Shown here: positions 1 through 64,000 of the stretch, piece by piece
Layout: every line of letters begins with the position of its first letter
Position numbering within the stretch: the first letter of the stretch is position 1
Source of the DNA: Actinomycetospora straminea
GTDB taxonomy: Bacteria > Actinomycetota > Actinomycetes > Mycobacteriales > Pseudonocardiaceae
Reading direction: 5' to 3'
Assembly: GCF_028737255.1 (NCBI RefSeq)
Contig: NZ_JAQZAN010000011.1
Span: forward strand, 62,001-126,000
Length of the DNA stretch: 64,000 nucleotides
Notes under the pieces: generated by a model
Seen by the model: only the letters and a program-made list of their open reading frames with translations
What the model was told of the DNA's origin: nothing
Database searches by the model: none
Position numbers and translations under genes: made by a program

Positions 1-231
1 GTCGTCGGTGGGCTCGCGGGCGGTCTTGCCGGCGAGGTACGAGGCGAAGCCCTGGGTGGCGACGGCGTCGAGCAGGCCCTGCTTGTCGCCGAAGAGGCGG
101 TAGATCGTCGGGGCCTGGACGCCCGCGGCGGCGCTGACCGCGCGCGTCGACACCGCGTCCGGCCCGCCCTCCTCGAGCAGGCGCAGCGCGGCCGCGACGA
201 TCCGGTCGCGTGGGCCCTCCTCCACGATCAC
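1..231 (-). CDS. TetR-family transcriptional regulator, N-terminal part (cut by window edge)
   Basis: The reverse strand encodes the first 77 codons of a TetR repressor; the ligand-binding part lies outside the window. The helix-turn-helix is visible around residues 12-50: [16 protein letters not shown], then [20 protein letters not shown] and [12 protein letters not shown], which is the usual TetR helix 2-3 and 'YxxFxxKxxLL' pattern. Start is GTG at 231 (VIVEEGPRD) or GTG at 225; neither has a clear Shine-Dalgarno. It is transcribed away from the NmrA-like reductase at 308, so it probably represses that gene and itself through the dyad at 258-275. The ligand cannot be judged. Confidence 0.85.
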
Positions 232-246
232 GACGATAGCGCGGAG

Positions 247-277
247 TTGCTTCCGGTGCTAACAACGGTGCTAGCGT
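247..277 (+). promoter_or_regulatory. Putative promoter with TetR operator dyad
   Basis: Positions 258-275 form an 18-bp imperfect palindrome, GCTAACAAC/GGTGCTAGC, with 7 of 9 paired positions complementary. It overlaps a possible -10 TAGCGT at 272-277, with a weak -35 TTGCTT at 247-252. The location between divergent tetR and reductase genes fits a TetR operator. Assignment by position and symmetry only. Confidence 0.4.
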
Positions 278-307
278 TCTGCTGTTACCACTGGAAACGG
301 AGATGCC

Positions 308-1165
308 ATGATCGTCGTGACCGGAGCGAGCGGCCGCCTGGGCCGCGCTGTGCTCGAGCGGCTGCTGGAGCGCCTGCCCGCCGAGCAGATCGGGGCGAGC
401 GTCCGCGATCCCGAGAAGGCGCGGGATCTCGTCGAGCGCGGCGTGCGGGTGCGCCGCGGCGACTACACCGACCCCGCGAGCCTGGCCGCGGCGTTCGAGG
501 ACGCGTCGCGGGTGCTGGTGGTGTCGGCGAACGTGCTGGGCGAGGAGGCCCTGCGCCGGCACCGCGTCGCGGTCGAGGCGGCCGTCGCGTCCGGCGCGGA
601 GCGGGTGCTCTACACCAGCCACGCCGGCGCCGACCCGACCTCGCCGATGGCGCCGATGCCCGACCACGCCGCCACCGAGGAGATCCTCCGCCGGTGCGGC
701 ACGGCGTTCACCTCGCTGCGCAACGGCTTCTACGCCTCGACGGTGCCGATGCTGCTCGCCGGCGCCTGGCACACCGGCGAGCTGCGCGTCCCCGAGGACG
801 GGCCGGTCGCCTGGACCACGCACGAGGACCTCGCCGCCGTCACGGTCGAGGCGCTCGTCGGCGACGCGCTCGACGGCGTCACCCCGCCGTTGACCGGGCC
901 CGAGGCGCTGACGATGGCGCAGATCGTGGGCATGGCGTCCGAGGGGGCGGGGCGGACGATCCGGCACGTGACGGTGACCGACGCCGAGTACCGCGCCGAG
1001 CAGGTCGCGCGCGGCGTGCCCGGGGAGGCGGCCGACATGCTGCTGACGATGTTCGCGGCGAGCCGGCGAGGCGACTTCGCCGCGGTCGACCCCACGCTGC
1101 CCCGGCTCATCGGGCGGCCCGCGACGCCGCTGTCGGCCGTGCTCGGGGCGTCGGTGCCGGTGTAG
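308..1165 (+). CDS. NmrA-like / QOR2-type NAD(P)-binding reductase
   Basis: A 285-residue atypical short-chain dehydrogenase. The N-terminal GASGRLGRAV is the NAD(P)-binding GxxGxxG loop, followed by Rossmann strands and VLVVSAN. The family (NmrA sensors, QOR2 quinone reductases) binds NADPH and may reduce quinones or act as a redox sensor. ATG at 308 is preceded by GGAG about 9 bp upstream, supporting the start. Length is normal for the family. The divergent TetR gene with a shared dyad suggests repression until an electrophile or quinone is present, which is inference. The substrate is unknown. Confidence 0.85.
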   Translation: MIVVTGASGRLGRAVLERLLERLPAEQIGASVRDPEKARDLVERGVRVRRGDYTDPASLAAAFEDASRVLVVSANVLGEEALRRHRVAVEAAVASGAERVLYTSHAGADPTSPMAPMPDHAATEEILRRCGTAFTSLRNGFYASTVPMLLAGAWHTGELRVPEDGPVAWTTHEDLAAVTVEALVGDALDGVTPPLTGPEALTMAQIVGMASEGAGRTIRHVTVTDAEYRAEQVARGVPGEAADMLLTMFAASRRGDFAAVDPTLPRLIGRPATPLSAVLGASVPV

Positions 1166-1262
1166 GGGGGCGGGAACTACGACCTTCTCCGCCTGTCCGA
1201 GCGGGTCCAGCCTGGCCCTCCGGGCGCGGACGGTCGCGCCCCCGAGGCGAGGGAGCGGCGAG

Positions 1263-1682
1263 GTGTCGACCCAGCAGAACAAGGAGCTCGTGGCGCGGCA
1301 GTTCGACGAGATGTGGAACGGGGACAAGTGGGACGCCCTCGAGGAGATGTTCGCGTCCGACTACGTCAACCACGACCCCTACAACGGAGACCAGGGCCGC
1401 GGCCCGGAGAGCTTCAAGACGCGCGTGCAGGCCTACCGGGCCGTGCTCGCCGACTTCGACCTGCGCATCGTGCGCCAGCTCGCCGAGGGTGACCTCGTGT
1501 CGACGTACTGGTCGTTGCGCGGCACCCACGCCGGCGAGATCGAGGGCACGGCGCCGACGGGGCGGTCCGTGTCCTTCGAGGGGCAGCTGATGAGCCGGAT
1601 CGACGACGGGCGGTTCGTCGAGGAGTGGGTCAACTGGGACACGCTCGGGTTCCTGCGGGAGATCGGGGCGCTGTCCTCGTAG
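1263..1682 (+). CDS. SnoaL-like ester-cyclase family protein
   Basis: A 139-residue single-domain protein of the SnoaL-like/NTF2 fold. It begins with an amphipathic helix (NKELVARQFDEMWNGDKWDAL), then the family's 'YVNHDPY' segment and a central (PTGRSVSFEGQL) beta strand, and ends RIDDGRFVEEWVNWD. GTG at 1263 follows a purine-rich stretch (gagggagcggcgagg). The family includes polyketide cyclases but most stand-alone members have no known substrate. It ends one base before the convergent stop of the EEP lipoprotein, leaving no room for a conventional terminator. A paralogue lies at 2662. Confidence 0.85.
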   Translation: MSTQQNKELVARQFDEMWNGDKWDALEEMFASDYVNHDPYNGDQGRGPESFKTRVQAYRAVLADFDLRIVRQLAEGDLVSTYWSLRGTHAGEIEGTAPTGRSVSFEGQLMSRIDDGRFVEEWVNWDTLGFLREIGALSS

Positions 1683-1683
1683 G

Positions 1684-2487
1684 TCAGCCGGGTCGGAGGT
1701 CCACGACCAGCGGGCGGTGGTCGGAGGCCGTGACGTCGGGGACCTCCGCCCCGACGGGGACCAGGCCGCGCACGAAGACGTGGTCGATGCGGCCACGGCT
1801 CGAGGTGGCGGGGCCGTCGGGGTCGACGTTCGTGAAGCCCTGCCGCAGCGCTGCGAGTTCCGGGTCGTCGGGTCCGACGTTGAGGTCGCCGAGCACGACG
1901 GCCGGCCCGGGCCCGACGGCGACCTCGGCGAGGCGGCGGATCTGCGCGGTCTGCACGCCGTCGAGGCCGATGTGGCTGTTGTGGACCGCGACCGGCCCGG
2001 TGGGCGTGGCGACCTCGACCGAGAGGGCGCCGCGCTGCTCGTCGCGCGGGTCGGGCGGGAAGGTCGTGATGCGCGGCGGCCCGACGGGCAGGCGGGAGAG
2101 CACCGCGACGCCGTAGAGGACGTCGTTCGGGCCGGTGTCGCACGCCGGCCCGAGCGCGGCGTTGATCGGCGCGAGCGCCTCGGCCGGCGACGGCGGACGG
2201 ATCGGGCCGCGGACCACGGCGTAGGCGAGGGCGTGGTCGCGGCGCAGGAGGTCGGCGAGCTCCTCGGCGTCGCGGGTGCAGACCTCCTGGAGGGCCAGCA
2301 CGTCGGGCCGGTGGTCGGCGACGACCGGGGCCCACTCGTCGGGGTCGTGGGCGCCGGTCTGGACGTTCCAGGTCATGACGCGGAGGCCCGGCGGGGGGCC
2401 CGGTGGTGGCGGCGGGGTGGTGCACCCGGCAACGAGCACCGCCAGCACCGCGAGGACCAGCAGCAGCGCCCGCGGGGTCCGTCGCAC
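1684..2487 (-). CDS. Lipoprotein endonuclease/exonuclease/phosphatase (EEP) domain
   Basis: About 267 residues. From GTG at 2487 the product starts RRTPRALLLVLAVLAVLVAGC, a type II signal peptide with lipobox VAGC, then a short proline spacer. The EEP fold follows: RVMTWNVQTG, LALQEV (catalytic Glu), VHNSHIG, GDLNVGPDDPE and the terminal TASDHRPLVVDL (Asp-His pair). All core metal and phosphate ligands are visible. Family members cleave phosphodiesters in nucleic acids, lipids or sugar phosphates; being membrane-anchored outside the cell, this one probably acts on extracellular DNA or phospholipid headgroups (inference). An in-frame GTG at 2505 would add an acidic MDDDDA segment, which fits a signal peptide less well. 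Confidence 0.85.
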   Translation of the reverse strand: MRRTPRALLLVLAVLAVLVAGCTTPPPPPGPPPGLRVMTWNVQTGAHDPDEWAPVVADHRPDVLALQEVCTRDAEELADLLRRDHALAYAVVRGPIRPPSPAEALAPINAALGPACDTGPNDVLYGVAVLSRLPVGPPRITTFPPDPRDEQRGALSVEVATPTGPVAVHNSHIGLDGVQTAQIRRLAEVAVGPGPAVVLGDLNVGPDDPELAALRQGFTNVDPDGPATSSRGRIDHVFVRGLVPVGAEVPDVTASDHRPLVVDLRPG

Positions 2488-2661
2488 CGCGTCATCGTCG
2501 TCCACTGCGGGGCAGGACGCGTCGGACCCACCGAGAGTTGGCCCGGAGTTCGCGGTGCAAGCGCCGCGCCCTGATGGCCGATCGCCGGATGTGCCGGGTC
2601 GGCCCACCCTGGATGCCGCACGTCCGGCAGCGGCGCCGGCTCGTGGAGGGGGAGGACGGTC

Positions 2662-3087
2662 ATGACCGATGGAGGACCGATCCGCGAGTTGCTGCAGCGG
2701 CTCGAGGACGCGATGAACTCGCGCGAGCTGGACCGGCTCGACGACATCGTCGCCGAGGACTTCGTCCGGCACTGCCAGGCGACGCCCGACTTCGACGTCC
2801 GCAGCCGGGAGGACTTCAAGGACTTCCTGCGGCGGAACACGGCGTCGTTCCCCGACAACGTGCAGACGTTCGTCCAGGTGGTCGAGGACGGCGATCGCGC
2901 CGGCATCTGGACGACCTACGAGGGCACCCAGACGGGGCCGCTCGGCCCGTTCCCGGCGTCGGGGCGGAAGACGTTGTTCGACTTCGGCGGCATCGTGCGC
3001 GTCGAGGACGGCAAGATCGCCGAGCTGTGGGTCACCTGGGACAACATGACGATCCTCGGGCAGCTCGGACACCTGCCGAGCGGCTGA
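2662..3087 (+). CDS. SnoaL-like ester-cyclase family protein
   Basis: A 141-residue SnoaL-like protein, paralogous to the one at 1263. Features are the helical N-terminus RELLQRLEDAMNSRELDRLD, IVAEDFVRHC, FPDNVQTFVQVVEDGD and the C-terminal IVRVEDGKIAELWVTWDNM. ATG at 2662 is preceded by GGAGGGGGAGGA, a strong ribosome binding site. It converges on the flavoprotein gene at 3094 with 6 bp between stop codons. It could be a small hydrolase/cyclase or a binding protein; no substrate is evident. Confidence 0.85.
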   Translation: MTDGGPIRELLQRLEDAMNSRELDRLDDIVAEDFVRHCQATPDFDVRSREDFKDFLRRNTASFPDNVQTFVQVVEDGDRAGIWTTYEGTQTGPLGPFPASGRKTLFDFGGIVRVEDGKIAELWVTWDNMTILGQLGHLPSG

Positions 3088-3093
3088 GGGCGG

Positions 3094-4353
3094 TCACCCG
3101 AAGCGCTCGGTGGTGATGGCGCCGGCGGGGACGCCGAGGCCGGCGAGGCCGTCGACCGCCGCCCCGACCAGCGGCGGCGGACCGCAGACGAGGTACTGGT
3201 GGCTCCCGGGCACACCCGACGGCAGGACCGCCCGGAGCATGCCCGCGTCGAGGCGGTGGCCGCCGGTGCGCAGGACGGAGAGGTCGAGGCGCCGGGACAG
3301 CGCGAGGATCTCGGCGGCGAACAGGGCCTCGCCCTCGCGCTCGGCGAGCAGCAGGGCGTGGGCCCGCGGGTCGGCCGCCGCGGCGTGGGCGCGCAGGATG
3401 CTCATGATCGGCGTGACCCCCACCCCGCCGGCGATGAGGACGAGGCCACCCGCCGTCGCGCCCGGCACGAACGCGCCGTGCGGGCCGTCGACCCACACCT
3501 GGCGGCCCGGCTCAAGGGCGTGGAGGCCGCCGGAGAACGGACCCGCGTCGCGGACCGTCAGCTCGAGGACACCCGAGCGGCGGGAGGCGGCGATGGTGAA
3601 CGGGTGCTCCTCGGCGAGGGGCAGTCGGCGTAGCCGCAGCCACACGAACTGGCCGGGCTCGGGTGCCGGATCGAGCGGGCGGCCGGCGGGGACGAGCACG
3701 ACCGTCGAGGTGTCGCCGGACTCGGGGCGGATGGCCGCGACGAGGTGCGCGCCCGGCCCGAGGACCGGCCGGACGAGCCAGCGCCGCAGCAGGACCGCCA
3801 GCACCGTGACGCCGAGGCCGGCCAGCGCGGTGCCGACCAGCGGGTTCTCGACGAGGTGGCCGAACAGGGTGACGTGCGTGGCGACCAGCAGGAAGACGCA
3901 GCCGCCCAGGACCGCATGCGCGCGTGCGACCCGGCCGTAGCGGCGCAGCGATCCGCGGGGGCGCAGCAGCGCGCCGACCAGCAGGAGCGCGAGCGCGGCG
4001 ATGCCGGCCCTGATCGGCCAGCCGACCGCGAACGGGTCGAGCATGCCCAGGCCCCGCGGCGAGTGGAGCATCGCGGAGACCACGTGGACGAGCACGCAGC
4101 CCAGCGCGGCGACGCCGAGACGGCGGTGGAGGTGGTTGCCGAGCTCGACGCCGAGGAGCCGGGTGAGCCCCCGGACGCGCGAGACCAGCACGAGGGTCGC
4201 CGAGACCAGGACCGCCGCGATGAGCCCGAGCGCGCTGGTCCACGAGACGGTCTCGCCGAGGCGCGGCGAGGCGAGGGAGAGCGCGAGGGCGACCAGCGGC
4301 ATGAGCAGCACCGTGGCCACGCCCAGTGCCCAGGCCCGCCCGCGCTCGGTCAT
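3094..4353 (-). CDS. Ferric-reductase-like transmembrane flavoprotein
   Basis: 419 residues. The N-terminal half has about six membrane segments with the ferric-reductase domain signature: histidines in ELGNHLHRRLGV, CVLVHVVSAMLH and LLVATHVTLFGH, which are candidate haem b ligands. The C-terminal half is a ferredoxin-reductase module with FAD-binding EEHPFTIAAS, the NAD(P) pocket VLIAGGVGVTPIMSIL, and a terminal CGPPPLV. It would pass electrons from cytoplasmic NAD(P)H through FAD and haem across the membrane, for ferric iron or quinone reduction or superoxide production. Start is ATG at 4353. The acceptor is not determined by sequence. Confidence 0.88.
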   Translation of the reverse strand: MTERGRAWALGVATVLLMPLVALALSLASPRLGETVSWTSALGLIAAVLVSATLVLVSRVRGLTRLLGVELGNHLHRRLGVAALGCVLVHVVSAMLHSPRGLGMLDPFAVGWPIRAGIAALALLLVGALLRPRGSLRRYGRVARAHAVLGGCVFLLVATHVTLFGHLVENPLVGTALAGLGVTVLAVLLRRWLVRPVLGPGAHLVAAIRPESGDTSTVVLVPAGRPLDPAPEPGQFVWLRLRRLPLAEEHPFTIAASRRSGVLELTVRDAGPFSGGLHALEPGRQVWVDGPHGAFVPGATAGGLVLIAGGVGVTPIMSILRAHAAAADPRAHALLLAEREGEALFAAEILALSRRLDLSVLRTGGHRLDAGMLRAVLPSGVPGSHQYLVCGPPPLVGAAVDGLAGLGVPAGAITTERFG

Positions 4354-4433
4354 GGTCGGGGACGCTAGGGAGGAGCCGGCGGGCGCTGGTGGCGTTCGGT
4401 GGGGCCGTGATCGGTTCGTGACCTTGGGGGGTC

Positions 4434-4811
4434 GTGGAGGTCGTCGCCCGGGCGGTGATCGTGCGGGACGGGGCGGTGCTGCTCGTGCGGGACGTCGGGG
4501 CGAGCTACTGGTACTTCCCCGGCGGCCACGTCGAGGACGGCGAGACGGCGGCGCAGGCCCTGGTCCGGGAGCTGCGCGAGGAGCTCGACGTGGGTGTGAC
4601 GCTCCGGGAGCACCTCGCGACGGTCCCGAACCCGTTCGTCGGGGACGGCGTGGAGCACGACGAGGTCGACCACGTGTTCGCGGTGACGATCGACGCCGAC
4701 GACCCGGTGAGCGCGGAGCCCGGGCTCGTCGCGGGGTGGCACCGGCTCGCGGACCTGGACGCCGTCGACGTCCTGCCGCGTGTGCTCGTGGAGCTCGTGA
4801 GGTCCTTGTGA
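4434..4811 (+). CDS. NUDIX hydrolase
   Basis: A 125-residue NUDIX-fold protein starting at GTG 4434. The Nudix box is GGHVEDGETAAQALVRELREE, matching Gx5Ex7REUxEExGU except that the last Gly is Asp. The upstream strands VARAVIVRDGAVLLVRDVG and YWYFPGGH match MutT-like enzymes. These hydrolyse nucleoside diphosphates linked to another group; specificity is not readable here. It sits divergently from the ferric-reductase gene (80 bp) and ends 40 bp before the first 35-bp hairpin repeat. Confidence 0.88.
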   Translation: MEVVARAVIVRDGAVLLVRDVGASYWYFPGGHVEDGETAAQALVRELREELDVGVTLREHLATVPNPFVGDGVEHDEVDHVFAVTIDADDPVSAEPGLVAGWHRLADLDAVDVLPRVLVELVRSL

Positions 4812-4851
4812 GGCGCGGTCGGCGTGTCGCGCGGGCGAGGATGTGGCGATC

Positions 4852-4886
4852 CTGGCGTTGAGCGCCAGCGTGGACGCCACGCTGAG
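4852..4886. repeat. 35-bp hairpin repeat, copy 1
   Basis: Begins CTGGCGTTGAG and contains the 8-bp stem CAGCGTGG / CCACGCTG (4866-4873 and 4877-4884, loop ACG). A second, mutually exclusive stem CTGGCG/CGCCAG (4852-4857, 4863-4868) exists only in this copy. It is 33/35 identical to 6359-6393. It lies between the convergent NUDIX and KptA genes, so it may be a bidirectional terminator as well as a dispersed repeat. Confidence 0.75.
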
Positions 4887-4889
4887 GGA

Positions 4890-5423
4890 TCAGGCGCGGC
4901 GGAGGTACGCCGGGGCGAGGGCGTCGGTGAGCCAGGTGTCGGCGTTGCCGCGGCGGAAGACGGCGCCGGCGGCGGCCGCGGCCCGGGCGTCGACGGCGAG
5001 GATCACCGGACGCCCGTGGCGCGAGCCCACCTCGCGCGCGGTGGCCTCGGACGGCGACAGGTGCACGTACTGCCGGCCGCCCGCGTGCAGGCCGTCGCGG
5101 AGGATCGCGTCGACGGCGGCGGCGGAGGTCCCGTGGAACAGGGTCGGGGGCGGGTCGGCGTGCGGCAGCTCCACGTGCCCGGGCAGCGAGTGCCCGTAGC
5201 GGGCGCGGATGTGCCCGTCGGCGATCTCGTAGCGCGGCTTCGACCCGTTCGCCACGACGTCCTCGACCTCGTCCGGCGTCGCCCCGAGCGCCGCGCACAA
5301 CGCGTCCAGCGACGTCCAGCCGCCGGCGTCGAGCTCCAGCCCCGCCCGCGCCGGGTCGTGGCGCAGCGCCCGCGACATGCGCTTCGAGAGCCGCACCCGG
5401 TCCACGAGGGCGTGGTTTGTCAC
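4890..5423 (-). CDS. kptA: RNA 2'-phosphotransferase, Tpt1/KptA family
   Basis: 177 residues. The N-terminal winged-helix part has the family signature LSKRMSRALRHDP and GLELDAGGW; the ART-like C-terminal part has LFHGTSAAAVDAI, GGRQYVHLS and the terminal DTWLTDALAPAYL. The core residues appear intact. Tpt1 enzymes move an internal RNA 2'-phosphate to NAD+, giving ADP-ribose 1'',2''-cyclic phosphate, and some also ADP-ribosylate nucleic-acid ends. Bacteria lack the tRNA-splicing step that makes the eukaryotic substrate, so the job here is open. GTG at 5423 is chosen as start (VTNHALVDRVRLSKR). It is back-to-back with a LigD-type polymerase with only 27 bp between start codons. Confidence 0.92.
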   Translation of the reverse strand: MTNHALVDRVRLSKRMSRALRHDPARAGLELDAGGWTSLDALCAALGATPDEVEDVVANGSKPRYEIADGHIRARYGHSLPGHVELPHADPPPTLFHGTSAAAVDAILRDGLHAGGRQYVHLSPSEATAREVGSRHGRPVILAVDARAAAAAGAVFRRGNADTWLTDALAPAYLRRA

Positions 5424-5450
5424 CCCGGCGGTCGCGGCAAACGCCCGGGC

Positions 5451-6335
5451 ATGACCAGCATCGCGGGCGTCGACGTCACGCACCCCGACAAGGTGCTCCT
5501 GCCCGCCCGGGAGGGTGGCGAGGACGTCACGAAGGCCGACCTCGCGCACTACTGGGAGTCGATCGCCGCGACGGTCCTGCCGCACCTCGCCGGCCGGCCG
5601 CTCACGCTGCAGCGGTTCCCCGACGGCCTCGACGCCGGCGGGTTCGTGCAGCAGGACGCGGGCGGGCGGGCGCCGAAGGGCCTGCACACGGTCGACACCC
5701 CGCGCCGGGAGCGGAAGGGTGCCGACGACGTCGTCCACCACCCGCAGGTCACCGAGACCGCCGACCTCGTCCGCCTCGTCCAGTTCGGCACGGTGACGCT
5801 GCACGGGTGGAACGCCGTGGCCGGGTCGCTGGAGCGCCCCGACCGGCTGATCGTCGACATCGACCCCGGTGAGCACATCGACCTCGCCGGCATCCGCGAC
5901 GTCGCCCGCGCGGTGCGAGCGGCGGTCGAGGGGCGGGGTCTCGTCGCCTTCCTCCAGTCGACGGGCAGCCGCGGCTACCACGTCGTCGCGCCCCTCGACG
6001 GGTCGGCAGGCCACGACGCCGTCAAGGCCGCGGCCGTCGAGATCGCCGAGGCGGTCGCCGCCGACCACCCCGACGAGCTCACCACGGCCGTGCGCAAGGA
6101 CGCCCGCGGCGGGCGGACCTTCCTCGACGTCGGCCGCAACGCCTACGGCCAGACCGCGGTCATGCCCTACGCGCCGCGCGCCCGCCCCGGCGGTCCGACC
6201 GCGACGCCGCTGGACTGGGACGAGCTCTCCCGCGTCGCCCCCGACCAGCACGACGTGCGGTCGATCCCGCGCCGGCTGGCCCGGAAGGCCGACCCGTTGG
6301 CCGGCCTCCGGGACCACGCCCGCCCGCTGCCCTGA
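5451..6335 (+). CDS. LigD-type NHEJ polymerase domain protein (archaeo-eukaryotic primase fold)
   Basis: 294 residues from ATG 5451. This is a stand-alone polymerase (PolDom) of the LigD family, with no ligase or nuclease domain. Signatures: VTHPDKVLLP near the N-terminus, LTLQRFPDG, FVQQDAG, the catalytic Asp pair in RLIVDIDPGE, STGSRGYHVVAPL, and FLDVGRNAYGQT with the third metal ligand. Such enzymes fill short gaps at DNA double-strand breaks, preferring ribonucleotides, together with Ku and a ligase, neither of which is in this window. The 27-bp divergent spacing with kptA implies overlapping promoters and suggests co-regulation. Many actinobacteria carry extra PolDom paralogues, so a role outside classical NHEJ is possible. 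Confidence 0.9.
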   Translation: MTSIAGVDVTHPDKVLLPAREGGEDVTKADLAHYWESIAATVLPHLAGRPLTLQRFPDGLDAGGFVQQDAGGRAPKGLHTVDTPRRERKGADDVVHHPQVTETADLVRLVQFGTVTLHGWNAVAGSLERPDRLIVDIDPGEHIDLAGIRDVARAVRAAVEGRGLVAFLQSTGSRGYHVVAPLDGSAGHDAVKAAAVEIAEAVAADHPDELTTAVRKDARGGRTFLDVGRNAYGQTAVMPYAPRARPGGPTATPLDWDELSRVAPDQHDVRSIPRRLARKADPLAGLRDHARPLP

Positions 6336-6358
6336 GGCGCCGCGAGCTGGTGGAGAAA

Positions 6359-6393
6359 CTGGCGTTGAGTGTCAGCGTGGACGCCACGCTGAG
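6359..6393. repeat. 35-bp hairpin repeat, copy 2
   Basis: Same element as 4852-4886, same orientation, with 2 differences in 35. The stem CAGCGTGG/CCACGCTG (6373-6380, 6384-6391) is extended here by GTGT/ACAC outside a two-base bulge. It lies between the convergent stops of the polymerase gene and the ABC permease. Together the two copies bracket the kptA-polymerase pair. Confidence 0.75.
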
Positions 6394-6405
6394 ACACCCC
6401 GTGCC

Positions 6406-7215
6406 TCAGCCGGCGCTGCGGAGCACCGCGCGGACGCCGACGACGAGGCCGACCGCGCAGGTCAGGGCCGCGGCGATCGCGCCGTGGCGGATCGCCGGGT
6501 CGGTCAGGGCGCCGGTGAACGCCGCCCGCTCGGCCTCGACCACGTAGGTCAGCGGGTTGACCGTCGCCGCGGCCTGCATCCAGCCCGGCCCGGACTCGAG
6601 CGGCAGCATCATCCCGGACAGGATCAGCAGCGGGAAGATCAACGTCTGCTGCACGCCCCAGAACAGCCACTCGCGGTCCCGGGAGGCGAGGCCGAGCGCG
6701 TACGACAGCGCGCCCAGCCCGACGCCGAACACCCCGAGGATCGCCAGGCCGACGGCCACGCCGACCGGCGAGAACGTCACCCCGAACGGCAGGGCCGCCA
6801 GCGTGACGAGCACGGCCTGGACGACCAGCGGCGCCAGCTCCTTGAGCGCGCGCCCGACGAGGATCGCCGGCCGGGACACCGGTGTCGCGAGCACCCGCTC
6901 GTAGCTGCCGGTCATCAGCTCGTAGAGGAGGTTCGCGCCGGTGCTCCCGGTGCCGAAGAGCGCGATCATCACGACCACGCCGGGCAGGAACCACGTCAGC
7001 GGCGACTCCCCGCCCACCTGGTCCGACGACAGCGAGCCGGCGAGCAGCGGCGCGAACAGCCCGAGGAAGACCAGGGGCTGGAGCAGCGAGAAGATCAGCG
7101 AGAACGGGTCGCGCAGGACCAGCTGGAACTCGCGCAGGAAGATCGTGACGGTGTCGCGGACGACGCCGGGGCGGACGGTGTCGGGCTCGACGGGGGTCTC
7201 GACGGTGACGCTCAC
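6406..7215 (-). CDS. ABC-2 type transporter permease (DrrB-like)
   Basis: 269 residues with about six membrane spans. Landmarks are the N-terminal cytoplasmic segment ending TVTIFLREFQLVLRDPFSL, then FSLLQPLVFLGLFAPLL, the LLYELMTGSYERVLATPVSR loop typical of DrrB/ABC-2 permeases, and LLILSGMMLPLESGPGWM near the C-terminus. It forms the membrane part of an exporter with the ATPase encoded just upstream; start ATG 7215 overlaps that gene's stop by 4 bp (ATGA). Family members export daunorubicin-type drugs, lipids or polysaccharides. The divergent TetR at 8222 suggests drug-induced efflux (inference). Confidence 0.9.
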   Translation of the reverse strand: MSVTVETPVEPDTVRPGVVRDTVTIFLREFQLVLRDPFSLIFSLLQPLVFLGLFAPLLAGSLSSDQVGGESPLTWFLPGVVVMIALFGTGSTGANLLYELMTGSYERVLATPVSRPAILVGRALKELAPLVVQAVLVTLAALPFGVTFSPVGVAVGLAILGVFGVGLGALSYALGLASRDREWLFWGVQQTLIFPLLILSGMMLPLESGPGWMQAAATVNPLTYVVEAERAAFTGALTDPAIRHGAIAAALTCAVGLVVGVRAVLRSAG

Positions 7216-8144
7216 GCCGCCGCTCCTTCCTCGCGCAGGCTGCGACCGGTGAGGGCGAGGAAGACGTCGTCCAGGCTCGCCTCGTGCAGGTGGGCGGCGT
7301 GCACCGTGACCCCCGCGCGCTCGAGGCGGGCGAGCAGGCCGGGCAGCACACGCGCGCCGTCGGCCAGGCGCAGCTCCACCCGCGACCCCGCCACCGTGCC
7401 GTCGACCAGCCCGGCGACGGTCCCCGGCTCGTCCACCTCGAGCTCGATCCGGTCCTCCGCGTGCCGCGCCCGCAGCGCCGCGCTGCCGGCGTCGGCGATG
7501 ACCTCGCCGTGGTCGACGACCACGATCCGCTCGGCCACGGCGTCGGCCTCGTCGAGGTAGTGGGTGGTCAGGACGACGGTCGTGTCCGTCTCGTGGCGCA
7601 GCCGGGTGATGTGCTCCCAGAGGTTGGCGCGCGCCTGCGGGTCCATCCCCGTCGTCGGCTCGTCGAGGAAGAGCAGCCCCGGCCGGTGGACCAGCCCGAT
7701 CGCGACGTCCATGCGCCGCCGCTGCCCGCCGGACAGCGACGCCACCGTGCGGCGCTCGAGGCCGCGGAGCTCCAGGGCCTCCATCAGCTCCCCGGCCCGT
7801 CGGCGGGCCTCGGCGCGGGTCCGGCCGTAGAGCGCGCCCTGGGTGACGAGCTCGTCGAGCACCCGGTGGTGGTGGCCGCCGGCGTTGCCCTGGCCGACGT
7901 AGCCGATCCGTTGCCGCACGCCCGCCGGGTCGGCGACGACGTCGACGCCCGCCACCCGCGCCGTGCCCGCGGTGGGCCGCAGCAGCGTGGTCAGCATCCG
8001 CAGCAGCGTCGACTTGCCCGCGCCGTTCGGTCCGAGGACGGCGACGAGCTCGCCGCGCTCGACCCGCAGCGAGATGCCCCGGACCGCCTCGACCGCCGCG
8101 CCGCGTCGCCGGAAGGTCCGCCGGAGGTCCTCGGTGAGGATCAT
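7212..8144 (-). CDS. ABC transporter ATP-binding protein (DrrA-like)
   Basis: 310 residues. Walker A is GPNGAGKST, the signature motif is LSGGQRRRMDVA, Walker B is LLFLDEPTTGMDP, and the switch region is VVLTTHYLDEAD. A C-terminal DrrA-like extension (after about residue 220) ends near LHEASLDDVFLALTGRS. It energises the permease encoded downstream with which it overlaps by 4 bp. ATG 8144 is 77 bp from the divergent tetR start, so one intergenic region carries both promoters. Confidence 0.93.
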   Translation of the reverse strand: MILTEDLRRTFRRRGAAVEAVRGISLRVERGELVAVLGPNGAGKSTLLRMLTTLLRPTAGTARVAGVDVVADPAGVRQRIGYVGQGNAGGHHHRVLDELVTQGALYGRTRAEARRRAGELMEALELRGLERRTVASLSGGQRRRMDVAIGLVHRPGLLFLDEPTTGMDPQARANLWEHITRLRHETDTTVVLTTHYLDEADAVAERIVVVDHGEVIADAGSAALRARHAEDRIELEVDEPGTVAGLVDGTVAGSRVELRLADGARVLPGLLARLERAGVTVHAAHLHEASLDDVFLALTGRSLREEGAAA

Positions 8145-8221
8145 GGCCCGATCCTTTCAGGACAGTGTATGGAAAGCCCGTCTAGATTAAGCTGACGCCG
8201 TCCGGAAAACAAGGAGGGCCG

Positions 8222-8989
8222 ATGGCCGACCAGCACCACCTCGAGCTGCTCTGGGGTGACGACGTCCCGCGCGGCCGGGGCCGGCCGGCGCGCACCACGC
8301 GGGACGAGGTCGTCGCGGCGGGCATGGCGCGGGCCGACGCCGAGGGCCTCCACGACCTGTCGATGCGCCAGGTCGCGGCCGACCTGGGCGTCGGGGTCAT
8401 GTCGCTCTACACCCAGGTGGAGAGCCGCGACGGGCTCGTCGTGCTGATGATCGACCGCGCGTTCGCCGAGGTCACCGACACCCTCGCCCGCCGCGACGGC
8501 GAGCCGTGGCGCGACGCCGCCGCCCGCCAGGCGCGCACGCTGTGGGACCTCTACGGCCGCCACCCCTGGATCCTCGACCACGGCCACCGCATGCCGATGG
8601 CCCCGCACGTGCTCGCGCTCGAGGACGCCTTCTACACGCCGTTCCTCGACATCGGGCTGTCCCCGGCGGGATCGGCCAACGCGGCGATCGCCCTGCGCAG
8701 CCTCGTCACCGGGCTCGCCCGCGACTCGCGCAGCGAGCAGGACCAGGTCCGGCGCACCGGCGTCGGGTACGCCGAGTACTGGTCGACGCTCAACGCCGTG
8801 TTCTGGGACCGCTACTTCGACGAGGAGCGCTACCCCGCCATGACCCGCCTCTGGTACGCGGGCGGCTTCGCGGCCGAGGACATCCTCGCCGGGGAGGGGA
8901 TCCTCGAGCGGGCGGTCGCGGCCTATCTCGACGGGATCGCGGCGCGGGCGCATCCCGGACGAACCGGTCAGGGGACGGGCGAGGCCTGA
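8222..8989 (+). CDS. TetR-family regulator with tetracycline-repressor-type C-terminal domain
   Basis: 255 residues. The HTH is at about residues 25-70: RDEVVAAGMARADAEGL, LSMRQVAADLGVGVMSLY, then TQVESRDGLVVLMID. The remainder resembles the TetR_C ligand-binding and dimerisation domain. ATG 8222 has an excellent SD (AAGGAGG, 8211-8217). A possible -10 TAGATT is at 8183-8188. Divergence from the DrrAB-like exporter suggests it represses that pump and itself. No convincing palindromic operator was found in the shared region. Confidence 0.9.
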   Translation: MADQHHLELLWGDDVPRGRGRPARTTRDEVVAAGMARADAEGLHDLSMRQVAADLGVGVMSLYTQVESRDGLVVLMIDRAFAEVTDTLARRDGEPWRDAAARQARTLWDLYGRHPWILDHGHRMPMAPHVLALEDAFYTPFLDIGLSPAGSANAAIALRSLVTGLARDSRSEQDQVRRTGVGYAEYWSTLNAVFWDRYFDEERYPAMTRLWYAGGFAAEDILAGEGILERAVAAYLDGIAARAHPGRTGQGTGEA

Positions 8990-9035
8990 GCGCGGGGAGC
9001 ACCATCGAGGGGTCGCCGTCGATGAGGAGGCCGTC

Positions 9036-10253
9036 GTGAGCGAGCAGGTGCACGAGCGCTGGACCGGTGAGGTGGCCGCGCAGCGCGACCGATTCACGCT
9101 GCTCAGCGACGTCACGGCGCTGCGGGAGTCGGGGCAGACGGCGCGGGTGACGACGCCGTTCGGGCACGAGGCGACGATGGTCAGCCGCTACGCCGACGTC
9201 CGCGAGCTGCACGGCGACCCCGAGCGCTTCCGCCTCGACGCGGTCCCCGCCCCGCCCGCGCTGATCCAGGCCGGCCGGGACACCGCGGAGTTCCGGCGCC
9301 GCCAGGCCGGCAACCTGCTCGGCCAGGACCCGCCCGACCACACGCGGCTGCGGAAGATGCTCACCGGCGAGTTCACCGTCAAGCGGATGAAGCGCCTGGT
9401 CCCGCGCGTCGAGGAGATCGTCACCGAGCACCTGGACGCCATGGAGCGCGCCGGGCGGGCCGACCTCGTCCCCGACTTCGCGCTGCCGGTGCCGTCGATG
9501 GTCATCTGCGAGCTGCTCGGCGTCCCGTACGACGACCGCGGGGAGTTCACCGAGCGCAGCGCCCGCCAGCTCGACGCCACGACCCCGGCGCCCGAGCGGA
9601 TGCGCCTCGCCGACGCGTCGCGGGAGTACATGGCGACCCTCGTGGCGCGCCACCGCGACGCGCCGGGCGAGGACCTGCTCGGCATGCTGATCCGTGAGCA
9701 CTCCGACGACGTCACCGACGACGAGCTCATCGGCATCGGCAACCTGCTGCTCATCGCGGGGCACGAGACGACGTCGAACATGCTCGCGCTCGGCACGCTC
9801 GCCCTGCTCGAGCACCCCGACCAGCTGGCCCGGGTGCGGGACGACCCGTCCGCCGTCGACGGCGCCGTGGAGGAGCTGCTGCGCTGGCTGAGCGTCGTCC
9901 ACGGCGGCTTCCCGCGCGCCGCGACCCGGGACACGACGATCGGCGGGCACCCGATCGCCGCGGGCGAGCTCGTCGTCGGCTCGCTGGTCGCCGCCAACCG
10001 CGACCCGGAGGTCGTCGACGACGGCGAGACCCTCGACATCGGCCGCGCGCCGGTGCCGCACCTGGCCTTCGGGCACGGCATCCACCACTGCCTCGGCGCG
10101 CCGCTGGCCCGCATCGAGATGCGCGTGGCGTTCCCGGCGCTCCTGGCGCGCTTCCCGGCGCTGCGCCTCGACGGCGAGCCGGAGTTCCGCGGCCGCGCGC
10201 TGATCTACGGCCTGACCCGCCTGCCGCTGACCTGGTGCGCTCCGCGCAGGTGA
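9036..10253 (+). CDS. Cytochrome P450
   Basis: 405 residues, a soluble bacterial class I P450. The I-helix oxygen-binding motif is LLIAGHETTSN, the K-helix ExxR is EELLRW, and the haem loop is FGHGIHHCLGAPLAR with the axial ligand at Cys352. It needs a ferredoxin and ferredoxin reductase, neither of which is adjacent. Substrate is unknown; the overall type resembles CYP105/CYP107-like secondary-metabolism or xenobiotic P450s. Start is GTG 9036 (SEQVHERWTGEV). The last codons and the TGA stop lie inside the 72-bp hairpin element at 10234-10305, so the tail ...CAPRR is encoded by the repeat. Confidence 0.93.
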   Translation: MSEQVHERWTGEVAAQRDRFTLLSDVTALRESGQTARVTTPFGHEATMVSRYADVRELHGDPERFRLDAVPAPPALIQAGRDTAEFRRRQAGNLLGQDPPDHTRLRKMLTGEFTVKRMKRLVPRVEEIVTEHLDAMERAGRADLVPDFALPVPSMVICELLGVPYDDRGEFTERSARQLDATTPAPERMRLADASREYMATLVARHRDAPGEDLLGMLIREHSDDVTDDELIGIGNLLLIAGHETTSNMLALGTLALLEHPDQLARVRDDPSAVDGAVEELLRWLSVVHGGFPRAATRDTTIGGHPIAAGELVVGSLVAANRDPEVVDDGETLDIGRAPVPHLAFGHGIHHCLGAPLARIEMRVAFPALLARFPALRLDGEPEFRGRALIYGLTRLPLTWCAPRR

Positions 10254-10305
10254 GCAGAAAGAAGTGCCCCAGCACTTCTTTCTGCTCACGAGCACGGAGT
10301 GCACC
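10234..10305. repeat. 72-bp hairpin element, copy 1 (34-4-34)
   Basis: Two 34-nt arms separated by the loop CCCA. The inner 18 bp, GTGAGCAGAAAGAAGTGC against its complement, pair perfectly; the whole stem matches at 30 of 34 positions. Bases 18-20 of the left arm are the TGA stop of the P450 gene. The left arm is 33/34 identical to the reverse complement of the right arm of copy 2 (11795-11866). A strong transcription terminator is likely, but the sequence conservation points to a dispersed repeat family. Confidence 0.85.
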
Positions 10306-10323
10306 GGCCTAGGGTCGGGCACC

Positions 10324-11814
10324 GTGCCGGACGGGACGCTCGTGCTCGGGATCGACATCGGGACGTCGTCGTCGAAGGGCGTCCTCGTCGACGGCGGGGG
10401 CACGGTCGTGGCGCGCGCCGAGACCGAGCACGCGACGTCGTTTCCGCAGCCCGGGTGGGTCGAGCACGACGCCGAGGGCGTCTGGTGGTCCGACGTCACG
10501 GCGCTCCTGCGCGAGCTGCTCCCGCACGGCACGCCGGACGCGCTCGGCGTCAGCGGCATCGGCCCGGTGCTGCTGCCCGCGGACGCCGAGGGCCGGCCGC
10601 TGCGCCCGGCGATCCTCTACGGCGTGGACACCCGGGCCACGCGCGAGATCGCCGAGCTCACCGAGGAGGTCGGCGCGGAGGCGGTCGTCGCGCGGGGCGG
10701 CACGCCGCTGTCGAGCCAGGCGGTCGGACCGAAGTGGCGGTGGCTGCAGCGCCACGAGCCCGACGTCTACGCGCGCACCGAGCGCTTCCTCATGGCGAGC
10801 TCGTACGCCGTGCACCGCCTGACCGGCGAGTACGTCCTCGATCACCACTCCGCGAGCCAGTGCGACCCGATGTACGACCTCGAGGCCGCCGACTGGGCCC
10901 GCGACCTCGCCGACGTCGTCGCCCCCGGCCTCCCGCTGCCGCGCCTGGTGTGGCCCGGCGAGGTCGCGGGGACGGTGACCGACGACGCGGCCCGCGCGAC
11001 CGGCCTGCCCGCCGGCGTCCCGGTGATCGCCGGGACCGTCGACGCCTGGGCGGAGGCGGCCAGCGTCGGGGTGACCGGCGCCGGCGACACCATGGTCATG
11101 TACGGCACGACGATGTTCCTGGTGCAGGTCACGGACGCGCCCGTGCGGCACCCGGCGCTCTGGGCGACGCGCGGGGTGGCGCCCGGCTCGTTCACCACCG
11201 CGGCCGGCATGGCCACCTCCGGCGCGATCACCGCCTGGCTGCGCGACCTCGTCGGCGCCGACTACGCGACCCTCCTCGACGAGGCGGCCGACGTCCCGCC
11301 CGGCGCCCGCGGCCTGCTCCTGCTGCCCTACTTCGCCGGCGAGCGCACGCCGATCCTCGACCCCGACGCCCGCGGCCTGGTGCTCGGCCTGACCACGGGC
11401 CACGGGCGCGCCGAGCTCTACCGCGCCGCGCTCGAGGGCATCGCGCACGGCGTGCGGCACAACCTCGAGGCGTTCCGCGACGCCGGCGGCCCCGTGCCCC
11501 GCCTCGTCGCGGTCGGCGGCGGGACCCGGGGCGGGCTGTGGACGCAGATCGTCAGCGACGTCATCGGGCAGCCGCAGGAGATCCCCGCCGACACCACCGG
11601 CGCCGCGCTGGGCGACGCCCTGCTCGCGGCCCGGGCGCTCGGCCTCGACGCCGACGCGGCCTCCTGGAACCCGATCGTCGCCACCGTGACGCCCGACCCC
11701 GAGCGGACCGCGCGCTACGACGCCTTCCACGAGCACTACCGCGCGCTGTATCCGGCGACGGCCGACGCCGCCCACTTCCTCGCCGAGCAGCAGCGGTGGG
11801 CTCCGCCCGGGTGA
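10324..11814 (+). CDS. FGGY-family carbohydrate kinase (xylulokinase-like)
   Basis: 496 residues from GTG 10324. The start is chosen because DGTLVLGIDIGTSSSKG, the phosphate-1 loop of the actin/hexokinase ATPase fold, begins directly after it; an upstream ATG at 10264 would lie inside the hairpin repeat. Other landmarks: YGVDTRA, AGTVDAWAEA, GDTMVMYGTT and the C-terminal RLVAVGGGTRGGLWTQIVSD adenosine motif. It phosphorylates a pentulose or related polyol; specificity cannot be read. No sugar transporter or isomerase is beside it. Its 3' end (...WAPPG, stop) lies at the same position in a 72-bp hairpin copy as the P450 end does. Confidence 0.9.
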   Translation: MPDGTLVLGIDIGTSSSKGVLVDGGGTVVARAETEHATSFPQPGWVEHDAEGVWWSDVTALLRELLPHGTPDALGVSGIGPVLLPADAEGRPLRPAILYGVDTRATREIAELTEEVGAEAVVARGGTPLSSQAVGPKWRWLQRHEPDVYARTERFLMASSYAVHRLTGEYVLDHHSASQCDPMYDLEAADWARDLADVVAPGLPLPRLVWPGEVAGTVTDDAARATGLPAGVPVIAGTVDAWAEAASVGVTGAGDTMVMYGTTMFLVQVTDAPVRHPALWATRGVAPGSFTTAAGMATSGAITAWLRDLVGADYATLLDEAADVPPGARGLLLLPYFAGERTPILDPDARGLVLGLTTGHGRAELYRAALEGIAHGVRHNLEAFRDAGGPVPRLVAVGGGTRGGLWTQIVSDVIGQPQEIPADTTGAALGDALLAARALGLDADAASWNPIVATVTPDPERTARYDAFHEHYRALYPATADAAHFLAEQQRWAPPG

Positions 11815-11866
11815 GCAGAACGGCGTGCCGGAGCACTCCTTTCTGCTCACCTGCGCGGAGCGCACC
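11795..11866. repeat. 72-bp hairpin element, copy 2 (34-4-34)
   Basis: Arms 11795-11828 and 11833-11866 with loop CGGA; 29 of 34 positions pair. The kinase TGA stop occupies bases 18-20 of the left arm, exactly as in copy 1. The right arm is nearly identical (33/34) to the inverted left arm of copy 1, with the outer 26 bases perfect. It touches the stop codon of the convergent MFS gene, so it can serve both transcripts as terminator. Confidence 0.85.
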
Positions 11867-13239
11867 TACTCGAAGTCGACGTCCTTCGTCTCCGGCCCCG
11901 CGGCCGCGCCGACGGCACCGAGGACACCGCCGAGGGCGAGGAGCACGAGGACGGCCGTGGCGTAGGGCATCAGCGCGCCGAGACCTTCGAGGAAGAACGC
12001 GTAGAACGACGGGATCACGACCGAGACGCTGAACCCGAGGCCGAAGCCGGAGGCGCGCACGTCGGTGCGGAACCGCTCGGTGATGTAGGGCAGCACGACG
12101 CCCCACGGCGCGGTGACGACCACCGAGAACGCGACCACCACCAGCACGACCAGCCCGAACGGCAGCCCACGGCCGTTGACGAGCACCGCCATGAGCGCCA
12201 CCCCGACGGTGGCGATGAGGACGCCCGCGATGACGAAGAACCGCCGCCGGCCGATGCGCTGGCCGATGACGCCGGCCGCGATGTAGCTGCCGACGAGGCA
12301 GACGTAGGCGACGAGCAGGGCGACGGTCAGCTGGTTGTTGGACAGGCCGACGAGGTTGCGCAGCACGGTGGTCGGGAGGAACAGCGTCACGAGGTTCTGG
12401 GTCAGCCAGAAGCCGGTCATCATCCCGAAGACCTGCAGGAACGTCCGGCTGCGCAGCACGGCGATGAGTGGGCGCCCGGCGCCGCCCTGCGAGGTGCCCT
12501 CGGACTTCGCGGCCTCGGCGGCCTCCCAGATCTCCGACTCGGACACGCTGCGCACGTAGTAGATCGCCAGCACGAAGGCGAGCAGCGCGCCCAGCACGAA
12601 CGGCACCCGCCAGCCCCACACCGCGTACGGGGAGTCCGGCCCGGCCAGCGGGAAGAGCGCGAACGACGCGAGCCCGACCAGCGTGATCACGACGTAGGCC
12701 AGCGGGAACGCGGCCAGGATGATCCCGCCGAGCAGGCCGCGGCGGCTCTTCGTCGAGTACTCCATCGCCAGCGGGAGCGCGCCGGTGTAGCCGCCGCCGA
12801 GGCAGATGCCGTCGAGGAAGCGCAGCACGATGAGCAGCCAGTACGACGCGATGCCGAGCGTCGAGTAGCCGGGGACCAGCGCGATGAGAAGCGTGATCAC
12901 GCCGAAGCCGGTGACCGAGATGATCGTGCTGCGGCGCCGTCCGACCCGGTCGGCGAGCGCGCCGAACACCGCCGCGCCGATCGGCCGGCCGACCAGCGTC
13001 GTCACGAAGACCAGCGAGGTGAAGATCGCGGCGAGGCCGGGGTCGAGCCGGCCGGCGGGCTGGAAGTAGATCAGGGCCGGCGTGAGGATCACGGTCGGCA
13101 GGTAGATGTCGAACATGTCGACGAACTCGGCGAAGAACGCCCCTCGTGTCGCCGACCGCCGCTTCGCCGCCCGCTCCGGTGACTCCCCCGGAGCGGCTCT
13201 GGTGGCCGTCGTGCTCGTCGGCCCCTCGTGACTCGTCAT
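11866..13239 (-). CDS. MFS transporter, metabolite:H+ symporter (MHS) type
   Basis: 457 residues, about 12 membrane segments. The N-terminus is typical of MHS transporters: GAFFAEFVDMFDIYLPTVIL. The MFS motif between TM2 and TM3 is FGALADRVGRRRSTI, and LRFLDGICLGGGYTGAL follows. Family members take up small carboxylates or aromatic acids with protons. ATG 13239 is preceded by GAGGAG (9 bp), a better start than the GTG at 13308. Divergence from the catabolic gene run at 13350 suggests it imports that pathway's substrate, under the same GntR control (inference). Confidence 0.9.
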   Translation of the reverse strand: MTSHEGPTSTTATRAAPGESPERAAKRRSATRGAFFAEFVDMFDIYLPTVILTPALIYFQPAGRLDPGLAAIFTSLVFVTTLVGRPIGAAVFGALADRVGRRRSTIISVTGFGVITLLIALVPGYSTLGIASYWLLIVLRFLDGICLGGGYTGALPLAMEYSTKSRRGLLGGIILAAFPLAYVVITLVGLASFALFPLAGPDSPYAVWGWRVPFVLGALLAFVLAIYYVRSVSESEIWEAAEAAKSEGTSQGGAGRPLIAVLRSRTFLQVFGMMTGFWLTQNLVTLFLPTTVLRNLVGLSNNQLTVALLVAYVCLVGSYIAAGVIGQRIGRRRFFVIAGVLIATVGVALMAVLVNGRGLPFGLVVLVVVAFSVVVTAPWGVVLPYITERFRTDVRASGFGLGFSVSVVIPSFYAFFLEGLGALMPYATAVLVLLALGGVLGAVGAAAGPETKDVDFE

Positions 13240-13276
13240 CGAGACCACTCCTCGCCCGCGGCGAACTCTGTCTGGC

Positions 13277-13285
13277 TGTCTGACA
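13277..13285. promoter_or_regulatory. Putative GntR/FCD operator
   Basis: TGTCTGACA is a perfect 9-bp palindrome (TGTC-T-GACA) followed by AT, with a related TGTCTGGC half just upstream. It lies between the divergent MFS and hydrolase genes. FCD-subfamily GntR proteins often bind TTGT-N-GACAA-like sites, and one is encoded at the end of this run (18695). Confidence 0.45.
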
Positions 13286-13349
13286 ATCGAGAACGTAGGG
13301 TCGCTCACAGCCGGACGTCAACCGCGCGGGGTCTCGACGAGGAGGCGCG

Positions 13350-14570
13350 ATGAGGCTGGACTCGCAACGCATCACGGACTCGCTGACCGACGACCTGCTG
13401 GCCGGGCTCCCACCCGGTCCGGACTGGAGCCTGCTGCTGGAGATCGGGTCGGAACGCCACCTCGTGCGCGTCGTCGACGGCGCCCTGCGCCGCGAGGGCG
13501 CGCCCGGCATCAACGCCACCTGGGACGTGGGCTTCGCCATCTCCGACGAGGAGTGGGCCGACTTCTGCGCCGACCCGCCGCCGCGCGGAGCGACATCGGC
13601 GCAGGCCCTGGTCGCCACCCGGGGCGCCGAGCGGATCACCGGCCGTCGCGAGGTCTGGGCGCGCGCGGCGCCCGCGATCGACCGGTTCCTCGAGGCCCTG
13701 CGCGACGCGGCGCGCCGACCCGTCGATCGTCGCCCCGACCCCGCGCCGTCGCCGCCCGGCTTCGGCCCGAGCGTCGGGCGCTACCTGCACCTGGACGACG
13801 GCCGGCGCATCTTCGTCGAGACCGCGGGCGCGGGCCCGCCGCTGCTCTGCCTGCACACCGCGGGCGCGGACTCGCGGCAGTTCCGCGGCCTGCTCGAGGA
13901 CACGCGGGTGACCGACCACCACCAGGTCGTCGCCTTCGACATGCCCTGGCACGGGCGCTCGGACCCGCCCGACGACTGGCAGCACCGCCGCTACCGCCTC
14001 GACACGGAGACCTACGCCTCGACGGTCCTCGCGGTCGCCGACGCGCTGGAGCTCGACCGCCCGGTGCTGCTCGGGTGCTCGATGGGCGGGGCGATCGCGC
14101 TCTACCTCGCCGCCGAGCACGGCGACCGCTTCCGCGGGGTGTGCGCGCTCGAGGGCGGCCTGGGCAGCCCCGGGCGCTTCGTGGAGTGGACCCACCGCGC
14201 CGACGTCGACCACTCCGCCTTCCTGGCCAGCTGGGTCGGCGGACTGATCGCCCCGGCGAGCCCGGAAGGACCACGCGCGCAGACGCTGTGGGGCTACGCC
14301 AGCAACGGCCCCGGCGTCTACCAGGGCGACACCGCCTTCTACTCGATCGACTTCCCGCCGATCGCCGCCCGCCTGGGCCGCGCCACGTGCCCGCTGTACG
14401 TCTTCAGCGGCGAGTACGACTACTCGGCGACGACCGAGATGAGCCGCGCCGCCGCCGACCAGCTCGGCGGCGAGCTCGTCGTCATGCCCGGCCGCGGTCA
14501 CTTCCCGATGGCCGAGGACCCCGAGGGGCTGCTGGAGTACCTGCTGCCGGTGCTGGAGGGACTGCGGTGA
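13350..14570 (+). CDS. Alpha/beta hydrolase with N-terminal SCP2-like domain
   Basis: 406 residues in two parts. Residues 1 to about 120 resemble the sterol-carrier-like domain found in front of some catabolic hydrolases (FAISDEEWADFC, then a segment ending RFLEAL). The rest is an alpha/beta hydrolase: HTAGADSRQF oxyanion region, nucleophile elbow GCSMGG, acid region VFSGEYDYSAT and catalytic His in GRGHFPMAE. It probably hydrolyses an ester, lactone or C-C bond in the pathway. ATG 13350 has SD GAGGAGG. The next gene starts at its stop with a GTGA overlap. Confidence 0.88.
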   Translation: MRLDSQRITDSLTDDLLAGLPPGPDWSLLLEIGSERHLVRVVDGALRREGAPGINATWDVGFAISDEEWADFCADPPPRGATSAQALVATRGAERITGRREVWARAAPAIDRFLEALRDAARRPVDRRPDPAPSPPGFGPSVGRYLHLDDGRRIFVETAGAGPPLLCLHTAGADSRQFRGLLEDTRVTDHHQVVAFDMPWHGRSDPPDDWQHRRYRLDTETYASTVLAVADALELDRPVLLGCSMGGAIALYLAAEHGDRFRGVCALEGGLGSPGRFVEWTHRADVDHSAFLASWVGGLIAPASPEGPRAQTLWGYASNGPGVYQGDTAFYSIDFPPIAARLGRATCPLYVFSGEYDYSATTEMSRAAADQLGGELVVMPGRGHFPMAEDPEGLLEYLLPVLEGLR

Positions 14571-15376
14571 CCGAGCACGAGGTCCTGGCCGTCCGCTACG
14601 GCACGCGCGTCACCACACGCGGCGAGGCCTACCTGAACTGGCACGTCTACGGCGAGCCCGACGCGTGGTTCCGCATGGACTACTTCTTCTGGCTCGTCCG
14701 CGGCGGCGGCCGGACGACGGTCGTGGACTGCGGCTACGACCCCGAGGTCGGGCGGCGCCGGCGCCGGGAGACGCTGGTCGACCCGGTCGAGGCGCTGCGG
14801 CGGCTCGGGGTCGACCCGGCGACCGTCGACCGGCTCGTCGTCAGCCACGCGCACTACGACCACATCGGCAACCTCGCGCGCTTCCCGGCGGCCGAGATCG
14901 TCCTCACGGCCCGCGAGCTCGCGTTCTGGACCGGCCCGCACGCCGGGCGGGTGCAGTTCGCGCACTCCACGGAGCCCGACGAGATCGCCGCGCTGGCCCG
15001 CGCCCACGCCGAGGGCCGGGTCACGACGTTCAGCGGCTACTGCGAGCTCGGCGACGGGTTCGCGCTGGTGGAGGTCGGCGGGCACACGCCGGGCCAGCTC
15101 ATCGGGCGGGTCGAGGTGCCCGGCGGCGAGGTGGTGCTCGCGGCCGACGCGCTGCACTTCTACGACGAGCTGACCCTGGACCGTCCGTTCTTCGTCGTCG
15201 CCGACCTGGAGGCGATGTACGCGGGGTTCGACACGCTGCGCGACCTCACCGCAGGCCCCGGCCGCGTGCTCGTCGCCGGCCACGACACCGACGTCGGACG
15301 CCGCTTCCCCGGGCGGCTCGAGGGCACCGGCATCGACGACCTCGTGATCCGCCTGGACGTGGAGGGGAGCCGCTGA
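14567..15376 (+). CDS. Metallo-beta-lactamase-fold lactonase (AHL-lactonase-like)
   Basis: 269 residues, GTG 14567 overlapping the previous stop by 4 bp. The zinc signature is SHAHYDHIGNL, with VGGHTPGQL, AADALHFYD and the C-terminal GHDTDVGRRFP completing the ligand set. The overall pattern is that of AttM/AiiA-type N-acyl-homoserine-lactone hydrolases and their relatives. In this setting, opening a lactone intermediate of the catabolic route is at least as likely as quorum quenching. It ends with TGATG, one base shared with the next start. Confidence 0.88.
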   Translation: MTEHEVLAVRYGTRVTTRGEAYLNWHVYGEPDAWFRMDYFFWLVRGGGRTTVVDCGYDPEVGRRRRRETLVDPVEALRRLGVDPATVDRLVVSHAHYDHIGNLARFPAAEIVLTARELAFWTGPHAGRVQFAHSTEPDEIAALARAHAEGRVTTFSGYCELGDGFALVEVGGHTPGQLIGRVEVPGGEVVLAADALHFYDELTLDRPFFVVADLEAMYAGFDTLRDLTAGPGRVLVAGHDTDVGRRFPGRLEGTGIDDLVIRLDVEGSR

Positions 15377-16251
15377 TGGGGCCGGTCGGGATGATCGGGC
15401 TGGGCAACATGGGCGGGCGCATGGCCCGCCGGCTGGTCGACGCGGGCGTCGAGGTCGTCGGGCACGATCCCGTGGCCGCGGTGGACGGGGTCGAGGCGGT
15501 CGCGGGTCCGGCCGACGTCGCCGCGCGCTGCACGACCGTGCTGCTCTCGCTGCCGGACTCGACGGTGGTCGAGCCGGTGGTCCGCGCGCTGCTCCCCGCG
15601 GCGCGCGCCGGTACCACGGTCGTCGACCTGTCGACGGCGTCGCCCGAGTCGACCGTCGCGCTGGCCGCGGAGGCCGCGGCGCGCCACGTCACCTACCTCG
15701 ACGCGGGCATCTCCGGCGGCGCGGCGGCGGCCGAGAAGGGCACGCTGACGATCATGGCGGGCGGCGACGCCGCCGCGGTCGACGCCGTCCGTCCCGTCCT
15801 CGCGCCGTTCGCGGCGACCGTCCACCACCTCGGGCCGGTCGGCGCCGGGCACACCGCCAAGCTGCTGAACAACTTCCTCAACGCCGTCACGCTCGCCGCG
15901 ACCGCGGAGGTGATGGTGGCCGGGCAGCGGGCGGGGCTCGACCTGCGCACCCTGCTGGCGGCGATCAACGGGGGCAGCGGGCAGTCGTTCGCGTCGAGCA
16001 AGCGGTTCCCGCACATCGTCGAGGGCGACTACCTCGAGGGCGGCCTGACCAGCCGCCTCATGGCCAAGGACGTCACGCTCTACACCGAGCTGCTCGGCCG
16101 CCTCGGCGTGCCCTCGCTGAACGCCGCCGGGCCGCTCGCGGCGTTCGGCCTGGCCGCGCACCTCGGCTACGGCGACGTCATCTCCAACCGCGTCGTGGAC
16201 GCCCTCGGCGACCTCGCCGGCGGTGTCCGCATCCAGCAGGAGGCACAGTGA
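15376..16251 (+). CDS. NAD(P)-dependent beta-hydroxyacid dehydrogenase (HIBADH family)
   Basis: 291 residues. N-terminal GMIGLGNMGGRMARRL is the dinucleotide-binding loop and family signature; DAGISGGAAAAEKGTLTI is the substrate loop; the catalytic lysine lies in GHTAKLLNNFL. Family members oxidise 3-hydroxyisobutyrate, tartronate semialdehyde or similar beta-hydroxyacids. ATG 15376 overlaps the upstream stop by one base and its own stop overlaps the cupin start (GTGA). A second family member is at 17038, suggesting two oxidation or reduction steps in the route, or one heteromeric pair. Confidence 0.9.
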   Translation: MGPVGMIGLGNMGGRMARRLVDAGVEVVGHDPVAAVDGVEAVAGPADVAARCTTVLLSLPDSTVVEPVVRALLPAARAGTTVVDLSTASPESTVALAAEAAARHVTYLDAGISGGAAAAEKGTLTIMAGGDAAAVDAVRPVLAPFAATVHHLGPVGAGHTAKLLNNFLNAVTLAATAEVMVAGQRAGLDLRTLLAAINGGSGQSFASSKRFPHIVEGDYLEGGLTSRLMAKDVTLYTELLGRLGVPSLNAAGPLAAFGLAAHLGYGDVISNRVVDALGDLAGGVRIQQEAQ

Positions 16252-16637
16252 AGATCGTCCACGGCCGCGCCGAGGGCGCCGTCACCGAGGCGCGCGGCGC
16301 CACCTTCACCGGCACCGTCTGGGGCGACCCGGTCCTGCCGACCACCGACGGCACCACGATCAACTCGGTGACGTTCACCCCGGGCGCGCGCACCTACTGG
16401 CACCACCACGAGCGCGGCCAGATCCTCGTCGTCACCGCCGGCACGGGCTGGGTCTGCACCCATGGCGAGGCGCCGCAGCCGCTGACCGCCGGCGACGTCG
16501 TCTGGGTGCCGCCGGGCGAGCAGCACTGGCACGGCGCCGGCCCCGACTCGATCATGACCCACCTCGCGACGTCGCTGGGCACGACGACCTGGCTGCACGA
16601 GGTGTCCGCCGACGAGTACGGGCAGGCGCACCGGTGA
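16248..16637 (+). CDS. Cupin-domain protein
   Basis: 129 residues. The first cupin motif is TYWHHHERGQILVVTAGTG and the second is PPGEQHWHGA, giving the usual His3-Glu metal site. GTG 16248 overlaps the upstream stop by 4 bp. Small cupins beside carboxymuconolactone decarboxylase-type proteins are common in catabolic clusters, sometimes fused to them; the pair here (cupin, then CMD at 16634) matches that. The role may be isomerisation or decarboxylation; it could also be a dioxygenase. Confidence 0.88.
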   Translation: MKIVHGRAEGAVTEARGATFTGTVWGDPVLPTTDGTTINSVTFTPGARTYWHHHERGQILVVTAGTGWVCTHGEAPQPLTAGDVVWVPPGEQHWHGAGPDSIMTHLATSLGTTTWLHEVSADEYGQAHR

Positions 16638-17041
16638 GCCCGCAGAGCCGCGACAACGGCACCGACGAGCGCTTCGAGCGGGGCCTGGCGGTCCGCAAGG
16701 AGGTCGTCGGCGAGGCCCACGTCGAACGGTCGATGGCGCAGGTCAGCGACTTCTCGCGGCCGGTCCAGGAGTGGGTGACGCGGGCCTGCTGGGGCGACGT
16801 CTGGGACCGGCCCGGGCTGGACCGCCGCACCCGCAGCCTGCTCAACCTCGTCATGCTCACCGCGCTCGGACGCTCGCACGAGCTCGCGGTGCACGTGCGG
16901 GGCGCGGTCACGAACGGCGCCACCACCGAGGAGATCCGGGAGGCCCTGCTCCAGGCGACGGTCTACTGCGGCGCACCGGCCGGCCTGGAGGCGTTCCGGG
17001 TGGCCGAGAAGGTGCTCGTCGAGGACGGGGCGGTCTCGTGA
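16634..17041 (+). CDS. Carboxymuconolactone decarboxylase family protein (PcaC-like)
   Basis: 135 residues from GTG 16634 (GTGA overlap). It has the PcaC layout: FERGLAVRKEVVGEAHVERS at the N-terminus, WGDVWDRPGLDRRTRSLLN, then HVRGAVTNGATTEEIREAL and YCGAPAGLEAF. PcaC decarboxylates 4-carboxymuconolactone in protocatechuate breakdown, but no pcaB, pcaD, pcaG or pcaH lies nearby, so this is probably a relative serving another route. It lacks the CxxC of AhpD peroxidases, which argues against a redox role. Confidence 0.87.
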   Translation: MSPQSRDNGTDERFERGLAVRKEVVGEAHVERSMAQVSDFSRPVQEWVTRACWGDVWDRPGLDRRTRSLLNLVMLTALGRSHELAVHVRGAVTNGATTEEIREALLQATVYCGAPAGLEAFRVAEKVLVEDGAVS

Positions 17042-17922
17042 GCTCGCCCACGATCTCCGCGAGCACCGTGGGGTTCGTCGGGCTCGGGCACATGGGCACG
17101 CCGATGGCGTCGCGGCTGGTCGATGCGGGGGCGACGGTGCGCGCCTACGACGCGTCGCCCGACGCCCGGGCGGCGTTCGCGGCCGCGGTGCCGGGCGCGA
17201 CCGTCGTCGACACCGCCGCCGACACCGCGACCGGCGCCGAGGCGGTGCTGCTCTGCCTGCCCGACTCGGACGTCGTCGAGGCGGTGGTCGCCGAGCTGGA
17301 CGCGGCCCGGGTGATCGTCGACATGAGCTCCTCGGAGCCCCTGCGCACCCGCGCGCTGGCCGAGCAGCTGGCCGACACCGGCCGGGTGCTGGTCGACGCG
17401 CCGGTCTCCGGCGGCGTCTCCGGGGCCCGGGCCGGCACGCTCGCGGTGATGGTCGGCGGGCCCGACGACGTCGTGGCCGACCTGGAGCCGCTGCTCGCGG
17501 CCATGGGCCGTCCGCGCCACGTCGGACCGGTCGGGGCGGGCCACGCGCTCAAGGCGCTGAACAACCTCATGTCCGCCGCGCACCTCGTCGCGAGCTCGGA
17601 GGCGGTGCTCGTCGGCGAGGAGTTCGGGCTCGACCCGGCGGTGATGCTCGAGGTCGTCAACGGCTCGTCCGGACGCAGCGGCTCGACCGAGAACAAGTGG
17701 CCGAACCACATCCTGCCCGGCACCTACGGCGCGGGCTTCGGCCTCGGGCTGATGGTCAAGGACATCCACATCGCCCTCGACCTCGCCGCGAGCACGTCCG
17801 TGCCGACCCGGCACGCCGCGGCGACCGTCGCGCTGTGGGACGAGGCCCTCGCCGAGCTGGGACCGACCGCGGACCACACCGAGATCGCGCGCTGGCTGCG
17901 CGCGCACAAGGAGGCGTCGTGA
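17038..17922 (+). CDS. NAD(P)-dependent beta-hydroxyacid dehydrogenase (HIBADH family), second copy
   Basis: 294 residues from GTG 17038 (GTGA overlap). Signatures: VGFVGLGHMGTPMASRL, DAPVSGGVSGARAGTLAVM, and the lysine motif GHALKALNNLM. It is clearly related to the gene at 15376 but divergent in sequence, so it is not a recent duplication. Its stop overlaps the next GTG. It probably handles a different hydroxyacid in the same pathway. Confidence 0.9.
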   Translation: MSSPTISASTVGFVGLGHMGTPMASRLVDAGATVRAYDASPDARAAFAAAVPGATVVDTAADTATGAEAVLLCLPDSDVVEAVVAELDAARVIVDMSSSEPLRTRALAEQLADTGRVLVDAPVSGGVSGARAGTLAVMVGGPDDVVADLEPLLAAMGRPRHVGPVGAGHALKALNNLMSAAHLVASSEAVLVGEEFGLDPAVMLEVVNGSSGRSGSTENKWPNHILPGTYGAGFGLGLMVKDIHIALDLAASTSVPTRHAAATVALWDEALAELGPTADHTEIARWLRAHKEAS

Positions 17923-18677
17923 CGCTGACCGACGAGCAGCAGACGATCAAGGACGAGTTCGTCCGCGTGCGCGGCACGTGGGGCGAGCCGTGGGAGCGCA
18001 TGCTCGAGCTCGACCCGGCCTTCGTCCGCGCGTACCTCGACTTCTCCGCGGTGCCCTGGCGTCGCGAGCCCGGAGCCCTCACGCCCAAGGTGCGCGAGCT
18101 CCTCTACGTCGCGGTCGACGCCGCCGCGACCCACCTCTACACGCCCGGCGTGCGCCAGCACATCGCCGCCGCACTCGACGCGGGCGCGACGCCGGGCGAG
18201 ATCATGGAGGTCCTCGAGCTCACGAGCACGCTGGGCATCCACGCCGCCAACATCGGGGTGCCGCTGCTGGTCGAGGTGCTCGTCGAGGAGGGCCTGCGCG
18301 ACGGGCCCGCCCCGCTCGACGAGCGCCAGGAGCGGCTCAAGGCCGAGTTCACCGCGACCCGCGGCTACTGGCACGGCTTCTGGGACGAGATCCTCGAGCT
18401 CGACCCCGACCTGTTCGAGGCCTACGTCGCGTTCTCCTCGGTGCCCTGGCACACCGGGACGCTCGAGCCGAAGGTCAAGGAGCTCGTCTACTGCGCGTTC
18501 GACGCCTCGGCCACGCACCTCTACGTGCCCGGGCTCAAGCTGCACCTGCGCAACGCGCTGGGCCACGGCGCGACGGTCCCGGAGATCCTCGAGATGTTCG
18601 AGATCGCCAGCGTCGTCGGCATCCACGCCGCGACCACGGCCGCCCCGATCCTCGCCGAGCTGGCCGCGGAGCGCTGA
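17919..18677 (+). CDS. Tandem carboxymuconolactone decarboxylase-domain protein
   Basis: 252 residues containing two copies of one domain. The first half has KVRELLYVAVDAAATHLYTPGVRQHI and GATPGEIMEVLEL; the second repeats it as KVKELVYCAFDASATHLYVPGLKLHL and GATVPEILEMFEI. The paired DAAATHLY/DASATHLY segments show internal duplication. Only the second half carries a cysteine near the usual active site (VYCAFD), and no CxxC exists, so peroxidase activity is unlikely. GTG 17919 overlaps the upstream stop. Confidence 0.87.
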   Translation: MTLTDEQQTIKDEFVRVRGTWGEPWERMLELDPAFVRAYLDFSAVPWRREPGALTPKVRELLYVAVDAAATHLYTPGVRQHIAAALDAGATPGEIMEVLELTSTLGIHAANIGVPLLVEVLVEEGLRDGPAPLDERQERLKAEFTATRGYWHGFWDEILELDPDLFEAYVAFSSVPWHTGTLEPKVKELVYCAFDASATHLYVPGLKLHLRNALGHGATVPEILEMFEIASVVGIHAATTAAPILAELAAER

Positions 18678-18694
18678 CCGCCGCGGGTGGGACC

Positions 18695-19375
18695 ATGGTC
18701 GGCGTGTCGTCGTCGGTGTGGGGGTCCGAGCCGCTGCCGCGGGTCGCCGCGCCGCTGCGCGAGCAGGTGACCGACCGGGTGCGGCAGGCGATCCTCGACC
18801 TGCGGCTGCGGCCCGGCGAGCGGCTGATCGAGCGCGAGCTCACCGAGAGCCTCGGCGTCTCGCGGGCCACGGTCCGCGAGGTCATCCGCCAGCTCGCCGC
18901 CGAGGGCCTGGTCACCGTCGTCCCGCAGCGCGGCGCCGAGGTGACGTCGCTGTCGGCGTCGGACGCCGCGGACATCTACGAGATGCGGGCGTCGCTCGAG
19001 GCGCTCGCCGTGCGGCGGTTCGTCCAGCGCGCGGGCGACGAGCAGGTCCGGGCGCTGCGCGCCGCGGTCGACGAGATCGCGCGCAGCGCCGACGGCGGCG
19101 GCGACCACCTCGGCGCCAAGGACCGCTTCTACGAGGTGCTCATGGACGGCTCGGCGAGCGGCCCGCTCCAGCAGACGCTCGCCGGCCTGCAGGCGCGGGT
19201 GCGGCTGCTGCGGGCGACGTCGCTGTCCGCGCCGGGGCGCCCGGCCGAGGCCGCGGAGGAGCTGCGCGCGGTGGTCGACGCCGTCGAGGCCCGGGACGCG
19301 GACGCCGCCGCCGACGCCTGCGTGCGGCACATCCGCCACGCCGCGGCCACGGCGACGGCGCAGCTCAGGGGGTAG
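18695..19375 (+). CDS. GntR-family regulator, FCD subfamily
   Basis: 226 residues from ATG 18695 (GTG 18704 is an alternative). The winged HTH covers about residues 20-85: LREQVTDRVRQAILDLRLRPGERLIERELTES... LGVSRATVREVIRQLAAEGL, PQRGAEVT. The FCD ligand domain follows with YEMRASLEALAVR, DRFYEVLMDGS and the C-terminal CVRHIRHAA histidines that bind metal or carboxylate. FCD regulators sense organic acids, fitting control of the upstream catabolic genes through the TGTCTGACA site at 13277. It converges on the diguanylate cyclase gene. Confidence 0.9.
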   Translation: MVGVSSSVWGSEPLPRVAAPLREQVTDRVRQAILDLRLRPGERLIERELTESLGVSRATVREVIRQLAAEGLVTVVPQRGAEVTSLSASDAADIYEMRASLEALAVRRFVQRAGDEQVRALRAAVDEIARSADGGGDHLGAKDRFYEVLMDGSASGPLQQTLAGLQARVRLLRATSLSAPGRPAEAAEELRAVVDAVEARDADAAADACVRHIRHAAATATAQLRG

Positions 19376-19391
19376 CCGAGGGGCGGGACCG

Positions 19392-20417
19392 TCAGGCCGT
19401 CGGGAGGCTCGGCGGCTCGGGGCGGGGACCGGGCACCGCACGCCCGCCACGGCGGCGGGCGCGTTTGTCGGTGTACATGAGGGCGTCGGCCTCGGCGCAG
19501 GCGCCGGGGAACCCGCCGGCCACGGTGAACGCGGCGGCGCCGATCGAGCACGGCACGCCCGCGGCGTCGAGCGCCTCGCGCAGGCGCTCGACGAGGTGGT
19601 GCGCGTCGTCGACGCCGACCTGCGCGACCAGCGCGAACTCGTCGCCGCCGAGGCGCGCGAGCGGGTCGGTGCCGCGGATCGTCGAGCGCAGGACCGCCGC
19701 GCAGTGGCGCAGGTGGCGGTCGCCGGCGTCGTGGCCCTCGGTGTCGTTGACGGTCTTGAGGCCGTCGAGGTCGAGCACCACGACCGACGCCGGGTCGCCG
19801 AAGCGCCGGAACCGCTCGTCCTCGCGGGCGAGCCAGCGCTCCCAGCCGCGGCGGTTGAGCAGGCCGGTCAGCGCGTCGGTCTCGGCGTCGCTGACGGCGC
19901 GCTCGAGGGCGCGCGCCGAGTCGACCGCCGCCGTGTCGGCCTCGAGCACCGAGGACAGCAGGCTCGAGAGCAGGTCGAGCAGCGGCTCCTGGGCGACGAG
20001 CGCCGGGTCCACCGGCGCGCGGTTCATCCCGATCACGGTGCCGAACAGGGCACCATCGCCCGTGACGATCGGGGTGCCGACGTAGGTGCCGACCTCCATG
20101 CCCTGCGCCGCGGCCTCCGACGCGATGCGCTCGAGGTCGGGGACCTCGCGGGTGTCGGGCACGATCCGCGGCGCCGAGCCGGCGACCATGTACTGGCACA
20201 TCGAGCTGGACCACGGCGTGCTGAGCCCGGGCGCGAGCCCGTAGCCGGAGTCGGCGGTGACGAGCATCGTCTGGTGCCCGTCGGTCACGCGCGTCACGGC
20301 CCAGGCGTCCAGCGGCACCACCCGCGCGAGGTAGTCGACGACCATGCGGCACGCCGCGTCGAACGCGCGCGGCGGCGTCAGCGTCGGGACGACGCGGAGA
20401 CCCTGCGTCGAGGTCAT
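19392..20417 (-). CDS. GAF-GGDEF diguanylate cyclase
   Basis: 341 residues. Residues 15 to about 165 form a GAF sensor (SSMCQYMV, VGTYVGTPIVTGDGALFGTVIGM). The GGDEF domain begins DALTGLLNRRGW, with metal-binding VVLDLDGLKTVND and an intact GGDEF active site. RGTD lies five residues before GGDEF, the position of the inhibitory I-site, so product feedback is likely. It makes cyclic di-GMP from two GTP. ATG 20417 is followed downstream by no partner gene; no EAL or HD-GYP gene lies in the window. Confidence 0.92.
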   Translation of the reverse strand: MTSTQGLRVVPTLTPPRAFDAACRMVVDYLARVVPLDAWAVTRVTDGHQTMLVTADSGYGLAPGLSTPWSSSMCQYMVAGSAPRIVPDTREVPDLERIASEAAAQGMEVGTYVGTPIVTGDGALFGTVIGMNRAPVDPALVAQEPLLDLLSSLLSSVLEADTAAVDSARALERAVSDAETDALTGLLNRRGWERWLAREDERFRRFGDPASVVVLDLDGLKTVNDTEGHDAGDRHLRHCAAVLRSTIRGTDPLARLGGDEFALVAQVGVDDAHHLVERLREALDAAGVPCSIGAAAFTVAGGFPGACAEADALMYTDKRARRRGGRAVPGPRPEPPSLPTA

Positions 20418-20581
20418 GCGAGGTCCTCCCCCCGGCGGTCCCGGTCCCTTCCCGACCGTGGCCGTCGTCCCCAGTGTCGCCCGTGCACGTGCAGACGACG
20501 CCGGCAGGGGCGCCCCTTCACCCGACCTGAGGAAGACGACGACCCGGCCGCCGTGGTCGACCTGCGTGGTGAGGTGGGGTC

Positions 20582-21661
20582 GTGCACACCACGCGACTCC
20601 GGGTGCGGCTGGAGGGCGTCGACCCGACGGTCCTGCGGGTCGTCGACGTCCCCGCGGCATCGACCCTCGAGGAGGTCCACCTCGCGCTCCAGGCGGCCAT
20701 GGGCTTCGACGACTCCCATCTCTACGAGTTCGGCGCCGGCGAGCTCCGGTACGGCCCGATCGACCCCGACGCCCCCGAGGACGTCCTGGACGCCGTGACG
20801 ACCCGGCTCACGGCTCTCCCGTCCTCGTTCGTCTACCTGTACGACTTCGGGGACTCGTGGTCGCACCAGGTGGAGGTCCTGGGACCCGGCGCCGACGAGC
20901 CCGGGCTGGTGTACGGGGAGGGGGACGAGCCGGAGGACGACATCGGCGGCGGGCCCGGCTACGAGCAGGCCCTCGACGCCGGGGAGCTGCGTCCGTTCGA
21001 CGCCGGCCGGATCGGGCGGCGCCTCCACCGGGTCCTCGGCCGCGTGCCCGGCGGGCTGCAGGTCGTCCTCGACCTGCTCGACGGCGGCGTGAGGCTGACG
21101 CCGCGAGGCCGGCTCCCGCAGGCGTTCGTCCGCGAGGTGCAGCGCGCGCGCCCGACGTGGCACCGGCTCGGCGACGAAGGACGGCCGGCGCACCGGGAGG
21201 ACGATCTCCGCCCGCTGGCCGCCCTGCACCACCTCGTGCTCGAGACGCGGCTCGCGCGCGTGCGGGACCGGGTGGTGACGCCGACGAAGGCGGCCGCGGA
21301 CCCGTTCGAGGTCCTGCGCCGCGTCCGCGCCGCGTTCTCGGTCGAGACGTTCCTGGGGATGGTCGTCCACCACGTCGTCGCGCGCCTCCTCACCGAGGGT
21401 CCGCTCCACCGGGACGATCTGGTCGAGACGCTCCACGACGTCGTCGGTCGGTTCTGGGGGCTCGACGGACGGCCGCTCACCGAGGACGACATGGCCACGG
21501 TCCTCGCGCAGAACACGAACGTCCTGCTCGGTCTCGAGCAGGTCGAGGACGAGGGGCCCCTGGCGCATCGCACGTGGCGGGCCGGGCCGGAGGCGGGCTG
21601 GCTGATGCCCCGGACCGCGCTGCTCGCCCCGGACGATCTCGCCTCGTCTCGCATCGTCTAG
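20582..21661 (+). CDS. pRiA4b ORF-3-like domain protein
   Basis: 359 residues from GTG 20582, preceded by GAGGTGGGG. The N-terminal 130 residues match the plasmid pRiA4b ORF-3 (IS1096 TnpR-like) domain: LRVRLEGVDPTVLRVVDVPA, LHLALQ-type helix (VHLALQAAMGFDDSHLYEF), VYLYDFGDSWSHQVEV and DIGGGPGYEQAL. The remaining 220 residues are a less recognisable, mostly helical region. The family's function is unknown; it was first seen on plasmids and beside insertion sequences but many chromosomes carry it. No transposase is adjacent. Confidence 0.8.
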   Translation: MHTTRLRVRLEGVDPTVLRVVDVPAASTLEEVHLALQAAMGFDDSHLYEFGAGELRYGPIDPDAPEDVLDAVTTRLTALPSSFVYLYDFGDSWSHQVEVLGPGADEPGLVYGEGDEPEDDIGGGPGYEQALDAGELRPFDAGRIGRRLHRVLGRVPGGLQVVLDLLDGGVRLTPRGRLPQAFVREVQRARPTWHRLGDEGRPAHREDDLRPLAALHHLVLETRLARVRDRVVTPTKAAADPFEVLRRVRAAFSVETFLGMVVHHVVARLLTEGPLHRDDLVETLHDVVGRFWGLDGRPLTEDDMATVLAQNTNVLLGLEQVEDEGPLAHRTWRAGPEAGWLMPRTALLAPDDLASSRIV

Positions 21662-21712
21662 CGGTTCCCAGAGACGACTCAATACGCCGCGATCGACGCC
21701 GCGCTCGCATTC

Positions 21713-21740
21713 TCTCGCGGTCTCTACGGAGATCGCGAGA
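21713..21740. terminator. Hairpin between convergent genes
   Basis: Stem TCTCGCGGTCTC / GAGATCGCGAGA with loop TACG; 11 of 12 pairs are Watson-Crick and the other can form as G-U on one strand. It lies between convergent stops at 21661 and 21746, in a locally less GC-rich stretch. No T-run follows. Likely bidirectional terminator. Confidence 0.6.
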
Positions 21741-21745
21741 CGGCG

Positions 21746-22951
21746 CTATCGGACGGCAGAGAGGCGCACGCCGGCGCGCCAGACGCCGCGGACGTCGCGG
21801 GTGGCGGTGACGTCGGTGAGCGGGTCGCCGGCGACGAGCACCAGGTCGGCGCGCCGGCCCGGGGTGATGCGCCCACGGTCGGGGAGGCCGAAGACGTCGG
21901 CGGGCACCGAGGTCGCGGCCCTCAGGACGTCGCGGGGCGTCAGCCCGGCGTCGGCGAGCAGCGCGAGCTCGAGGTGCATCGACGCGCCGTGCAGCACGGC
22001 CGCCGCGTGCCCCGGGACGTCGTTGGCGTCGGTGCCGGCCAGGAGGGTCGCGCCGCTCTCGGCGAGGCGTGCCACGTTGTCCTTCGCGTGGTCGTAGGAG
22101 GTGCCGGGACGGGTGCTGACCGGGAGGTGGCCCCGGTCGCCGGCGCGCAGCGCGTCCACGACCTCCGGGTCGAGCCCGGCGAGCAGGCGCGGGTCGGCGA
22201 GCAGCTCGGCGGTGCTGTCGGCGTCGGCGCGGGCGCGCATCATGGTGAGCGTCGGGCACACGACGAGGCCCGAGAGGTCGGTGCCGTCGAGCCCGTCCTC
22301 GATCGGCCCGTCGAGCGGGACGTGGGTGAGGACGTCGACGCCGGCGTCGAGCGCGGTGCGGAAGGCCCAGCGGGTCGGGGCGTGCGCGACGGTCATCAGC
22401 CCGTGGGATCTCGCCGCGGCGCACAGCGCGGCGACGGTCTCGGGGCTCAACGTGGGACGGGTGACGTCGGCGCTGTTCTCGACGAAGATCTTGAGGTAGT
22501 CGGAGCCCTCGCGGACCCGGTCGGCGACGAACTGCTCGGCGTCCTCCGGCGCGGCGAGCCCGGGCATGCGCCACCCCGAGGGGTCCGGCGGCAGGATCAC
22601 CGCGGGCCAGCCGTCGACGGCGCCGGCCATGAGCCCGGAGCTGCGCAGGTCGGCCTCGTCGGCGTGGCTCGCCGCCCGCCGGCGCAGCATCGCGGTGAAC
22701 TGCGGCGGCGCGGAGAACATGTCGAGCACGGTGGTGACGCCGTAGCGCAGGTCCTGGTCGAGGTTGCCGGCACCGCGCAGGTGCACGTGGGCGTCGATCA
22801 GGCCGGGCAGCAGCGTCATCCCGCGGCCGTCGACGTCGCCGTCCCGCGCCCCGTGACCCACCGCGGTCACGACGCCGTCCTCGAACGTCACGTCGGTGAC
22901 GCCGAGCGCGTCGGAGCCGTCGAACACCCGCGCGCCGGAGATCGTCGTCAT
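21746..22951 (-). CDS. Amidohydrolase family protein (imidazolonepropionase/prolidase-like)
   Basis: 401 residues, TIM-barrel amidohydrolase. Metal ligands: LIDAHVHL (HxH), the lysine in DYLKIFVE, TVAHAPT, LTHVPLDG and LLAGTDAN (final Asp). The C-terminal ITPGRRADLVLVAGDPL is the family's closing strand. It hydrolyses an amide or related C-N bond; specificity is not readable. It is followed on the same strand by the MBL-FAH-MetE-like set with a 108-bp gap at 22952-23059, so it may be a separate transcript. Confidence 0.88.
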   Translation of the reverse strand: MTTISGARVFDGSDALGVTDVTFEDGVVTAVGHGARDGDVDGRGMTLLPGLIDAHVHLRGAGNLDQDLRYGVTTVLDMFSAPPQFTAMLRRRAASHADEADLRSSGLMAGAVDGWPAVILPPDPSGWRMPGLAAPEDAEQFVADRVREGSDYLKIFVENSADVTRPTLSPETVAALCAAARSHGLMTVAHAPTRWAFRTALDAGVDVLTHVPLDGPIEDGLDGTDLSGLVVCPTLTMMRARADADSTAELLADPRLLAGLDPEVVDALRAGDRGHLPVSTRPGTSYDHAKDNVARLAESGATLLAGTDANDVPGHAAAVLHGASMHLELALLADAGLTPRDVLRAATSVPADVFGLPDRGRITPGRRADLVLVAGDPLTDVTATRDVRGVWRAGVRLSAVR

Positions 22952-23059
22952 GCCGTGCCTCCCTGCCGAGACCGTCCAGGGTGGCAGGGGACGCGCCGGT
23001 CGTGGAGGTGCTTCGGCGACCGAAGCGTCTCGGAGAGAGGAGGCGCCGCCGCGTCCTGC

Positions 23060-24001
23060 TCAGGCGAAGCAGGTCAGCGGGCCGCCGTGGTAGGTGACCA
23101 TGTCGTCCAGCGCCCCGAACACGTCGATCTGCCCGCCCCGCTCCAGCCCGTCGAGCTCGGCGTAGGCGCGGTGGAGGTTGCCGACGATGCGCTCGGCGTC
23201 GGGCCAGTCGGTGAAGCGGCCGAGGTCGGTGTCGCGCGCGGCCTGCAGCGGGGTGACGCCGGCGGCGCGCCCGCGCTCGGCGACGTCGAGCACGAACCGC
23301 AGGTAGTCCAGCGTCGCGTCGAGCGGGGCGCGGTCGTGGAAGACGGGGCCGTGGCCGGGCACGGTCGTCTGCGCCCCCAGCGGCGCGACGACGTTCTCGA
23401 GCACGTCGATCGCGCCCGTCACCGACCCCATGAGCAGGAACGGCGTGCCACCGTTGAAGATCAGGTCGCCGCAGAAGAGCGTGGAGCGGTCGGGGAACCA
23501 GACGATCGAGTCGTTGGTGGTGTGGGCCGGGGTACCGACGTGGAGGACGTCGCCGCGCAGGTCACCGGCGTGGACGGCGACGCGGTCGGTGTAGGTGACG
23601 AACGGCGGGTCGAGGGGCAGGTCGCCCCACTCGGGGTTGTGCCAGTAGGGCAGCTCGCGGGCCGGGCCGAACGCGATCGCCTCGGTGCGCGTCCGCTCGT
23701 GCGCCAGGATCGTGGCGCCGCCGAACAGGGCGTTGCCGAAGGTGTGGTCGCCGTGGTGGTGGGTGTTCACCAGCGTGCGCACCGGCCGGTCGGTGACCGA
23801 CGCGATCGTGTCCAGGAACGCGCGGGTGCGGCGCTCGGTGGAGCAGGAGTCGATCGCCACGACGCCCTGTGGGCCCACCACGAAGCCGGTGTTGTTGATC
23901 CACCACGTCCCGTCGGGCTGGACGTAGGCGTGGACGCCGTCGGAGACCTCCTCGCACCGCGGCGGACCGGGCACGGTGATGTCGTCGGTACGCGAGCTCA
24001 T
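23060..24001 (-). CDS. MBL-fold metallohydrolase
   Basis: 313 residues. Zinc motif NTHHHGDHTFGNALF, with the downstream ligands in GTPAHTTND, FCGDLIFNGG and VPGHGPVF. This is the cyclase/SoxH-like branch of the superfamily with both metal sites intact. ATG 24001 shares one base with the upstream FAH gene's stop (TGATG), so the two are translationally coupled. The partner suggests a hydrolysis step in the same catabolic sequence. Confidence 0.88.
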   Translation of the reverse strand: MSSRTDDITVPGPPRCEEVSDGVHAYVQPDGTWWINNTGFVVGPQGVVAIDSCSTERRTRAFLDTIASVTDRPVRTLVNTHHHGDHTFGNALFGGATILAHERTRTEAIAFGPARELPYWHNPEWGDLPLDPPFVTYTDRVAVHAGDLRGDVLHVGTPAHTTNDSIVWFPDRSTLFCGDLIFNGGTPFLLMGSVTGAIDVLENVVAPLGAQTTVPGHGPVFHDRAPLDATLDYLRFVLDVAERGRAAGVTPLQAARDTDLGRFTDWPDAERIVGNLHRAYAELDGLERGGQIDVFGALDDMVTYHGGPLTCFA

Positions 24002-24897
24002 CACGCCTCCTTCAGCGGGATCGGATCCGGACCGGGGACGATGCCGGCATCGATGGCGCCGAGCCCCTCGGCCTCGAGGTGGACGCGGTCGCCCGGCGCC
24101 AGCCACGGGTAGGCGTCGGTGCCGTGCACCCGGGAGAGCTCGAGGATGCAGCCGGTGCCGACGGTGCCGGAGCCGACGAGGTCGCCGGGCACCACCCGCG
24201 TGCCGCGCGAGGCGTAGGCGATCATCTGGGCGAAGGACCAGTACAGGGCGTCGAGACGCCCGGCGCTGTAGGGCCGGTCGTTGACCGACGCCGCCATCGC
24301 GGCGCCGGGCGCGAGCTCGTCGGGCGTGAGCATCCACGGCCCGCAGCTCGACGCGAAGTCCTTGCCCTTGGCCGGACCGAGGTTGAGCTTCATCTCGGTG
24401 CCCTGCAGGTCCCGGGCGCTCCAGTCGCAGAACAGCACGTAGCCCGCGATGTGGTCGCCGGCCTCGTCGGGGGCGAGGTCGCTGCCCTCGCGGCCGATCA
24501 CCGCCGCGATCTCCAGCTCGTAGTCGAGGGCCTGGCTGCCGGGCGGGACCGGGACGTCCTCGTGCGGCCCGCGCAGCGACGCGGGGTTCGTGAAGTAGAA
24601 GCAGGGCTGGGCGTACCAGAGCGGGTCGACGGTCAGCCCGATCGCCGCGCTGGCGGTGACGACGTGCTCCTCGAAGGCCATGAAGTCACGGATCGAGGGT
24701 GGCCGGGGGATCGGCGCCAGGAGGGTGACGGTGCCCGGGTCGATCGGCTCGCCGACCTGCTCCGCGGCCGCCGCCAGCCCCTCCCGCGCGATCAGTTCGA
24801 GCAGCGACGACGAGCCCGGGACGGGGTGGAGCCGGTCGCCCCGCCACAGGCCGACCTGCTCGTCACCGTCCGCCGTCCGGTACGTGCTCCAGCGCAA
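24001..24897 (-). CDS. Fumarylacetoacetate hydrolase (FAH) family protein
   Basis: 298 residues. The FAH fold shows RDFMAFEEHV, DYELEIAAVIG (metal-binding Glu pair), FCDWSARDLQ, KGKDFASSCGPWM, SFAQMIAYASRG and the GTVGTG loop. Enzymes of this family cleave C-C bonds of 1,3-diketo acids or hydrate 2-oxoenoates late in aromatic catabolism. The start is TTG at 24897, chosen because GGAGGAGGAGCG lies immediately ahead and the family's first strand begins there. It is coupled to the downstream MBL gene. Confidence 0.9.
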   Translation of the reverse strand: MRWSTYRTADGDEQVGLWRGDRLHPVPGSSSLLELIAREGLAAAAEQVGEPIDPGTVTLLAPIPRPPSIRDFMAFEEHVVTASAAIGLTVDPLWYAQPCFYFTNPASLRGPHEDVPVPPGSQALDYELEIAAVIGREGSDLAPDEAGDHIAGYVLFCDWSARDLQGTEMKLNLGPAKGKDFASSCGPWMLTPDELAPGAAMAASVNDRPYSAGRLDALYWSFAQMIAYASRGTRVVPGDLVGSGTVGTGCILELSRVHGTDAYPWLAPGDRVHLEAEGLGAIDAGIVPGPDPIPLKEA

Positions 24898-24918
24898 CGC
24901 TCCTCCTCCTCGTCGGAC

Positions 24919-26010
24919 TCAGGCGAACTCGGCGCGCAGCTGCTCGGCCGCGAGGGTCATCGACTGCAGCTTGGCGCGCGCGAGCGGTCGCGGCAGGGAG
25001 AACATGCCGCAGTCGGTGGTCAGGTGGACACGCTCGGCCGGCACGTGCTCGAGCGCCTTGCGCACGCCGGCGACGATGTGGTCGGGGGTCTCGACGACGA
25101 GGCGCTTGATGTCGATGCAGCCGATCCCGAGGCCCTTGTCGCTGGGGTGGCGCGACCAGAGGGCGAAGTCGTCGTCGGAGAACAGCGTCTCGGCGAACGC
25201 GTACTCGACGGCGTCGACCTGCAGGTCGTTCGCGACCAGCTCGTGGAAGCCCGCGTAGGGCGTGATGCCGATCTGGGCGCCGCTGCCGAGGTGACAGATG
25301 TGGAACACGCGCAGGGCGTCGACGCCGTCGAGCGCGCGGTTGAGGGTGTCGACGATCAGCGGGTAGTCCTCGGGCTGGTGCAGCGTGAAGCCGACGTCGT
25401 CGACCTGCAGGACCTCGACGCCGGCCGCCACCGCGTCCTTGAACTCGGCGTTGTAGGCGTCCGCGAGGTCGTTGTAGAGGGCCTTCTTGTCGTGGTAGTG
25501 CCGGTCGGTGAGCCAGCCGCCGAGGTTGGTCGGGCCCATGCCGCTGCAGAACTTCACCGTGCGGGGGCTGACCGCGCGTGCCGCGCTCCACAGGTCGGCG
25601 AGGTGCATCGTGCCCCGCCCGACCGGGCCGTCGACCGCCACCTCGTTCCACGTGTTCGCGAACGCGGCGGTGCCCTCGCGGCCGAGCAGCGAGGTGAGGT
25701 GGTTCTGCTCGGGCTCCACCGTGATGCCGTCGAGGTGGTAGGCGGGGTAGAGCAGGAACGAGGAGATGAAGCCCTCGTGGCGGTCGTACCAGAGGTGGCC
25801 GTCGGTGGGCAGGTCGAGGCCGACGTCCACCTGGTCGCCGATCATGGCTCGGACGCCGTCGCTGTAGGCCTCGGCGAAGTCCCCGCGGCGCATGGCCACG
25901 CGGATGTCCTCGCCGCCGAGGTCGAAGGTGTTCCACTTGGGCCGCGGGTAGGAGCCCACCGCGGTGGTCGGGAAGAGGTGGCCGAAGTGGTCGCTGAGCC
26001 GGCGGGGCAT
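24919..26010 (-). CDS. MetE C-terminal-like cobalamin-independent methyltransferase
   Basis: 363 residues, matching only the C-terminal catalytic half of MetE (a full MetE is about 750). It begins FPTTAVGSYPRP, then has VLQVDDVGFT, the zinc site HICHLG (His and Cys), VEYAFAETL and the last Cys in TTDCGMFSLPR. Stand-alone members move methyl groups from varied donors, or act on other substrates in catabolic clusters (epoxyalkane:CoM transferase is one relative). Its position in front of an FAH/MBL pair, under a LysR gene, makes methionine synthesis unlikely. The start is ATG 26010. Confidence 0.87.
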   Translation of the reverse strand: MPRRLSDHFGHLFPTTAVGSYPRPKWNTFDLGGEDIRVAMRRGDFAEAYSDGVRAMIGDQVDVGLDLPTDGHLWYDRHEGFISSFLLYPAYHLDGITVEPEQNHLTSLLGREGTAAFANTWNEVAVDGPVGRGTMHLADLWSAARAVSPRTVKFCSGMGPTNLGGWLTDRHYHDKKALYNDLADAYNAEFKDAVAAGVEVLQVDDVGFTLHQPEDYPLIVDTLNRALDGVDALRVFHICHLGSGAQIGITPYAGFHELVANDLQVDAVEYAFAETLFSDDDFALWSRHPSDKGLGIGCIDIKRLVVETPDHIVAGVRKALEHVPAERVHLTTDCGMFSLPRPLARAKLQSMTLAAEQLRAEFA

Positions 26011-26109
26011 GGCGGGCCTCCACGTCGTCGAGGGGGTCGTCCCGTCACCGTGGCGTGCCAGCCGCGCCGGGTCACGTGCCGAATCGGTTGCGATGCGGCC
26101 TTGACAGGG

Positions 26110-26976
26110 TCAGGTGGTGAGCAGCTCGGCGGCCTGGCGGAAGGCGACGGCGGTGCGCGAGTCGTCGTCGGCGCGGGTGGCCACCGAGACCTGCGCCTCC
26201 GCGCCCGCGAGCGGCACGAAGCACACGTCGGGGCGTGGGAAGTAGCGCTCGGCGAGCAGGCCGTGGACGCCGAGCATCCCCGACGTCGCGACCGCGGCCG
26301 GGATCGCGGCCGGGGTGCGGACGACGGGGCTGCGCCGCGACGTCTGGCCCGTCACGCCCGCCCACCGGCCGAGGCCCGGGTGGCGCCCGGCCACGGCCAC
26401 CCAGGGCCGGCCGTCGACGTCGTCCTCGGCGAGGTGGTCGGCGTCGGCGAGCGGGGAGGAGGCGGGGACGACCGCGACGCGCGGGGTGGCGAACAGCCGG
26501 TCGAGGCGCACGCCGTCCACCGCGCCCACGTCGTGGATCACGGCGACGTCCACCTCGCCGGCGCGCACCGCCTCGTACTGGGTGTCCCAGTCCAGCTCGA
26601 TGTGCACGAGCGCGCGGCCCGGCAGCTGCGCGGTGACGAGCTCGCGCAGCGCGGGCCACCGGTCGGCCGCCCCGAACCCGAGGACGCCGACGCGGACGAC
26701 GGCGTCGTCGGGGGCCGGCGGGGCGTCGCGGACGGCGGCGGCGAGGTCGTCGACGCGGGCCAGCACCTCGCGGGCCCGGTCGACCAGCCGCGCGCCGGCG
26801 GGCGTCAGCGTGACCCGGCGGCTGGTGCGCTCGAACAGGAGCGCGCCGACCTCCTTCTCCAGGGCGCGGACGTGCCGCCCGAAGGCCTGCGGCGCGATCC
26901 AGTGCCGCTCCGCCGCCTTCCGGAAGTGCCGTTCCTCCGCGAGCGTCACCACGTAGCGGAGTTCTCGGATGTCCAT
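26110..26976 (-). CDS. LysR-family transcriptional regulator
   Basis: 288 residues. The winged HTH occupies residues 1-60: MDIRELRYVVTLAEERHF, RKAAERHWIAPQAFGRHVRALEKEVGALLF, then FERTSRRVTLTPAG. The periplasmic-binding-like ligand domain follows. One oddity is WIAPQAFGRHVRALE in place of the usual S/TQPALSxxIxxLE. It lies 100 bp upstream of the MetE-like gene on the same strand and diverges from the SDR gene at 27082. Control of the 21.7-26 kb catabolic genes is the simplest reading. Confidence 0.9.
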   Translation of the reverse strand: MDIRELRYVVTLAEERHFRKAAERHWIAPQAFGRHVRALEKEVGALLFERTSRRVTLTPAGARLVDRAREVLARVDDLAAAVRDAPPAPDDAVVRVGVLGFGAADRWPALRELVTAQLPGRALVHIELDWDTQYEAVRAGEVDVAVIHDVGAVDGVRLDRLFATPRVAVVPASSPLADADHLAEDDVDGRPWVAVAGRHPGLGRWAGVTGQTSRRSPVVRTPAAIPAAVATSGMLGVHGLLAERYFPRPDVCFVPLAGAEAQVSVATRADDDSRTAVAFRQAAELLTT

Positions 26977-27044
26977 GTGCGCCTCCGTCCCGGCGACGCT
27001 ACTGCGGTCCGGGGACGGGAGAAACCGCCGCTCGACCTGCAGTC

Positions 27045-27075
27045 TTGACCTCCACCGTCGTTGAGGTCGCACCGT
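27045..27075 (+). promoter_or_regulatory. MerR-type promoter of the SDR-QueA operon
   Basis: TTGACC (27045-27050), a 19-bp spacer, then CACCGT (27070-27075) and, six bases on, the ATG at 27082. A dyad GACCTC-N10-GAGGTC (27047-27052, 27063-27068) sits in the spacer. The overlong spacer with an internal dyad is the hallmark of MerR-activated promoters; the distance to ATG implies a leaderless mRNA. The -10 is poor, as expected for an activated promoter. Confidence 0.55.
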
Positions 27076-27081
27076 CGAGCC

Positions 27082-27774
27082 ATGAGCGAACACCGACCCA
27101 CGGCCCTCGTCACGGGCGCGTCCCGCGGACTGGGTCGCGCCCTCACCGCCGACCTCGCGCGGGACGGCTGGCAGGTCGTCGTCGACGCCCGCCACGGCGA
27201 CGCGCTCGCCGAGGCGGTCGCCGGCCTGCCCGGCGTCGTCGACGTCCCGGGCGACGTCGCCGACCCCGCCCACCGCATCGCCCTCGCGCAGGCCGTCGAG
27301 GAACTCGGCGGGCTCGACGTCCTCGTCCTCAACGCGAGCCTGCTCGGGCCCAGCCCGCAGCCCGCGCTCGCCGACTACCCCCTCGACGTCCTCGAGCAGG
27401 TGCTGCGCGTCAACGTGGTCGCGCCGCTCGGGCTCGTGCAGGCGCTGCGCCCGCTGCTGCGGCCCGGTGCCCGGATCCTCGCGATCACCTCCGACGCGGG
27501 CGCCGAGCCGATGGACGGCTGGGGCGGCTACGGCACGTCGAAGGCGGCGCTGGAGTTCCTGGCGTCGGTCCTGGCCGTCGAGAACCCGCAGTGGCGCGTG
27601 CTCGTCGTCGACCCCGGCGACATGCGCACGGTCATGCACCAGGAGGCCTTCCCGGGCGAGGACATCAGCGACCGCCCGGAGCCCGAGACCGTCGTCCCCG
27701 CCCTGCGCGCGCTCGTCGACGGCGACCGGCCGAGCGGCCGCTACCGCGCCGCGGACCTGGTGGTGACGTCGTGA
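27082..27774 (+). CDS. Short-chain dehydrogenase/reductase
   Basis: 230 residues. Cofactor loop ALVTGASRGLGRAL, NAS in place of the usual NAG (VLVLNASLLG), the active-site Ser in ITSDAG and YGTSKAALEF (YxxxK). ATG 27082 is supported by the promoter geometry (leaderless). The stop overlaps the queA start by 4 bp (GTGA), which couples an SDR to a tRNA-modification-type enzyme. Substrate unknown. Confidence 0.9.
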   Translation: MSEHRPTALVTGASRGLGRALTADLARDGWQVVVDARHGDALAEAVAGLPGVVDVPGDVADPAHRIALAQAVEELGGLDVLVLNASLLGPSPQPALADYPLDVLEQVLRVNVVAPLGLVQALRPLLRPGARILAITSDAGAEPMDGWGGYGTSKAALEFLASVLAVENPQWRVLVVDPGDMRTVMHQEAFPGEDISDRPEPETVVPALRALVDGDRPSGRYRAADLVVTS

Positions 27775-28814
27775 CCGTCCTCCCGCTGACCCGCTTCGTC
27801 CTCCCGCCCGACGCCGAGGCCCACGAGCCGCCGGAGCACCGCGGCCTGGCGCGCGACGGGGTGCGGCTGCTGGTGGCAAGGCCCGGGGTGGTCGAGCACC
27901 GGCGGTTCGACGAGCTCGCCGCCGTCCTCGACCCGGGCGACCTGCTCGTCGTCAACACCTCCGCGACGCTGCCGGCCGCGCTCGACGTCCGGCACCGGGA
28001 CGGGCGGGCGATGACCCTGCACGTGGCGACGGCCCTCGACGACGGCGACTGGGTCGTCGAGCCACGCCGCCCCGACGGGCCCGAGACCGACGTGGCCGTC
28101 GGCGACCGGCTCGGCCCGCCCGGTCTCGTGCTGACGCTCGTCGCGCCCTATCCCGACGAGCACGCGCCGCGGCGGCTGTGGCGGGCCCGGCCGTGGCCGC
28201 CGGTCCGGCTCGCGGGCTACCTCGCGACCTACGGCCGGCCCATCGCCTACGGGCACCTCGCCGGCCGGTTCCCGTTGGCCGACCACCAGACCGTCTACGC
28301 CACGGTGCCCGGCAGCGCGGAGATGCCGAGCGCGGGGCGGCCACTGTCCGAGCGCCTGCTGGTGCGGCTCATGGCGCGCGGGGTCACGGTGGCGCCGTTG
28401 GTGCTGCACGCCGGGGTGTCGAGCCCCGAGAAGCACGAGCCGCCGACACCCGAGCGGTTCGTGGTGCCCGCGGCCACGGCGCGGCTCGTGAACTCGGCGC
28501 ACGAGGCCGGGTCGCGGGTCGTCGCGGTGGGGACGACGGTGGTGCGGGCGCTGGAGACCGTGGCCGCACCCGGCGGGACCGTGTCCCCGGGACACGGGTG
28601 GACCGACCTCGTCCTCGGCGCCGACCGCCCCGCCCGCACCGTCACCGGGCTCGTCTCCGGGCTGCACGAGCCGGAGGCGAGCCACCTCGCGCTGCTCGAG
28701 GCCGTCGCCGGCCCGGCGCTGGTCGGGCAGGCGTACGCGGCCGCGCTCGCCGGCCGCTACCTCTGGCACGAGTTCGGCGACTCGACGCTCCTGCTGCCGG
28801 GGGAGGCGTCGTGA
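27771..28814 (+). CDS. queA: QueA-like S-adenosylmethionine:tRNA ribosyltransferase-isomerase
   Basis: 347 residues from GTG 27771. QueA family features: LARDGVRLLVA, LLVVNTSATLPA (family: NxTKVxPA-like), RPIAYGHL (family: PxYxxxx), the block FPLADHQTVYATVPGSAEMPSAGRP matching the family's ERYQTVYA...GSVAAPTAGLH, APLVLHAGVSS, and GTTVVRALETVA. Classical QueA moves the ribosyl group of SAM to preQ1-tRNA. The conserved residues are looser than in textbook QueA, and no tgt, queC, queD, queE or queG is in the window, so it may act on another substrate. It is coupled at both ends by GTGA overlaps. Confidence 0.78.
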   Translation: MTVLPLTRFVLPPDAEAHEPPEHRGLARDGVRLLVARPGVVEHRRFDELAAVLDPGDLLVVNTSATLPAALDVRHRDGRAMTLHVATALDDGDWVVEPRRPDGPETDVAVGDRLGPPGLVLTLVAPYPDEHAPRRLWRARPWPPVRLAGYLATYGRPIAYGHLAGRFPLADHQTVYATVPGSAEMPSAGRPLSERLLVRLMARGVTVAPLVLHAGVSSPEKHEPPTPERFVVPAATARLVNSAHEAGSRVVAVGTTVVRALETVAAPGGTVSPGHGWTDLVLGADRPARTVTGLVSGLHEPEASHLALLEAVAGPALVGQAYAAALAGRYLWHEFGDSTLLLPGEAS

Positions 28815-29200
28815 GGTCGACGCGGCACGCGCCGCTGCTCCTGCACAACACCATGCGGATCACTCCGGGTCACCTCGCGGAGTTCCGGGCCGCGGTCGAG
28901 AAGGCCGTCGCGTTCGTCGAGGAGCACGGGCCGCAGCTGGCGGTGCAGGTCTTCGTCGACGAGGAGCACCTGCTCGCCCACAGCTTCCAGCTCTACCCCG
29001 ACTCCGCGGCGATCGTGCGGCACTGGGAGCTCTCCGACCCCTACATCCGCGAGGTGATGGAGCACTGCACCGTCGAGCGGCTGGCGATGTACGGCGAGCC
29101 GGAGGAGGACGTCGTCGGCGACGCGTTCCGCCCGGACGTCGCGGGGGACGTCCCGCGCGCGATCGTGCCCCGGCTCATCGGGTTCGTGCGGGAGACTTGA
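28811..29200 (+). CDS. Small protein, possible dimeric alpha-beta barrel (ABM-like)
   Basis: 129 residues from GTG 28811, overlapping the queA stop by 4 bp. The visible pattern, NTMRITPGHLAEFRAAVEKAVAFVEEHGPQL, AVQVFVDEEHLLAHSFQLYPDSAAIVRHWELSD, resembles antibiotic-biosynthesis-monooxygenase-like ferredoxin folds (strand, helix, strand, helix). No catalytic motif is clear. Its last codons overlap the MerR-type promoter at 29197. Third gene of the SDR-QueA operon; function unknown. Confidence 0.75.
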   Translation: MRSTRHAPLLLHNTMRITPGHLAEFRAAVEKAVAFVEEHGPQLAVQVFVDEEHLLAHSFQLYPDSAAIVRHWELSDPYIREVMEHCTVERLAMYGEPEEDVVGDAFRPDVAGDVPRAIVPRLIGFVRET

Positions 29201-29227
29201 CCCTCACGCGACGGGAGGGCCGAGGGT
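29197..29227 (+). promoter_or_regulatory. MerR-type autoregulatory promoter (TipAL-like)
   Basis: TTGACC (29197-29202), 19-bp spacer, GAGGGT (29222-29227), then ATG at 29235, seven bases on. The dyad CCCTCACG...CGGGAGGG (29201-29219, 19 bp, nearly symmetric) lies in the spacer. This closely resembles promoters bound by TipAL-family regulators. It overlaps the end of the preceding gene. Confidence 0.65.
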
Positions 29228-29234
29228 GGTGCCC

Positions 29235-30020
29235 ATGACCGGGACGGCAGCGGGGACGACCACCTGGACGGTGGGGCAGGTCGCCGAGCGGTCCGGGGTG
29301 ACGGTGCGGACCCTGCACCACTACGACGAGATCGGGCTGCTGCGCCCGAGCCGTCGCAGCACGGCCGGGTACCGGCTCTACACCCCGGACGACCTCGTGC
29401 GGCTGCAGCACGTCGTCGTCTACCGGCGGCTCGGGTTCGCGCTCGAGGAGGTCGCGGTCCTCCTCGACGACCCCGACGCCGACGTCGCCGCGCACCTGCG
29501 CCGGCAGCGGGCCGAGGTCATGTCCCGGCTGGACGAGCTCGCCGAGCTCGTCACGGCCATCGACCGAGCCCTGGAGGCAGAGGTGTCCGGAATCCAGCTC
29601 ACGCCCGACGAGCAGCGCGAGCTGTTCGGGGAGGGCTTCAAGGAGGAGTACCAGCAGGAGGCGCAGGAGCGCTGGGGCGACACGGAGGTGTGGCGGCAGT
29701 CCCAGGAGCGCACCGCGCGCTACACGAAGGCCGACTGGCAGGCCATGAAGGCCGAGATGGACGAGGTCAACGCCCGGTTCGTCGCGGCCCTGCAGGCCGG
29801 CGAGCCCGCCGACTCCCCGGCGGCGATGGACGTCGCGGAGGCCCATCGCCAGCACATCTCGCGGTGGTTCTACGACTGCTCGCCGGAGATGCACGCCGGC
29901 CTCTCCGAGATGTACGTGGCCGACGAGCGGTTCACCACGACCTACGAGGACATCGCGCCCGGGCTGGCGCAGTACGTCCACGATGCCGCGCACGCCAATG
30001 CGGCACGGCAGGGAACGTGA
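29235..30020 (+). CDS. MerR-family regulator with TipAS ligand-binding domain
   Basis: 261 residues. The MerR DNA-binding domain covers about residues 11-80: VGQVAERSGVTVRTLHHYDEIGLLRPSRR, STAGYRLYTPDDLVRLQ, YRRLGFALEEVAVLL. A coiled coil follows, then the TipAS domain with WFYDCSPEMHAGLSEMYVADERFTTTYE. The cysteine in YDCSPE is the position used for covalent thiopeptide capture in TipA relatives. It would activate transcription on drug binding. ATG 29235 is supported by the leaderless promoter. Targets suggested by shared promoter geometry are the SDR-QueA operon, itself, and the gene at 32361. Confidence 0.92.
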   Translation: MTGTAAGTTTWTVGQVAERSGVTVRTLHHYDEIGLLRPSRRSTAGYRLYTPDDLVRLQHVVVYRRLGFALEEVAVLLDDPDADVAAHLRRQRAEVMSRLDELAELVTAIDRALEAEVSGIQLTPDEQRELFGEGFKEEYQQEAQERWGDTEVWRQSQERTARYTKADWQAMKAEMDEVNARFVAALQAGEPADSPAAMDVAEAHRQHISRWFYDCSPEMHAGLSEMYVADERFTTTYEDIAPGLAQYVHDAAHANAARQGT

Positions 30021-30070
30021 CCGACCGGTAGCCGGCGCGGTGCAGCTCGACGTGGGTCCGCACCTGGGGG

Positions 30071-30134
30071 AACGCCTCCTCGCCACCGGCACTCGGTCCG
30101 CCGACCCGTGTCCCGAGGACACGGGTCGGCACCG
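30071..30134 (+). repeat. 64-bp repeat with perfect palindrome, copy 1
   Basis: Starts AACGCCTCCTCGCC and ends with the palindrome CCGACCCGTGTCC-CGA-GGACACGGGTCGG (13-bp arms, 30101-30129). It is 61/64 identical to 31252-31315, in direct orientation. The pair brackets the 30333-31234 genes. Confidence 0.8.
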
Positions 30135-30180
30135 CCTCCCGCTTGACCGGCAGTGCGTGGCCCCACCGTTGGCGCGAGAA

Positions 30181-30210
30181 CGGTCTGCCGCGGTCTGCCG
30201 CGGTCTGCCG
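30181..30210 (+). repeat. Three tandem copies of CGGTCTGCCG
   Basis: Three exact 10-bp units back to back, one helical turn each, about 120 bp upstream of the gene at 30333. Could be slippage or a phased protein-binding array. Confidence 0.7.
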
Positions 30211-30332
30211 CCGGGCTCGACCGGGCGCGGGCGCCGACCGCCGTCATGAGCGGGCGAGATCCTCCGAACCGGACCCACCGCGGCTCGTCGATCGATAGCG
30301 TGCGTGTCATCGGCGCGAAGGAGGGGCGAGAC

Positions 30333-30668
30333 ATGACCCGACCCCTGCCCGTCGGCGGCGGGGCCTTCACCGTCGACATCACCCGGGCGCCCGAGGCGAT
30401 CCGGGAGTTGCGGACCGCTCTCGCCGAGCTGGAGGAGATCAAGCGCGACGCCGTGTACCTCGGGCAGCTGCAGGCGCCGGCCGGTGACCAGGTCAGTGAG
30501 GACGCCACGCGCATGCTCCGCGAGACGGCGTCGCTCGGGCCCGGCTCGTTGCTCAGCGCGCTGACCGACGGCATCGCGGAGATCACGCGCATGATCGAGG
30601 CGCTCCAGGTCGGTTTCGACGCCTACCGGCGGGCGGACGACGACGCCCGCGCCCAGCAGTCGTCGTGA
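30333..30668 (+). CDS. Small helical ESX/PE-like protein
   Basis: 111 residues from ATG 30333 with a strong SD (AAGGAGGGG). The sequence is almost wholly helical: FTVDITRAPEAIRELRTALAELEEIKRDA, then SEDATRMLRE and LTDGIAEITRMIEALQVGFDAYRRAD. This two-helix layout resembles PE/WXG100-like substrates of type VII secretion and the small proteins that accompany DUF3558 lipoproteins in Pseudonocardiaceae. There is no WxG motif. Its stop overlaps the DUF3558 gene (GTGA), so the two are made together. Export is inference. Confidence 0.75.
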   Translation: MTRPLPVGGGAFTVDITRAPEAIRELRTALAELEEIKRDAVYLGQLQAPAGDQVSEDATRMLRETASLGPGSLLSALTDGIAEITRMIEALQVGFDAYRRADDDARAQQSS

Positions 30669-31234
30669 TCGCCCTCGGTCGAGCTGCTCTGGCCGTCCTC
30701 CTGTTCGCGCTCGCAGGATGTGGTTCGGAGGCGGCTCCGGCCGCGCCGCCCGCCGGCGACGGCCGACACGGCGCGGCTCTCCCTCAGGCACCACGGGATG
30801 TCCGGCCGTTGTCGGCGGACCCTTGCGCAGCGATCACAGCAGCGCAGCTGCGGGCTCTCGGCTTCGAACCCGCCGGTGAGCGAGTCACCCTCCCGACCGG
30901 CGAAGCGTCGTGTGAGTGGCGCGGGCCGGCGGGCTCGCCGTACACCAACGTGGGCGTGGCGACCGCGCGAGACATCCTGGTCGACACCTACCGCGTGCGG
31001 CAGTTCTCGATCTTCCGACCCACGACGATCGACGATCTCCCGGCGGTGGTGGAGCAGACGAACGCCACTTCCATCTCGTGCAACGTGACCGTCGGGACCG
31101 CGCAGAACCAGGGCTTCCTCGTCATCTACGACGGAACCTTCAAGCCCGACGGGCAGCCGAACGATCCGTGTGGGCAGGCGCAACAGATCGCCCAGCGGGT
31201 CGTGGCCGCGCTCCCCATGCTCCCGGCCAAGTAG
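30665..31234 (+). CDS. DUF3558-domain lipoprotein
   Basis: 189 residues from GTG 30665 (GTGA overlap). Signal peptide LGRAALAVLLFALAGC with lipobox LAGC; then a low-complexity spacer and the DUF3558 domain: DPCAAITAAQLRALGF, ASCEWRGP, and the C-terminal DPCGQAQQIAQRVVAALP. The paired cysteines in DPC...SCEW probably form disulfides outside the membrane. DUF3558 is common in Pseudonocardiales and mycobacteria and has no assigned function. The pair with the small helical protein suggests a cell-envelope module. Confidence 0.85.
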   Translation: MIALGRAALAVLLFALAGCGSEAAPAAPPAGDGRHGAALPQAPRDVRPLSADPCAAITAAQLRALGFEPAGERVTLPTGEASCEWRGPAGSPYTNVGVATARDILVDTYRVRQFSIFRPTTIDDLPAVVEQTNATSISCNVTVGTAQNQGFLVIYDGTFKPDGQPNDPCGQAQQIAQRVVAALPMLPAK

Positions 31235-31251
31235 GAACGGTCTCCCGAGGC

Positions 31252-31315
31252 AACGCCTCCTCACCACCGGCACTCGATCCGCCGACCCGTGTCCCAAGGA
31301 CACGGGTCGGCACCG
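31252..31315 (+). repeat. 64-bp repeat with perfect palindrome, copy 2
   Basis: Direct repeat of 30071-30134 with 3 differences. Palindrome arms 31282-31294 and 31298-31310, loop CAA. Lies just after the DUF3558 stop, so it can act as a terminator. Confidence 0.8.
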
Positions 31316-31386
31316 GGACCCCGCACGCCCGGCGACCAACGAACCGCTCCCCGGGGAATGCTCCGTCCACTGTGAAGCCCGAGCGC

Positions 31387-31409
31387 ACCCGTGTCCCGAG
31401 GACACGGGT
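31387..31409. repeat. Third copy of the ACCCGTGTCC palindrome
   Basis: ACCCGTGTCC-CGA-GGACACGGGT, the inner 10-bp arms of the 64-bp repeat's palindrome, without the flanking repeat. It sits 10 bp from the stop of the convergent oxidoreductase gene at 31420; with the copy at 31282 it makes a double hairpin between convergent genes. Confidence 0.75.
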
Positions 31410-31419
31410 CGGCCCCCAC

Positions 31420-32361
31420 CTACGGCACCAGCAGCGTCTTCCCCACCGTCGCCCGCGCCGCGATGGCCGCGTGGGCGTCGGCGGCCCGGTGCAGCGGGAA
31501 GGTCTGGCCGATCACCGGGCGGTAGCGTCCCGCCGCGGCGTCGGCCAGCGTGCGCTCGACCGCTGCGCGGCGGGCGGCGCGGTCGAGGCGGGGGAGGTCG
31601 GTCAGGCCGACCACCGTGACCCGGCGGCGGGCGGCCGCGTCGGGGTCCGGGGACGCGAACTCCCCGCCCGCGGTCCCGTAGGAGACGAAGCGGCCGCCGT
31701 CGGCCACCAGGTCGAACGCCTCCCGGCCCAGCGCGCCGCCGGCGCCGTCGAGCACCGCGTCGACCGGGGCCACCGACGCCGTCCACGACGCCTCGCCGTA
31801 GTCGACGACGGCGGCGGCGCCGAGGGTCCGCAGCAGCGACGTCTTCGCCGACCCGCGCGCGGCCGCGACGACCTGCACGCCCCGGCGCACCAGCTCCTGC
31901 ACGAGCAGCACCCCCGCACCGCCGGCCGCCGCGGCCACGAGGACGCGCGCGGGCGTGCCGACGGCGTCGAGCAGCGACTGCAGGGTCGGGCCGTCGTGCA
32001 GCAGCGCCACCGCCTGCTGGTCGGTCAGCGCATCGGACACCGGGATCAGCTCCGACTCCGCCACCACCGCCCGCTGCGCGTAGCCGCCGACCGGGATCTC
32101 CGCCCCGCCGACCGTCTGCTTCGTGTCGGCGACGACCCGCCGCCCCGCCACCCGCCCGACGACCCCGCTGCCCGGTACGTACGGCGGGCGGACGGGGAAG
32201 AAGTCCTCGCCCCAGCCCGAGCGCAGCAGCGTGTCCAGGAACATCACGTCGGCGGCGGTCACGTCGATCACCGCCTCGCCCGGTCCGGGCGACGGGTCCG
32301 CGACCGTCGCGGGCCGCAGCACCTCGGGTCCACCGAATCTCTCCACCTGCACCACGTCCAT
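31420..32361 (-). CDS. Medium-chain reductase, quinone oxidoreductase-like
   Basis: 313 residues. The GroES-like N-terminus has VEVE-type start (MDVVQVERFGGPEVL), AADVMFLDTLLRSG and PYVPGSGVVG; the Rossmann part has VLVAAAAGGAGVLLVQELVRRG. No zinc ligands are present, as in NADPH:quinone oxidoreductases. ATG 32361 lies six bases after a putative -10 in a MerR-type promoter, implying a leaderless transcript and possible control by the TipAL-like regulator at 29235. Confidence 0.88.
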   Translation of the reverse strand: MDVVQVERFGGPEVLRPATVADPSPGPGEAVIDVTAADVMFLDTLLRSGWGEDFFPVRPPYVPGSGVVGRVAGRRVVADTKQTVGGAEIPVGGYAQRAVVAESELIPVSDALTDQQAVALLHDGPTLQSLLDAVGTPARVLVAAAAGGAGVLLVQELVRRGVQVVAAARGSAKTSLLRTLGAAAVVDYGEASWTASVAPVDAVLDGAGGALGREAFDLVADGGRFVSYGTAGGEFASPDPDAAARRRVTVVGLTDLPRLDRAARRAAVERTLADAAAGRYRPVIGQTFPLHRAADAHAAIAARATVGKTLLVP

Positions 32362-32367
32362 GCCGTG

Positions 32368-32398
32368 AGGGTCGGGGCTGGAGAAAGGTCGAGGTCAA
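32368..32398 (-). promoter_or_regulatory. Possible MerR-type promoter
   Basis: On the reverse strand: CTTGACCTCGACC, with TTGACC at 32398-32393, a 19-bp spacer, GACCCT at 32373-32368, then ATG six bases on. The spacing matches 27045 and 29197 exactly, but only one half of the dyad (GACCTC) is clear. Confidence 0.4.
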
Positions 32399-32512
32399 GC
32401 GACGGAAACGGCGACACGGGTGCCCGGGAGACGGGACCGTCGGACTGCTCGTCTAGCGTCGGCGGCACGGGTGATCGGGTGGGGATCGGGCGAGCCGGGG
32501 GGAGGTGCGGGC

Positions 32513-35500
32513 GTGCTCCACGTGCACCGCGCCGAGCGGGCAGACCGGCTGGTCGAGGCCCTCGCCGACGTGCTCGCCGACCCGCTGGACGACCCGATCG
32601 AGGCCGAGCTCGTCGCCGTGCCGACGCGGGGGATCGAGCGCTGGCTCGCGCAGCGGCTGTCGCACCGGTTGGGGGTCACCGGGGGCGACGACGGGGTGTG
32701 CGCCAACGTCGTCTTCCCGTCGCCCGCCGAGGTCGTGGCCCGGGTGCTCGGGGTCCCCGAGGACGACCCGTGGCGCCCGGAGCGGCTGGTGTGGCCGCTG
32801 CTGGAGACCATCGACGCGTGCGCCGACGAGCCCTGGTGCGCGCCGCTCGGGACGTTCCTGGGCATCGGCGACCCGACGGGCACGCGCAAGGGACGGCGGT
32901 TCGCCGCGGCCCGGCACCTCGCGCGCCTGTTCACCCGCTACGCCGACCACCGGCCCGCGCTCGTCCGGGCCTGGGCGCAGGGCGACGACGCGGGCACGCC
33001 GGAGGACCTGCGCTGGCAGCCCGAGCTGTGGCGGCGGCTGCGCCGTCGCCTGGGTGCGGCGAGCCCGGCGGAGACGGTCGCCGACGTCCCGGCGCCCACC
33101 GGCTTCCCCCGCCGGCTGAGCCTCTTCGGCGCCACGCGGCTCTCGGACACCGAGCTCACCGTCCTCGACGCCCTGGCCGTCGACCACGACGTGCACCTGT
33201 GGCTGCCGCACCCCTCGCCGGCGCTGTGGTCACGCCTCGCGGGCCGCACGGCCGAGCGGCGCGCCGACGACGCGAGCGCGCAGGCGGTGGCGCACCCGCT
33301 GCTCGCGAGCCTCGGGCGGGACGTCCGGGAGCTGCAGCTCCGTCTGTCCCGGCTCGAGCGCACCGACCACCACCACGCCGCCGAGCAGACGCCGACCACG
33401 CTGCTCGCCCGGCTCCAGGACGACCTGCGCCGCGACCGCGCCCCGTCCGGGCGCGACGCCGTCGACGACGGCAGCATCCGCATCCACCGCTGCCACGGCC
33501 CGGACCGGCAGGTGGAGGTGCTGCGCGAGACGATCCTCGGCCTGCTGCGCGCCGACCCGACGCTCGAGCCGCGCGACGTCATCGTCCTGTGCCCCGACAT
33601 CGAGACGTTCGCGCCGCTGGTGACCGCCGGCTTCGGCCCCGGCGACGGCGAGGAGGCGTCGCACCCGGGTCACCGGCTGCGGGTGCGTCTCGCCGACCGC
33701 TCGCTGCGCGAGGTCAACCCGCTGTTCGGCACGCTCGCGACGCTGCTCGACCTCGCCGACGCCCGCGTCACCGCCTCGCAGCTGCTCGACCTCGCCGAGT
33801 CCGACCCGGTGCGCCGCCGCTTCCGCTTCGACGACGAGGACCTCCCGCGCCTGCGCGAGCTCGCCGAGCGCGCCGGGGTCCGCTGGGGGCTCGACGCGCC
33901 GCACCGCACGGCGTTCTCGCTGGCCCGGTTCCCGGAGAACACCTGGTCGCAGGGCCTCGACCGGCTGCTGGTCGGCGTGGCGATGTCCGCCGACGGCGGC
34001 GACTGGCTGGGCGACGCGCTGCCCCTGGACGAGGTCGACTCGGGCGACGTCGAGCGCGTCGGGCGCCTCGGCGAGCTGGTCGACCGGGTCGGCACGGTCG
34101 TCGAGGGCCTGCGCGGCGAGCAGCCGTTGACGGCGTGGATCGCGGCGCTGCGGCGGGGGCTCGACGGGCTGACGGCGACGGTGCCGGCCGACGCGTGGCA
34201 GCTCGCGCAGGCGCGGGCCGAGCTGACCGCGGTGCTCGAGAGCGCGCCGCACGACCCGGTGATGACGCTGCACGACGTCCGGGCCGTCCTCGCCGACCGC
34301 CTCGCCGGACGCCCCACGCGCGCCAACTTCCGCACCGGCACGCTCACCGTCGCGACGCTCATGCCGATGCGCTCGGTGCCCCACCGCGTGGTCTGCCTGC
34401 TCGGCATGGACGACCAGGTCTTCCCCCGCGAGACCCGCGCCGACGGCGACGACGTCCTCGCCCGCGACCCCCGGGTCGGCGAGCGCGACCCGGCCGCCGA
34501 GGACCGCCAGCTGCTCCTCGACGCGATCGTCGCCGCGACCGACCACCTCGTCGTCGTCCACTCCGGCGCCGACGAGCGCACGGGCGCCGACCGGCCGCCG
34601 GCGGTCCCGATCGGCGAGCTGCTCGACACCCTCGACGCGAGCTTCCGCTTCGGCGACGACCGGCTCGCCCGCGAGCACCTCACCCGGCGCAACCCGCTCC
34701 AGCCCTTCGCCGCCGACGACTTCGACGCCACCGACGGGAAGACCCCCTTCTCCTTCGACGGCGCCGCGCTCGCGGGCACGACGGCGTTGCTCGCGGAGCG
34801 GTCGGCGCTCGCCCCGTTCCTGCCCGGTCCGCTGCCCGCCCGCCCGCGGGAGGTGCTCGACCTCGAGGACCTGGCGCGCTTCGTCGAGCACCCCGTCAAG
34901 GCGTTCCTGCGCCAGCGGCTCGGGGTGCACGCGCGCGGCGAGGAGGAGGAGTCGAGCGAGGCGGTGCCCGTCGAGCCGGACGGCCTGGCGCGCTGGGCGA
35001 TCGGCGAGCGCCTGCTGCGCGACCGGCTCGCCGGCCGTGACGTCGCCGCGTGCATCGCCGGCGAGCGCCGTCGCGGCGAGCTGCCCCCGGGCCCGCTCGG
35101 CGACCGCCTCGTGCGCGACGTCGGGCGCCAGGTCGAGCCGCTGACCGCGGCCGTCGCGGGCCTGCGCGACACCGCCGCCGTGGACGTCGACGTCACCACC
35201 GACACCCTCGTCGGCGCGGTCGGCGGGGTGCACGCGTCGACGCTGGTGACGGTCACGTTCTCCCGGCTCGCGCCCAGGCACCGCCTGCGGGCGTGGGTGA
35301 ACCTCGTCGCGCTCACCGCCGCGCACCCGGACCGGCCGTGGCGCGCGGTCACCGTGGGGCGGGGATGGTCCGGGAAGCCGCCCTCGGTGTCGACGCTCGG
35401 CCCGCTCGAGCCCGAGGTCGCCCAGAAGATCCTCGCCGACCTGCTCGCGCTGCACGCCGACGGGATGGTCGAACCGCTGCCGCTGATGTGCCAGACCTCC

Positions 35501-35746
35501 GAGACGTACGCGCTCGCGCGCAGCACGAAGGGCGAGGTCGCGGCGATGAACAAGGCCCGCGACACGTGGACCAGCCGCTACGGCGGCGAGCAGTCCGACC
35601 CCGCCCACGTGCTGGTGTGGGGGCGCCGGCGGGCCCTCGACGACCTCGTCGGCGCCGCGAGCGGGGACGCGCCGAGCCGGTTCGCGGGCCTCGCGACGCG
35701 GCTGTGGACCCCGGTCCGCGAGGCCGAGGGATGGGGCGGGCGATGA
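32513..35746 (+). CDS. recC: Exodeoxyribonuclease V subunit gamma (RecC)
   Basis: 1077 residues, close to the family's usual length. GTG 32513 follows GGGGGGAGG. Family landmarks: LVAVPTRGIERWLAQRLSHRLG near the N-terminus, VVFPSPAEVV, the block RRLSLFGATRLSDTELTVLDAL, IRIHRCHGPDRQVEVLRETIL (conserved in RecC), VIVLCPDIETFAPLV and MPMRSVPHRVVCLLGMDDQVFPR. RecC is an inactivated helicase that holds the complex together and recognises the Chi-type regulatory sequence. It is the first gene of the recCBD operon and overlaps recB by 4 bp. Confidence 0.95.
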   Translation: MLHVHRAERADRLVEALADVLADPLDDPIEAELVAVPTRGIERWLAQRLSHRLGVTGGDDGVCANVVFPSPAEVVARVLGVPEDDPWRPERLVWPLLETIDACADEPWCAPLGTFLGIGDPTGTRKGRRFAAARHLARLFTRYADHRPALVRAWAQGDDAGTPEDLRWQPELWRRLRRRLGAASPAETVADVPAPTGFPRRLSLFGATRLSDTELTVLDALAVDHDVHLWLPHPSPALWSRLAGRTAERRADDASAQAVAHPLLASLGRDVRELQLRLSRLERTDHHHAAEQTPTTLLARLQDDLRRDRAPSGRDAVDDGSIRIHRCHGPDRQVEVLRETILGLLRADPTLEPRDVIVLCPDIETFAPLVTAGFGPGDGEEASHPGHRLRVRLADRSLREVNPLFGTLATLLDLADARVTASQLLDLAESDPVRRRFRFDDEDLPRLRELAERAGVRWGLDAPHRTAFSLARFPENTWSQGLDRLLVGVAMSADGGDWLGDALPLDEVDSGDVERVGRLGELVDRVGTVVEGLRGEQPLTAWIAALRRGLDGLTATVPADAWQLAQARAELTAVLESAPHDPVMTLHDVRAVLADRLAGRPTRANFRTGTLTVATLMPMRSVPHRVVCLLGMDDQVFPRETRADGDDVLARDPRVGERDPAAEDRQLLLDAIVAATDHLVVVHSGADERTGADRPPAVPIGELLDTLDASFRFGDDRLAREHLTRRNPLQPFAADDFDATDGKTPFSFDGAALAGTTALLAERSALAPFLPGPLPARPREVLDLEDLARFVEHPVKAFLRQRLGVHARGEEEESSEAVPVEPDGLARWAIGERLLRDRLAGRDVAACIAGERRRGELPPGPLGDRLVRDVGRQVEPLTAAVAGLRDTAAVDVDVTTDTLVGAVGGVHASTLVTVTFSRLAPRHRLRAWVNLVALTAAHPDRPWRAVTVGRGWSGKPPSVSTLGPLEPEVAQKILADLLALHADGMVEPLPLMCQTSETYALARSTKGEVAAMNKARDTWTSRYGGEQSDPAHVLVWGRRRALDDLVGAASGDAPSRFAGLATRLWTPVREAEGWGGR

Positions 35747-38700
35747 CGTCGACGCTCACCCGCTCCTTCGACGTCTGCGGCGACCTGCCCAGCGGCACGA
35801 CGGTCCTCGAGGCCAGCGCCGGTACCGGCAAGACGTTCACCATCGCCGCGCTCGCGGCCCGCTACGTCGCCGAGGGCCACGCGACGCTGCCGCAGGTCAT
35901 GCTCGTGACCTTCGGCCGCGAGGCCACCCGCGAGCTGCGCGAGCGCGTCCGCGAGCGGTTCGTGCGCACCGAGCGGGCGCTGGCCGACGCCCCGGCCGCG
36001 CGGGACCACGACGACCCGGTGATCCGGCTGCTCGCCGAGGCCGACGACGCGGAGGTCGCGCTCCGCCGGGCCCGGCTGACCGCGGCGCTCGCCGGCTTCG
36101 ACGCGGCGACGATCGCGACGACCCACCAGTTCTGCCAGGACATGCTCACCGGGCTCGGGATCGTCGGCGACACCGATCCCGACGGCACGTTCGTCGAGCG
36201 GATCGACGACGTGGTCACCGAGGTCGTCGACGACTTCTACCTGCGCAAGTACGCGATCCCCGGCGCGCCCGCGCCCGATTTCGACCGCGCGACCGCCCTC
36301 GAGATCGGCCGCGCGGTCGTCGGCGACCCGGGTGCGCGCATCGAGCCGGCCCCCGACGCCCCGGACGCGGCCGGCGCGCGGGCGGCCTTCGCGACGGCGG
36401 TGCGCCGCGAGGTCGAGGCGCGCAAGCGGCGCCGGCGCCTGTTCACGTTCGACGACATGCTCACCCGCCTGCACCGCGCGCTCACCGACAGCCGGCTCGG
36501 CGAGGCGGCGTGCGCGCGCCTGCGCGACCGGTTCTCCGTGGTGCTCGTCGACGAGTTCCAGGACACCGACCCCATCCAGTGGGACATCCTGCGCGTCGCG
36601 TTCCACGGCCACAGCGCGCTGACCTTCATCGGCGACCCCAAGCAGGCGATCTACGGCTTCCGCGGCGCCGACGTCGTCAGCTACCTGCAGGCCGTCGAGT
36701 CGGCGGGCAGCCGCGAGGGGCTCGACACCAACTGGCGCAGCGACGCGCCCCTGGTCCGCGCGCTCGACCAGATCTTCGCCGAGGCCGCCCTGGGCGACGA
36801 GCGCATCGTCGTGCCCCCGGTCGCGTCCGCGCACCCGGGCCGGCGGCTCGTCGGCGCGCCGCGGCCGGCGCCGTTCCGCCTGCGCGTGCTGCCGCGGGCG
36901 GGGCTGCGCGCGCAGTGGTCGAGCGGGCTCCCGCTCGTCGCCCCGGTGCGCGAGAAGGTCGCCGCCGACCTGGCCGCGGACATCGCCGAGCTCGTCGCCG
37001 CCGACTCGCGCTGGGAGGAGCCCGGACGCGCGGACCCGAGCCTCGGCCCCGGCGACGTCGCGGTGCTCGTGCGCACCAACAAGCAGGCCGACCTGGTGCG
37101 CGAGGCGCTGACCGAGGCCGGCGTCCCGTCGGTCCTCGCGGGCGCCACCAGCGTGTTCGCCACCGAGAGCGCCGAGGAGTGGCTCGTGCTGCTCGAGGCC
37201 GTCGAGCAGCCCGGACGCCCGGCGCGCGTGCGGGCCGCGGCGCTGACCGTGTTCCTCGGGCACGCCGCCGCCGACCTCGACGCGCACGCCGACGTCGTCC
37301 TGCCCGAGGTGGGCGCGTCCCTGCGGCGCTGGGGCGCGGTGCTGCACGACCGCGGGGTCGCGGCGTTCCTCGAGGCCGTCGCGGCCGAGACCGGGCTGGC
37401 CGCACGGGTGCTCGCCCGTGTCGACGGCGAGCGGCGCATGACCGACATCCGGCACATCGGCCAGGTGCTGCACGCGGCGTCGGTCGAGTCCCGGCTGGGC
37501 GTCGTCGCGCTCGTCGAGTGGCTGCGGGCGCGCATGGCCGAGGCGGCCGCGGGCACCGGCGAGCTGCGGCCCGAGCGCAGCCGGCGCCTCGAGTCGGACG
37601 CGAGCGCGGTGCAGGTGCTCACGATCCACAAGTGCAAGGGCCTCGAGTACCCGGTGGTCTACGTGCCGTTCGGGTGGGACCGGTGGGTCGCCGACGACCC
37701 GACCGTCGTCACCCACCACGACGAGCACGGGAAGCGGGTGCGTGCCGTCGGCGGGGAGACCGACCCGGCCTGGCGCGAGCACGTCGCCACGGCCCGCGAC
37801 GAGGACGACGGCGAGGATCTGCGCCTGCTCTACGTGGCGCTGACCCGCGCGCAGGGGCAGGTCGTGTGCTGGTGGGCGCCGTCGACGAACACCTCGGCCT
37901 CGGCGGTGCACCGCCTGCTCGTCGGCCGCCCCACGCCCCGGACCGGGCCCGACCGCGCCTACCCGGTGTGGGAGGACGAGCGCGTCCTCGCGCACCTCGA
38001 GACGCTGGCCGGCGAGGACATCGCCGTCGAGCGCGTCGAGCCCCGCAAGGCGCTGCCCTACGTCCCGCCGGCCGGGCGGGCACACCCGCTCGCGGCCGCC
38101 CTGTTCGACCGGGGCCTCGACCTCGCGTGGCGGCGCTCGTCGTACTCCTCGCTGACCGCGAACGCCCACGCCGGGCCAGCTCCGGTGGGCAGCGAGCCCG
38201 AGGAGCGCCGGCTCGCCGACGAGACCGAGCCGGAGGACGCGCCGGCCCGGGACGTCGACGACGTCGAGCCCCTCCCGTCGCCGATGGCCGACCTCCCCGT
38301 CGGCCCGGCCTTCGGCACGCTCGTGCACGCGGTGCTCGAGACCGTCGACACCGGCACCGGCGACCTCCACCGCGCGCTCGTCGCGGCCGCCGACGCCGAG
38401 CTGCGCCACCGCCCGCACGCGGAGGTCGACGCCGCCACGCTGGCCGACGCGCTGCTGCCGGTGATGCTCACGCCGCTGCCGGCCGGCGGGCCCGCGCGCC
38501 TCGCCGACGTCGCCCCGCGCGACCGGCTCGCCGAGCTCGACTTCGAGCTGCCGCTGGCCCGCGGCGACCGCGCGCGCCCGGACGCCGCGCCTGTCACGCT
38601 CGGCGCGGTGGCGGGCCTGCTGCGCCGCCACCTGCCCGCCGACGACCCGCTCGCCGGCTACCCCGACGTCCTCGACCACCCGCGAGCCCACGAGCTGGGC

Positions 38701-39120
38701 GCCCAGGTCCTGCGCGGCTACCTCACCGGCAGCATCGACGGCGTCCTGCGCGGACCCGACGGGCGCTTCGTCGTCGTCGACTACAAGACGAACTGGCTGG
38801 GTCCGGTGGGACCGACGGGCCGGGCGCCGCTGACCGTCGCGCACTACGGCCCGAGGTCCATGGCCGCGGCGATGATCGACGCGCACTACCCCCTGCAGGC
38901 GGTGCTCTACGCGGTCGCGCTGCACCGGTTCCTGCGCTGGCGGCTGCGCGGTTACGACCCGGAGGCGCACCTCGGCGGGGTGCTCTACCTGTTCCTGCGC
39001 GGCATGTGCGGGACGGACACGCCGGTCGTCGACGGCACGACGTGCGGGGTGTTCGCGTGGGACCCGCCGCCGGCGCTGGTCGTGGCGCTGTCCGGGCTGC
39101 TCGACGGGGGTGTGCGGTGA
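35743..39120 (+). CDS. recB: Exodeoxyribonuclease V subunit beta (RecB helicase-nuclease)
   Basis: 1125 residues from ATG 35743. Walker A is ASAGTGKT (residues 24-31); the UvrD-type motif II is VLVDEFQDTDPIQW, motif III GDPKQAIYGFRGAD, later VLTIHKCKGLEYPVV and RLLYVALTRAQ. The C-terminal RecB nuclease domain has FVVVDYKTNWLG (Asp and Lys of the PD-(D/E)xK site) and HYPLQAVLYAVALHRFL. It is the 3'-5' motor and the only nuclease of RecBCD, resecting double-strand breaks for RecA loading or degrading foreign linear DNA. Coupled to both neighbours by overlaps. Confidence 0.96.
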   Translation: MTSTLTRSFDVCGDLPSGTTVLEASAGTGKTFTIAALAARYVAEGHATLPQVMLVTFGREATRELRERVRERFVRTERALADAPAARDHDDPVIRLLAEADDAEVALRRARLTAALAGFDAATIATTHQFCQDMLTGLGIVGDTDPDGTFVERIDDVVTEVVDDFYLRKYAIPGAPAPDFDRATALEIGRAVVGDPGARIEPAPDAPDAAGARAAFATAVRREVEARKRRRRLFTFDDMLTRLHRALTDSRLGEAACARLRDRFSVVLVDEFQDTDPIQWDILRVAFHGHSALTFIGDPKQAIYGFRGADVVSYLQAVESAGSREGLDTNWRSDAPLVRALDQIFAEAALGDERIVVPPVASAHPGRRLVGAPRPAPFRLRVLPRAGLRAQWSSGLPLVAPVREKVAADLAADIAELVAADSRWEEPGRADPSLGPGDVAVLVRTNKQADLVREALTEAGVPSVLAGATSVFATESAEEWLVLLEAVEQPGRPARVRAAALTVFLGHAAADLDAHADVVLPEVGASLRRWGAVLHDRGVAAFLEAVAAETGLAARVLARVDGERRMTDIRHIGQVLHAASVESRLGVVALVEWLRARMAEAAAGTGELRPERSRRLESDASAVQVLTIHKCKGLEYPVVYVPFGWDRWVADDPTVVTHHDEHGKRVRAVGGETDPAWREHVATARDEDDGEDLRLLYVALTRAQGQVVCWWAPSTNTSASAVHRLLVGRPTPRTGPDRAYPVWEDERVLAHLETLAGEDIAVERVEPRKALPYVPPAGRAHPLAAALFDRGLDLAWRRSSYSSLTANAHAGPAPVGSEPEERRLADETEPEDAPARDVDDVEPLPSPMADLPVGPAFGTLVHAVLETVDTGTGDLHRALVAAADAELRHRPHAEVDAATLADALLPVMLTPLPAGGPARLADVAPRDRLAELDFELPLARGDRARPDAAPVTLGAVAGLLRRHLPADDPLAGYPDVLDHPRAHELGAQVLRGYLTGSIDGVLRGPDGRFVVVDYKTNWLGPVGPTGRAPLTVAHYGPRSMAAAMIDAHYPLQAVLYAVALHRFLRWRLRGYDPEAHLGGVLYLFLRGMCGTDTPVVDGTTCGVFAWDPPPALVVALSGLLDGGVR

Positions 39121-40958
39121 CGGCGGTGATCCCCGAGCTGCTCGCCGAGGACGGCGTCCGGTTCGCGACCCGCGCCACCGGGCTGCTCGCCGCGTTCAAC
39201 GAGCGCGGGGTGCTGGCCGCCACCGACGTGCACGTCGCGCGGCGCCTCGGGCGCCTGGGTGGTGAGGCCGACGAGCAGGTGCTGCTCGCCGCGGCGCTGG
39301 TCGTGCGCGCGCTGCGGTCCGGGTCGGTGTGCCTGGACCTCGCCGCGATCGACCGGACGGTGCTGGCCGAGGGCGACGAGGTCGTCGACACCTCCGACCT
39401 GCCCTGGCCCGACCCCGCCCCGTGGCTCGCGGCGTGCGCGGCGTCGCCGCTGGTCGGGGGCGACGACGAGGCGGCGACCGGGCGCCCGCTGCGCCTCGTC
39501 GACGGCCTGCTCTACCTCGACCGCTACTGGCGCCAGGAGCAGCAGGTCCGCGCCACGCTCGCCCGGCGCGCCGCGGCCCCGCCGCCCGCCGTCGACGCCG
39601 ACCGGCTGCGCGCCGCGCTCGACCGGCTGTTCCCGGTCCTCGACGGCCAGCGCCGCGCGACCGCGGTCTGCACCCTGCGCTGGACCAGCGTGCTCGCGGG
39701 CGGCCCGGGCACCGGGAAGACGACCACCGTCGCCACGCTGCTCGCGGTCCTGCGCGACCAGGACCCGTCCCTGCGCATCGCGCTCGCCGCGCCCACCGGC
39801 AAGGCGGCGGCGCGGATGCAGGAGGCGCTGGCTGAGGTCGACCTGCCGCCGGCCGACCGGGCCCGCATCGCGGGGCTGCAGGCCTCGACGATCCACCGCC
39901 TGCTCGGGCCGATCCGCGGGTCCTCGCGCTTCCGCCACGACCGCCACCGGCACCTGCCCTTCGACGTGGTCGTCGTCGACGAGACCTCGATGGTGTCGCT
40001 GACGCTCATGGCCCGGCTGCTCGAGGCGGTCCGGCCCGACGCGCGCCTCGTGCTGGTCGGCGACCCCGATCAGCTCGCCTCCGTCGAGGCCGGCGCGGTG
40101 CTCGGTGACCTCGTCGCCGCGCCCGCCGACCCGGAGCCCGAGCTCGACCGCGCGCTGGAACAGGTCGGCGCGCCCGGCTCGCCGGTGCGGGGCGGGGTGA
40201 CGGTGCTCGACCGCACCTGGCGCTTCCACGGCACGATCGCGCGGCTCGCGGCGGCGATCCGGTCGGGCGACGCCGACGACGCGGTCGCGGCATTGCGGGC
40301 CGGCGAGCACGACGTCGTGTTCGTCGAGGACGCCGACCTCACCGCCCGCGACCCGGGCGGGCTGCGGGAGCTGCGCGACGAGGTCGTCGGCAGCGCGGCG
40401 GAGACCGAGCTCGCGGCGCTCGACGGCGACGCCCCGCTCGCGCTCGCGCGCCTCGACGAGCACCGCCTGCTCTGCGCGCACCGCCGTGGGCCCTGGGGCG
40501 TGAGCCGGTGGGCGTCGGACGTCGAGCGCTGGCTCGTGGAGTCCGGGCCGGTCGCCGACCGCGACGAGGAGTGGTACCCCGGCCGCCCGCTGCTCGTGAC
40601 CGCCAACGACCACGACCGCGGGATCTACAACGGCGACACCGGCGTCGTCATCGGGACGCCGCGGGGCCCGCGGGCGGCGTTCGCGCGCGGCGGCGCCCCG
40701 GTCGAGATCGCGCCGAGCCTGCTGGACGGCATCGCGACCGTCCACGCGATGACGGTGCACCGGGCCCAGGGCAGCCAGTTCGCGCGGGTGTCGGTGATCC
40801 TGCCGCCGGCCGAGTCGCCGCTGCTGACCCGCGAGCTGCTCTACACCGCGGTGACGCGGGCGCGGGTGCGCGTGCGGCTCGTCGGCACCGAGGAGGCCGT
40901 GCGCGCGGCGATCGCGCGGCCGATCGGCCGGGCGTCGGGGCTGCGCCGCCGCTTCTGA
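39117..40958 (+). CDS. recD: Exodeoxyribonuclease V subunit alpha (RecD)
   Basis: 613 residues from GTG 39117 (GTGA overlap). SF1B helicase: LAGGPGTGKTTTVATLL (Walker A), APTGKAAARMQEAL, VVVDETSMVSLTLM (Walker B), LVGDPDQLASVEAGAVL, VHAMTVHRAQGSQF and YTAVTRARVRVRLVG (motif VI). The fast 5'-3' motor of RecBCD. With recC and recB intact and in the same order, the complex should be functional. The operon ends here; the next gene starts 96 bp on. Confidence 0.96.
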   Translation: MTAVIPELLAEDGVRFATRATGLLAAFNERGVLAATDVHVARRLGRLGGEADEQVLLAAALVVRALRSGSVCLDLAAIDRTVLAEGDEVVDTSDLPWPDPAPWLAACAASPLVGGDDEAATGRPLRLVDGLLYLDRYWRQEQQVRATLARRAAAPPPAVDADRLRAALDRLFPVLDGQRRATAVCTLRWTSVLAGGPGTGKTTTVATLLAVLRDQDPSLRIALAAPTGKAAARMQEALAEVDLPPADRARIAGLQASTIHRLLGPIRGSSRFRHDRHRHLPFDVVVVDETSMVSLTLMARLLEAVRPDARLVLVGDPDQLASVEAGAVLGDLVAAPADPEPELDRALEQVGAPGSPVRGGVTVLDRTWRFHGTIARLAAAIRSGDADDAVAALRAGEHDVVFVEDADLTARDPGGLRELRDEVVGSAAETELAALDGDAPLALARLDEHRLLCAHRRGPWGVSRWASDVERWLVESGPVADRDEEWYPGRPLLVTANDHDRGIYNGDTGVVIGTPRGPRAAFARGGAPVEIAPSLLDGIATVHAMTVHRAQGSQFARVSVILPPAESPLLTRELLYTAVTRARVRVRLVGTEEAVRAAIARPIGRASGLRRRF

Positions 40959-41054
40959 GCCCGGGACCTCAGGCGGATTTGACGTCCGCCCACCCGTATG
41001 GGCGAATTCCCCTCCCGGCGGGCGGTGCGGCCCGCGCGGCGGGGAGGTGCGTGG

Positions 41055-42395
41055 ATGACGCCCGTGATCGTGTCGATCGTGGTCCTGGTGGCGATGTTCG
41101 TCATCGCGACCGTGCTGCCGGTGAACCTCGGGGCCCTCGGGTTCGTCGCGGCGGCCCTCGTCGGGGTGCTGGCGGCCGGGATGAGCCTCGACGACGTGCT
41201 CGCCGAGTTCCCGGGCGACCTGTTCCTCATCCTGGTCGGGCTGACCTACCTCTTCGCGGTCGCGCACCACAACGGCACCGTCGACCTGCTCGTGCGGTGG
41301 TCGATGCGGCTGGTGCGCGGCCACCTCGTCGCCGCGCCCTGGATCTTCTTCACGCTGTCCGCGGTGTTCTCGGCGATCGGGGCGCTGTTCGCGGTCGCGA
41401 TCGTGGCGCCGCTGGCGATGCCCTTCGCCCGCCGCTACGGGGTGAGCCTGCTGCTCATGGGCATGATGGTGATCCACGGGTCGCTGGCGGGTGCGTTCTC
41501 GCCGATCAGTGTCTACGGCACCTTCGTCGCCGGCGTCGTCGGCCCCACAGGCATCCCGTTCAGCTCCACGACGCTCTTCCTCGCCCCCCTCGTGATCAAC
41601 ATCGTGATCGCGGCGGTCATCTTCGTCGTGCTCGGGGGCCGGTCGCTGGCCGGGACGAAGGTCGCGCACGGGGCGCCGGTGGGGGCGGGGCGGCCGTCGT
41701 CGGGGGGTGACGGGGCGCCGGTCACCACCGAGGACACCGGCTCCACCGACGCCACCGGGCGCACGGACGAGGAGGACGACGACGAGCAGGTCCGGGTCGG
41801 GCGCCCGCAGGTCCTCACGCTCATCGGCATCCTGGCGCTGGCGGTCGGCACGGTCGGCTTCGGCCTCGACGTGGGCGTGCTGTCGCTGGCGATCGCGGTG
41901 ACGCTCGGGATCCTGTGCCCGGCGGGTCACGCGGAGGCGGCCAAGGGCATCGCGTGGTCGACCGTGCTGCTGGTCTGCGGCGTCCTCACCTACGTCGGCG
42001 TGCTGCAGGAGGCCGGCACGGTCGACGTCGTCGGGCAGGCGATCGTCGCGCTCGGCGTGCCGCTGCTCGCGGCGCTGCTGCTCTGCTACCTCGGCGGCGT
42101 GCTCTCGGCGTTCGCGTCGTCGGCGGGCATCCTCGGCGTCGCGATCCCGCTGGCCCTGCCCTTCCTGCAGCAGGGGGCGGTGAGCCCGATCGGGATGGTC
42201 GCCGCGCTGGCCGTGGCGAGCACGGTCGTCGACGTCAGCCCGTTCTCGACGAACGGCGCGCTCGTCCTCGCCTCCACCCCGGCCGACGTCGACCGGGACG
42301 CCTTCTACCGGCGCATGCTGGTCTACAGCGGGATCGTCGTGGCGACGGGTCCGCTGCTGGCCTGGGCCCTGCTCGTGCTGCCCGGCTGGCTATAG
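41055..42395 (+). CDS. SLC13/MatC-like dicarboxylate permease
   Basis: 446 residues with about 10-12 membrane segments split by a hydrophilic, acidic loop (roughly residues 195-240, with DEEDDDEQ). Conserved pieces: IVLVAMFVIATVLPVNLGALGFVAAALVG, GDLFLILVGLTYLFAVAHHNGTVDLLV, and the repeated-half motifs FSPISVYGTFVAG and DVSPFSTNGAL. The family includes MatC (malonate) and SLC13 carboxylate carriers. ATG 41055 is preceded by GGGGAGG (41041-41047), a better start than the ATG at 40998. Substrate is unknown. Confidence 0.87.
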   Translation: MTPVIVSIVVLVAMFVIATVLPVNLGALGFVAAALVGVLAAGMSLDDVLAEFPGDLFLILVGLTYLFAVAHHNGTVDLLVRWSMRLVRGHLVAAPWIFFTLSAVFSAIGALFAVAIVAPLAMPFARRYGVSLLLMGMMVIHGSLAGAFSPISVYGTFVAGVVGPTGIPFSSTTLFLAPLVINIVIAAVIFVVLGGRSLAGTKVAHGAPVGAGRPSSGGDGAPVTTEDTGSTDATGRTDEEDDDEQVRVGRPQVLTLIGILALAVGTVGFGLDVGVLSLAIAVTLGILCPAGHAEAAKGIAWSTVLLVCGVLTYVGVLQEAGTVDVVGQAIVALGVPLLAALLLCYLGGVLSAFASSAGILGVAIPLALPFLQQGAVSPIGMVAALAVASTVVDVSPFSTNGALVLASTPADVDRDAFYRRMLVYSGIVVATGPLLAWALLVLPGWL

Positions 42396-42422
42396 CGGCG
42401 CGCGACCGGGTAGCCCGACCCC

Positions 42423-42680
42423 ATGACCGAGGAGGGCAAGACTCCGCAGGCCCGCAACCCCGCCGGCGATCCGGACCACGCGCCGGAGAAGCAGAGCGAG
42501 CTCAAGCTGAACGTCGGGATCGGCGTCATCGGCACGATCCTGTCGATCGGCGTGGCCCTGATCTTCTTCTTCCTCGAGCACAGCGTCGTCCTCGGGATCG
42601 TCTTCGTCGTCGTGGCGCTCGTGGCGGGCGCCATCACGCTGCGCGCCTTCCAGCGCAAGCGCAGCGCCCGGCCGAGCTGA
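42423..42680 (+). CDS. Small two-span membrane protein
   Basis: 85 residues. A charged N-terminus (about 30 residues), then two hydrophobic helices: LNVGIGVIGTILSIGVALIFFF and VVLGIVFVVVALVAGAITL, ending in a basic tail RAFQRKRSARPS. Topology suggests both ends in the cytoplasm. Small proteins of this form are widespread in actinobacteria with no assigned role. It starts 28 bp after the permease gene, so it may share its transcript. Confidence 0.75.
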   Translation: MTEEGKTPQARNPAGDPDHAPEKQSELKLNVGIGVIGTILSIGVALIFFFLEHSVVLGIVFVVVALVAGAITLRAFQRKRSARPS

Positions 42681-42683
42681 CGA

Positions 42684-44195
42684 TCAGTCGTACCCGCGGA
42701 ACCCCTCCCACGCGAGGCGGCGCTCGCGGCGGGGGTCGGACTCGACGCGGTCGACCCGGTCGAGGATCTTCGTCAGGCGGGTCTCGGGGTCGTAGGTCGG
42801 CCAGTGCGAGGCCGGGGTGCCGTGGCGGGCGAAGTGGATCCAGTCGGCCTGCACGCGCTCCTGCACCCCGCGCAGCGCCCGACGGCCGCCGAGCGCGGTC
42901 AGCCACCGGCCGGCTGTCGAGTCGGCCAGCCCGAACACGGCGTAGAGCTCCATGCCGTGGGTGGCGCGCACGCCCATGAGGTTCAGCACCGGCGTCGTGA
43001 GGTCGTAGCGGTAGGCCCACACCGGCCCGCGGTGGGCCTGCATGACGCGCACCGACGGGTACCAGAACATGTAGTCGCCGCCGAGGTCCCTGCGGTGCGG
43101 CGTCCCGGCGTAGGCGGCGAGCACCTGGTCGCGCAGCTCCGGCTGGGTCAGCGCGAACATGCGCTCCGCGCTGTCCTCGCTGACCAGCACGTCGAGACGC
43201 AGCCGGGGCAGCTCGAAGAGCCGGCCCTCGGTGTCGTTGGTGCCGATGATGAGGGGCACGTCGGCCGCGCGCCCGCCCTCGAAGGCGTCGAGCGGCGCCT
43301 CGGGCAGCAGGTCGCCGTCGACGACCGGTGCGGTCGGGATGGTGCCGGGCTGGTCGCCGAGCCGGTCGCGCAGCACCTGCGCGGCGCCGAGCAGCTGGTG
43401 CGAGGTAGCCGTGGTCAGGCCGGCGAGCGGGTCGTCGTCGGCCCCCAGCGCCGAGACGAACCCGGCCGCCCACGACCGGGCCCGCTCCTGCCCGAACACC
43501 ATGCCGGGCGCGGAGCTCTCGGCGATCGCGCGGTGGAACAGGCCGCGGGCGGACGGGGTCGCCATCAGCGTCGTCACCGAGATCGCCCCGGCCGACTCGC
43601 CGAAGATCGTCACCTGGCCGGGGTCGCCGCCGAAGGCCGCGATGTTGTCGCGCACCCACTCCAGCGCGGCGATCTGGTCGCGCAGGCCGAGGTTGTCCTC
43701 GATCGGCCGCTCCGGCGTGCCGTAGGCGGAGAAGTCGAGGTAGCCGAGCGCCCCGAGGCGGTAGTTGACGCTGACGAAGACGCACTCGCCGCGGCGCACG
43801 AAGTCGTCGCCGCGGTAGGTGGGCGCCGACGACGCCCCGACGACGAACGCGCCGCCGTAGAACCAGACCATCACCGGGCGCGGCTCGTCGGACGGCGTCG
43901 TGGGCGCGCTGACGTTGAGGGTCAGGCTGTCCTCGCTCATCGGCGTCTGTTTGCCAGCGCCGATGAACTCGCCGATGCGCTCCTGGATCGGCACCGGGCC
44001 GAAGCGCGAGCCGTCGCGCACGCCCTCCCACGGCACCACCGGCTGCGGGGCGCGCAGCCGGAGCTCGCCGACGGGCGGTGCCGCGTACGGGACGCCACGC
44101 CAGGAGTGCACGCCGTGCGCGGTGACGCCGCGGACGAGCCCGCCGGTGGTCTTGACCTCGGGGCCCGGGGTCGTCACGTGGTGCCGTGAACGCAT
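42684..44195 (-). CDS. Type-B carboxylesterase/lipase
   Basis: 503 residues. Features: TTGGLVRGVTAHGVHSWRGVPYAAPP, SEDSLTLNV, VWFYGGAFVVG (oxyanion hole), DQIAALEWVRDNIAAFGGDP, the nucleophile GESAGA, and a C-terminal THGMELYAVFG with the catalytic His. No signal peptide is visible, so it should be cytoplasmic. It hydrolyses carboxylic esters of unknown identity. ATG 44195 is chosen because the family homology begins soon after; the longer frame to 44339 adds only arginine-rich residues. It converges on 42680 with 3 bp between stops. Confidence 0.9.
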   Translation of the reverse strand: MRSRHHVTTPGPEVKTTGGLVRGVTAHGVHSWRGVPYAAPPVGELRLRAPQPVVPWEGVRDGSRFGPVPIQERIGEFIGAGKQTPMSEDSLTLNVSAPTTPSDEPRPVMVWFYGGAFVVGASSAPTYRGDDFVRRGECVFVSVNYRLGALGYLDFSAYGTPERPIEDNLGLRDQIAALEWVRDNIAAFGGDPGQVTIFGESAGAISVTTLMATPSARGLFHRAIAESSAPGMVFGQERARSWAAGFVSALGADDDPLAGLTTATSHQLLGAAQVLRDRLGDQPGTIPTAPVVDGDLLPEAPLDAFEGGRAADVPLIIGTNDTEGRLFELPRLRLDVLVSEDSAERMFALTQPELRDQVLAAYAGTPHRRDLGGDYMFWYPSVRVMQAHRGPVWAYRYDLTTPVLNLMGVRATHGMELYAVFGLADSTAGRWLTALGGRRALRGVQERVQADWIHFARHGTPASHWPTYDPETRLTKILDRVDRVESDPRRERRLAWEGFRGYD

Positions 44196-44415
44196 ACCCC
44201 GAGTCTGTTCGACGGGCCCCGCCACCGCCCGCCGATGTGATCGACGAGCCCCGTCCCGGGCGTGTCGCGGTCTCCGGAGCGACCCCTCGACGACAGGACG
44301 AGTGGACGTGCTGACACGCTCGGCGGCAGATCGCGCCACTCTCGGTCACACAACCGATGGATATTCGCCCTATCGGCCCAGCGTGTCGCGTTGCGGGTGC
44401 CGAGGATCTGTCTCG

Positions 44416-45078
44416 ATGGACGTACAGACGGACGCGGGGGTCGACGCCGCGCTGTGGGGCCTGGAGGCCGCCTTCGTGGCGCACCCGCCCCCGCGCACGC
44501 TCTCGGGCTGCCCCCACTGTCACGGAGAGGTGCGGGTCGCCGACGCCGACCCGCTCACGCTGGTGCTCGCCCTCGGCAACACCCTCGGCACCGGCGACGA
44601 CCTGCGCGCGCTCACCCCGTGGCTCGTGCGCCGGGCGCTGACCGGCGACCGCGTCGACCTGCGCACCGTGCTCGAGCGCATCGCCGAGCACTGGGCGGAC
44701 TGGACCGACCGCGAGCGCGACGCGGTGCGCGACGTCGTCGACGCCGTGTGGAGCGCGCTGCTCGACACGCACCCCGACGCCCCCGACAGCGCGACCGCCG
44801 TCGCGATGCTCGACAGCATCGCGGCGCTCGGGGAGCCGCCGGACCGGCTGCTCGCGATCTGGGAGTACAAGGAGATCGCGAGCGCCGACCACCACCTCGC
44901 CGAGCTCGTCGTCGACGCCTTCTACGGCGCGCGGGTCGACCCGCGGGTGATCACCTGGGCGCGCGCCGACGCGCAGCGCGCCCGCCTCGAGCGCGCCCGC
45001 GACCGGGACCGCGGGCGCCCCTGGGCCGGCACGATCACCGCCGCCTGCGACCTGGCGGGCGCGGGGGCGCCAGACTGA
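44416..45078 (+). CDS. Hypothetical protein with CxxC knuckle
   Basis: 220 residues, not recognised. CPHC at about residues 33-36 suggests a single zinc knuckle or redox pair near the N-terminus; the rest is helical and acidic (LTLVLALGNTLGTGDDLRALTPWLVRRAL, WADWTDRERDAVRDVVDAVWSALL). The look is that of actinobacterial HEAT-like hypothetical proteins. ATG 44416 lies after a locally AT-richer stretch (44345-44375) that may hold the promoter. It is followed 4 bp later by the EcsC-like gene, probably co-transcribed. Confidence 0.75.
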   Translation: MDVQTDAGVDAALWGLEAAFVAHPPPRTLSGCPHCHGEVRVADADPLTLVLALGNTLGTGDDLRALTPWLVRRALTGDRVDLRTVLERIAEHWADWTDRERDAVRDVVDAVWSALLDTHPDAPDSATAVAMLDSIAALGEPPDRLLAIWEYKEIASADHHLAELVVDAFYGARVDPRVITWARADAQRARLERARDRDRGRPWAGTITAACDLAGAGAPD

Positions 45079-45082
45079 TCGG

Positions 45083-45697
45083 GTGGCGAGCTCGCGCGGA
45101 CTGCCCGACACCCTGGTCGACGAGCTGTGGCGTCGCGCGGTCGGCGGGATCGGCCCGTTCTCGGGCGCGCCGGCGGTGGCCGCGGACGCGCTGGCCGCGA
45201 CCGACGACGACGTCGAGGCCGCCGTGCGCCGGGTGGTCGGCGCGCACGTCCGGCTCGCCGCCAGCTCCGGGCTGCTCACCAGCCTCGGCGGCGCCGCGAC
45301 GCTCGTCGTGACCGCGCCGGCCGGCACCACGGGCCTCTACCTGCTCGGCACGCGCCTGTCGGCGGCGATCGCGCACCTGCGCGGCCGGGACCTCACCGAC
45401 CCGGTCGTGCGCACCGCGGCGCTGGTCTGCGTGCTCGGGGCCGACGGCGTCGAGCTCGCCGAGCGCACCGGCCTCGACCTGGTCAACGCCTCGCTGCTGC
45501 ACGGGCTGCGCGGGCTCCCGACCGAGGTGCGCGCGCAGCTCGACACGCGGATCGGCTTCCGGCTCACCTCGCGCTTCACCCGTCGGGGCGCGCTCAACGT
45601 CACCAAGCTCATCCCCGTCGTCGCCGGGCCCATCGGGGCGGGCGCGGACGCGATGGCCATGCGGACGGTGGCGACGTTCGCGCAGGCGCACCTCTAG
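45083..45697 (+). CDS. EcsC-family protein
   Basis: 204 residues from GTG 45083. The EcsC pattern is visible: GGAATLVVTAPAGTTGLYLLGTRLSAAIAHLRG in the centre and the closing NVTKLIPVVAGPIGAGADAMAMRTVATFAQ (family: LIPVVGGxxGGxxDxxxxRxxxxxA). EcsC occurs beside ABC transporter genes in Bacillus but its function is unknown. The glycine/alanine-rich hydrophobic stretches suggest membrane association. Confidence 0.8.
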   Translation: MASSRGLPDTLVDELWRRAVGGIGPFSGAPAVAADALAATDDDVEAAVRRVVGAHVRLAASSGLLTSLGGAATLVVTAPAGTTGLYLLGTRLSAAIAHLRGRDLTDPVVRTAALVCVLGADGVELAERTGLDLVNASLLHGLRGLPTEVRAQLDTRIGFRLTSRFTRRGALNVTKLIPVVAGPIGAGADAMAMRTVATFAQAHL

Positions 45698-45857
45698 GGG
45701 CGGCCGACCCGTTCGCACGCAGCGCGTTCACCCGGTCACGCGAAGTCACCCGACCGGGCGCCTTCTGCGCGTGGTGTGGTGGATGGTGCCCGTGTGGGGG
45801 TCATGGTGGGCCGCCGGCGATCATCGGGATCGTCGGGCGAGCGGAGGTGCGACGACC

Positions 45858-47453
45858 ATGGCCGGGTCCGGGGGACCGCACGGGCACGGGACGGGCGGGG
45901 CGCGGCGGCGACGCGCGGCGCGGGCGCGCCTGGGCGCGGTCGCGCTGACGACGGCCGCCGTGCTGCTGCTGCCGGCCCCGGCCTCCGCGGCGCCGGGAGA
46001 CCCGGCAGTCCCGCCCGCTCCCGCCGGTCAGGCCGTCGGCGCCGTGCCCGCCGTGCCCGCCGTCCCCATGGACGCCCCGACCGGGATCACCCAGCTCGAC
46101 CCGGCGCACGCGGTCATGCCGCCGGCCGGGCTCCCGCCCGCGGCCCCGGTCGCGGCGGGCATCGCCCCGGTGGGCTTCACGCCGGGCGCCCGCGACGCCA
46201 CGGGCGTGCGGGAGGTGCGCGGGGACCAGCCGCTGCGCCTCGTCGCCGTCACCTGGACCGGCGCGGCCCCGGACGCGGTCGCCCTGCGCACCACCGACGC
46301 GGCCGGGCAGTGGGGCACCTGGACCGACCTCGAGGCCCCCGGCGACGAGCGCGACGACGTCCCGGCCACGGCCGGCGGCACCGACCCGGTGTGGGTCGGC
46401 GACCGCACCGCCGTCGAGGTCCGGGCCCTGCGCGCGGGGCAGCCGGTGACCGACGAGGTCCAGGTCCTGCGCATCGACCCGGGCGTCGGCAGCAACGACG
46501 CGGCGATCGGGGCGCTGGGCGCGGCGCGGGGACCGGCCGCGCCGCGCTACGTGACCCGCGCGCAGTGGGGCGCCGACGAGTCGAAGGCCGCCCGCCCCGA
46601 GACCACGCCGACGATCCGCGCGGTGACGATCCACCACACCAGCGAGACGAACGACTACGGCCCGGACCAGTCGCCCGCGATCGTCCGCGCGATCTTCGCG
46701 TACCACACGCAGAAGCAGGGCTGGGGCGACATCGGCTACAACGCCCTCGTCGACAAGTACGGGACGATCTTCGAGGGTCGCGCCGGCGGGATGGACAAGG
46801 CCGTCGTCGGCGCGCACGCGGGCGGGTTCAACCGAGAGACCTGGGGCATCGCGATGATGGGCAACCACTCCACGCTGCCCCCGAACGCCGCGACGACGAA
46901 CTCGCTCGCCGCGCTGGCGGCCTGGAAGCTCGGCGGGCTCTACCGCGACCCGGAGGAGCAGGTCCAGCTCACCTCGGCGGGCGGCGGCACGTCGCGGTTC
47001 CCCAAGGGCCAGACGACGACCGTGCCCGCGCTGTTCGCCCACCGCGACGTCGGCAACACCTCGTGCCCGGGCGACGTGGGCTACGCGCAGATGGGGCCGC
47101 TGCGGGCGAAGGTCAAGGCGCTGATCGACGGGTCGGCCACCGACGTCCGCGCTGCGTGGTCGGCGCAGCGGGCGGCGCTCGGGGAGCCGACGCGCGTCGA
47201 GTCGCCGACGGCCGACGGCACCGGGCGCTCCACGGACTTCGAGCACGGCACCGTCGTCTGGTCCCCGCGCACCGGTGCCTGGCCGCTGACCGGCGCCATC
47301 GCCGCGCACTGGCGCGCGGCCGGGGCCGAGGCCTCGCCGCTGGGCTACCCGACCGGCGCCGAGCGCGACGTGCCGGGCGGCCGCGCGCAGGACTTCCAGC
47401 ACGGGGCGCTGACCTGGGAGCGGGCCACCGGAACGGTGCGCGGACCGGTCTGA
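45858..47453 (+). CDS. Secreted PGRP-type N-acetylmuramoyl-L-alanine amidase with LGFP repeats
   Basis: 531 residues. ATG 45858 has SD GGAGG. The N-terminus is basic (GGARRRRAARARL) then hydrophobic with an AxA cleavage site (PAPASAAPG), a Sec or Tat signal. After a proline-rich linker and a jelly-roll-like region comes the PGRP amidase domain: VTRAQWGADES, the zinc ligands in VTIHHTSETN, IGYNALVDKYGTIFEGRAGG, GAHAGGFN and FAHRDVGNTSCPGD. Two LGFP repeats (ending GTVVWSPRTGAW and GALTWERATGTV) probably bind the mycolyl/arabinogalactan wall. It trims peptides from peptidoglycan during wall remodelling. Confidence 0.92.
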   Translation: MAGSGGPHGHGTGGARRRRAARARLGAVALTTAAVLLLPAPASAAPGDPAVPPAPAGQAVGAVPAVPAVPMDAPTGITQLDPAHAVMPPAGLPPAAPVAAGIAPVGFTPGARDATGVREVRGDQPLRLVAVTWTGAAPDAVALRTTDAAGQWGTWTDLEAPGDERDDVPATAGGTDPVWVGDRTAVEVRALRAGQPVTDEVQVLRIDPGVGSNDAAIGALGAARGPAAPRYVTRAQWGADESKAARPETTPTIRAVTIHHTSETNDYGPDQSPAIVRAIFAYHTQKQGWGDIGYNALVDKYGTIFEGRAGGMDKAVVGAHAGGFNRETWGIAMMGNHSTLPPNAATTNSLAALAAWKLGGLYRDPEEQVQLTSAGGGTSRFPKGQTTTVPALFAHRDVGNTSCPGDVGYAQMGPLRAKVKALIDGSATDVRAAWSAQRAALGEPTRVESPTADGTGRSTDFEHGTVVWSPRTGAWPLTGAIAAHWRAAGAEASPLGYPTGAERDVPGGRAQDFQHGALTWERATGTVRGPV

Positions 47454-47492
47454 GCACGGCGCGCCGTGCCCACGCAGGGCAGGATGCGCGGG

Positions 47493-48296
47493 ATGGACGA
47501 CGACGGAGCTCGCCGTGCGGCCGTCGACGACGCCGTGGACCGCTTCCTGGCCCTCGTCCGCGACGGCGAGCCCGACCTCCTCGCGGCGGTCCTCGAGATC
47601 GCCCGCGCCGCGGACCCCGCCGCCGACGTCGCGGGGGCGCGCGCCGAGCTCGACCGTCTGGCCGCCGGGGTCACCGACCTCGACGGCCTCGTGCGCCGCC
47701 TCTACGTCGAGGAGGGCTTCCACGGGAACCGCGACGACTACTACGACCCGGCGAACTCCTCGCTGACCGAGGTCCTCGCCCGCCGCACCGGCATCCCGAT
47801 CACGCTGGCGGTGGTGTGCCTCGAGGTGGGCCGGCGGGCCGGGATCGAGCTCGAGCCGGTGGGGATGCCCGGGCACTTCCTCGTGCACCCCGTCACGTCC
47901 CTGCAGCACCTCGACCCGTTCACCGGCGAGATGCTCGACCGCGAGCAGTGCATCCGCCGCTTCCGCGAGTCCACGGGGCTCGGACCCGACGTGCCGTTCG
48001 ACGACACGGTGCTCGAACCGATCGGCACCGAGGCCGTACTCGTGCGCATGCTGACGAACCTGCGCGGCATCCACCGTGCCCGCGGCGACCTCGCCGAGCT
48101 CGGCTGGGTGCTGCGCATGCGGATGGGGCTGCCGGGGGTGAGCGCGGTCGAGGTGGCCGAGCTCGCCGAGGTCCGGGGCCGGCGCGCCGCCTTCCGCGAG
48201 GCCGCCGACCTGCTCGAGGAGTGGGCCGAGGTCCTGCCGCGCGACGCCGAGCCCCTGCGCCGCCACGCCCGCCGCTGGCGCGCCCACCTGAACTGA
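47493..48296 (+). CDS. SirB1-family transglutaminase-like protein
   Basis: 267 residues from ATG 47493 (ATG 47484 is an in-frame alternative). The family block is clear: LVRRLYVEEGFHGNRDDYYDPANSSL, EVLARRTGIPITLAVVCLEVGRRAGI and GMPGHFLVHP. The transglutaminase-like fold's catalytic triad residues are C and H in VVCLEV and GHFLV. C-terminal helices (VRMLTNLRGIHRARGDL) resemble TPR packing. Function is unknown. It ends 2 bp before the 56-bp palindrome. Confidence 0.87.
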   Translation: MDDDGARRAAVDDAVDRFLALVRDGEPDLLAAVLEIARAADPAADVAGARAELDRLAAGVTDLDGLVRRLYVEEGFHGNRDDYYDPANSSLTEVLARRTGIPITLAVVCLEVGRRAGIELEPVGMPGHFLVHPVTSLQHLDPFTGEMLDREQCIRRFRESTGLGPDVPFDDTVLEPIGTEAVLVRMLTNLRGIHRARGDLAELGWVLRMRMGLPGVSAVEVAELAEVRGRRAAFREAADLLEEWAEVLPRDAEPLRRHARRWRAHLN

Positions 48297-48298
48297 CC

Positions 48299-48354
48299 GG
48301 CCCCATGTGCGTGATCTTCTGAGCTATAGCTCAGAAGATCACGCACATGGGGCC
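48299..48354. terminator. Perfect 56-bp palindrome
   Basis: Arms of 28 nt meet with no spacer at 48326/48327. The left arm starts GGCCCCATGTGCGTGATC and runs to the centre GAGCTATAGCTC. As RNA it would fold into a hairpin of about 26 bp with a tetraloop. Placed directly after a stop codon and 48 bp before the PadR gene, it could be a strong terminator, but no T-run follows and the length and perfection are beyond need. Confidence 0.6.
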
Positions 48355-48370
48355 CTGACCTGTCGTACGG

Positions 48371-48396
48371 GACATGTCCAGGTGGACTGCTAGCGT
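48371..48396 (+). promoter_or_regulatory. PadR promoter with GACATGTC operator
   Basis: GACATGTC (48371-48378, perfect 8-bp palindrome) overlaps the -35 position; GGTGGAC follows; the -10 is TAGCGT (48391-48396) and ATG lies six bases on, implying a leaderless mRNA. The same octamer and GGTGGAC recur at the promoter of the membrane-protein gene (49640-49681). Confidence 0.6.
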
Positions 48397-48402
48397 TCGC
48401 CC

Positions 48403-48939
48403 ATGTCACTGCGCCACGCGCTCCTGGGTCTCCTCGCCCACGGACCGGCCAGCGGCTACGACCTCACCCGCGCCTTCGACGGCAGCATCGGCCGCTACGC
48501 CTGGCACGCCGGGCACAGCCGCATCTACCCCGAGCTCGCGAAGATGACGGAGGCCGGGCAGGTCGTCGTCGAGAAGACCGGGCCGCGCGGGCGGAAGACC
48601 TACACGCTCACCGACGACGGCCGCCTCGAGCTGCGGCGCTGGATGCTGCACTGGCCCGAGCAGACCACCGTGCGCGACGAGACGGTCCTGCGGATGTTCC
48701 TCGTCCAGTCGCTCGAGCCCGACGACGCCCGCCGGCTGCTCGAGGGCATCGCCGCGCACTGCGCGGACCGGATCGCGGAGCTGCGGCCGGTGATGGAGGC
48801 CGAGGACGCCGAGCACCCGCCGGGAGCGGAGGTGCCCTTCGGCCGGCTCGCCGGTGAGTACGGGCTGCGCCAGTACGAGGCCGTGCACGGCTGGGCGCGG
48901 TGGAGCCTGGAGCGGCTCGGGGCGAGGGTGCCCGGGTGA
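48403..48939 (+). CDS. PadR-family transcriptional regulator
   Basis: 178 residues. The winged HTH is MSLRHALLGLLAHGPASGYDLTRAFDGSIG, then SRIYPELAKMTEAGQVVVEKTGPRGRKTYTLTDDGRLELRRW; the C-terminal helical dimerisation domain follows (Vir-type PadR). It binds phenolics or drugs in related proteins. ATG 48403 fits the leaderless promoter. It converges on the membrane-protein gene with one base between stops, and shares the GACATGTC operator with it, so it likely represses both. Confidence 0.92.
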   Translation: MSLRHALLGLLAHGPASGYDLTRAFDGSIGRYAWHAGHSRIYPELAKMTEAGQVVVEKTGPRGRKTYTLTDDGRLELRRWMLHWPEQTTVRDETVLRMFLVQSLEPDDARRLLEGIAAHCADRIAELRPVMEAEDAEHPPGAEVPFGRLAGEYGLRQYEAVHGWARWSLERLGARVPG

Positions 48940-48940
48940 G

Positions 48941-49633
48941 TCAATCGGACGGTCGGGTCGCCCCGGTGGGCTCCTGCGCGTGCGCCTCGGCCCACGCGCG
49001 GGCCTTCGGTCCGGCCTGCGCGCCGTACCAGCCGTTCCAGATCGACAGCCCGACGATCGTGACGACGAGCATCGCCGTCGAGAGCCCGACCATGACGTCG
49101 GGCGGTACCAGGTAGATCAGCGGCACGCGCACGATCGCCAGGAGCAGCAGGCCGACCCCCCACACCACGGCCGAGACGCGGAACGTGCGACGCACGGGCG
49201 GCAGCGTCCGGTAGTACTCGGCCATCTCGCGGGCCTTCTGTGGCTGGGAGGTCTGGAACGCCGAGAGCGTGAGCGGCGTGGCGCCCAGGAGGCTCGCGAG
49301 GAAGACCAGGCCGACCAGCCCGGTGGTCAACGAGTCGGTGACCAGCAGGAACCGCGGGTCGCCGTCGACGAACGCCAGCGCGAGCCCGACGCCGAACACC
49401 GTCAGCATCAGCGCGGCGAACCACGTGACCCGCTGCGTGCACACCGCCACCCACACCAGCCGCACCCCCGCGACCAGCGAGGCGACGAGCAGGGCCACCC
49501 AGTCGGTCGCGCCCACCAGCCGCAGCGCGTAGTAGGCGACGAGCGGCGCCCCGACGTCGAGGAACAGGCCGGAGAACTGCTGCAGGACCGAGTAGCCGGA
49601 CTCGTCGTCGGCCTCGCTCTTCCCGTGCTCCAC
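48941..49633 (-). CDS. Multi-span membrane protein (VC0807-like)
   Basis: 230 residues from GTG 49633. About five to six membrane segments: GLFLDVGAPLVAYYALRLVG, WVALLVASLVAGVRLVWVAV, WFAALMLTVFGVGLALAFVDGD, a segment after SLTTGLVGLVFLASLLGA, and a C-terminal LSIWNGWYGAQAG. The pattern recalls the VC0807/DUF3159 group often found beside PadR regulators. The ATG at 49678 would place the start inside the GACATGTC operator; a -35 TTGACA (49669-49664), 18-bp spacer and GACGCT (49645-49640) point to transcription starting near GTG 49633. Function unknown; drug tolerance is a guess. Confidence 0.82.
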   Translation of the reverse strand: MEHGKSEADDESGYSVLQQFSGLFLDVGAPLVAYYALRLVGATDWVALLVASLVAGVRLVWVAVCTQRVTWFAALMLTVFGVGLALAFVDGDPRFLLVTDSLTTGLVGLVFLASLLGATPLTLSAFQTSQPQKAREMAEYYRTLPPVRRTFRVSAVVWGVGLLLLAIVRVPLIYLVPPDVMVGLSTAMLVVTIVGLSIWNGWYGAQAGPKARAWAEAHAQEPTGATRPSD

Positions 49634-49639
49634 GGGAGC

Positions 49640-49681
49640 AGCGTCCACCTGTCCATCGCGACATGTCAAATAAGACATGTC
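49640..49681 (-). promoter_or_regulatory. Promoter with two GACATGTC operators
   Basis: Reverse-strand promoter TTGACA (49669-49664), 18 bp, GACGCT (49645-49640). GACATGTC occurs at 49660-49667, covering the -35, and again at 49674-49681, centres 14 bp apart. GTCCACCTGTCC beside it matches the GGTGGAC of the padR promoter. Confidence 0.6.
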
Positions 49682-50321
49682 ACCCGTCGGCGTCCAGACC
49701 GCGCTCGATGGCGTACCTCGTCAGCTCGACGCGGTTGGTGAGCTGGAGCTTGCGCAGGGAGTTCTGGACGTGGTTCTCCACCGTGCGGTGCGAGAGCGTC
49801 AGGCGGGCCGCGATCGCGCGGGCGGTGAGGCCCTTGGCGACGAGGCGGAGCACCTCGGTCTCGCGCGGCGTGAGCTGCGGGGCGTCGGGGGCCTCGGTCT
49901 CGCGACGCCGGTACTCGCCGAGCACGAGCCCCGCGAGGCCGGGCGAGAAGACGGCCTGCCCGGCGGCGGTGCGGGTGATCGCGTCGACCAGCTCGTCCAT
50001 GCCGGCGGACTTGACGAGGTAGCCCGACGCCCCGGCGCGCACGGCCTCGATGACGTCGCCGTGCTCGGTGCTGGCCGAGAGCACGAGCACGCGGGTGTCG
50101 GGCAGCGCCGTCCGGATCCGCTCCGTCGCCTGCGCGCCGGACAGCTCCGGTAGCTGGAGGTCCATGAGCACGACGTCGGGGCGCACGGCCTTCGCGATGC
50201 GCACCGCGGCGGCACCGTCGGGCGCGGTGGCGACGACGTCGACCTCCCGCTCGGCGAGGTCGCGGGCGACGCCCTCGCGCCAGATCGGGTGGTCGTCGAC
50301 GACCATGACCCGCACCGTCAC
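49680..50321 (-). CDS. NarL/LuxR-type response regulator
   Basis: 213 residues from GTG 50321. The receiver domain has the acidic pair in MVVDDHP, the phosphorylated Asp in VVLMDLQLPE, the Thr/Ser switch in VLVLSAS and the Lys in YLVKSAG. The C-terminal LuxR HTH is LTPRETEVLRLVAKGLTARAIAARLTLS and HRTVENHVQNSLRKL. It overlaps the histidine-kinase stop by 4 bp (GTGA), which fixes the start. Output genes are unknown; its stop lies against the GACATGTC operator region. Confidence 0.95.
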   Translation of the reverse strand: MTVRVMVVDDHPIWREGVARDLAEREVDVVATAPDGAAAVRIAKAVRPDVVLMDLQLPELSGAQATERIRTALPDTRVLVLSASTEHGDVIEAVRAGASGYLVKSAGMDELVDAITRTAAGQAVFSPGLAGLVLGEYRRRETEAPDAPQLTPRETEVLRLVAKGLTARAIAARLTLSHRTVENHVQNSLRKLQLTNRVELTRYAIERGLDADG

Positions 50322-51502
50322 GGCTTCCTCCCGCTCCGCGCCGACGACCGCGGCACGACGATCTCCCACTCGGTGCCCTCACCGGGCCCGGTCTGCAGCG
50401 TGATGGTGCCGCCCAGGGCGTCCACCCGTCCCCGCATCGACCCGGCCACGCCCAGGTGCCCCTCGGCCACGGCCTCGTCCAGCCGGCCGTCGGGGATGCC
50501 GACGCCGTCGTCGCGCAGGCTCACCGTGACCGCGGCCGGGTCGTCCTCCACGAGCACCCACAGCCCGGCATCGGCGCCCGCGTGGGCGGCGGCGTTGCCC
50601 GCGCCCTCGCGCACCACCGCGGCCAGCTCGTCGACGACCGTCGCGGGCAGGAGCACCGGCGCCGCGGGCACGGCGAGCGACGCGTGGGCGGGCAGGACCC
50701 CGGCGAGCCGCGAGGACAGGTCGACCGTGCCGTCGGGCCCCGGCGTCGGCGGCGCCGAGGTGATCAACCGGCGCAGCGCGACCTCCTGCTCGCCGGCGAG
50801 GCGGGCGAGCTCGAGGCCGGGGGCGGTGTCGTGCGGGGTGCTCGTCCTGGCCAGCTCGTCGCCCCGACGGCGGACGAGCGCGAGGACCTGCAGCACGCCG
50901 TCGTGGATGTCGCGGGCGAGGCGCTCGCGCTCGGCGGTGGCGGCCTCGCGGGCCGCGGCGGCGCGCAGCTGCTCGACCGAGCGCCGCATGGTGTCGGCCG
51001 CGAGCCCGACCGCGAGCCCAGCGATGAGGAGGAGCTGGGCGTCGAAGAGCAGGTCGCCGTCGAGGGCGCGGCGCACGCCGAACAGCACCCCGACCGTGAC
51101 CACCGCGCCCAGGAGCCCGCCGCGCCACCCGAGCGCGATCGCCATCGCCAGCACCGGGCCCGCCGACCACACCGTCGTGATCACCGAGCCGCCCTGCGCG
51201 ACGCGGTCCGGGGTGTCGACGAGCAGCGTCGACGCGGTGGCCAGGGCCGTGATCACCAGGTCCGCGACCGCGGTGCCGGCGTCGCCGCGGCGCAGGTAGC
51301 GGACCGACGAGACCGCGGTCCACGCGACCATCACCGCGACCACGGCCACCCCGAGCGCGGGGCGCGCCCACTCGCCGGCGAAGCGCGCGGCGTTGACCAG
51401 CGCCGCGACCAGCGTCACCACCCGGTAGACGACGAGGCCGCGCCACAGCGGGACCAGCTGGGGGTGCGCCCGCGCGCGCGGCGAGACGTCGGCGCTCGTC
51501 AC
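50318..51502 (-). CDS. Sensor histidine kinase, HisKA_3 type with membrane sensor (MacS-like)
   Basis: 394 residues from GTG 51502, which follows GGGGGAGG at 8 bp; the ATG at 51550 lacks one. Residues 15-170 hold about five to six membrane helices (DUF5931-like sensor). The phosphorylated His is in ERERLARDIHDGVLQVL. The HATPase domain shows the N-box VVREGAGNAAAHA and the G1 box RDDGVGIPDG. With the downstream response regulator it forms a two-component pair like MacRS/LiaRS, which respond to envelope stress; the signal here is not known. Confidence 0.93.
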   Translation of the reverse strand: MTSADVSPRARAHPQLVPLWRGLVVYRVVTLVAALVNAARFAGEWARPALGVAVVAVMVAWTAVSSVRYLRRGDAGTAVADLVITALATASTLLVDTPDRVAQGGSVITTVWSAGPVLAMAIALGWRGGLLGAVVTVGVLFGVRRALDGDLLFDAQLLLIAGLAVGLAADTMRRSVEQLRAAAAREAATAERERLARDIHDGVLQVLALVRRRGDELARTSTPHDTAPGLELARLAGEQEVALRRLITSAPPTPGPDGTVDLSSRLAGVLPAHASLAVPAAPVLLPATVVDELAAVVREGAGNAAAHAGADAGLWVLVEDDPAAVTVSLRDDGVGIPDGRLDEAVAEGHLGVAGSMRGRVDALGGTITLQTGPGEGTEWEIVVPRSSARSGRKP

Positions 51503-51581
51503 GACACCTCCCCCGGCGTGGGCGGCGAGCGTAGCGGGCACGGACGCCACCCTCGCCCCGCGCGGGCGCGGGCGGGTGCGG

Positions 51582-51608
51582 GGAACTACTCAACCGCGGT
51601 CACGCGTC
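51582..51608 (+). promoter_or_regulatory. Possible ECF-sigma promoter
   Basis: GGAACT (51582-51587), 17-bp spacer, CGTC (51605-51608), resembling stress-type ECF promoters. It would give a leader of about 160 nt ahead of the gene at 51779. Weak evidence; motif match only. Confidence 0.25.
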
Positions 51609-51778
51609 GTTCCGTGGACGGGAGCCACCGGTCACCGGCCAATCGACGAACGGCCTACCGCGAGGTATCGATCGTGGCAGAAGATCCCGGAAGGGCTAAC
51701 GCTGCGCCACGTTGAGCCGAACAGTCGAGCATCAGTACGCCTGCTCGGACCACGTCGGGCGCCACCGGAGGGGGACTC

Positions 51779-52921
51779 ATGGATCGATGGACGATGATCG
51801 TCGAGGCGGTGCCCGGTGCCCTGCGTGCGATCCGGGTCGACGACGAGGACCACCGCCCGATCGACGTCGACCTCGTCGACGGTGACGCCGGGACGCTCGG
51901 CGAGTCGCTGACCGCGGCCGTCGCGAGCGAGGACGGCCCGCCCGAGCACCTCGTCCTGGTCGTACCCGGCGACCTCGACCAGCACCGCTTCACCACCCTC
52001 ACCGAGGCCGCCGAGCTCGCCGGCCTCCCCGACCCGTCCTGGCTGCCGGAGGCCGTCGCGTTCGCGGGCGCCCGTCTCGTGACCCTGGCGGCGGGCCTGC
52101 CGGTGGTGGTGGTCGACGCGCGCGGCGACGAGCCCGTCGTCTGGCGGGTACGCACCACGGACGACGGCGTGGAGATCGGCACCGACGGCGCGCGCGAGCT
52201 CGGCACCCGGCTCGACGCGCTGCTCACCGGGGTCGTGCACGCGAAGCTCGCCGTCGTCGCGCCCGACATCGCCGAGGCGCTGCGCCGGCGCACCGACCCC
52301 GTCGGCCGCCGCGACGCCGCCCACCTCGGGCGGGAGCTGCGCGAGGCCCGCCGGCTGATGTGCTCCACCGACGGCGAGGAGCTGGTGGTGACCGCCGGCG
52401 AGGCCGAGGTCTACCTCGACCGCCAGGAGTTCACCGACCTCCTCGAGCACGCCCTGCACGACACCGCCGACGCGGCCGAGGGCGCCCGCCCGGCGCAGAC
52501 GATCGTCGTCGCGGACGAGCACACCGCGGTCGTCGACCACCTGGCCGGCACGTGGCGCGCCACCGTCGTCGCCGCGACCGCGGGCGCGAGCTCGCTGAAC
52601 GGCGCGGCGGCGCTGGTCCTGCCGCGCCCGCACCTCGTCGACGACCCGTCCCCGACCGACGACCTCCCGCTCCTCGCCCGCACCATGCGGGCGTCGCACG
52701 GCACGGCGCTCGTCCGGGTCCCGCGCCCCGTGCCCGTGCCGAGCGGCCCGCCGCGCTGGGCCGTGCCCGCCCTGACGGGCCTGCTCGCGCTGGCCCTCGT
52801 GGGCGCCGCGGCGGTGCTCGTGACCGACGACGGCGCCCCGCCCGCCGCCGACGCGGGCGCGTCGGTGCCGGCGACCCCGGTGGAGCCGGTCGGGTTCGAC
52901 CTCCCGGGCGCGGGTCGCTAG
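51779..52921 (+). CDS. Degenerate Hsp70-like protein with C-terminal membrane anchor
   Basis: 380 residues; ATG 51779 with SD GGAGGGGG (51767-51774). The N-terminal 270 residues have the spacing of an Hsp70/actin-like domain, notably LGRELREARRLMCSTDGEELVV and DRQEFTDLLEHALHDTADA, which parallel the DnaK segments 'REARRAKEALS' and 'TRAEFEEL'. The phosphate-1 loop (DxGTT) is missing and ATP binding is doubtful. Residues about 322-345 form one membrane helix (WAVPALTGLLALALVGAAAVLV), followed by a short external tail. Hsp70-like membrane proteins of this type sit near type VII loci in actinobacteria. Identification is tentative. Confidence 0.6.
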   Translation: MDRWTMIVEAVPGALRAIRVDDEDHRPIDVDLVDGDAGTLGESLTAAVASEDGPPEHLVLVVPGDLDQHRFTTLTEAAELAGLPDPSWLPEAVAFAGARLVTLAAGLPVVVVDARGDEPVVWRVRTTDDGVEIGTDGARELGTRLDALLTGVVHAKLAVVAPDIAEALRRRTDPVGRRDAAHLGRELREARRLMCSTDGEELVVTAGEAEVYLDRQEFTDLLEHALHDTADAAEGARPAQTIVVADEHTAVVDHLAGTWRATVVAATAGASSLNGAAALVLPRPHLVDDPSPTDDLPLLARTMRASHGTALVRVPRPVPVPSGPPRWAVPALTGLLALALVGAAAVLVTDDGAPPAADAGASVPATPVEPVGFDLPGAGR

Positions 52922-53439
52922 GCCTGGACCGGCGCGGTCACGGCCTCGACGTACTGCTCGGGGTCCTTCTCCTCGAACGACAGCCCGCGCCCCTCGGCGT
53001 GCTCGACCTTGAACTGCTCGAACTTCGCCCCGAGCTCCTGGCGGAAGGCGAGCGAGGTGCCCTTGCGGAAGGGCGCGAGGTCGTCGCGCTCCTCCTCGGC
53101 CATGTGGTGGTTGTTCGCCTGGTCGGTCTCGTCGATGGCGTCCCACCACTCCTGGCTGCCGACGGTGGCGTTCCGCGCCTTCTCGGTGCCCTCGCGGATC
53201 TCGTCGTGGTCGCCGACGGCGTCCTCGGTCGCGGACGCGTCCTCGTCGTCGACGCGGCGCGCCATCGAGGGGTAGAAGTGCTGCTCCTCGGCCGACGCGT
53301 GGATCTCCAGCTGGATCGCCAGCGAGGTCCACACCTTCTCGGCCTCCTCGGGCTGATCCCGCAGGTCGGCGAGCTTGAGGAACTGGCGCCGGAACCAGTC
53401 GTGGTCGTCGAGGATCATCTCGGTGATGTCGGCGGACAT
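52918..53439 (-). CDS. Hemerythrin HHE-domain protein
   Basis: 173 residues. Four-helix bundle with candidate di-iron ligands in LDDHDWFRRQF, EIHASAEEQHFYP, VGDHDEIREG and NNHHMAEEERDDLAPF. Actinobacterial relatives sense or buffer oxygen, NO or peroxide, or catalyse peroxide breakdown. ATG 53439 is 20 bp from a GGTCCTC (reverse AAGGTCCTC) stretch. It converges on and overlaps the Hsp70-like gene by 4 bp. Confidence 0.9.
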   Translation of the reverse strand: MSADITEMILDDHDWFRRQFLKLADLRDQPEEAEKVWTSLAIQLEIHASAEEQHFYPSMARRVDDEDASATEDAVGDHDEIREGTEKARNATVGSQEWWDAIDETDQANNHHMAEEERDDLAPFRKGTSLAFRQELGAKFEQFKVEHAEGRGLSFEEKDPEQYVEAVTAPVQA

Positions 53440-53511
53440 GAGGACCTTCCGTTCGCGTGGTGGCGTGCCGGTCGTACCCCGAGCCCGACGGGAGCAACCG
53501 GTAGGCCAGCC

Positions 53512-54792
53512 TCACCTCGCGTGGACGGACCCCGCGGCGTCGACGAACCACACCTCGGCCCGCGCGCCCGCCAGCGACGCCGCCCGCTGCTCGGCCAGGC
53601 TGCGGTAACGGCGGGTGTCGGGCAGGGCGATGACGATCCGCGCCCGCGGGTGTGCCCGACGTCGCTCCGCCGCGGCGTGCTCGGCGGCGGAGAACCAGTC
53701 GCCGGCGATCGTCGTCGGGTGCGTCCGTGCCCCGTCGGCGGGCCAGCCGGTGACCTCGACGTGCACGTCGTCGCCGTCCAGCGAGGCGACGAGGTCCCGG
53801 GCCGGGCCGGTGCCGTCCACCGTCGCCCAGCGCAGCGTCGCCCCCCGCCGCACGAGCCACCCGGCGACCAGCGCCTGCACGTTGACCACCCGCGACCACG
53901 CCTGCAGCGCGTCGTACGGCGGGGGGTCGTAGGTGGGGGAGGACGCGGGCGGTGGGTGGACCTCGTGCTCGGCCGCTCCCGACGGCTCCTCGACCGCCTC
54001 CTCGATCGGTGGTGCGACGACCGCGTCGACATGGTCCTCGGCGGGCGCCGCGCCGTTGCTGCTCGCCGTCGCGGCCGCGGCGTCCTTGCCCGGGGCCCTG
54101 CGCCGCGTCCGGGCCTGCGGAGCCGGCGCCTCCTCGACCGTGCTCGACGCGCTCGACGCGCGGGCAGGAGCGGTCTCCTCGACCGTGTCGGCCTTCGCCC
54201 GCGAGCGACGCGTCGTCCGAGCTGCCGGCGGTACCGGGTCGGTCGCCGGAGTCGCGTCGGTCCCCGGAGCATCGGACGGAGGGGGGACGGGGTCGACGCT
54301 CGCGGCCGGTCCGGCCGCTGCTGGTGCCTCGGGTCCTGAGGCGTCGGACGCAGCGTCGACCGCCCCGTCCTCCGCGGCGGGCTCGGTCGCCGGAGACGCT
54401 TTGCTTCCCGGAGCGACCGGAGCAGCGAGGGAGTCCGCCGCCGCGGCCGGCTCGCCCGCCGCGGGTGCTCCGGCTTGCGCAGCATCCGACGAGGGAGGCG
54501 CGACCGCCGCGACCGCCCGGCTCGCCGTGGTGCCGCGGCCCTGGCCGCCCGCCGCCCGCCGCTTCCGCCGCGGTGGCGCCGGCAGGCGGTTGAGGATCGG
54601 CCGGGTGCCGACGCGCTCGAGCGCGCCCTCGGCGGCCAGGCGCCGGCAGAGCTGGTTGACGGTCTGGGTGCGGACGCCGTCGCCGAGCTCGCGTGCCAGC
54701 GCGGCGTCGGACAGGCCGTCCGGTGACGCGGTGAGCATTCGGAGGACAGCAGCGCGCCGTTCGGTGGGGTCGGGGCTCACCGGGAGGGCCAT
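53512..54792 (-). CDS. Winged-helix protein fused by a long Ala/Pro linker to a nuclease-like fold
   Basis: 426 residues. Residues 1-70 form a winged helix (RRAAVLRMLTASPDGLSDAALARELGDGVRTQTVNQ... LCRRLAAEGALERVG). About residues 75-285 are low-complexity Ala/Pro/Ser/acidic linker with scattered basic patches (RRKRRA, RTTRRSRAK, RTRRRAPGK). The C-terminal 135 residues resemble a PD-(D/E)xK-type domain: VNVQALVAGWLVRRGATLRW, DLVASLDGDDVHVEVTGWP, ARIVIALPDTRRYRSLAEQR, EVWFVDAAGSV. The position of the catalytic Lys in the family's VEVKGYP is Thr here, so cleavage may be lost and DNA binding kept. Function unknown. Confidence 0.7.
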   Translation of the reverse strand: MALPVSPDPTERRAAVLRMLTASPDGLSDAALARELGDGVRTQTVNQLCRRLAAEGALERVGTRPILNRLPAPPRRKRRAAGGQGRGTTASRAVAAVAPPSSDAAQAGAPAAGEPAAAADSLAAPVAPGSKASPATEPAAEDGAVDAASDASGPEAPAAAGPAASVDPVPPPSDAPGTDATPATDPVPPAARTTRRSRAKADTVEETAPARASSASSTVEEAPAPQARTRRRAPGKDAAAATASSNGAAPAEDHVDAVVAPPIEEAVEEPSGAAEHEVHPPPASSPTYDPPPYDALQAWSRVVNVQALVAGWLVRRGATLRWATVDGTGPARDLVASLDGDDVHVEVTGWPADGARTHPTTIAGDWFSAAEHAAAERRRAHPRARIVIALPDTRRYRSLAEQRAASLAGARAEVWFVDAAGSVHAR

Positions 54793-54897
54793 CCTGTCGT
54801 TCCCCTCCGTGTTCGACGCGTGGAGCTGGGGATCCGTCGCGTGACGGCACGCGCATCCACGTGCGTGACCAATCCGTGACCCGTATGGTAACGAGGC

Positions 54898-55215
54898 ATG
54901 CTGGCACTGACGGAGACGGCGGCCGAGGCCATCTCGACCATCCTCGAGTCCAACGAGATGCCCGAGGGGTCGGGTCTGCGCATCGCGGCCACCCCCAACA
55001 TGGCGGAGGAGGGCCTCGAGCTCTCGGTCGCCCCGACGCCCGCCGCGGACGACACCGTGCTCGAGGGCGGCGGCGCCGTCATCTTCCTCGAGCCGCAGGC
55101 CGCGTCGGCCCTGGACGACAAGGTCCTCGACGTCGAGCGGGTGCCCGACGCCGAGCGCGGTGACGGGGACGAGTTCCGCTTCGCCATCACGCCGCAGTCC
55201 GAGCTCCAGGACTGA
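54898..55215 (+). CDS. HesB/IscA-fold protein without cysteines
   Basis: 105 residues starting MLALTETAAEAISTILES, the opening of the A-type Fe-S carrier fold, continuing GSGLRIAATPN, then GGGAVIFLEPQAASALDDKVLDVE. None of the three cysteines that bind the cluster in IscA/ErpA/HesB is present, so it cannot be a classical carrier. Similar cysteine-free proteins are common in actinobacteria with no known role. A -10 TATGGT at 54884-54889 would start the mRNA almost at the ATG. Confidence 0.82.
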   Translation: MLALTETAAEAISTILESNEMPEGSGLRIAATPNMAEEGLELSVAPTPAADDTVLEGGGAVIFLEPQAASALDDKVLDVERVPDAERGDGDEFRFAITPQSELQD

Positions 55216-55257
55216 GCTCGGGCCCGGTCAGGGCCGCCGGGGCCGCCCCGGCGCTCC

Positions 55258-56241
55258 TCATCCCTGCGCCGGGTCGTGGGTGAGCGGCTGCCCGTCGCCC
55301 TCGACCCGCTCCCGCGGGAGCACCGCCCGCCACCCCGGCAGATGCGGATGGTCGGGCTCCAGCTCCTCGCACTGACGCAGCGCCAGCTCCACCGCCGCCC
55401 GGTACGCGCGGTCCCGCGCCCACGCCGGCGGTGCCGTCGACGTCGCCAGCGCCTCGGCCACCGCCGCCTTCGCCGCGACCGCCTCCGGGTCGCCGTACCG
55501 CGCGAGCACCTCCTGCGCGCGCCGGTGCCGTTCGGGCCGCGCCGGGATCCGGCGGCCGTCGACCGCCCGGGTCGGGTGCGGCAGGTGGAGCGTCGCGCCC
55601 GGGACGTGGCCGGCGGGGACCGGGTCGGTCGCGGCGTGCGTCCGGCCGTGCGCGAGCAGCCGCGGCAGCAGGTGGGTGTGCGGCCCGTCGGGACTCGTCC
55701 CGTCGGGCGGCGGGATCGGCGTGAACACCTCGAGCCGCGCCACCCCCGTGCGGAACACCCGGTGCGGGCCGGCCTCGACCAGCGCGCCCGCGACCGCGCC
55801 GGCCTCGCTCAGCGGCCGCCCCTCGACCGACCGCAAGGTCGCCAGCAGAGCCGCATCGCGGGTGCGCACGCACGCCTCGAGGTGCGGCGCGCCGACCCCG
55901 AGGTCGACGAGCACCGCGTCGCGGTCCTCGTCGCGCAGCGCGTCGACGTCGGGACCGAGCTCCGTGACCACCGAGCGCCCGCCCGCGGGCCGGACCAGGC
56001 ACAGCGCCACGGCCTGGCTCCAGCTCTCACCCGCGCGCCGCTCCCACGCGACGGGCCGGACGTCCTCGGTCAGCCGGACGTCGACGCCGCCGCGCGGGGT
56101 GACAACGGTGGCGCGGCCCGGCGCGTGCGTGACCTCGGCCGGCTCCTCGGGGTCGCGCAGGAACTCGGCGAGGGCGCCGAAGGTCCCCACGCTCCAGCCG
56201 GCGTCGGGGTCGTCGACCCACGCCAGGAGGTCGGCGGCCAC
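55258..56241 (-). CDS. Hypothetical protein
   Basis: 327 residues from GTG 56241, one base after the valS stop, so probably co-transcribed and coupled with it. Not recognised. The N-terminal third is mixed alpha/beta (WSVGTFGALAEFL, VTPRGGVDVRL, WSQAVALCLV), a central part carries LVDLGVGAPHLEACVRT and VFTPIPPPDG, and the C-terminus is helical with a run of charged residues. No membrane segment or signal peptide. Linkage to valS may be incidental. Confidence 0.75.
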   Translation of the reverse strand: MAADLLAWVDDPDAGWSVGTFGALAEFLRDPEEPAEVTHAPGRATVVTPRGGVDVRLTEDVRPVAWERRAGESWSQAVALCLVRPAGGRSVVTELGPDVDALRDEDRDAVLVDLGVGAPHLEACVRTRDAALLATLRSVEGRPLSEAGAVAGALVEAGPHRVFRTGVARLEVFTPIPPPDGTSPDGPHTHLLPRLLAHGRTHAATDPVPAGHVPGATLHLPHPTRAVDGRRIPARPERHRRAQEVLARYGDPEAVAAKAAVAEALATSTAPPAWARDRAYRAAVELALRQCEELEPDHPHLPGWRAVLPRERVEGDGQPLTHDPAQG

Positions 56242-56242
56242 C

Positions 56243-58810
56243 TCAGGCCGTCGGGGCGCCGACCGTGGTGACGAGCTCGCCGTCCGACGACACGACGAGC
56301 TCGACGTCGCGCACCCGCCCGGCCGCCCGGACGTCCGCGAGGGCCTCCCGCAGCGCCTCGAGCGCGGCCGGCGCCGCCTGGACCGACAGGCTCTCGACCT
56401 CGGTGCGGATCGACAGCTTCTGCTCGGACTTCGCCCGCCGGATGCCGCCGATGACGTCGGACGCCACCGAGAGGACCTGCGGGTCGGCCTCGGCCGAGGT
56501 CGCGAGCTCGTGGATGTCGGGCCAGGCCGCGAGGTGCACCGAGCCCTCCTGCCACCACGACCAGACCTCCTCGGCGACGAACGGCAGCACCGGCGCGAAC
56601 AGCCGCTGCAGGACGCGCAACGCCGCCGCGAGCGTGGCGCGCGCCGAGTCGCGGCCGGCCTCGTCGAACTCGCCGTACGCGCGGGACTTGACCAGTTCGA
56701 GGTAGTCGTCGCAGAAGAACCAGAAGAACTGCTCGGTGACCTCGAGGGCCACGGCGTAGTCGTAGTCGTCGAGCGCCGCGGTCGCCTTCTCGACGACCTC
56801 GGTGAGCCGGGCGAGCAGTGCGCGGTCCAGCGGCGTCGACACCGCGGACAGGTCGGGCTCGCCGGCGTCCACGCCGACCCCGAGGATGAACTTCGAGGCG
56901 TTGAGCAGCTTCATCGCGAGCCGCCGGCCGACCTTCATCTGCCCGCGGTCGAAGGCCGTGTCGACGCCGGGACGTCCGCCGGCGGCCCAGTAGCGCACCG
57001 CGTCCGACCCGAACTCCTCGAGCAGCCCCATCGGCGTGACGACGTTGCCCTTGGACTTCGACATCTTCTTGCGGTCCGGGTCGAGGATCCAGCCGGACAG
57101 CGCGGCGTGCGCCCACGGCAGGCTGTCGTGCTCGAGGTGGCTGCGCAGCACCGTCGAGAACAACCAGGTGCGGATGATGTCGTGGCCCTGCGGGCGCAGG
57201 TCCATCGGGAACACGCGCGCGAACAGGTCGTCGTCGACGCTCCACAGCCCCGCGATCTGCGGGGTCAGCGACGAGGTGGCCCAGGTGTCGAGGACGTCGG
57301 GGTCACCGGTGAAGCCGCCGGGGACGTCGCGCTGCTCGGCGGTGTAGCCGGGCGGGACGTCGGTGGTCGGGTCGACCGGCAGCGCGGCGTCGTCCGGCGT
57401 CAGCGGCTTGTCCGGGATGACCTCGCCCTCGCCGTCGAGCGGGTACCAGACGGGCACCGGGACGCCGAAGAAGCGCTGGCGGCTGACCAGCCAGTCGCCG
57501 TTGAGGCCGCGCACCCAGTCCTCGTAGCGGTGGCGCATGTACTCCGGGTGCCACCGCAGCTCGCGACCGCGGGCGAGCATCTCGTCGCGGACCGAGGCCT
57601 CGCGGCCGCCGTTGCGGATGTACCACTGCCGGCTGGAGACGATCTCGAGCGGCTTGTCGCCCTTCTCGTAGAACTTCACCGGGCGGGTCACCGGGCGGAC
57701 GTCACCGACCAGCTCGCCGGTCTCCTGCAGCATCGCGACGATCCGCTCCTTGGCGGTGTGCACCGTCGCGCCGGCGACCTGCTCCCAGCGCTGCCGCCCG
57801 GCCTCCGAGGTGATCCAGTCCGGGGTGTCGCGCAGCAGGCGACCGTCGCGGTTGATCACCGTGCGGTTGGGCAGGTCGAGCTCGCGCCACCACTGGACGT
57901 CGGTGAGGTCGCCGAACGTGCAGCACATCGCGATGCCGGCGCCGCGCTCCATCTCGGCGGCCGGGTGCGCCAGCACCGGGACCTCGACGTCGAACAGCGG
58001 CGAGCGCACCGTCGTGCCGAACAGCGGCTGGTAGCGCTCGTCGTCGGGGTGCGCGATGAGCGCGACGCACGCCGGGATCAGCTCGGGGCGCGTGGTCTCG
58101 ATGTACGTCGGCCCCGACGCGCCGTGGTAGGCGATCCGGTGCCACGCGCCGGTGTGCTCGCGGTCCTCGAGCTCGGCCTGCGCCACGGCCGTGCGGAACG
58201 TGACGTCCCACAGCGTCGGGGCCATCGAGACGTAGGCCTGGCCGCGCTCGACGTTGCGCAGGAACGCGCGCTGGCTGATCGCGCGTGCCCGGGCGTCGAT
58301 GGTCTGGTAGCCGTGCGACCAGTCGACCGACAGGCCGTTGCGGCGCCACAGCGCCTCGAACGCCTTCTCGTCCTCGGCGGTCAGCGTCTCGCAGAGCTCG
58401 ACGAAGTTCTTCCGCGACACCGGGATCTGCTGCTTGCCGGGCTTCTCGGGCGGGGTGAAGTCCGGGTCGTAGGGCAGGCTCGGCTCGCAGCGCACGCCGT
58501 AGAAGTTCTGCACCCGGCGCTCGGTGGGCAGGCCGTTGTCGTCCCAGCCCATGGGGTAGAAGACCTTCTTGCCCCGCATGCGCTGGAAGCGGGCGACGAT
58601 GTCGGTGTGGGTGTAGCTGAACACGTGCCCGACGTGCAGCGACCCCGAGACCGTCGGCGGCGGGGTGTCGACGGAGAACACCTGCTCGCGCGTCGCCGAC
58701 CGGTCGAACGCGTAGGTGCCCTCGTCCTCCCATACGCGCGCCCACCGGTCCTCGAGGCCGTCGAGGGTCGGCTTCTCGGGCACACGCGTGCCGGGGTCGG
58801 ACTGCACCAT
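56243..58810 (-). CDS. valS: Valyl-tRNA synthetase, archaeal-type
   Basis: 855 residues. Class I signatures: HVGH at residues 59-62 (HIGH) and KMSKS at 582-586. The connective editing domain includes YIETTRPELIPACVALIAHPDDERY, and the anticodon-binding region follows (about 600 onward). The sequence around HVFSYTHTDIVARFQRMRGKKVFYP and GWDDNGLPTERRVQ matches the archaeal-like ValS lineage rather than the canonical bacterial enzyme, and the C-terminal coiled-coil arm of bacterial ValS is missing. It charges tRNA-Val and edits misacylated Thr. ATG 58810; no T-box or leader is visible in the 83-bp divergent gap. Confidence 0.95.
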   Translation of the reverse strand: MVQSDPGTRVPEKPTLDGLEDRWARVWEDEGTYAFDRSATREQVFSVDTPPPTVSGSLHVGHVFSYTHTDIVARFQRMRGKKVFYPMGWDDNGLPTERRVQNFYGVRCEPSLPYDPDFTPPEKPGKQQIPVSRKNFVELCETLTAEDEKAFEALWRRNGLSVDWSHGYQTIDARARAISQRAFLRNVERGQAYVSMAPTLWDVTFRTAVAQAELEDREHTGAWHRIAYHGASGPTYIETTRPELIPACVALIAHPDDERYQPLFGTTVRSPLFDVEVPVLAHPAAEMERGAGIAMCCTFGDLTDVQWWRELDLPNRTVINRDGRLLRDTPDWITSEAGRQRWEQVAGATVHTAKERIVAMLQETGELVGDVRPVTRPVKFYEKGDKPLEIVSSRQWYIRNGGREASVRDEMLARGRELRWHPEYMRHRYEDWVRGLNGDWLVSRQRFFGVPVPVWYPLDGEGEVIPDKPLTPDDAALPVDPTTDVPPGYTAEQRDVPGGFTGDPDVLDTWATSSLTPQIAGLWSVDDDLFARVFPMDLRPQGHDIIRTWLFSTVLRSHLEHDSLPWAHAALSGWILDPDRKKMSKSKGNVVTPMGLLEEFGSDAVRYWAAGGRPGVDTAFDRGQMKVGRRLAMKLLNASKFILGVGVDAGEPDLSAVSTPLDRALLARLTEVVEKATAALDDYDYAVALEVTEQFFWFFCDDYLELVKSRAYGEFDEAGRDSARATLAAALRVLQRLFAPVLPFVAEEVWSWWQEGSVHLAAWPDIHELATSAEADPQVLSVASDVIGGIRRAKSEQKLSIRTEVESLSVQAAPAALEALREALADVRAAGRVRDVELVVSSDGELVTTVGAPTA

Positions 58811-58893
58811 GACGCCCAGTTTACCGAGGGGTCCCCAGTCACTTCCGGCCTGCTCAGGGTGTGCGTCCCGGGGTCGCCGGGCACGTCTCGACC

Positions 58894-59859
58894 ATGACGG
58901 CGACGACCACCCCGGCCACGATGCGACGGATCACCCAGGACGCCCCTGGCGGGCCGGAGGTCCTGCGCGTCGAGGAGGCGCCGGTCCCCGAGCCGATCCC
59001 CACCGAGATTCGCGTGCGGGTGACGGCGGCCGGCGTGAACCCGGTCGACACGAAGGTGCGCGCGGGCGGCGCCGGGCTCGGTGACGACATGACCGCGCCG
59101 CCCTTCACCGTGGGCTGGGACGTCGCCGGCGTGGTCGACGCCGTGGGCATGGGCGTCACGCGCTTCGCCGTCGGCGACCGCGTGTTCGGCATGCCGTGGT
59201 TCCCGCGGCAGGCCGGCGGCTACGGCGAGTACGTGACGGCCCCGTCGCGGCACTTCGCGCCCATCCCCGACGGTGTCGACGACGTCACCGCCGCTGCGCT
59301 CCCGCTCGCCGGCCTCACCGCCTGGCAGATCCTCGTCGACACCGCCGACGTACAGCGCGACCAGCGGGTGCTGATCCACGCCGCGGGCGGCGGGGTCGGG
59401 CACCTCGCGGTGCAGATCGCGAAGACCCGGGGTGCGCACGTCGTCGGCACCGCCTCGGCCGGCAAGCACGCCGACCTCGTCGCCCTCGGTCTGGACGAGG
59501 CGATCGACCACCACACCGAGGAGATCGCCGAGGCCACCCGGGACATCGACGTCGCGGTCGACCTCACCGAGGTCAACGGGCCCTCGTCGCTGGCCGTCCT
59601 GCGCCGCGGTGGGCTCGTGGTGTGCGTGCCGTCGGGCGTCCCCGAGGGGCTGGCCGAGCAGGCGGAGGCCGAGGGCAAGCGGGTCACCGACTTCCTCGTC
59701 GAGCCCGACGGCGTCGCGCTGACGGGCATCGCGCGGCTGATCGCCGAGGACGTGCTGACCGTCCGGATCGCCGGCACCTTCCCGCTCGAGGAGGCCGCCG
59801 CCGCGCACCGCGAGCTCGAGAAGGGCTCGACGGCCGGCAAGCTCGTGCTCACGCTGTGA
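58894..59859 (+). CDS. NADPH:quinone reductase-like medium-chain reductase
   Basis: 321 residues from ATG 58894 (TATTTPATMRRITQDAPGGPEVLRV). GroES-like part: VRVTAAGVNPVDTKVR, FTVGWDVAGVVDAVG, GDRVFGMPWFPR, GGYGEYVTAP. Rossmann part: VLIHAAGGGVGHLAVQIAK and VVGTASAGKHADLV. No zinc ligands. It should reduce quinones or alpha,beta-unsaturated carbonyls with NADPH. It lies divergent from valS and is followed by the unusual peptide locus. Confidence 0.9.
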   Translation: MTATTTPATMRRITQDAPGGPEVLRVEEAPVPEPIPTEIRVRVTAAGVNPVDTKVRAGGAGLGDDMTAPPFTVGWDVAGVVDAVGMGVTRFAVGDRVFGMPWFPRQAGGYGEYVTAPSRHFAPIPDGVDDVTAAALPLAGLTAWQILVDTADVQRDQRVLIHAAGGGVGHLAVQIAKTRGAHVVGTASAGKHADLVALGLDEAIDHHTEEIAEATRDIDVAVDLTEVNGPSSLAVLRRGGLVVCVPSGVPEGLAEQAEAEGKRVTDFLVEPDGVALTGIARLIAEDVLTVRIAGTFPLEEAAAAHRELEKGSTAGKLVLTL

Positions 59860-59896
59860 CAGCGCCGCGCATTCGCGGCAACAGTTCTCGGGAAAT

Positions 59897-59927
59897 CGTG
59901 GACATGACCGTCCACGCCCTCTAATGT
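59897..59927 (+). promoter_or_regulatory. Sigma-70-type promoter with operator dyad
   Basis: -35 TGGACA (59899-59904), 17-bp spacer, -10 TAATGT (59922-59927), one of the best housekeeping-type promoters in the window. A perfect 7-bp inverted repeat CGTGGAC/GTCCACG (59897-59903, 59910-59916) covers the -35, so a regulator probably acts here. Predicted start about 59934. Confidence 0.6.
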
Positions 59928-59957
59928 CGTTCTCGACACGGAGAGGAGGTGGAGACG

Positions 59958-60032
59958 ATGTTGACGACAGACACCGACTATCGGGTGACGCACATCGTCG
60001 CCACCGGCCCCCTGTCGTTCGTGGACTGCTGA
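59958..60032 (+). CDS. Candidate small peptide gene (24 residues)
   Basis: ATG 59958 lies 7 bp after the consensus SD GGAGGT (59945-59950) and about 24 nt after a predicted transcription start. The product begins MLTTDTDYR, ends GPLSFVDC, and has a single Cys as its last residue. No signal peptide, membrane helix or known RiPP motif, and no modifying enzyme is adjacent. A hairpin starts 4 nt after the stop. Either a leader peptide governing the downstream gene, or a free small protein or RiPP precursor. Translation is strongly suggested by the SD; function is unknown. Confidence 0.55.
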   Translation: MLTTDTDYRVTHIVATGPLSFVDC

Positions 60033-60035
60033 GCC

Positions 60036-60062
60036 CCGGCGCTCCGCACTCTCCCGCGCCGG
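60036..60062 (+). terminator. Hairpin after the small ORF
   Basis: CCGGCGC (60036-60042) pairs with GCGCCGG (60056-60062), 7 bp, extendable by GCC/GGC beyond a bulge. It begins 4 nt after the small ORF stop, where an attenuator stem would sit. No T-run. Confidence 0.5.
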
Positions 60063-60101
60063 CTGGCTCGGCGACGTCTTCGCTGCTCAGGTCGCGTGCC
60101 G

Positions 60102-60136
60102 GCCGTCGGCTGGTCCCGTCGGGGACCGCCGACGGC
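60102..60136 (+). terminator. Strong 15-bp hairpin
   Basis: GCCGTCGGC/GCCGACGGC (9 bp), a single bulged T, GGTCCC/GGGACC (6 bp), loop GTCG. One of the most stable hairpins in the window, between the small ORF and the gene at 60257. Terminator or attenuator; no T-run. Confidence 0.6.
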
Positions 60137-60149
60137 GCGGACGGACGCG

Positions 60150-60223
60150 CATTCCGCGCCATTCCTCGGCCATTCCGTGCCATTCCGTGCCGTTCTGGGC
60201 CGTTCTGCAGCGCCATTCTCGGC
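60150..60223 (+). repeat. Seven helically phased C(A/G)TTC repeats
   Basis: Units start at 60150, 60160, 60171, 60181, 60191, 60201 and 60214. Two are exactly CATTCCGTGC; others vary (CATTCCGCGC, CATTCCTCGGC, CGTTCTGGGC, CGTTCTGCAG, CATTCTCGGC). Spacing of 10-11 bp places all but the last on one face of the helix. It resembles a cooperative protein-binding array or iteron, 34 bp upstream of the gene at 60257. Confidence 0.65.
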
Positions 60224-60256
60224 GCTCGATCCTGCGCGTCCGAGAGGGGGCACGTC

Positions 60257-60748
60257 ATGAGCTGGATCTTCCGCAAGATGTCCTTCCCGATGCTGCCCTC
60301 GTTCCGGGGCCGCGCCGAGCAGCGCCGTCACGAGGCCATCGCGCACGCGTTCGAGACCGACCTGCGCCGCGAGTTCCGGGCTGCCTGCGAGTACCTCGGG
60401 GTGCGCAGGAAGACCCACGTCCCGGCCGGGGTCACGATCACCTGCCCGCGGATCGGTTTCGTGCAGATGGGCCCGCCGACGGTGTTCTCCGTCGAGCTCA
60501 TGGCGGGCATGGTCCCGGCGGACCTGGTCCCGCCGGCCCAGCGGGTCGCGCAGGCCATCGGCGGTCGCGGCGTGCGGTTCGAGCCGTTCGCCGGGCGCTG
60601 GCTGCGCGTGGTGGTGCTGGACGACCCGGACCCGCCCGCGGACCACGACGATCCTCATCGCCCTGGTCCGCGGCGGGTCCGGCATCGGCCGCTCGTCGTG
60701 CCGTGTCCCGCACCGCCGCCGTTCACTCGTTCCGGTGAGAGGCGCTAA
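60257..60748 (+). CDS. Short protein resembling the N-terminus of conjugative FtsK/SpoIIIE-like translocases
   Basis: 163 residues; ATG 60257 after GAGAGGGGG. Residues 1-50 are basic and helical (RGRAEQRRHEAIAHAFETDLRREF). Residues 55-120, with TITCPRIGFVQMGPP, TVFSVELMAGMVPADLVPPAQRVAQAIGG and LRVVVLDDPDPP, follow the pattern of the region before the motor domain in FtsK-like proteins of actinobacterial integrative and conjugative elements. The motor (Walker A/B) is absent and the tail after about residue 125 is Pro/Arg/His-rich. It may be a stand-alone regulator or a remnant. No integrase, att site or rep gene was seen. Tentative. Confidence 0.55.
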   Translation: MSWIFRKMSFPMLPSFRGRAEQRRHEAIAHAFETDLRREFRAACEYLGVRRKTHVPAGVTITCPRIGFVQMGPPTVFSVELMAGMVPADLVPPAQRVAQAIGGRGVRFEPFAGRWLRVVVLDDPDPPADHDDPHRPGPRRVRHRPLVVPCPAPPPFTRSGERR

Positions 60749-60827
60749 CGGATCGCGAGCCCCGACGACATGTGCGGCAGGTCCGCCGCTCGGTGGATAC
60801 CACGCATCTCGTCGGGGGATCGCCACC

Positions 60828-61817
60828 ATGACCACTGTCCAGCCGCCGCGCCACCGTGCTCCCGCCGGGACCCGCGAGCCGCACCCGTCGGGGCCGGTGG
60901 TTTCCCTGCGGCCGGTCGGCACCGAGGACGCCTCGGTCGAGCCGCCCACCGCGCCGATCTCCCGCGCCGCGCTCCACGCCGCGGCCGGGATGCGGGGCGC
61001 CCCGGCGGGGCCCGTGGCGGCTCCGGCGATGCCGCCCGCGATGCCGTCCGCGATGCCCCGGCCGGCCGGTCACGCCGCGCCGGTCGCGATGCCGGTCGCC
61101 GCCCCGCGCAACGGGCTCGGCATCGCCGGCCTGGTGCTCGGCCTGTGCGGCCTGGTCGTCGGTCTCATCCCCCTGCTCGGGATGGGCGCGATCCTCCTGG
61201 GCGTCGTCGGCCTCGTGCTCGGCCTGGTCGGCGTGGCCCGGGCCCGCCGCGGCGCGGCGACCAACACCGGCACCGCCGTCACCGGGGTCGTCGCCTGCGT
61301 GCTGGCCGTGGCGCTGGGCATCTGGGGCCTGGTCATCGTCGCCAACGCCTTCACCGAGCTCGACCGCGACCTGTCGGCGATCGGTGCGACCACGCCGGCG
61401 GCGAGCGCGCCGGCCGCTCCCGCCGCCCCCGCCACCACGGCCGTGGGCTTCGGCCAGACCTTCACCTACGCCGACGGCCTCGCCGTCTCCGTCAGCGAGC
61501 CGGCCTCGTACGACCCCTCGAGGTACGCGGCCGGCAACTCGAACCCTTACGCCTACAGCGTCACGGTCCGCATCACCAACAACACCGGCGCCGCGTTCGA
61601 CCCGGTGCTGCTCCAGGCCGCGATGTCGACCGGCGGCGCCCCGGCCTCCCAGATCTTCGACGCCGAGACCGGCACGCCGCCGCAGAACCAGCTCCAGCCC
61701 GGCCGCACCATGACCTACGAGGTGGCCTTCTCCACCACGACGAACAGCGGCGAGGCCCAGGTCGACATCACCCCGTCCTTCGACCACGAGCCCGCGGTCT
61801 TCACCGGCACCCTCTAG
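60828..61817 (+). CDS. DUF4190/DUF4352-type membrane protein
   Basis: 329 residues from ATG 60828. An N-terminal cytoplasmic region of about 95 residues is rich in Pro, Ala and Met (repeated 'AMPPAMPSAMP'); two membrane helices follow (GLGIAGLVLGLCGLVVGLIPLL and GTAVTGVVACVLAVALGIWGLVIV) in the DUF4190 pattern; the C-terminal 130 residues are an external immunoglobulin-like DUF4352 domain (FTYADGLAVSVSEP, YSVTVRITNNTGAAFDPVLL). Such proteins are surface-exposed and of unknown function. It ends 1 bp before the convergent 61819 gene. Confidence 0.85.
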   Translation: MTTVQPPRHRAPAGTREPHPSGPVVSLRPVGTEDASVEPPTAPISRAALHAAAGMRGAPAGPVAAPAMPPAMPSAMPRPAGHAAPVAMPVAAPRNGLGIAGLVLGLCGLVVGLIPLLGMGAILLGVVGLVLGLVGVARARRGAATNTGTAVTGVVACVLAVALGIWGLVIVANAFTELDRDLSAIGATTPAASAPAAPAAPATTAVGFGQTFTYADGLAVSVSEPASYDPSRYAAGNSNPYAYSVTVRITNNTGAAFDPVLLQAAMSTGGAPASQIFDAETGTPPQNQLQPGRTMTYEVAFSTTTNSGEAQVDITPSFDHEPAVFTGTL

Positions 61818-61818
61818 A

Positions 61819-62595
61819 TCAGACCCCGCCCTGCTGGCGCCACAGCGTGAGCAGGTCCGCCGCCCCGAGGACGTCGACACCGACGTCCTCGGGGTGTTCG
61901 CGGCTGGTGAGCACGGTGAGCAGGGCCCGGGCCGGGCCGCGCACGGCGGTGTCGCTCTTGCGGTGCGCGTGCTCGATCACCGGGCCGCCGGCGCCCAGCG
62001 TCACGACCCACTCGCCGGCGTCGCCGATCCCCTCGTCGGTCGCGTGCAGGTGCAGCGTGGCGCCGTCGGCCTGCAGGTCGGGGCGGCGCTGGGCGCTCAG
62101 CGCCACCATCGCCAGGTGCTCGTCGACGGCGTCGGCGGCGATCACCGGGTCGACGTCGGTGAGCGGGTCCCGGCCCGCCGCGATCTCGGCGTCGGCGCGG
62201 TGCACGAGCGTCTCGTGGCACTGCCGGCGCGCCCAGAACGACACCGGCACCAGCGCGCCGAAGCCGCCGACCAGGGTGTCCTCGCCGGCCGCGCGGATCG
62301 CCTGGGTCAGGGTCGCGGCGCCCTCGAGCAGCCAGGTCGACACCTCGTCGTCGGACTCCGGTATCGGCGGGTCGGTCGGCCCCCGGCGCACGAGCTTCTC
62401 GCCGGGGCGGGAGACGGTGCCGGCGCACCAGCGGTGGACGGCGCCGAGGTGCTCGGCGAGGTCGCGCGCGGACCACTCCGGGCACGTCGGCACGCGCGCC
62501 TCCTGGCCCGCGGCGTGCACGGCGTCGGCGAACGCCGTGGTGTGCAGGACGACCTCGTCGAGGAAGCGCTCCGTGGTGGGCACGGTGATGGGCAC
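61819..62595 (-). CDS. Mycothiol-dependent maleylpyruvate isomerase-family protein
   Basis: 258 residues. DinB/MDMPI fold: the N-terminal helix FLDEVVLHTTAFADAVHAAG, VPTCPEWSARDLAEHLGAVHRW with a metal-ligand His, and WARRQCHETLVHRADAEIAAGR with the remaining His and Glu, followed by the MDMPI_C domain. Members use mycothiol as cofactor, the actinobacterial counterpart of glutathione. The substrate is not determined; the true maleylpyruvate isomerase normally sits with gentisate genes, absent here. It is 15 bp downstream of nirD on the same strand. Confidence 0.88.
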   Translation of the reverse strand: MPITVPTTERFLDEVVLHTTAFADAVHAAGQEARVPTCPEWSARDLAEHLGAVHRWCAGTVSRPGEKLVRRGPTDPPIPESDDEVSTWLLEGAATLTQAIRAAGEDTLVGGFGALVPVSFWARRQCHETLVHRADAEIAAGRDPLTDVDPVIAADAVDEHLAMVALSAQRRPDLQADGATLHLHATDEGIGDAGEWVVTLGAGGPVIEHAHRKSDTAVRGPARALLTVLTSREHPEDVGVDVLGAADLLTLWRQQGGV

Positions 62596-62610
62596 GGAGG
62601 CATCCTCGCG

Positions 62611-62937
62611 CTAGTGCAGGCGCACGACCAGTTCGCCGTCCTCCTCGGTCGCCGCGTACGCCGTGACGTCGTCGGCGCCGGTGGCACAGGTGCCGTCGGC
62701 CAGCGAGAACTGGTGGTTGTGCAGCGGGCACATCACCACCTCGCCGTCGACGAGCCCGTCGGCGAGCGGGCCCCCGCGGTGCGGGCAGATCGCCCGCAGC
62801 GCGTGGAGCCCGCCCGAGCGCGGCCGGAACACCGCGACGGGCTCGTCCCCGACGAGGAACGCCCGCCCCTCGCCGAGGGGGATCTGGTCGACGGGGCCGA
62901 GGCGCGCCTCGACCGCCGGCTGGGCATCGGTGCTCAT
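62611..62937 (-). CDS. nirD: Nitrite reductase small subunit (NirD, Rieske-type)
   Basis: 108 residues. The Rieske [2Fe-2S] ligands are in CPHRGGPL and CPLHNHQF (CxH...CxxH). Starts ATG 62937, overlapping the nirB stop by 4 bp (ATGA). It partners the large subunit in NADH-dependent reduction of nitrite to ammonium in the cytoplasm for nitrogen assimilation. Confidence 0.94.
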   Translation of the reverse strand: MSTDAQPAVEARLGPVDQIPLGEGRAFLVGDEPVAVFRPRSGGLHALRAICPHRGGPLADGLVDGEVVMCPLHNHQFSLADGTCATGADDVTAYAATEEDGELVVRLH

Positions 62938-64000
62938 CGGCTCGAGCCCTCCCGGACGGGGACCTGCGGCAGCGGGACCAGCGGCAGCGCGTCGTGGAAC
63001 TGCCCCGGCGTCGCCTCGGTCTGGTCGGCGGCCCACGGGTCGACGTAGCGGTCGACCGAAGCCTGCATCCGCGCGTCGAGCTCGGCGGCGATGCCCTCGG
63101 TGTCGTCGACGACCACGGCGATGATGTGGTCGAGCCCCATCCGCGGCACGAAGTCGTACGTGCGCTCGAGCCAGTTCGCGTTCTCGCGGTAGTACTGCAG
63201 GAACCGGCCCGTGATCGTCATGGCCTCCTCGTGGGTGTCCACAGTGGCGAGGACGTCGCCCTGGCGGATCGTCGCGCCCGCCGCCCCGCCGACGTAGATC
63301 TGCCACTTCCCGCCCTCGACGGCCACCAGACCCACGTCCTTGACCATCGACTCCGCGCAGTTGCGCGGGCAGCCGGACACGGCGAGCTTCATCTTCGCCG
63401 GGCCCTCGATGCCCTTGTAGCGCTCCTCGAGGTCGATGCCCAGGCGCGTCGAGTCACCGAGCCCGAAGCGGCAGAAGTCGGTGCCGACGCAGGTCTTCAC
63501 GGTGCGGAAGCTCTTGCCGTAGGCCCAGCCCGACGGCATGTCGAGGTCCGCCCACACCTCCGGCAGCTTCTCCTTGGGCACCCCGAGCAGGTCGATGCGC
63601 TGCCCGCCGGTCAGCTTGATCATCGGGATGTCGTGCTTCTCGGCGACGTCGGCGATGCGCCGCAGCTGCGCGGCGTCGGTGACCCCGCCGGACATCCGCG
63701 GCACCACCGAGAACGTCCCGTCGCGCTGGATGTTGGCGTGCACGCGGTCGTTGATGAACCGCCCGTCGCGCTCGTCGACGACGTCGTCGGGCCACATCAT
63801 GCGCAGCAGCGCGGTCAGCCCCATCTTCGAGCCGACGTGCTCCTTGCCCTCCGGGGCCAGCGCCGCGAACACCGACGAGACGCTCTTCAGCTCACGCGTG
63901 CGGATCTCGCGCATCAGCGTCGGCTTGTCCAGCGGGATGCCCGGCACGTAGTACGAGTCGGCGGGGTCCTCGACACCCGCGCCACCCAGGGCGGCCTCCA
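62934..64000 (-). CDS. nirB: Nitrite reductase large subunit (NirB), C-terminal part (cut by window edge)
   Basis: About 355 C-terminal residues; the N-terminal FAD/NADH domains lie beyond 64000. The sirohaem nitrite/sulfite reductase domain is complete: TGGQRIDLLGV, TCVGTDFCRFG and SGCPRNCAES carry the cysteines for the [4Fe-4S]-sirohaem centre (CxxxxxC and CxxxC). It reduces nitrite by six electrons to ammonium. Coupled to nirD by a 4-bp overlap. Confidence 0.95.
   Translation of the reverse strand, partial: EAALGGAGVEDPADSYYVPGIPLDKPTLMREIRTRELKSVSSVFAALAPEGKEHVGSKMGLTALLRMMWPDDVVDERDGRFINDRVHANIQRDGTFSVVPRMSGGVTDAAQLRRIADVAEKHDIPMIKLTGGQRIDLLGVPKEKLPEVWADLDMPSGWAYGKSFRTVKTCVGTDFCRFGLGDSTRLGIDLEERYKGIEGPAKMKLAVSGCPRNCAESMVKDVGLVAVEGGKWQIYVGGAAGATIRQGDVLATVDTHEEAMTITGRFLQYYRENANWLERTYDFVPRMGLDHIIAVVVDDTEGIAAELDARMQASVDRYVDPWAADQTEATPGQFHDALPLVPLPQVPVREGSSR

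Follow-up and report, generated by a model that had tools for sequence, protein, structure and literature searches.

A putative translated upstream open reading frame in the leader of an orphan FtsK-alpha-like gene of Actinomycetospora straminea

In the Mbox-pe20 leader of Mycobacterium tuberculosis, translational control of an upstream open reading frame (uORF) by occlusion of its Shine-Dalgarno (SD) sequence is combined with Rho-dependent termination, and transcripts end mainly upstream of the uORF; the authors take this position as speaking against dependence on uORF translation (PMC12810186, parts of the text). In the ilvB1 attenuator of the same species, a translated uORF in the leader decides downstream transcription, with a regulatory codon run and a Rho-independent terminator (PMC13236596, parts of the text). 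The leader peptides of the cys operons in Actinobacteria are short frames with Cys near the stop and with runs of Cys, and the actinobacterial and mycobacterial cys leaders showed a pyrimidine-rich stretch ahead of the gene and, in the portions of the source available, no conserved terminator hairpin (PMC1262725).

The DNA analysed here (the window, 64,000 nt) is part of the 6.29-Mb draft genome of A. straminea (56 contigs), and the orphan gene and the RNA features of its leader lie on its forward strand. It carried a leader with a 24-codon frame ahead of a gene for an orphan FtsK-alpha-like protein, and the same locus was found in two genomes of the same genus, G016 (L005, L109) and G015 (L013, L108); the leader was interpreted from the comparison of these three sequences. 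Overall, the locus has the appearance of a gene switch whose general type is known, and the best explanation, with a probability of roughly 36%, is a translated uORF leader that would control the orphan gene. Opening of a 5'-terminal hairpin would let ribosomes enter the small frame and trail RNA polymerase to the end of the frame, where they would hinder the use of a downstream repeat stretch by Rho, and transcription would reach the gene. With the hairpin shut, the leader would be free of ribosomes and the transcript would be lost. The peptide itself would be a by-product, although slow decoding at its last Cys codon or at the stop might contribute to the control. The first-pass annotation had already proposed that translation of the peptide controls the RNA; a translated frame in the leader of the gene was supported by codon phase, an unbroken frame with a fixed stop and a kept block, and the control is what we infer.

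Similar to the Mbox-uORF-pe20 leader, also from the Actinomycetota, an RNA structure predicted from the sequence would gate the SD of the small frame, and Rho-dependent termination in the leader may have a counterpart here in a rut-like stretch. In contrast, no Mbox or other Rfam match was found in the window at the gathering score (the best low-threshold hit had an E value of 0.27 and was on the minus strand), the downstream gene is a different one, and the small frame is not conserved in sequence, whereas the uORF of Mbox-pe20 is described as highly conserved (PMC12810186, parts of the text). The window leader may work like Mbox-pe20 but is no member of it. With the cys-operon leaders it shares a short frame that has Cys close to its stop, the lack of a conserved terminator hairpin and the pyrimidine-rich stretch ahead of the gene, and it differs from them in its single Cys, in a downstream gene that is not a sulfur gene and in the SD-covering hairpin (PMC1262725, in the portions available). 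By the tests, it is not a member of the cys-operon leaders either. A translated uORF that would decide downstream transcription is shared with ilvB1, but neither a regulatory codon run nor a Rho-independent terminator was found here (PMC13236596, parts of the text). A search of the literature, judged on titles and abstract openings, returned no account of this leader, which does not prove its absence in print.

The promoter was placed at 59899-59927, with TGGACA at 59899-59904, a 17-nt spacer and TAATGT at 59922-59927. The block from the promoter to the SD of the small frame was kept in G015 and G016, and the promoter call is based on this retention and not on the sigma-70 consensus scan, which found no promoter sites here. 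The elements had been described in the first-pass annotation as a good sigma-70 promoter; their place and spacing held, but "good" did not, as the scan was empty and the -10 element matched TATAAT at 3 of 6 positions. The perfect 7-bp dyad reported over the promoter was present as 7+7 bp over the -35 element (59897-59916, without strand) and could be an operator. It was perfect in two of the three species, where the arms are 6 and 7 bases apart, absent in G016, and occurred once in the genome of the window.

The SD of the small frame (GGAGAGGAGG, 59940-59949) was invariant in all three species and was followed after 5 or 8 nt by an ATG, at 59958 in the window. The 24-codon frame, MLTTDTDYRVTHIVATGPLSFVDC plus stop (59958-60032), ended in FVDC; the consensus SD, the ATG and this frame were thus all found as first annotated. 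Across the three species, the promoter block, ACACGGAGAGGAGG, a frame of 24-25 codons (24, 24 or 25), its C-TGC-TGA end and a cluster of RTTCY repeats were kept. The frame was unbroken in every species, with one 3-nt indel and the same stop. Of the 70 post-start codons of the three species together, 63 had G or C at the third position (47.3 expected; none of 5000 frame-open dinucleotide shuffles as high), which is one test across related species and not three independent ones; the window frame alone gave 21 of 23 (P 0.006). This suggests that the small frame is translated.

The amino-acid sequence, on the other hand, drifts. In all three pairs dN exceeded dS about twofold, and the differences by codon position (10/10/6, 15/16/12 and 13/14/10) showed that positions 1 and 2 vary more than position 3. 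Only a few residues, at the ends of the peptide, were common to the species; the terminal ones were VDC, AVC and TTC, so that the last Cys codon was kept in 3 of 3 and the Asp was not. A random synonymous pattern in close relatives, which the first-pass annotation had named as refuting its proposal, was seen for the peptide sequence (dN above dS); the frame and the leader did not show it. Our reading is that the frame would be translated yet free in its amino-acid sequence, the main rival being an idle or fossil frame. Since the Cys codon sits inside the heptamer CTGCTGA (60026-60032), invariant in 3 of 3, an effect of the codon and an effect of the RNA are inseparable. A free small protein that evolves fast, its sequence being diversifying or tolerant and its output limited by the hairpin, would also account for the codon phase, the strong SD and dN above dS, but is improbable: shared residues were limited to a few ends, the peptide had no Pfam match, and no other copy was found in the 18 genomes of the genus. 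The suggestion of a RiPP precursor, or of a free small protein whose sequence matters, is likewise disfavoured, as dN was above dS in every pair and codon positions 1 and 2 changed most. In agreement with the initial remark that no modification enzyme lies nearby, the four neighbour proteins covered by the scan showed alcohol dehydrogenase (ADH) domains, a DUF4190 hit below the cut-off, an MDMPI domain and no match.

A 5'-terminal hairpin over the SD and start of the small frame (59934-60017), missed in the first reading, was examined by folding, codon shuffles and covariation. In the window, GGTGGAGACGATGT (59948-59961) pairs with ACATCGTCGCCACC (59992-60005) with one mismatch. Folds of a 97-100 nt segment turned the 5' end back onto the frame in all three species, and the bases after the SD varied by species with partners that varied to match. 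In a fixed register, 3 of 10 pairs (A3 columns 19, 20 and 24) were altered on both sides with pairing kept, and the paired share of cells was 76.7%, a level reached by 8 of 500 shuffles; the shuffle value was 64.7%, and sliding the register gave no more than 50%; the lower stem of G016 is kept but shifted by one and was scored as unpaired in this count. The covariation counts were modest, being reached by 26 and 22 of 500 shuffles. The duplex between the SD/start arm and the frame was better than in codon-shuffled copies (0 of 2000 as good in the window, P 0.001 in G016, P 0.10 in G015). Closure of the ribosome binding site, taken from -24 to +60, exceeded 32 of 33 control starts in the window and in G016 and 22 of 33 in G015.

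Other observations speak against the hairpin. The total energy of the hairpin was mildly low against codon shuffles (P 0.046, 0.12 and 0.25) and total folding of the start region was ordinary, with 7, 23 and 26 of 33 controls as strong or stronger. Sliding 84-nt z-scores were -3.8, about -2.5 and -1.7, and other stretches, including the promoter dyad, were equally low. RNAalifold on the whole leader gave an unfavourable covariation term of +1.91. In addition, the 132-nt fold of G016 and the full-leader folds of G016 and G015 paired the SD elsewhere, so that the hairpin was retained in the window only. A hairpin with the potential to cover the SD and start of the small frame is proposed, with weak support from G015, the third species. 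An ordinary 5' UTR is almost as probable as the uORF leader; it would consist of a promoter, a stabilising 5' hairpin and a spacer for constitutive expression, with an incidental or fossil frame and no switch, and the leader would appear busy since GC-rich sequence folds readily. The frame dN/dS of about 2 in all three pairs, the modest covariation and energies and the dispensability of the module, missing at seven joined junctions (see below), fit it, but codon phase in all three species, a perfect SD before an unbroken frame with a fixed end, and the kept repeat cluster do not.

Downstream of the frame, the hairpin announced 4 nt past the stop was recovered with arms CCGGCGC/GCGCCGG at 60036-60042 and 60056-60062 (stem 60036-60062). 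Folds of all three species showed post-stop stems, but those of the relatives differed and did not align. The second annotated hairpin exists as an inverted repeat at 60095-60143 (24+24 nt, 75% complementary); it lies mostly inside an alignment gap of both relatives and is largely specific to this genome. A terminator scan of 59700-60400 found no terminator-like site. A classical translational or transcriptional attenuator, in which a ribosome at the terminal Cys codon picks between alternative downstream stems, would profit from the Cys codon kept in 3 of 3 and from the post-stop stems in all folds. It is nevertheless rather improbable given a single Cys codon, the empty terminator scan, a large hairpin that is not kept, post-stop stems that do not align and a downstream FtsK-alpha-like gene with no tie to cysteine. 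The control by a terminal Asp-Cys pair first put forward is not supported, as the Asp is not kept, the large hairpin is mostly gone in the relatives and the terminator scan was empty.

Between these stems, GCTGCTCAGG was located at 60082-60091, of which GCTGCTCA was invariant in 3 of 3. Words like GCTGCTCAGG with one mismatch occurred 15 times in the window compared to 6.7 in shuffles (1 of 100 shuffles had as many); besides the leader copy, one lies at 58849-58858 before the dehydrogenase gene.

Seven RTTCY repeats, starting at 60151, 60161, 60172, 60182, 60192, 60202 and 60215, form a stretch at 60151-60219 with C in excess over G. Seven were found against 0.92 expected (none of 1000 shuffles had as many), and this was the 80-nt stretch richest in them when the plus strand was scanned in 5-nt steps. 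The excess over chance was seen in all three species (0 of 1000, P 0.028 and P 0.005), with varying numbers (7, 3 and 4). The repeats stand 10-13 apart in the window, G016 has spacings of 12 and 22, G015 has 72, 12 and 28, and a steady 11-13 was not seen; the seven phased 10-bp repeats of the first description were thus beyond chance in number but not kept in spacing. In each leader, the repeats fell within the 78 nt with the highest C/G value (1.68, 1.78 and 2.40), values chosen as the best per leader, such as occur in 2.6-7.3%, 1.3-2.6% and at most 0.1% of 78-nt windows over 64 kb. The criterion of RhoTermPredict is a 78-nt stretch in which C outnumbers G and the cytosines are spaced (PMC6407284, parts of the text); the stretch showed the C-over-G part, and spaced YC patterns were common everywhere (41 starts per kb). 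A function at the DNA level, in which proteins bind the dyad and the repeats with their phasing of roughly 10 bp and the RNA features are by-products, would explain the dyad over the -35 element in two of three species and the near-helical spacing in the window, but appears improbable, as the relatives do not keep the spacing, G016 lacks the dyad and this genome has it only once.

The SD of the downstream gene (GAGAGGGGG, 60242-60250) and its ATG at 60257 followed the repeats as annotated. Contrary to what would favour the uORF reading, its region was no freer with the small frame occupied (paired 0.87 to 0.90, 0.62 to 0.61 and 0.66 to 0.80). Pairing of the small frame with this SD was also considered and rejected, because the signal of the window (P 0.03) was not kept in the relatives (P 0.88 and 0.27).

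The downstream gene (60257-60748) encodes a protein of 163 aa (MSWIFR...), characterized by sequence relatives, dN/dS and a structure model. Neither Pfam nor NCBIfam gave a match for it; one of the two orthologs was likewise without a match, and the other had a weak DUF2685 match below the cut-off. The protein was up to 48% identical to the N-terminal part of longer FtsK/SpoIIIE and TraB-type translocases of the same genome and differs from them in that the ATPase part was not found. Three such longer proteins of the same genome (L029, L035 and L040) were 43-48% identical over their N-terminal part; L029 carried an FtsK_SpoIIIE domain, a weak TraB match and a WhiB gene just upstream. An AlphaFold model from three sequences had a mean pLDDT of 73.9 and a pTM of 0.57. 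In the Foldseek search with this model the first 12 matches were FtsK or TcpA motors with E values of 0.04-0.24, none at 0.001 or below, and the matched part is presumably the FtsK alpha domain. No convincing relative was found among solved structures searched by sequence. The three orthologs had a dN/dS of 0.34-0.45, which indicates that the protein is under constraint. In 150 genomes of the family, a draw that excludes G015 and G016, relatives were found in 13, with a best match outside the own genome of 1.4e-24; plasmids and phages gave no match. The orphan appears to be a fragment domesticated from a conjugative element.

At 28 other loci with FtsK/TraB-type relatives, no small frame was found upstream. 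Five further short stand-alone FtsK-alpha-like relatives are present in the genus, and by eye no separate small frame ended ahead of these genes. An N-terminal extension of the downstream gene, whose frame in the window is free of stops from 59924 onwards, was rejected, because the relatives are open only 144 and 147 nt upstream; GC by phase of the leader (0.68/0.77/0.76, 0.64/0.69/0.69 and 0.63/0.64/0.75) also speaks against it.

A more specific form of the uORF reading would be a lineage-specific RNA switch, with a frame kept only for being translated, whose amino acids drift while the codons co-evolve with their own SD into a self-closing hairpin. The frame would gate where it is itself initiated and, with ribosomes covering a Rho site built from repeats, would also gate the conjugation-derived orphan FtsK-alpha protein. 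This form is unlikely on present evidence. If the uORF reading is right, the locus would be a compact test case, with swappable hairpin arms, of how ribosomes moving along a frame of free sequence determine the access of Rho in a high-GC bacterium. In addition, a stand-alone FtsK-alpha-like protein would have its own control and be selected where present, with other species of the genus doing without it.

The module (59860-60827) was identified by its downstream gene and promoter-SD block in 3 of 18 searched Actinomycetospora genomes, the window genome (G000), G015 and G016. The downstream gene was full-length in these three (E values of 1.2e-86 or lower), while the next match in the genus was a paralog (1.4e-35). 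Searches of the 18 genomes for further copies of the block, by pattern and by RNA model, returned only the same three; the next RNA-model match had an E value of 0.03, and the next best three loci given (L113-L115) resembled ordinary coding sequence or gene starts. Outside the genus, the search of genome_contigs gave two loci, both being the G015 and G016 records, viral_contigs gave no relatives, and the leader DNA had no match in plasmids.

In the three carriers, the module lay between a dehydrogenase-like and a DUF4190-like gene, and these two genes were directly joined in seven genomes (G001, G003, G004, G007, G008, G012 and G013). The remaining 8 of 18, including G011 (59% complete), were without a clear DUF4190-like ortholog by which the junction could be judged. 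In the dehydrogenase tree (9 genomes, G001 left out), G016 paired with G008 and G015 with G012; in the DUF4190 tree (7 genomes, two short proteins left out), G000 paired with G007. The presence label needed three changes on each tree, of which well-supported branches forced 3 and 2. As all 500 label shuffles needed as few changes, the label is scattered. A clear remnant of the module was found at the joined junction of G013 alone, matching the 3' end of the gene (0 of 300 shuffles against G016), and a weak one in G012 at the matching end (P 0.08 against G015); G001, G003, G004 and G007 had none. A promoter remnant seen by eye in G008 was rejected because its best matches fall elsewhere in the module. 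Given the remnant in G013, repeated loss of the module is the simplest account, and gains into the same site are a possible alternative. Finally, an inverted pair, CCCCGACGA and TCGTCGGGG, was observed at 60760-60817, just ahead of the DUF4190-like gene; the pair was noticed by eye at genus junctions too and possibly marks another structured leader.
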